From assembly GCA_011374735.1 (NCBI GenBank), contig DRPD01000315.1, positions 1 to 12,900 of the forward strand: a stretch of DNA of 12,900 nt, in the 5' to 3' direction. The stretch comes from Thermopetrobacter sp. Its GTDB lineage: Bacteria; Pseudomonadota; Alphaproteobacteria; Rhizobiales; Aestuariivirgaceae. This document shows, piece after piece, positions 1-12,900 of this stretch (its first letter is position 1; each line of letters opens with the position of its first letter). Below the pieces are notes generated by a model, which worked only from the letters and a program-made list of their open reading frames with translations, had not been told where the DNA came from and ran no database searches. The translations under genes were made by a program, and so were the position numbers.

Positions 1-10
1 AACGCCAGCG

Positions 11-43
11 AAAAAACCGGGCTGGGCGCAGCGGCCACGCCCG
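11..43 (-). terminator. Rho-independent terminator after addA
   Basis: Read on the minus strand, the bases right after the addA stop codon form a GC-rich hairpin. The outer arms are CGGGC (43-39) and GCCCG (22-18). A second pairing, TGG with CCA (37-35 with 25-23), lies inside after a one-base bulge. The stem is followed by one G and then six T residues (16-11). Stem plus U-tract is the standard form of an intrinsic terminator. It begins directly at the stop codon, so it should end the divL-tsaE/amgK-murU-addB-addA transcript. The structure is seen in the sequence; its activity is inferred. Confidence 0.75.
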
Positions 44-3000
44 TCATTCTTCCACGATGCGAGTTGTGGCCGGGCGGAACCGGCGCAACAGTTCTTCAGG
101 CAGTTCCATGAGCCGCGGCAATGCCGTCCACAACAGCGCGCCGCGGATGGCATGCCCCGGCCACAGGGGTTGCGCCGCGGCGGCGTAGGCGGCCAGCTGT
201 GCGATGTATTCCTCCGCCACCCCGGCGATGTCGGCCGGCGGCGGGCGGTTGCTCTTGTAATCGACGATCAGCACCTGCCGGGCCTCTTCGAGCACCACCA
301 GCCGGTCGATCTGCCCGGAGATCAGCCGTTCGCGCCCCGTGGCATCGATGATGCGCGCCGCGATCGAGACCTCGGCCCGGCTGCCCGGCCCGAACAGCGG
401 CGCGAAGTCGGGATGGTTCATCACCCCGTGGACTTCTTCCCACAGGGCTTTTGCTTCATCGGACGGCATGGCGTGAAAGCGCGTCAGCCAATCGATGGCC
501 TTGCGCTGGCGCGCCGCCGCCGGCAGGTCGGGCAGGAACTGCAGCAGGCGGTGGATCAGATCGCCGCGCCGGAATGGATCGGCGCCGCCCCCGGCCAATG
601 GCGAGAGCACGGCCGGCATCGGCATCCCGCGGCCCAGCCGGGACGGCGCCGCCCAGTCGCGCGCCGTATCCGGGTGGGCTGGCCGTCGGCCCGCCCAGCG
701 GGGCAGAGATGACGGTGCGGCCGCTTGCGCGCCGTGCGCGGCGGTGGCCGAATCGGCTGTCGGCGGGTAGCGCCAGATGTCTCCCGTATTCAGCTCGTCA
801 TGGGCCAGCTGGCGGGCGAAGCGCGCATACCAGCTGCCGTTCGGGGCCTCTTCCCGTCGCTTGTCCAGCGCGCCGCAGACGATCAGTCGGTCGCGGGCCC
901 GCGTCATCGCCACATAGAGTTGACGATTGTATTCGCGCATCTGTTCGGCCAGCGCCCGCGCGATCAGATCGTCGCCCTGTTCATGGCGCAAGCCGGAAGG
1001 CAGCCACAACGGCACGCCGGCGTCACGGCCATCGCCATGGACATGAAATTCGAGATGGCGTTTGTCCGGCCTGCTGGTGGTATCGGCCAGGAACACCACC
1101 GGCGCCTCCAGCCCCTTGGCGCCATGCACGGTCATCACCCGCACTTCGCCGCGCGGCGCCTCCATGTCCCGTTTCAGCTCCGTGCCGGAGGCTTCCAGCC
1201 CTTCCAGAAAGCTCAGCAGCGCCGCATCGCCATCGCGTTCGTGGCGCCGGGCCAGATCGAGAAAGGCCTCCAGCGGTTCTTTCGCCTCACGCCCCAGCCG
1301 GCCGATGAAGGCGCGGCGCATGCCGTCGCGCCCCAGCAGGCGCGTGAAGAATGCCGCCGGCGGCAGGGCGAGCGCTTCGTCCCGCCAGCGTTCCAAGGTG
1401 GCGACGGCCCGCCGCGCCGGCGGGTGGTGGCGCAGTTGCGCCCACAAGGCGGCGCGCCGCCCGCCCCGCGTGGCGCGCAGGCGGATCAGGTCGTCGTCAT
1501 CGAACCACGCCCCATCGTCGCGCCGCAGCAGCGGGCTTTTCAGCACACAGGCCAGGGCCAGGTCGTCTTCGGTGTTGAGCAGGAAGCGGCCCAGGGAGAT
1601 CAGATCGCGCACCGCGATATGCTCGCCCACCTTCAGCCGGTCGGCGCCGGCCACCGGAATATCCCGTTGTTTCAGGGCCGAAATGATGGCGTCCATCAGC
1701 GTGGTGCGGGTGCGCACCAGAATGAGGATGTCGCCCGGTTCGATGGCCCGGGTTCGTTCCCCGTGGCCATCCTTGACGGTGATGGGCTCTCCCGCATCCA
1801 GCCAGCGGCGGATGGTCGCGGCGAGGCGTGCGGCGAGACGCAGACGCGGATGATACGCCTCTTCCAAGGAGCCCGGCGCGGCCCACTTGTCGAGCGCCTC
1901 GCCGCCGGCCAGCGCCTTTTCCGGCGGCCACAGCTCGACGCTGCCGCGCGCCGCGCGCCGCGCGGCCACATGAGGGGGGATTCTCCCATCGATCCCCAGC
2001 GTCATGTCGTCCTGCGTCAAGACCCGGTCGATGATGGTGAGCACCTGCGGCGCGGTGCGGAACGACACGTCCAGCGGCACGGCGCGGAATTCCTGTTCGG
2101 CGGCCGTGACCCGCTGCTCGAAATACGCCTGCATGCGGGCGAATTCCGCCGGCGCGGCGCCCTGAAAGGAATAGATCGACTGCTTGAAGTCGCCCACCGC
2201 GAACACCGTGCGCTCCACCTCCGGGCGCGCCCCGGCGCCGGCCGTGAATTCCTCCGTCAGCCGGCGGATGATCTCCCATTGGCGCGGCGAGGTGTCCTGT
2301 GCCTCGTCGATCAGCAGATGATCGATGCCGCCGTCCAACCGGTAGAGCACCCATGGCGCGACGGGATTGTCCTCCACTTCCAGCAACGCCAGCGTGCGGG
2401 CGATCAGATCGTCGTAATCGTAATGGCCGCTGGCCGCCTTGGCGCGTTCGTAGCGTTCGAGCACCGCCACGCCGACATCGATCAGCGCCGCGTTGAGATC
2501 GCGCAACCGCGCGGCGCGCTGGCGCTGCAAGGCGGCGTGGGTGGCGTCACGCAAGGCGAAAAGCGCGGCGGCCACATCGGGGCGCTCTTTTGCGGCGTTC
2601 GGGGTCAGCACGGAGCGGTCGGCCTTCGCTTGCTCTTTTGCGGTCAGAAAGGCCCGCTTGGCCAGCGCAAAGGCCTGATCCGGGGTTTCGGCGGCCAGCA
2701 GTGCGGCCAACGTGGCGGCTTGCCCCTTGTCCGTGTCCGTCGTTTTCCGCGCCAGAAACGCGGTGGCTTCTTGCAAAGTGTCGCGTGGCAGCCCGGCATG
2801 CCAATGTTCGATGATGGCGGCGGCGTCCTCCGTGCCGGCGGCCAGCAGGGCGCGCTGACGGTCATGCAATTCCTGCTTCGCCTGCGCGACGCGGCGCCGG
2901 TCTTCATGCAGCAGCGGGCGCAGCAGGTGGGCCTGGGCCAGCAGCTTGTGCAACAGGTCGTCGAAATCACGCTCGCCGCGATGCGCCGCGATCTCGCCGA

Positions 3001-3544
3001 TGGCCGCCGCCAATCGCCGGTCATTGGCGGCCAGCACCCCGGCCCGGGCCGCCGCCAGCAGCTCGGCGGCGGCGGCTTCGTCCAGCACCTCGAAGCCCGG
3101 TGGCACCCCGGCCTCCACCGGAAAGGCCTGCAACAGCCGCTCGCAGAAGGCGTGGATGGTCTGCACCTTCAGCCCGCCCGGCGTCTCCAGGGTGCGGGCG
3201 AACAGGCGGCGCGCCAGCACCAGTTCGTCACGCTTCAGCCTGACGCCGAGGGTTTCGTGAATGTCGGTGATCAGTTCGTCATCGCCCTTGTCGATCCACG
3301 AGGCCAGCCGATCGAAGATGCGCGCCTTCATCTCCGCCGCCGCGGCGCGGGTGTAGGTCAGGCACAGGATGCGGGCCGGATCGGTGCCGGTCAGCAGCAG
3401 GCGGATGACCCGGTTGGCCAGCAGGTGGGTCTTGCCGGAGCCGGCATGGGCGCTGACCCAGGCCGAGGCGGCCGGATCGGCGGCCCGGTTCTGCTGCCGC
3501 TGGGCCTTCTGCTCCGGCGCGGCGGGCGGCGTGTCGCGGCTCAT
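44..3544 (-). CDS. addA: AddA, helicase-nuclease subunit of the double-strand break repair complex AddAB
   Basis: AddA is the UvrD-type (SF1A) helicase and nuclease subunit of AddAB. The complex unwinds and resects broken DNA ends and loads RecA in the cytoplasm. The 1166-residue protein shows all expected motifs: Walker A AHAGSGKT (about 32-39), motif Ia LTYTRAAAAEMK, Walker B DEAQD (413-417), motif III GDFKQSIYSFQG (451-462), motif V TVHGAKGLE, motif VI YVAMTRARDRL, and a C-terminal RecB-type nuclease domain with GQIDRL, DYKSNR (D1080, D1095, K1097) and a following QLAAY. The start at 3544 is chosen because its ATG overlaps the addB stop as ATGA (3541-3544), with AGGA upstream. The reading frame is open to an ATG at 3580, but the extra 12 residues look unlike the family. 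It is the last gene before a terminator. Length and motifs are normal for alphaproteobacterial AddA. Confidence 0.96.
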   Translation of the reverse strand: MSRDTPPAAPEQKAQRQQNRAADPAASAWVSAHAGSGKTHLLANRVIRLLLTGTDPARILCLTYTRAAAAEMKARIFDRLASWIDKGDDELITDIHETLGVRLKRDELVLARRLFARTLETPGGLKVQTIHAFCERLLQAFPVEAGVPPGFEVLDEAAAAELLAAARAGVLAANDRRLAAAIGEIAAHRGERDFDDLLHKLLAQAHLLRPLLHEDRRRVAQAKQELHDRQRALLAAGTEDAAAIIEHWHAGLPRDTLQEATAFLARKTTDTDKGQAATLAALLAAETPDQAFALAKRAFLTAKEQAKADRSVLTPNAAKERPDVAAALFALRDATHAALQRQRAARLRDLNAALIDVGVAVLERYERAKAASGHYDYDDLIARTLALLEVEDNPVAPWVLYRLDGGIDHLLIDEAQDTSPRQWEIIRRLTEEFTAGAGARPEVERTVFAVGDFKQSIYSFQGAAPAEFARMQAYFEQRVTAAEQEFRAVPLDVSFRTAPQVLTIIDRVLTQDDMTLGIDGRIPPHVAARRAARGSVELWPPEKALAGGEALDKWAAPGSLEEAYHPRLRLAARLAATIRRWLDAGEPITVKDGHGERTRAIEPGDILILVRTRTTLMDAIISALKQRDIPVAGADRLKVGEHIAVRDLISLGRFLLNTEDDLALACVLKSPLLRRDDGAWFDDDDLIRLRATRGGRRAALWAQLRHHPPARRAVATLERWRDEALALPPAAFFTRLLGRDGMRRAFIGRLGREAKEPLEAFLDLARRHERDGDAALLSFLEGLEASGTELKRDMEAPRGEVRVMTVHGAKGLEAPVVFLADTTSRPDKRHLEFHVHGDGRDAGVPLWLPSGLRHEQGDDLIARALAEQMREYNRQLYVAMTRARDRLIVCGALDKRREEAPNGSWYARFARQLAHDELNTGDIWRYPPTADSATAAHGAQAAAPSSLPRWAGRRPAHPDTARDWAAPSRLGRGMPMPAVLSPLAGGGADPFRRGDLIHRLLQFLPDLPAAARQRKAIDWLTRFHAMPSDEAKALWEEVHGVMNHPDFAPLFGPGSRAEVSIAARIIDATGRERLISGQIDRLVVLEEARQVLIVDYKSNRPPPADIAGVAEEYIAQLAAYAAAAQPLWPGHAIRGALLWTALPRLMELPEELLRRFRPATTRIVEE

Positions 3545-6500
3545 GGCGTCTCGTCCTGCTCCGGTTGCACATGCTGCCATTCGGCGCGCCGGGCCAGATG
3601 GCCGTAGTCGTCATGGCCGCCGCGCAACACCGGCCAGAAGGGCTGGCCGGGATCGAGATAAGCGCCCAGCAAACGCGCCAGGCCGTCCAGCGCCGCCGCG
3701 GCCCGCCGCGCGGGCGGGGGCGATGTCTTCGCGGTATTCAACGGCTGGATCTCGCCGGGTGGCGTGCCGCCGGTGATCTTCACATACATCATCTCCGCCA
3801 CGGCGCGCCGGCCCGCGTCGGCGAAGCCGCCATGGATCAGGATCGCCGCCTCCAGATCGAGTTGCGGATCGTAGCCTTGCGCCGTCGGGTCGCGGGCCGG
3901 GGGATTGCCGGTCTTGAAATCCATCAGACGCGCCTGACCGTCGTTCAGCAGGTCGATCCGATCGGCGATGGCCGACAACGTGCAGTCACGCGCGCCGGCG
4001 GCGAAGGTCATCTCGCCCTTCGTCTCGGCCAGGATTCGCTCAACGCCGTCGCGCCATTGTCGCTCGCGGGCGATCAGCCATTGCGCCAGCCGCTGAAAGC
4101 GGGCCGCGAAGAAGCGCCGGGGGGCCGGCTCGGCGACGCGTTCGGCCAGCGCCGCCTCCAGATGTTCGCGCAGCCGGGTCTCGGCCTCATCGGGCAGCGT
4201 GCGTGGATGATCGCGCAAAAACGCCTCGATGCCGGCGTGCATGGCCGTGCCCAGCACCAGCGGCGTGAGGCGGCAGGGCAGTTCCGGCAGCTTTTCCAGC
4301 CGCAGGACGTGGCGCGCGTAATAGCCGTAAGGGTCGTTGCGCAGCGTGCCCACCCGGCTGGCGGAGATGTGCGCGGGGCGCATGTCGGCCGGCGGCGCCG
4401 GGGCCGGCGGAGCGGTGGGGCGCGGTGGGGCGGCGGGTTCGTCCAGCGCCTCGGCCCAGTTCAAGGGGTCGTGAGGGGGAACCGGCCGCAGGGCATCCGC
4501 CGCCCCGGCGGCGCGCAGCAGGGCCTCCAATCGCAACAGCCAGCGTGATTTTTCCGCCGGTTGCTGGTCGATGCGGGCGGCGCAGGTCATCCACACCTCA
4601 CGGCCCGCCGCGGCCTGGGCGAAGTCATGAGCCGCCAGGCCAATGAAGCGTTCCGGCGGGGGCAGGCCGAGATGGGCCTTGTCCGGCCTGTTGAGCCACG
4701 GGTCATTGTCGGCCACCGGCGGCCACACGCCTTCGTTCAGACCGCCCAGAATGACCCGGTCGGCATGCATCAGCCGCGCTTCCAGCAGGCCGTGGATGGC
4801 CAGCCGCCCGGCGGCCGGCGCCCGAGGGCGCACCGGGCGGGCCGCCAGCTCGGGGAAGAAGAAGGCGATGTAGGAAGCCGGGCTGACGGCCGGCGCGCCG
4901 GCGGCGTGGGCGAGAATGTCGTGGGCCGCGGCGGCCAGCCCCGCGCCGGCCTCGCCGCGCCACAGCAATGGCGTGCCGTCTTCATCGGTGGCGATGGCCT
5001 CGGCGGTCTGCAGATGGGCCCGCAGCAGCCGCTCGAAGTCGATCGGCGTGGTGCGCCGGAACAGATCGCTCATGTCCGTCAAGGCGGCGGCGATGCATTC
5101 CGCCAATCGTTCGATGAGCCGCCACTGCCCATCGTCGATGGCCTTCGCGGCGCGGTGCTCATGGCGGTTGCGCCGGACTTCCGCGCGGCGCTGGCGCACC
5201 AGTTGGGGCAGTTCGGCGATGCCCGGCCAGTTGACCACGGGGCGCAACACCGCCACCTCCAGCAGCCGCGCCGCCGTCGCGACGTCGGCCCGGGCCATGC
5301 CGAAACGGGCCAGCGGGTGGGCCAGCAGCGCCGCCAGTTGCGGCGGCGCGCCGTCATGCCTGGCGGCCTGGCCCAGCAGCTTCAGGAAGATGCCCGGCGT
5401 GGTGTCGGCCAGCGGTTCGCCGGCACTGTCGTCGATGGCGATGTCCCAGCGCGCCAGCTCGTCGCGCACCGCCCGGGCCAGGTCGCGATCCGGGGTGATC
5501 AGGGTGCAGGTCTGTTGCGGTTTCTCCAGCACCTCGCGCATCAGCAGGGCGATGGCCCGGGCCTCCAGATGGCGGCTCGGCGCCTCGATGAGCCACAAGC
5601 CTTCGGCCCCGTCGCGCAGGGCTTCGGCACCGCGAATGGCGCTGTCGCGCCAGTGCTCGGTGGTTTCCGCCGGCCGCATGGCCTCGCGCAACAACCGCAC
5701 GCGATGGGGGCGGCGGCGGAAATGGTCGCTGCCGGGCAGCTCCGCCACCTCCCTGCGATGCACCCCCATGTGCTCCAGCAATTGCTTCATGCCGTATTGC
5801 GGGTGGCTTTCCTCCAGCGCCTCCCAATCGGCCTTGCCCATGGCCCGCGCCAGCCCCGGCAGGATGACGCAGCCGTTGCCAAGCCGTGCGATCATTCCCA
5901 GCAATTCGGCGGTGGCGGCGATGCTGCCGGTGGAGCCGGCGGCGATCACCGGTTCGGCGGGCGGGTTCTCCCGCAGCGTGCGGGCGACGGCGCGCAGCAA
6001 CTCGCCGCGCCGCGCCGCGGCGCCCATGCGCCCCATCCTCTCCAGCAGCCCGGGATATTCAGCGGCCATGAACGCCAGCAGCTCCAGCGTGGCGAGGCGA
6101 TGTTCGGGACGATCCGCCGCCAGTTCATGCACCTTCGACAGCGCGTCCAGCGGCAGCCGGGCGTTCTCGCACAGATCGATGAGCCGCCCCAATGAGGCGG
6201 CCAGCCGGATGGCCTCGCCGGGGGTATGGCGGATAATGTCGGCCAGCGGCCATTGATCGTTGTCCTTCGCCCAATCGGCGATCAGCCCGGCCAGCAGAAA
6301 ACGCCGGGCCAGCGGCGCGATGGGCGGCGGCAGGTCGTGCGACGGGTCGCCGGCGGCGCTGGCGAAGGCCAGCTCGTCCTCATCCACGTCGCCCAGCGGC
6401 CGGATGCGCGGCAGCACGCCGCTCGCCTGTCCGCTCTGCTCCAGCACGGCGGCGGCCAGCGCCCGGGCGGCGCGGCGGCTGGGCAGGAAGATATGCCAAC

Positions 6501-6645
6501 CGGCGATCTCCCTCGGGTCGGGCCTGCGGCCGCCTGGCTGCGGCAGGTGGCCGTCCAGAATGGCCCGCGCCAATGCGGGCAGGAACGGCACGTCGGGATC
6601 GATGGTATAGACCCGCGGGCGACGGTGTTGTCCTTCAGCTGGCAT
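3541..6645 (-). CDS. addB: AddB, alphaproteobacterial-type partner subunit of AddAB
   Basis: This is the second subunit of the AddAB helicase-nuclease, which repairs double-strand breaks with AddA and RecA. The 1034-residue protein begins with RVYTIDPDVPFLPALARAI, typical of the alphaproteobacterial family. It carries GSTGS (237-241) and GGLNEGVWPP (634-643) in the helicase-like core. A proline/alanine-rich linker (about 733-757) leads to a RecB-type nuclease domain with GTAMHAGIEAFL (799-810), ADRIDLL (D895), MDFKTG (D909, K911) and PQLDLEA (Q928). No Walker A motif is visible near the N-terminus, and the C-terminus lacks the cysteine cluster that binds Fe-S in Firmicutes AddB. Both are consistent with the alphaproteobacterial branch. 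The ATG lies 11 bases inside the end of murU, with GGAGG about 15 bases upstream, so translation is probably coupled to murU. The end overlaps the addA start by four bases. Confidence 0.94.
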   Translation of the reverse strand: MPAEGQHRRPRVYTIDPDVPFLPALARAILDGHLPQPGGRRPDPREIAGWHIFLPSRRAARALAAAVLEQSGQASGVLPRIRPLGDVDEDELAFASAAGDPSHDLPPPIAPLARRFLLAGLIADWAKDNDQWPLADIIRHTPGEAIRLAASLGRLIDLCENARLPLDALSKVHELAADRPEHRLATLELLAFMAAEYPGLLERMGRMGAAARRGELLRAVARTLRENPPAEPVIAAGSTGSIAATAELLGMIARLGNGCVILPGLARAMGKADWEALEESHPQYGMKQLLEHMGVHRREVAELPGSDHFRRRPHRVRLLREAMRPAETTEHWRDSAIRGAEALRDGAEGLWLIEAPSRHLEARAIALLMREVLEKPQQTCTLITPDRDLARAVRDELARWDIAIDDSAGEPLADTTPGIFLKLLGQAARHDGAPPQLAALLAHPLARFGMARADVATAARLLEVAVLRPVVNWPGIAELPQLVRQRRAEVRRNRHEHRAAKAIDDGQWRLIERLAECIAAALTDMSDLFRRTTPIDFERLLRAHLQTAEAIATDEDGTPLLWRGEAGAGLAAAAHDILAHAAGAPAVSPASYIAFFFPELAARPVRPRAPAAGRLAIHGLLEARLMHADRVILGGLNEGVWPPVADNDPWLNRPDKAHLGLPPPERFIGLAAHDFAQAAAGREVWMTCAARIDQQPAEKSRWLLRLEALLRAAGAADALRPVPPHDPLNWAEALDEPAAPPRPTAPPAPAPPADMRPAHISASRVGTLRNDPYGYYARHVLRLEKLPELPCRLTPLVLGTAMHAGIEAFLRDHPRTLPDEAETRLREHLEAALAERVAEPAPRRFFAARFQRLAQWLIARERQWRDGVERILAETKGEMTFAAGARDCTLSAIADRIDLLNDGQARLMDFKTGNPPARDPTAQGYDPQLDLEAAILIHGGFADAGRRAVAEMMYVKITGGTPPGEIQPLNTAKTSPPPARRAAAALDGLARLLGAYLDPGQPFWPVLRGGHDDYGHLARRAEWQHVQPEQDETP

Positions 6646-7384
6646 CGGCTGGCGGATGCGCCTCCTTGTCGTGTTGACGCATGATCCGTTCCGCCTCCGG
6701 AATGGCTTGCGGCGTGCCCACGTGCAGCCACCGGCCGTCGTGGGGCAGGCCGAACAGGCGGCCGGCCGTCATGGCACGGTCGAACAGCCGGTTCATGGAA
6801 AACGGCCCGTCGGGCGCCGCGGCGAAGAGGCGCGGATGGAGCAGATAGACGCCGGTGAAGATTTCGCCCGCCCCGCCGGCTTCGGCGCGGCGCAGGCGGC
6901 CGTCCGCTTCGCGCGTGAAATCGACGCCGCCGCCGTGGCCGACGGCGCGCGCCGGATCGACGGTGAGCAGCAGGATGTCCATGCGCGCCTCGTCCCACGC
7001 GCTTTGCAGGCCGGCCAGGGCCGGCGTGGGGCCGTCCAGCCAGATGCTGTCGCCATTGACGGCGAACAGCGGCGCGGGCGCGAAATGGGCCAGCGCCTTC
7101 TTCAGCCCGCCGCCGGTGTCCAGCAGCCGCTCGCGTTCATCGGAAACGATGATTTCCGGCGGCGCTGGCTGGCGGGCCGCCCAGCGCGCGATCTGCTCGC
7201 CCAGCCAGTGCATGTTGACGACGACGCGCCTGACGCCCTGGGCCCGCAGCCGCTGAAGCGCGTGATCGATGATCGGCCGCCCGGCCACCTCGATGAGCGG
7301 TTTCGGGGTGTGCTCCGTCAACGGCCGCATGCGCTGGCCAAGGCCGGCGGCGAAGATCATGGCCTGGGTGACGGCGCCTTGCAT
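6635..7384 (-). CDS. murU: MurU-type N-acetylmuramate-1-phosphate uridylyltransferase
   Basis: This is a sugar-1-phosphate nucleotidyltransferase of 249 residues. The N-terminal signature AAGLGQRMRPLT (12-23) followed by KPL (28-30) binds the nucleotide. LLDTGGGLKKAL (87-98) and VNGDSIW (109-115), with the metal-binding aspartate D112, follow the family order. MurU, characterised in Pseudomonas putida, makes UDP-MurNAc from MurNAc-1-phosphate and UTP. It lets recycled cell-wall sugar bypass MurA, the fosfomycin target. The specificity is inferred mainly from context, since the AmgK domain that supplies the substrate is encoded directly upstream. On sequence alone a glucose- or mannose-1-phosphate enzyme is possible, but the short length (no left-handed helix domain) favours MurU. 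The ATG abuts the upstream TGA and has a very strong Shine-Dalgarno sequence. Confidence 0.88.
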   Translation of the reverse strand: MQGAVTQAMIFAAGLGQRMRPLTEHTPKPLIEVAGRPIIDHALQRLRAQGVRRVVVNMHWLGEQIARWAARQPAPPEIIVSDERERLLDTGGGLKKALAHFAPAPLFAVNGDSIWLDGPTPALAGLQSAWDEARMDILLLTVDPARAVGHGGGVDFTREADGRLRRAEAGGAGEIFTGVYLLHPRLFAAAPDGPFSMNRLFDRAMTAGRLFGLPHDGRWLHVGTPQAIPEAERIMRQHDKEAHPPADAS

Positions 7385-8923
7385 TCACTCCTCCTTCAGC
7401 CCGTGCGGGAAATGCCGCGTGAACCATGCCGCCAGCGGCGCCAGCGCCGGGTGCTTCAGGGTGCGGCGCAGATAGTGGCGCACCCGGGGGATGTGGGCAA
7501 GATAGGCCGGCTTGCGATCGCGCATGGCCAGCCGGGCGAAGATGCCCAGCACCTTGCTGGCGCGCTGCGCGGCCATGATGGCGTAGGCGGCGCGAAAGGC
7601 ATTGTCGTCAAAGTCGGCATCGGCGGCGCGACGTGATGTGAGATAGCGGGCCAGCATCTCCTCCTCCAACGCCGCCGGAATGGTGAAGCGCGCATCCTGC
7701 AACAGCGACGCCAGATCATAGGCCGCCGGGCCCAGCACCGCGTCCTGCGTGTCGATCAGCCCCACCCGCTTCAGCCCGTCGCGCTCCGCCAGCCAGATCA
7801 GGTTGGGCGAATGATAATCGCGCAGCACCCACACCGGCTGGCCGACGCGGGCCCGTGGCAGCAGCGCGCGCCACGATGCGGTGAAGGCGGTGCGCGCCGT
7901 ATCATCCGGCCGGGTGTCGCTCAGGTGGGGCCAATACCAGTCCAGCAGCAGTTCGGCCTCGATCAGGAAGGCGTCGTCGTCGTAATCGGCCGGTTCATGC
8001 ACGCCGCCGCCGGGCAGCGCCACGGCGCGCGGCCAGCCCCGCGTGGCCATGTCGGCCAGCAGGTCGGTGGCCGCCGCCAGCGGCTTTCGCATCTCGCCTT
8101 GCCGATAGAGATCGCCGAACACCGCCGCGCCCAGATCCTCCAGCAGCATCAGGCCGCGCGGCAGGTCGTGGGCGTGGATGTCGGGCGCCGAATATCCCCG
8201 CTCGCGCAACACCGTGGCGATGGCGTAAACGGCGCCGGCGTCACGGGCCAGATGGGCCAGTTCATCGTAACCGCGGCCACCACGCACCGGCCGGCCGCCG
8301 GATCTGGCCGGCATGTCCATCAGGATGGCGGGCGGCTTGCCGGGGCAGGCGACGCGCTCATAGCGGCGGCTGGAGGCGTCGCCCTGCATGAAGCGGCGGC
8401 AAGCGCCGGCGGGGCACCAGCCGCTGATGAAATCACGGGCGGCGGCGAAGCGGGCCAGACGCGCCGTCCACCCGCCAAGACCGCGCAAGACCGCCACGCG
8501 GCCCGCTCCTTCCACCTTGAGATGAATATCCAGCCGGTCGGCGGCCACACCGGGCAGGCGGTCAGGCCATTCGATGAGCATCACGGCGCCTTCGGCCAGC
8601 TCGTCGAGGCCCAGTTCGTCCACCTCCACCGGATCTCCGATGCGGTAGAGATCCACATGCACGGCGGGGATGCGGGTGAACTCGTAGGTCTGCACCAGCG
8701 TGAAGGTGGGGCTTGGCACCTCGAACGGCCCCAGATCGGGGGCCAGGGCGTGGATCAGGGCACGCGCCAGGGTGCTCTTGCCGCTGCCCAGATCGCCGCG
8801 CAGCAGCAGCCGGTCACCGGGGCCGACGAACAGCGCCAGTTCGGCGCCCAGCGCCCGCGTCGCCGCTTCATCGGGCAGGGCGATCGTCAGATCATGGTGG
8901 CAAGGCGAGGTGGAGGCGGCCAT
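7385..8923 (-). CDS. Bifunctional TsaE ATPase / AmgK-type sugar kinase fusion
   Basis: One 512-residue protein carries two normally separate activities. Residues about 10-145 are TsaE, the ATPase needed for N6-threonylcarbamoyladenosine (t6A37) formation on tRNAs. They show Walker A GDLGSGKST (43-51), SPTFTLVQTYE (71-81), HVDLYRI (89-95) and IEWPDRLP (117-124). From about residue 177 (RRFMQGDASSRRYERV) the protein is a phosphotransferase of the AmgK family, which phosphorylates the anomeric carbon of MurNAc/GlcNAc. It shows LLEDLG (260-265), the catalytic loop RDYHSPNL (D369, N374) and the metal-binding IDTQDAVLGPAAYDL (D391). The reading frame is continuous with no internal stop. Fusions of this kind are known in some alphaproteobacteria. 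The start is four bases after the divL stop with no clear Shine-Dalgarno, so coupling is likely. MurU, the next enzyme, follows directly. The kinase substrate is inferred from family and neighbour. Confidence 0.9.
   Translation of the reverse strand: MAASTSPCHHDLTIALPDEAATRALGAELALFVGPGDRLLLRGDLGSGKSTLARALIHALAPDLGPFEVPSPTFTLVQTYEFTRIPAVHVDLYRIGDPVEVDELGLDELAEGAVMLIEWPDRLPGVAADRLDIHLKVEGAGRVAVLRGLGGWTARLARFAAARDFISGWCPAGACRRFMQGDASSRRYERVACPGKPPAILMDMPARSGGRPVRGGRGYDELAHLARDAGAVYAIATVLRERGYSAPDIHAHDLPRGLMLLEDLGAAVFGDLYRQGEMRKPLAAATDLLADMATRGWPRAVALPGGGVHEPADYDDDAFLIEAELLLDWYWPHLSDTRPDDTARTAFTASWRALLPRARVGQPVWVLRDYHSPNLIWLAERDGLKRVGLIDTQDAVLGPAAYDLASLLQDARFTIPAALEEEMLARYLTSRRAADADFDDNAFRAAYAIMAAQRASKVLGIFARLAMRDRKPAYLAHIPRVRHYLRRTLKHPALAPLAAWFTRHFPHGLKEE
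7388..7396 (-). promoter_or_regulatory. Strong Shine-Dalgarno of murU inside the end of tsaE/amgK
   Basis: The minus strand reads AAGGAGGAG TGA ATG. The GGAGG core (7394-7390) is five bases before the murU start at 7384, and the same bases encode the last residues (KEE) of the upstream fusion protein. This near-perfect ribosome binding site fixes the murU start. It also suggests that murU can load ribosomes on its own, besides re-initiating after the adjacent stop. Confidence 0.85.
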
Positions 8924-8927
8924 GGGT

Positions 8928-11357
8928 TCAGGACGTCTTGCGCCGGTGGGTGGCGGCCGGCAGGCGGCAGATGACGGTGGTGCCGTGACCCAGTTGCGAT
9001 TCCAGGCGCACCGAGCCGTCGTGCATTTCCACCAGCTCCTTCACCAGCGGCAGGCCGAGGCCGGTGCTGCCGCGCCCGCGATTGGCGCCGCTTAAGGTGG
9101 TGAAGCGTTCGAAGGCGCTGTCGATGAACGCCGCATCGATGCCCGGCCCCTCGTCGCTGATGCGGATTTCGATGGCCTGGCCGTCGAGCCGCGCGCCGAT
9201 GCGCACCGTGGTGCCTTCGCCGGAATAGCCGATGGCATTGTTCAGCACATGGCGCAGGGCGTGGGTCAGCAGCGTGGCGTCGGCGGCGACGTGCAGGCCG
9301 TCAGGCGCGTCCACCTCGATGGCGACGCCGCGCCGGCGGGCTTGGGCGCGCATGGCGTCGCCCACCTCCTTCAGCAGGTCGGTCAGATCGAATGGCTCGA
9401 TATCGGGCTCCAGCTGGCCGGCGTCGATGCTGTTGAGCAACAGGATGGTGTCGATGGTTTCCGACAGTTCGTCGGAAGCGGCGCGGATCAGCTTCAGCTT
9501 CTCGCGCTGGGCGTCGTTCGGCGGGTTGGCCCGGTCGCTTTCCAGCAGTTCGGTGAACCCCATGATGGAGGTCAGCGGGGTGCGCAGCTCGTAGGAAATG
9601 GAGGCGAGGAAATCGGCCTTCATGCGATCCGCCTCCATCAGCGCCGCGTGCTTCTCGCGCAGATTGCGCTCCGCTTCGATGACCGAAGTCATGTCATACC
9701 AGGTGAGCAACGTGTTGCCGTCCGGCAGGGTGACGGCGGCATGCTTGAAGGTGCGCCCGTCGGTGAAGGCGGTCTGATCGCTCAGGGTGTGGCGGGCCTC
9801 ATGCATGCCGGTGACGGCGTATTTGATATCGTCCCACCAACCGTCCTCCGCCACCAGTTGGCGGCAGCGTCCGATGATATCGTCGATGTGCGGTTCGCGG
9901 CGCAGGAAACCGTCGTCGAAACCGAAGAACGCCGCGTAGGAGGGATTGTAGAGCTTCAGCCGTCCGTCGGTGCCGAACAGGGCGATGCCTTCATGCAGGT
10001 TGTCCAGCGTCTCGCGCTGCACGTCCATCAAGGTGCGGTAGCGCGCCTCCAGCCGCAAGCGTTCGGTGATGTCGGTGAAGATGTAGATGACGCCGCCGTC
10101 GGCATACGGCTCGGCCACCACCCACAAGGTGCGCCCGCCGGCCATGTGCCAGTGATCCTCATCGCCCTTGCCGGTGCTGTAGATGGCCATGCGCGCATCG
10201 CGCCACTTGCGAAATTCGCCCTGAATATCAAGGCGCCCTTCCTCATGCAGGTGGCTGAGAATTTCGCTGTCCAGCGGTTGACCGGCCAGCCAGGCGGGGT
10301 CGAGATCCCACAGCTTCGCATAGGCCGCGTTGTGGAAGATCAGCCGTTGATCGGGGCCGAAGATGGCGATCGCCTGGTCGAGCTTGTCCAGGGTGCGGCG
10401 GTTGGCGGCGATATAGGTGTCCAGATCGCGCCGCAGCGTTTCCTCGCGCGTCGCGTCCAGCGCCCAGCACACGGTGCCGATGTCGCGCCGCACTTCGATG
10501 ATCTCGTAGACGCGCTTTTCCTCGCCGACGATGGTGTCGGCGCGATAGCGCCTGGCGCCGTCCTCGCCTGCTTGCACATCACGCGCCGCATCCGGCCGCA
10601 CCAGCGAGAGGCCGCGCGCCACGGCGACGTTGAAGTCCGGCTCGTCTACCGCCTTCAGCCACGCCTCGTTGGCCCATAGCAGCTCACCGTCGGCGTCATG
10701 CAGCCACACCGGCAGCGGGGCCGAATCCAGCAATCCCGACAGGCGCTCGATCTGTCCGGTCAGATGACGGCTGGCCTCGATCGCCTCGAAAGCGTCGCGG
10801 CGTTCGCCGAACACCGGCCGGAAGCGCAGCGAAATGGAATAGCCGGCGGTGCGCCCGTCGGCCTCAAGCAATTCGCCGGCCCGGGTCTTCACCGAGATGT
10901 TGAAGGCGCGGCCCTCGCGCTTCAAGGCGCGCAGCGCCCGGTTCAGACGCGCCGCCGCCTCCTCTTCCAGCCAGCCGGCGAAGTCGGCCAGTTTCTCCGC
11001 GTCGCGCGGCACCCCGGAGATGACGTGCAGGCGCATGAAGGAGCGCGCCGGCGCCTCGCCGCGATCGTCCCAGATCAACAGCGCGTTGGGTTCGGAAGCC
11101 AGCACCGTCTCCATCTCGTCGATCTGCCGCTGGAGCTCGCGCGCCCGCCGCCGGCTGCGCCGCAAGGCGGCGCGCAGTCGGGCCAGCGCGATGCCCCCCG
11201 CGGCGAGCGCGACGGCGGCCAGCGACAGGGCGAGCGGCGCGGCGGTGACCGACCAGCCGGCATCGGCGGCTTGCGCCGGCGGCCCGGCCACGGCGGACAG
11301 AACACCACCACCGATGAGTATCCGTATCGCTCCCTTCACCCCTGAAATCCGCCCCAT
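8928..11357 (-). CDS. divL: DivL-like PAS sensor kinase with tyrosine in place of the phospho-histidine
   Basis: This 809-residue membrane protein is built like a hybrid-free sensor kinase. It has a hydrophobic N-terminus ending GPPAQA-AD (possible signal peptide, about 1-31), a transmembrane segment (about 39-60), a basic coiled linker, PAS-like regions at about 206-300, 320-432 and 446-561, a DHp domain (about 575-645) and a HATPase domain. The HATPase domain shows N box HVLNNAIGYS (703-712), DEGPGID (735-741) and GSTGLGLPLVKEL (763-775). The H box reads SISYELRTPLTS, so Tyr589 (codon TAC, 9593-9591) stands where histidine is phosphorylated. That is the hallmark of DivL of Caulobacter (Tyr550), which receives input from DivK and controls the kinase CckA, and through it CtrA. 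The start at 11357 is chosen for GAGG seven bases upstream. The frame is open to 11534, but that extension looks non-coding. The CckA/DivK role is inferred from the family. Confidence 0.9.
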   Translation of the reverse strand: MGRISGVKGAIRILIGGGVLSAVAGPPAQAADAGWSVTAAPLALSLAAVALAAGGIALARLRAALRRSRRRARELQRQIDEMETVLASEPNALLIWDDRGEAPARSFMRLHVISGVPRDAEKLADFAGWLEEEAAARLNRALRALKREGRAFNISVKTRAGELLEADGRTAGYSISLRFRPVFGERRDAFEAIEASRHLTGQIERLSGLLDSAPLPVWLHDADGELLWANEAWLKAVDEPDFNVAVARGLSLVRPDAARDVQAGEDGARRYRADTIVGEEKRVYEIIEVRRDIGTVCWALDATREETLRRDLDTYIAANRRTLDKLDQAIAIFGPDQRLIFHNAAYAKLWDLDPAWLAGQPLDSEILSHLHEEGRLDIQGEFRKWRDARMAIYSTGKGDEDHWHMAGGRTLWVVAEPYADGGVIYIFTDITERLRLEARYRTLMDVQRETLDNLHEGIALFGTDGRLKLYNPSYAAFFGFDDGFLRREPHIDDIIGRCRQLVAEDGWWDDIKYAVTGMHEARHTLSDQTAFTDGRTFKHAAVTLPDGNTLLTWYDMTSVIEAERNLREKHAALMEADRMKADFLASISYELRTPLTSIMGFTELLESDRANPPNDAQREKLKLIRAASDELSETIDTILLLNSIDAGQLEPDIEPFDLTDLLKEVGDAMRAQARRRGVAIEVDAPDGLHVAADATLLTHALRHVLNNAIGYSGEGTTVRIGARLDGQAIEIRISDEGPGIDAAFIDSAFERFTTLSGANRGRGSTGLGLPLVKELVEMHDGSVRLESQLGHGTTVICRLPAATHRRKTS

Positions 11358-11364
11358 TGCCAGA

Positions 11365-11368
11365 CCTC
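11365..11368 (-). promoter_or_regulatory. Shine-Dalgarno that sets the divL start
   Basis: The minus strand has GAGG seven bases before the ATG at 11357. None of the in-frame upstream ATGs (11534, 11522, 11516, 11507) has an equally good site that I can see. Starting at 11357 also puts the hydrophobic segment close to the N-terminus, as expected for a membrane-targeted protein. Confidence 0.65.
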
Positions 11369-11545
11369 GAATGCGGCCTGCCGCCGCCCGGTGCAGCCGA
11401 AAACGGCCGGAATACGCGCCAGACGATACTGACCTGAATAAAGATGCGAGAACGCCGCCGGCCGGGTCCGAACGCCACGCAGCGGCGAATCGGCCCTGAA
11501 TCTTCATAATGCCCATCAGCATGCGACGGGGCAACCGCCGGCAAT

Positions 11546-11562
11546 CGGCGCGCGATGCGCCG
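11546..11562 (-). terminator. Hairpin after the lipoprotein gene, weak terminator candidate
   Basis: CGGCGC (11546-11551) and GCGCCG (11557-11562) form a perfect six-base stem with a five-base loop, starting nine bases past the lipoprotein stop. No T-tract follows on the minus strand, so it lacks the second half of an intrinsic terminator. It may act in mRNA 3' end stability or partial termination, or be a chance palindrome in GC-rich DNA. Confidence 0.3.
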
Positions 11563-11570
11563 GACGCGAC

Positions 11571-12788
11571 TCAGGAAGAGAACTTCTGCGGCGGCGGCGC
11601 CACCACCTGCGGCCCGGCCGCACCGACGCTGAGGATGGCCAGCCCGCGTTCGATCAGGCCGTTGGGCTTCAGCCGGAACAGGCCGTTCATGCCCTGATAG
11701 CCCTTGGGGCTGGCGATGGCGCTGGTGGAAAACCCGGCCCGCCCGGCGGCGATGGCCAGCGAGGTGGCGTCATAGGCCAGCGAGGCGATGCGCGGCGGGC
11801 GCTTGCCATAGGTGCGCGCGAAGTGCGCGGCGAAATAGTCCACCAGCCGCGGCTCCACCCCGGCATACCAGCCGCCATGGGCCAGCCCCACGGTGCGGAT
11901 GGCGCGGCCGTCCCACAAACCGGTGCCCAGCAGCTGAATGCGGGCCGGATCGAACCCGCCGGCCTTAAGCGGCGCCGCGGCGGCCTTCACCAGTCCCGGC
12001 GCGGCGGGCAGGAACAGGGCGTCGGCCCGCCCCCCAAGCTGCGGCGCGACGCGGCCCGCGACGCTGGTGATGCCGGTGGGCGTGGCCACGAAATAGTCTT
12101 CGCGGACGATGCTGGCGCCATGGCGCGCCGCGGCGCTCTTCAAGGCGCGGCCGACGATCCGCCCATAGGCCGACTGCGGCAGCATGGCGGCGATGCGGCG
12201 CTTGCCTCGCGCCGCCGCGTGACGGATGACGTTGGCCACCTCCTCTTCGGGCAGAAAGCTCATCAGATAGACGCCGTTGCCGGCCACCGCCGACTGCGAG
12301 GAAAAGGCGATGACCGGAAGCGAGGCGGGCCGGGCCGCCGCGACGGCCTGCACTTCGGCCGCCAGCAGCGGGCCGAGGATCAGCCGCGCGCCTTCGCCGA
12401 GCGCCGCCTTGGCGGCGATGGCGGCGCCGGCGGCGCTGCCCTTGGTGTCCTTCACCACCAGCGTCAGGCCGGGATTGCCGGCGTCGATCATGGCCAGTTG
12501 CGCCGCCTGCTTCATGCTGCGCGCGATGCGCCCGACCGCGCCGCCGGCGCCGAGCGGCAGCAGCAGGGCGACGCGGGTGCCGCCGGCGGTGTCGGGCACC
12601 ACGGGCTTGGCCGGCTTCGCCGCCGGCGCATTGCCGAAATCGGGCAGCAGCCCGTCCATGCCGCCGGCGCAACCGCTCAGCAGCACGGCGCCCAGGGAAG
12701 TCAGAACACCGCGCCGGGTGACGCCGCCGGATGATTGGCGCTTTTCATCTTCGAACGTCGCCATGACGTATCGCCGCCGATCCATCAT
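11571..12788 (-). CDS. Penicillin-binding protein activator (LpoA/LppC-like) lipoprotein
   Basis: This is a lipoprotein of 405 residues with a periplasmic-binding-protein type I fold. The N-terminus has TRRGVLTSLGAVLLSGC: a twin-arginine-like motif, a hydrophobic stretch and the lipobox LSGC, which makes Cys40 the lipidated residue. The body begins with RVALLLPLGAGGAVGRIA and continues with ARLILGPLLAAEVQAVA, LPVIAFSSQSAVAG, and near the end SLAYDATSLAIAA and GLFRLKPNGLIERGLAI. This pattern is typical of the alphaproteobacterial family annotated as penicillin-binding protein activator. LpoA of enterobacteria stimulates PBP1A from the outer membrane; whether this shorter homologue does so is inferred. 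AAGGGGG (12799-12793) lies four bases before ATG 12788 and seven before ATG 12785, so either may be the real start. An ABC-transporter amino-acid binding protein is the main alternative, but no transporter genes adjoin it. Confidence 0.85.
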   Translation of the reverse strand: MMDRRRYVMATFEDEKRQSSGGVTRRGVLTSLGAVLLSGCAGGMDGLLPDFGNAPAAKPAKPVVPDTAGGTRVALLLPLGAGGAVGRIARSMKQAAQLAMIDAGNPGLTLVVKDTKGSAAGAAIAAKAALGEGARLILGPLLAAEVQAVAAARPASLPVIAFSSQSAVAGNGVYLMSFLPEEEVANVIRHAAARGKRRIAAMLPQSAYGRIVGRALKSAAARHGASIVREDYFVATPTGITSVAGRVAPQLGGRADALFLPAAPGLVKAAAAPLKAGGFDPARIQLLGTGLWDGRAIRTVGLAHGGWYAGVEPRLVDYFAAHFARTYGKRPPRIASLAYDATSLAIAAGRAGFSTSAIASPKGYQGMNGLFRLKPNGLIERGLAILSVGAAGPQVVAPPPQKFSS

Positions 12789-12900
12789 ATCGCCCCCTTG
12801 AGCTTGTTCGCCGCTTGCCCATCACCATCGCTCACCCGCCATCTTGTGGGTGGCCAATCCGGCGTTTTTTGGACAATGTATGACGCATCATGTCCGATTC
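12789..12900. other. Intergenic edge region upstream of the lipoprotein gene
   Basis: These 112 bases contain the lipoprotein ribosome binding site (12799-12793). A short inverted repeat, GGACA (12871-12875) with TGTCC (12891-12895), encloses part of an imperfect palindrome, ATGACGCATCAT (12880-12891). A GATTC site sits at the extreme end. Plus-strand ATGs at 12876, 12880 and 12890 stay open to the window edge. In related bacteria rsmI is often divergent from this lipoprotein gene, but too little is visible to call a gene. I see no convincing promoter hexamers. Confidence 0.4.

Follow-up and report, generated by a model that had tools for sequence, protein, structure and literature searches.

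The closest described counterpart of the protein analyzed here is DivL of Caulobacter, a cell-cycle regulator that resembles a signaling kinase. It is reported to have neither kinase nor phosphatase activity and to use the docking face of its DHp domain for binding DivK~P, with its PAS domains being needed for the preference for DivK~P (PMC4211667). Substitutions R553A, T557N, Y562A, and H579E disturb the binding between DivL and DivK, and a Y550H substitution is described as leaving DivK~P binding intact and harming growth; Y550H alone does not restore autokinase activity, and DivK~P can stimulate it (PMC4211667). The lack of autokinase activity, the control of CckA, and placement at the pole are all reported for the Caulobacter protein (PMC4211667, PMC7200025), and DivK is itself acted on by DivJ and PleC (PMC7200025). 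Elsewhere, DivL is reported to act with CckA in Sinorhizobium meliloti (PMC11500502), and a DivL homologue, Atu0027, is reported from Agrobacterium tumefaciens (PMC3577659).

The window, which is the whole stretch of DNA analyzed here, comprises 12,900 nucleotides of Thermopetrobacter sp. (GenBank assembly GCA_011374735.1, contig DRPD01000315.1), and all of the features described below lie on its minus strand. Its divL orthologue, assigned from the frame call, Pfam, a PDB match, reciprocal best hits, and a tree, is an open frame of 868 codons at 8928 to 11534, which is opened by a TTG as listed. The protein-database prediction (P0001), which is listed with "-" as its source and therefore taken to be the window's own protein, has 809 amino acids and starts at frame residue 60, the ATG at 11357, and this ATG is likely the translation start. 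The initial annotation had placed a TAC codon at 9593 to 9591 within the H box, and reading the minus strand of the 868-codon frame bore this out: the plus-strand letters at 9593, 9592, and 9591 are A, T, and G, TAC is codon 648, and the surrounding codons are TCC ATT TCC TAC GAG CTG CGC ACC CCG. The H box, SISYELRTPLTS (9567 to 9602), thus carries Tyr648 at the position of the phospho-accepting His of an ordinary HisKA sensor kinase. According to Pfam, the protein has the DivL layout, in which PAS domains precede DHp and HATPase_c. PAS_8 matched residues 263 to 295 (10650 to 10748), PAS_7 matched two stretches, the best of them at residues 382 to 496 (10047 to 10391), and the HisKA (DHp) domain at residues 639 to 706 (9417 to 9620) and the HATPase_c domain at residues 752 to 861 (8952 to 9281) scored 63.1 and 87.5 bits against cut-offs of 26.9 and 26.4, respectively. 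The most hydrophobic stretch, residues 100 to 118 (11181 to 11237; 19-residue Kyte-Doolittle mean, 2.05), is a possible membrane anchor. The earlier description of the N, G1, and G2 boxes as intact also held, with N (HVLNNAIGYS), G1 (DEGPGID), F (FERF), and G2 (STGLGLPLV) all readable, as did the accompanying statements that the gene is not decaying and that no response regulator adjoins it; scans of five window proteins with Pfam and of six with NCBIfam revealed no response regulator. In its PAS domains, its DHp Tyr, and its readable HATPase_c boxes, the protein is like Caulobacter DivL (4q20), and readable boxes of this kind do not imply catalysis, since they also occur in Caulobacter DivL, which reportedly has no kinase activity (PMC4211667).

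Homologues of the Caulobacter pathway partners DivK, CckA, ChpT, and CtrA, for which the initial annotation had suggested a genome search, were all present in the window's own genome (1.84 Mb in 410 contigs; 92.74% complete and 3.77% contaminated). The divK gene is on contig C102 (69% identity; E = 1.7e-54), where a second receiver frame, presumed from gene order to be PleD, adjoins it. Contig C171 carries ctrA (76% identity; E = 7e-117) and chpT (PF10090; 106.5 bits, over the cut-off). CckA, on contig C236, scored 834 bits with NF046020, below the cut-off of 1000 and far ahead of the models for proteins other than CckA, and its best solved relatives are 5idj and 5idm. A PdhS-like kinase on contig C216 scored 392 bits with NF041593, below the cut-off of 2000.

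If the Caulobacter mechanism also applies to the window protein, the latter would be a membrane-anchored dimer made up of PAS domains and a histidine-kinase core that has lost its phosphorylating activity. DivK~P would dock near Tyr648 and Arg651 on the helices of the DHp domain, and this docking would alter the shape of DivL such that its support for CckA is withdrawn; CckA would consequently act as a phosphatase instead of a kinase, and the flow of phosphate via ChpT to CtrA would fall. Without DivK~P, DivL would support CckA kinase activity. We infer the dimer, the docking, the direction of the effect, the absence of catalysis, and polar placement from the published work on Caulobacter DivL. 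Identity between the two proteins is 34% over 643 residues, and the residues at which DivK~P is predicted to dock are partly kept: Arg553, Thr557, and Asp595 of Caulobacter DivL correspond to Arg651, Thr655, and Asp695, whereas Tyr562, His579, and Ala601 are changed to Phe660, Lys679, and Asn701. Two of these changes, His579 to Lys and Ala601 to Asn, fall at docking or allosteric positions tested in Caulobacter and would fit a DivL whose main input is something other than DivK, with DivK playing little part, for which Hyphomonas neptunium, where DivK is reported to be dispensable and DivL essential, provides a precedent (PMC7200025). We consider such a protein improbable here, given that divK is present at the identity stated above and that the equivalents of Arg553 and Thr557 are kept.

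The proposed match to DivL was examined by three routes. The top PDB match was Caulobacter DivL (4q20; E = 9.7e-40, with the runner-up at 1.9e-25). When the window protein was compared to a C. vibrioides genome, DivL came first of 43 matches with 347 bits and the next match had 111, and in the reverse comparison, made against the window protein and eight other kinase frames of its own genome with CckA not among them, C. vibrioides DivL found the window protein first with 337 bits and the next with 133. The third route was the tree that the initial annotation had suggested. Ninety kinase rows were assembled: the window protein, its own CckA, six other kinase loci of its genome, 29 from Caulobacter (of the 30 loci fetched from 43 matches, L160 having no usable frame), and, picked by hand, 18 of the 29 relatives' loci and 35 of the 133 stretches sampled from the wider class. 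In a tree of the kinase core from which the Tyr column was left out and 35 of the 90 rows had been removed by hand as long or redundant, the remaining 55 rows placed the window protein inside a DivL clade with a bootstrap of 95 and an SH-aLRT of 93. This clade has 32 rows and was present in 94% of 200 bootstrap trees, and within it the window protein and relatives from its own genus form a five-row set (100/100). Outside the clade lie 23 rows, namely, six kinases of the same genome, 15 Caulobacter kinases, and two class-sample rows. DivJ and PdhS kinases, like PleC, have the DHp-HATPase_c core in common with the window protein; unlike it, both DivJ (L147; NF050805, 1072 bits) and the PdhS-like kinase of the same genome (L004) keep the His, and both fall outside the DivL clade. 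PleC was named by no model, and the tree covers it only to the extent that one of the unnamed Caulobacter rows is PleC. The CckA of the window's genome, a long branch, is not among the 55 rows; in a quick tree of all 90 rows, it lay on the opposite side from DivL. That tree gave the same division, with the DivL side at 93 but unstarred, and was weakly resolved, with 9 of 87 inner branches starred; in it, a long-branch Caulobacter His kinase (L148), one of the rows removed for the 55-row tree, stood beside the window protein (SH-aLRT, 94).

A PAS-HisKA-HATPase_c layout is common, and among 82 NCBIfam matches, the top 25 were to general kinase families and included no DivL, so that the name DivL rests on the PDB match, the reciprocal hits, and the tree. 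Both points would suit a sensor kinase of the ordinary type, with no relation to DivL, in which a His-to-Tyr change arose separately, but the reciprocal best hit, the DivL clade, the Tyr of its relatives, and the shared neighbor tsaE-amgK make this highly improbable, and we rejected an independent origin of the Tyr on the basis of the relatives' Tyr and the clade. The gene is, in all likelihood, the one divL found in its genome, and its product a DivL pseudokinase. The reading as DivL in the initial annotation is thereby supported: of the refuting outcomes that it named, neither a position outside the DivL clade nor a genome without divK and cckA was observed. The assignment corrects a generic kinase annotation to DivL and places the DivL-DivK-CckA-CtrA module in a lineage with a small genome.

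The Tyr was then followed across homologues. It was present in all 119 other homologues among the matches listed (120 of the 449 over the threshold, one of them the protein itself), one of which, P0002, comes from other sources and is 90% identical to the window protein. All 28 of the relatives' genomes in which DivL was matched also have it (29 loci, of which one lacks the H box), as do all 80 of the Caulobacter-type loci read, the top 80 of 475, which were found with patterns that did not cover the Tyr. The Tyr is the rule among DivL proteins; its presence at the His position is standard for DivL, and both the window protein and its setting are ordinary for a DivL. So fragmented an assembly might raise the suspicion of gene decay, a miscalled gene, or a wrong base at 9593 to 9591, but each of these is barely conceivable given the open frame, the readable boxes, and the Tyr in the 90%-identical protein, the other 118 listed homologues, and the relatives' genomes, and base error was rejected on these grounds. 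Among the 29 relatives, a genome of 2.3 Mb from the same order (G024) was alone in giving no DivL match at E = 1e-60. In a 1.4-Mb genome of the same order (L139), DivL kept the Tyr and had an altered N box and G1.

Next downstream of divL is a fused tsaE-amgK-like frame of 512 codons (7385 to 8923), for which TIGR00150 was over its cut-off and the AmgK part scored 250 bits with NF045698, below the cut-off of 500. It is followed by a murU-like nucleotidyltransferase (6635 to 7384; NF045697, 216 bits, below the cut-off of 370), addB (3541 to 6645; TIGR02786, 870 bits, over the cut-off), and addA (44 to 3580; TIGR02784, 1118 bits, over the cut-off). The AddA and AddB models matched are of the alpha type, which, together with the names of homologues, points to an alphaproteobacterial genome; the homologue names further suggest that it is close to the orders of S. 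meliloti and A. tumefaciens. Upstream of divL, the frame at 11571 to 12788 encodes a Peripla_BP_6/LppC-like protein by Pfam, for which the NCBIfam scan gave no match. In 27 of the 29 relatives' loci, the tsaE-amgK frame likewise comes after divL and has the same orientation, and the two exceptions (L128 and L140) read, from their coordinates, as pieces cut by contig ends. The same arrangement occurs in 54 of the 133 wider-class stretches, which were fetched with about 2 kb of flank. Caulobacter-type loci differ from the window in this respect, with tsaE-amgK lying within the stretch in 6 of 80, each time about 3 to 10 kb from divL. We claim no novelty for this gene order.

In the wider class, 130 of 241 genomes, including the window's own, had a DivL-like match at 1e-45. 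The sample comprised 133 stretches, 129 of them the best match of their genome after second matches (L299 to L302) were dropped, and 127 of which showed the residue once L280 and L288, without an H box, were also set aside; its members are DivL-like by score rather than individually established orthologues. Among these 127, there were 104 Tyr, 7 His, 3 each of Phe, Thr, and Gln, 2 Leu, and 1 each of Gly, Lys, Arg, Ser, and Val. DivK was found in 120 of the 241 genomes at E = 1e-30 or better, a line that we set ourselves and that left G212 (1.2e-30), G233 (1.2e-26), G156 (4.2e-26), and G167 (4.5e-26) just on its absent side and G122 (1.8e-33) just on its present side. With the partial frames L263 and L303 dropped, leaving 125 rows, the Tyr was present in 96 of 107 DivL rows with DivK versus 6 of 18 without it. 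Among rows retaining no more than one of the three ATP-site motifs, as scored with simple patterns on one alignment, 13 of 18 with DivK had the Tyr versus 0 of 9 without DivK (Fisher p = 0.0006, uncorrected for ancestry), with the latter nine genomes belonging to only five families and having best DivK matches of 2.1e-21 or weaker. A paired test of DivK against Tyr on the PAS-domain tree gave three pairs on starred branches and five in total (median p = 1), against the six or more differing pairs that its sign test needs, and independent losses of DivK are too few for the raw contrast to be separated from shared ancestry. Counting against a strict rule, the Tyr is retained together with most ATP motifs in six genomes without DivK and is absent from the DivL of 11 genomes that do have DivK. 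The loci having both Tyr and DivK and at most one of the three ATP motifs were L227, L250, L252, L253, L266, L269, L272, L279, L281, L285, L286, L290, and L294; the missing G2 of L266 may reflect a frame break, because its frame stops short, with the match extending only to query residue 797.

For the Rhodobacterales, it has already been published that the kinase part of DivL decays or disappears along with the loss of DivK (PMC9430884); a limited literature search found no statement that the Tyr persists after decay of the ATP site in genomes that still have DivK. One tentative possibility is that the Tyr is selected for reading DivK~P rather than being a catalytic relic, such that it would survive degeneration of the ATP site if DivK is present and be lost if DivK is absent, and that a few lineages, having returned to His with the ATP site intact, may once more have a DivL with kinase or phosphatase function. 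DivL proteins with a Tyr but no ATP site, as well as those bearing a His, bear on the role of this residue, and the wider DivL sample offers natural tests of what it does.

Of the seven His-bearing DivL-like proteins among the 127, three belong to one family and have intact ATP motifs and an adjoining tsaE-amgK (L243, L251, and L255). L188 also has intact ATP motifs, with no tsaE seen nearby, and L273 has decayed ATP motifs and an adjoining tsaE-amgK. In the PAS tree, whose backbone support was weak, these five lay near Tyr-bearing DivL proteins in an 11-row fork with a support of 92, and this proximity suggests reversion to His; some His-bearing DivL proteins are thus apparently reversions from Tyr. 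The remaining two, L289, with no DivK and partly decayed motifs, and L297, with decayed motifs, were located elsewhere in that tree.
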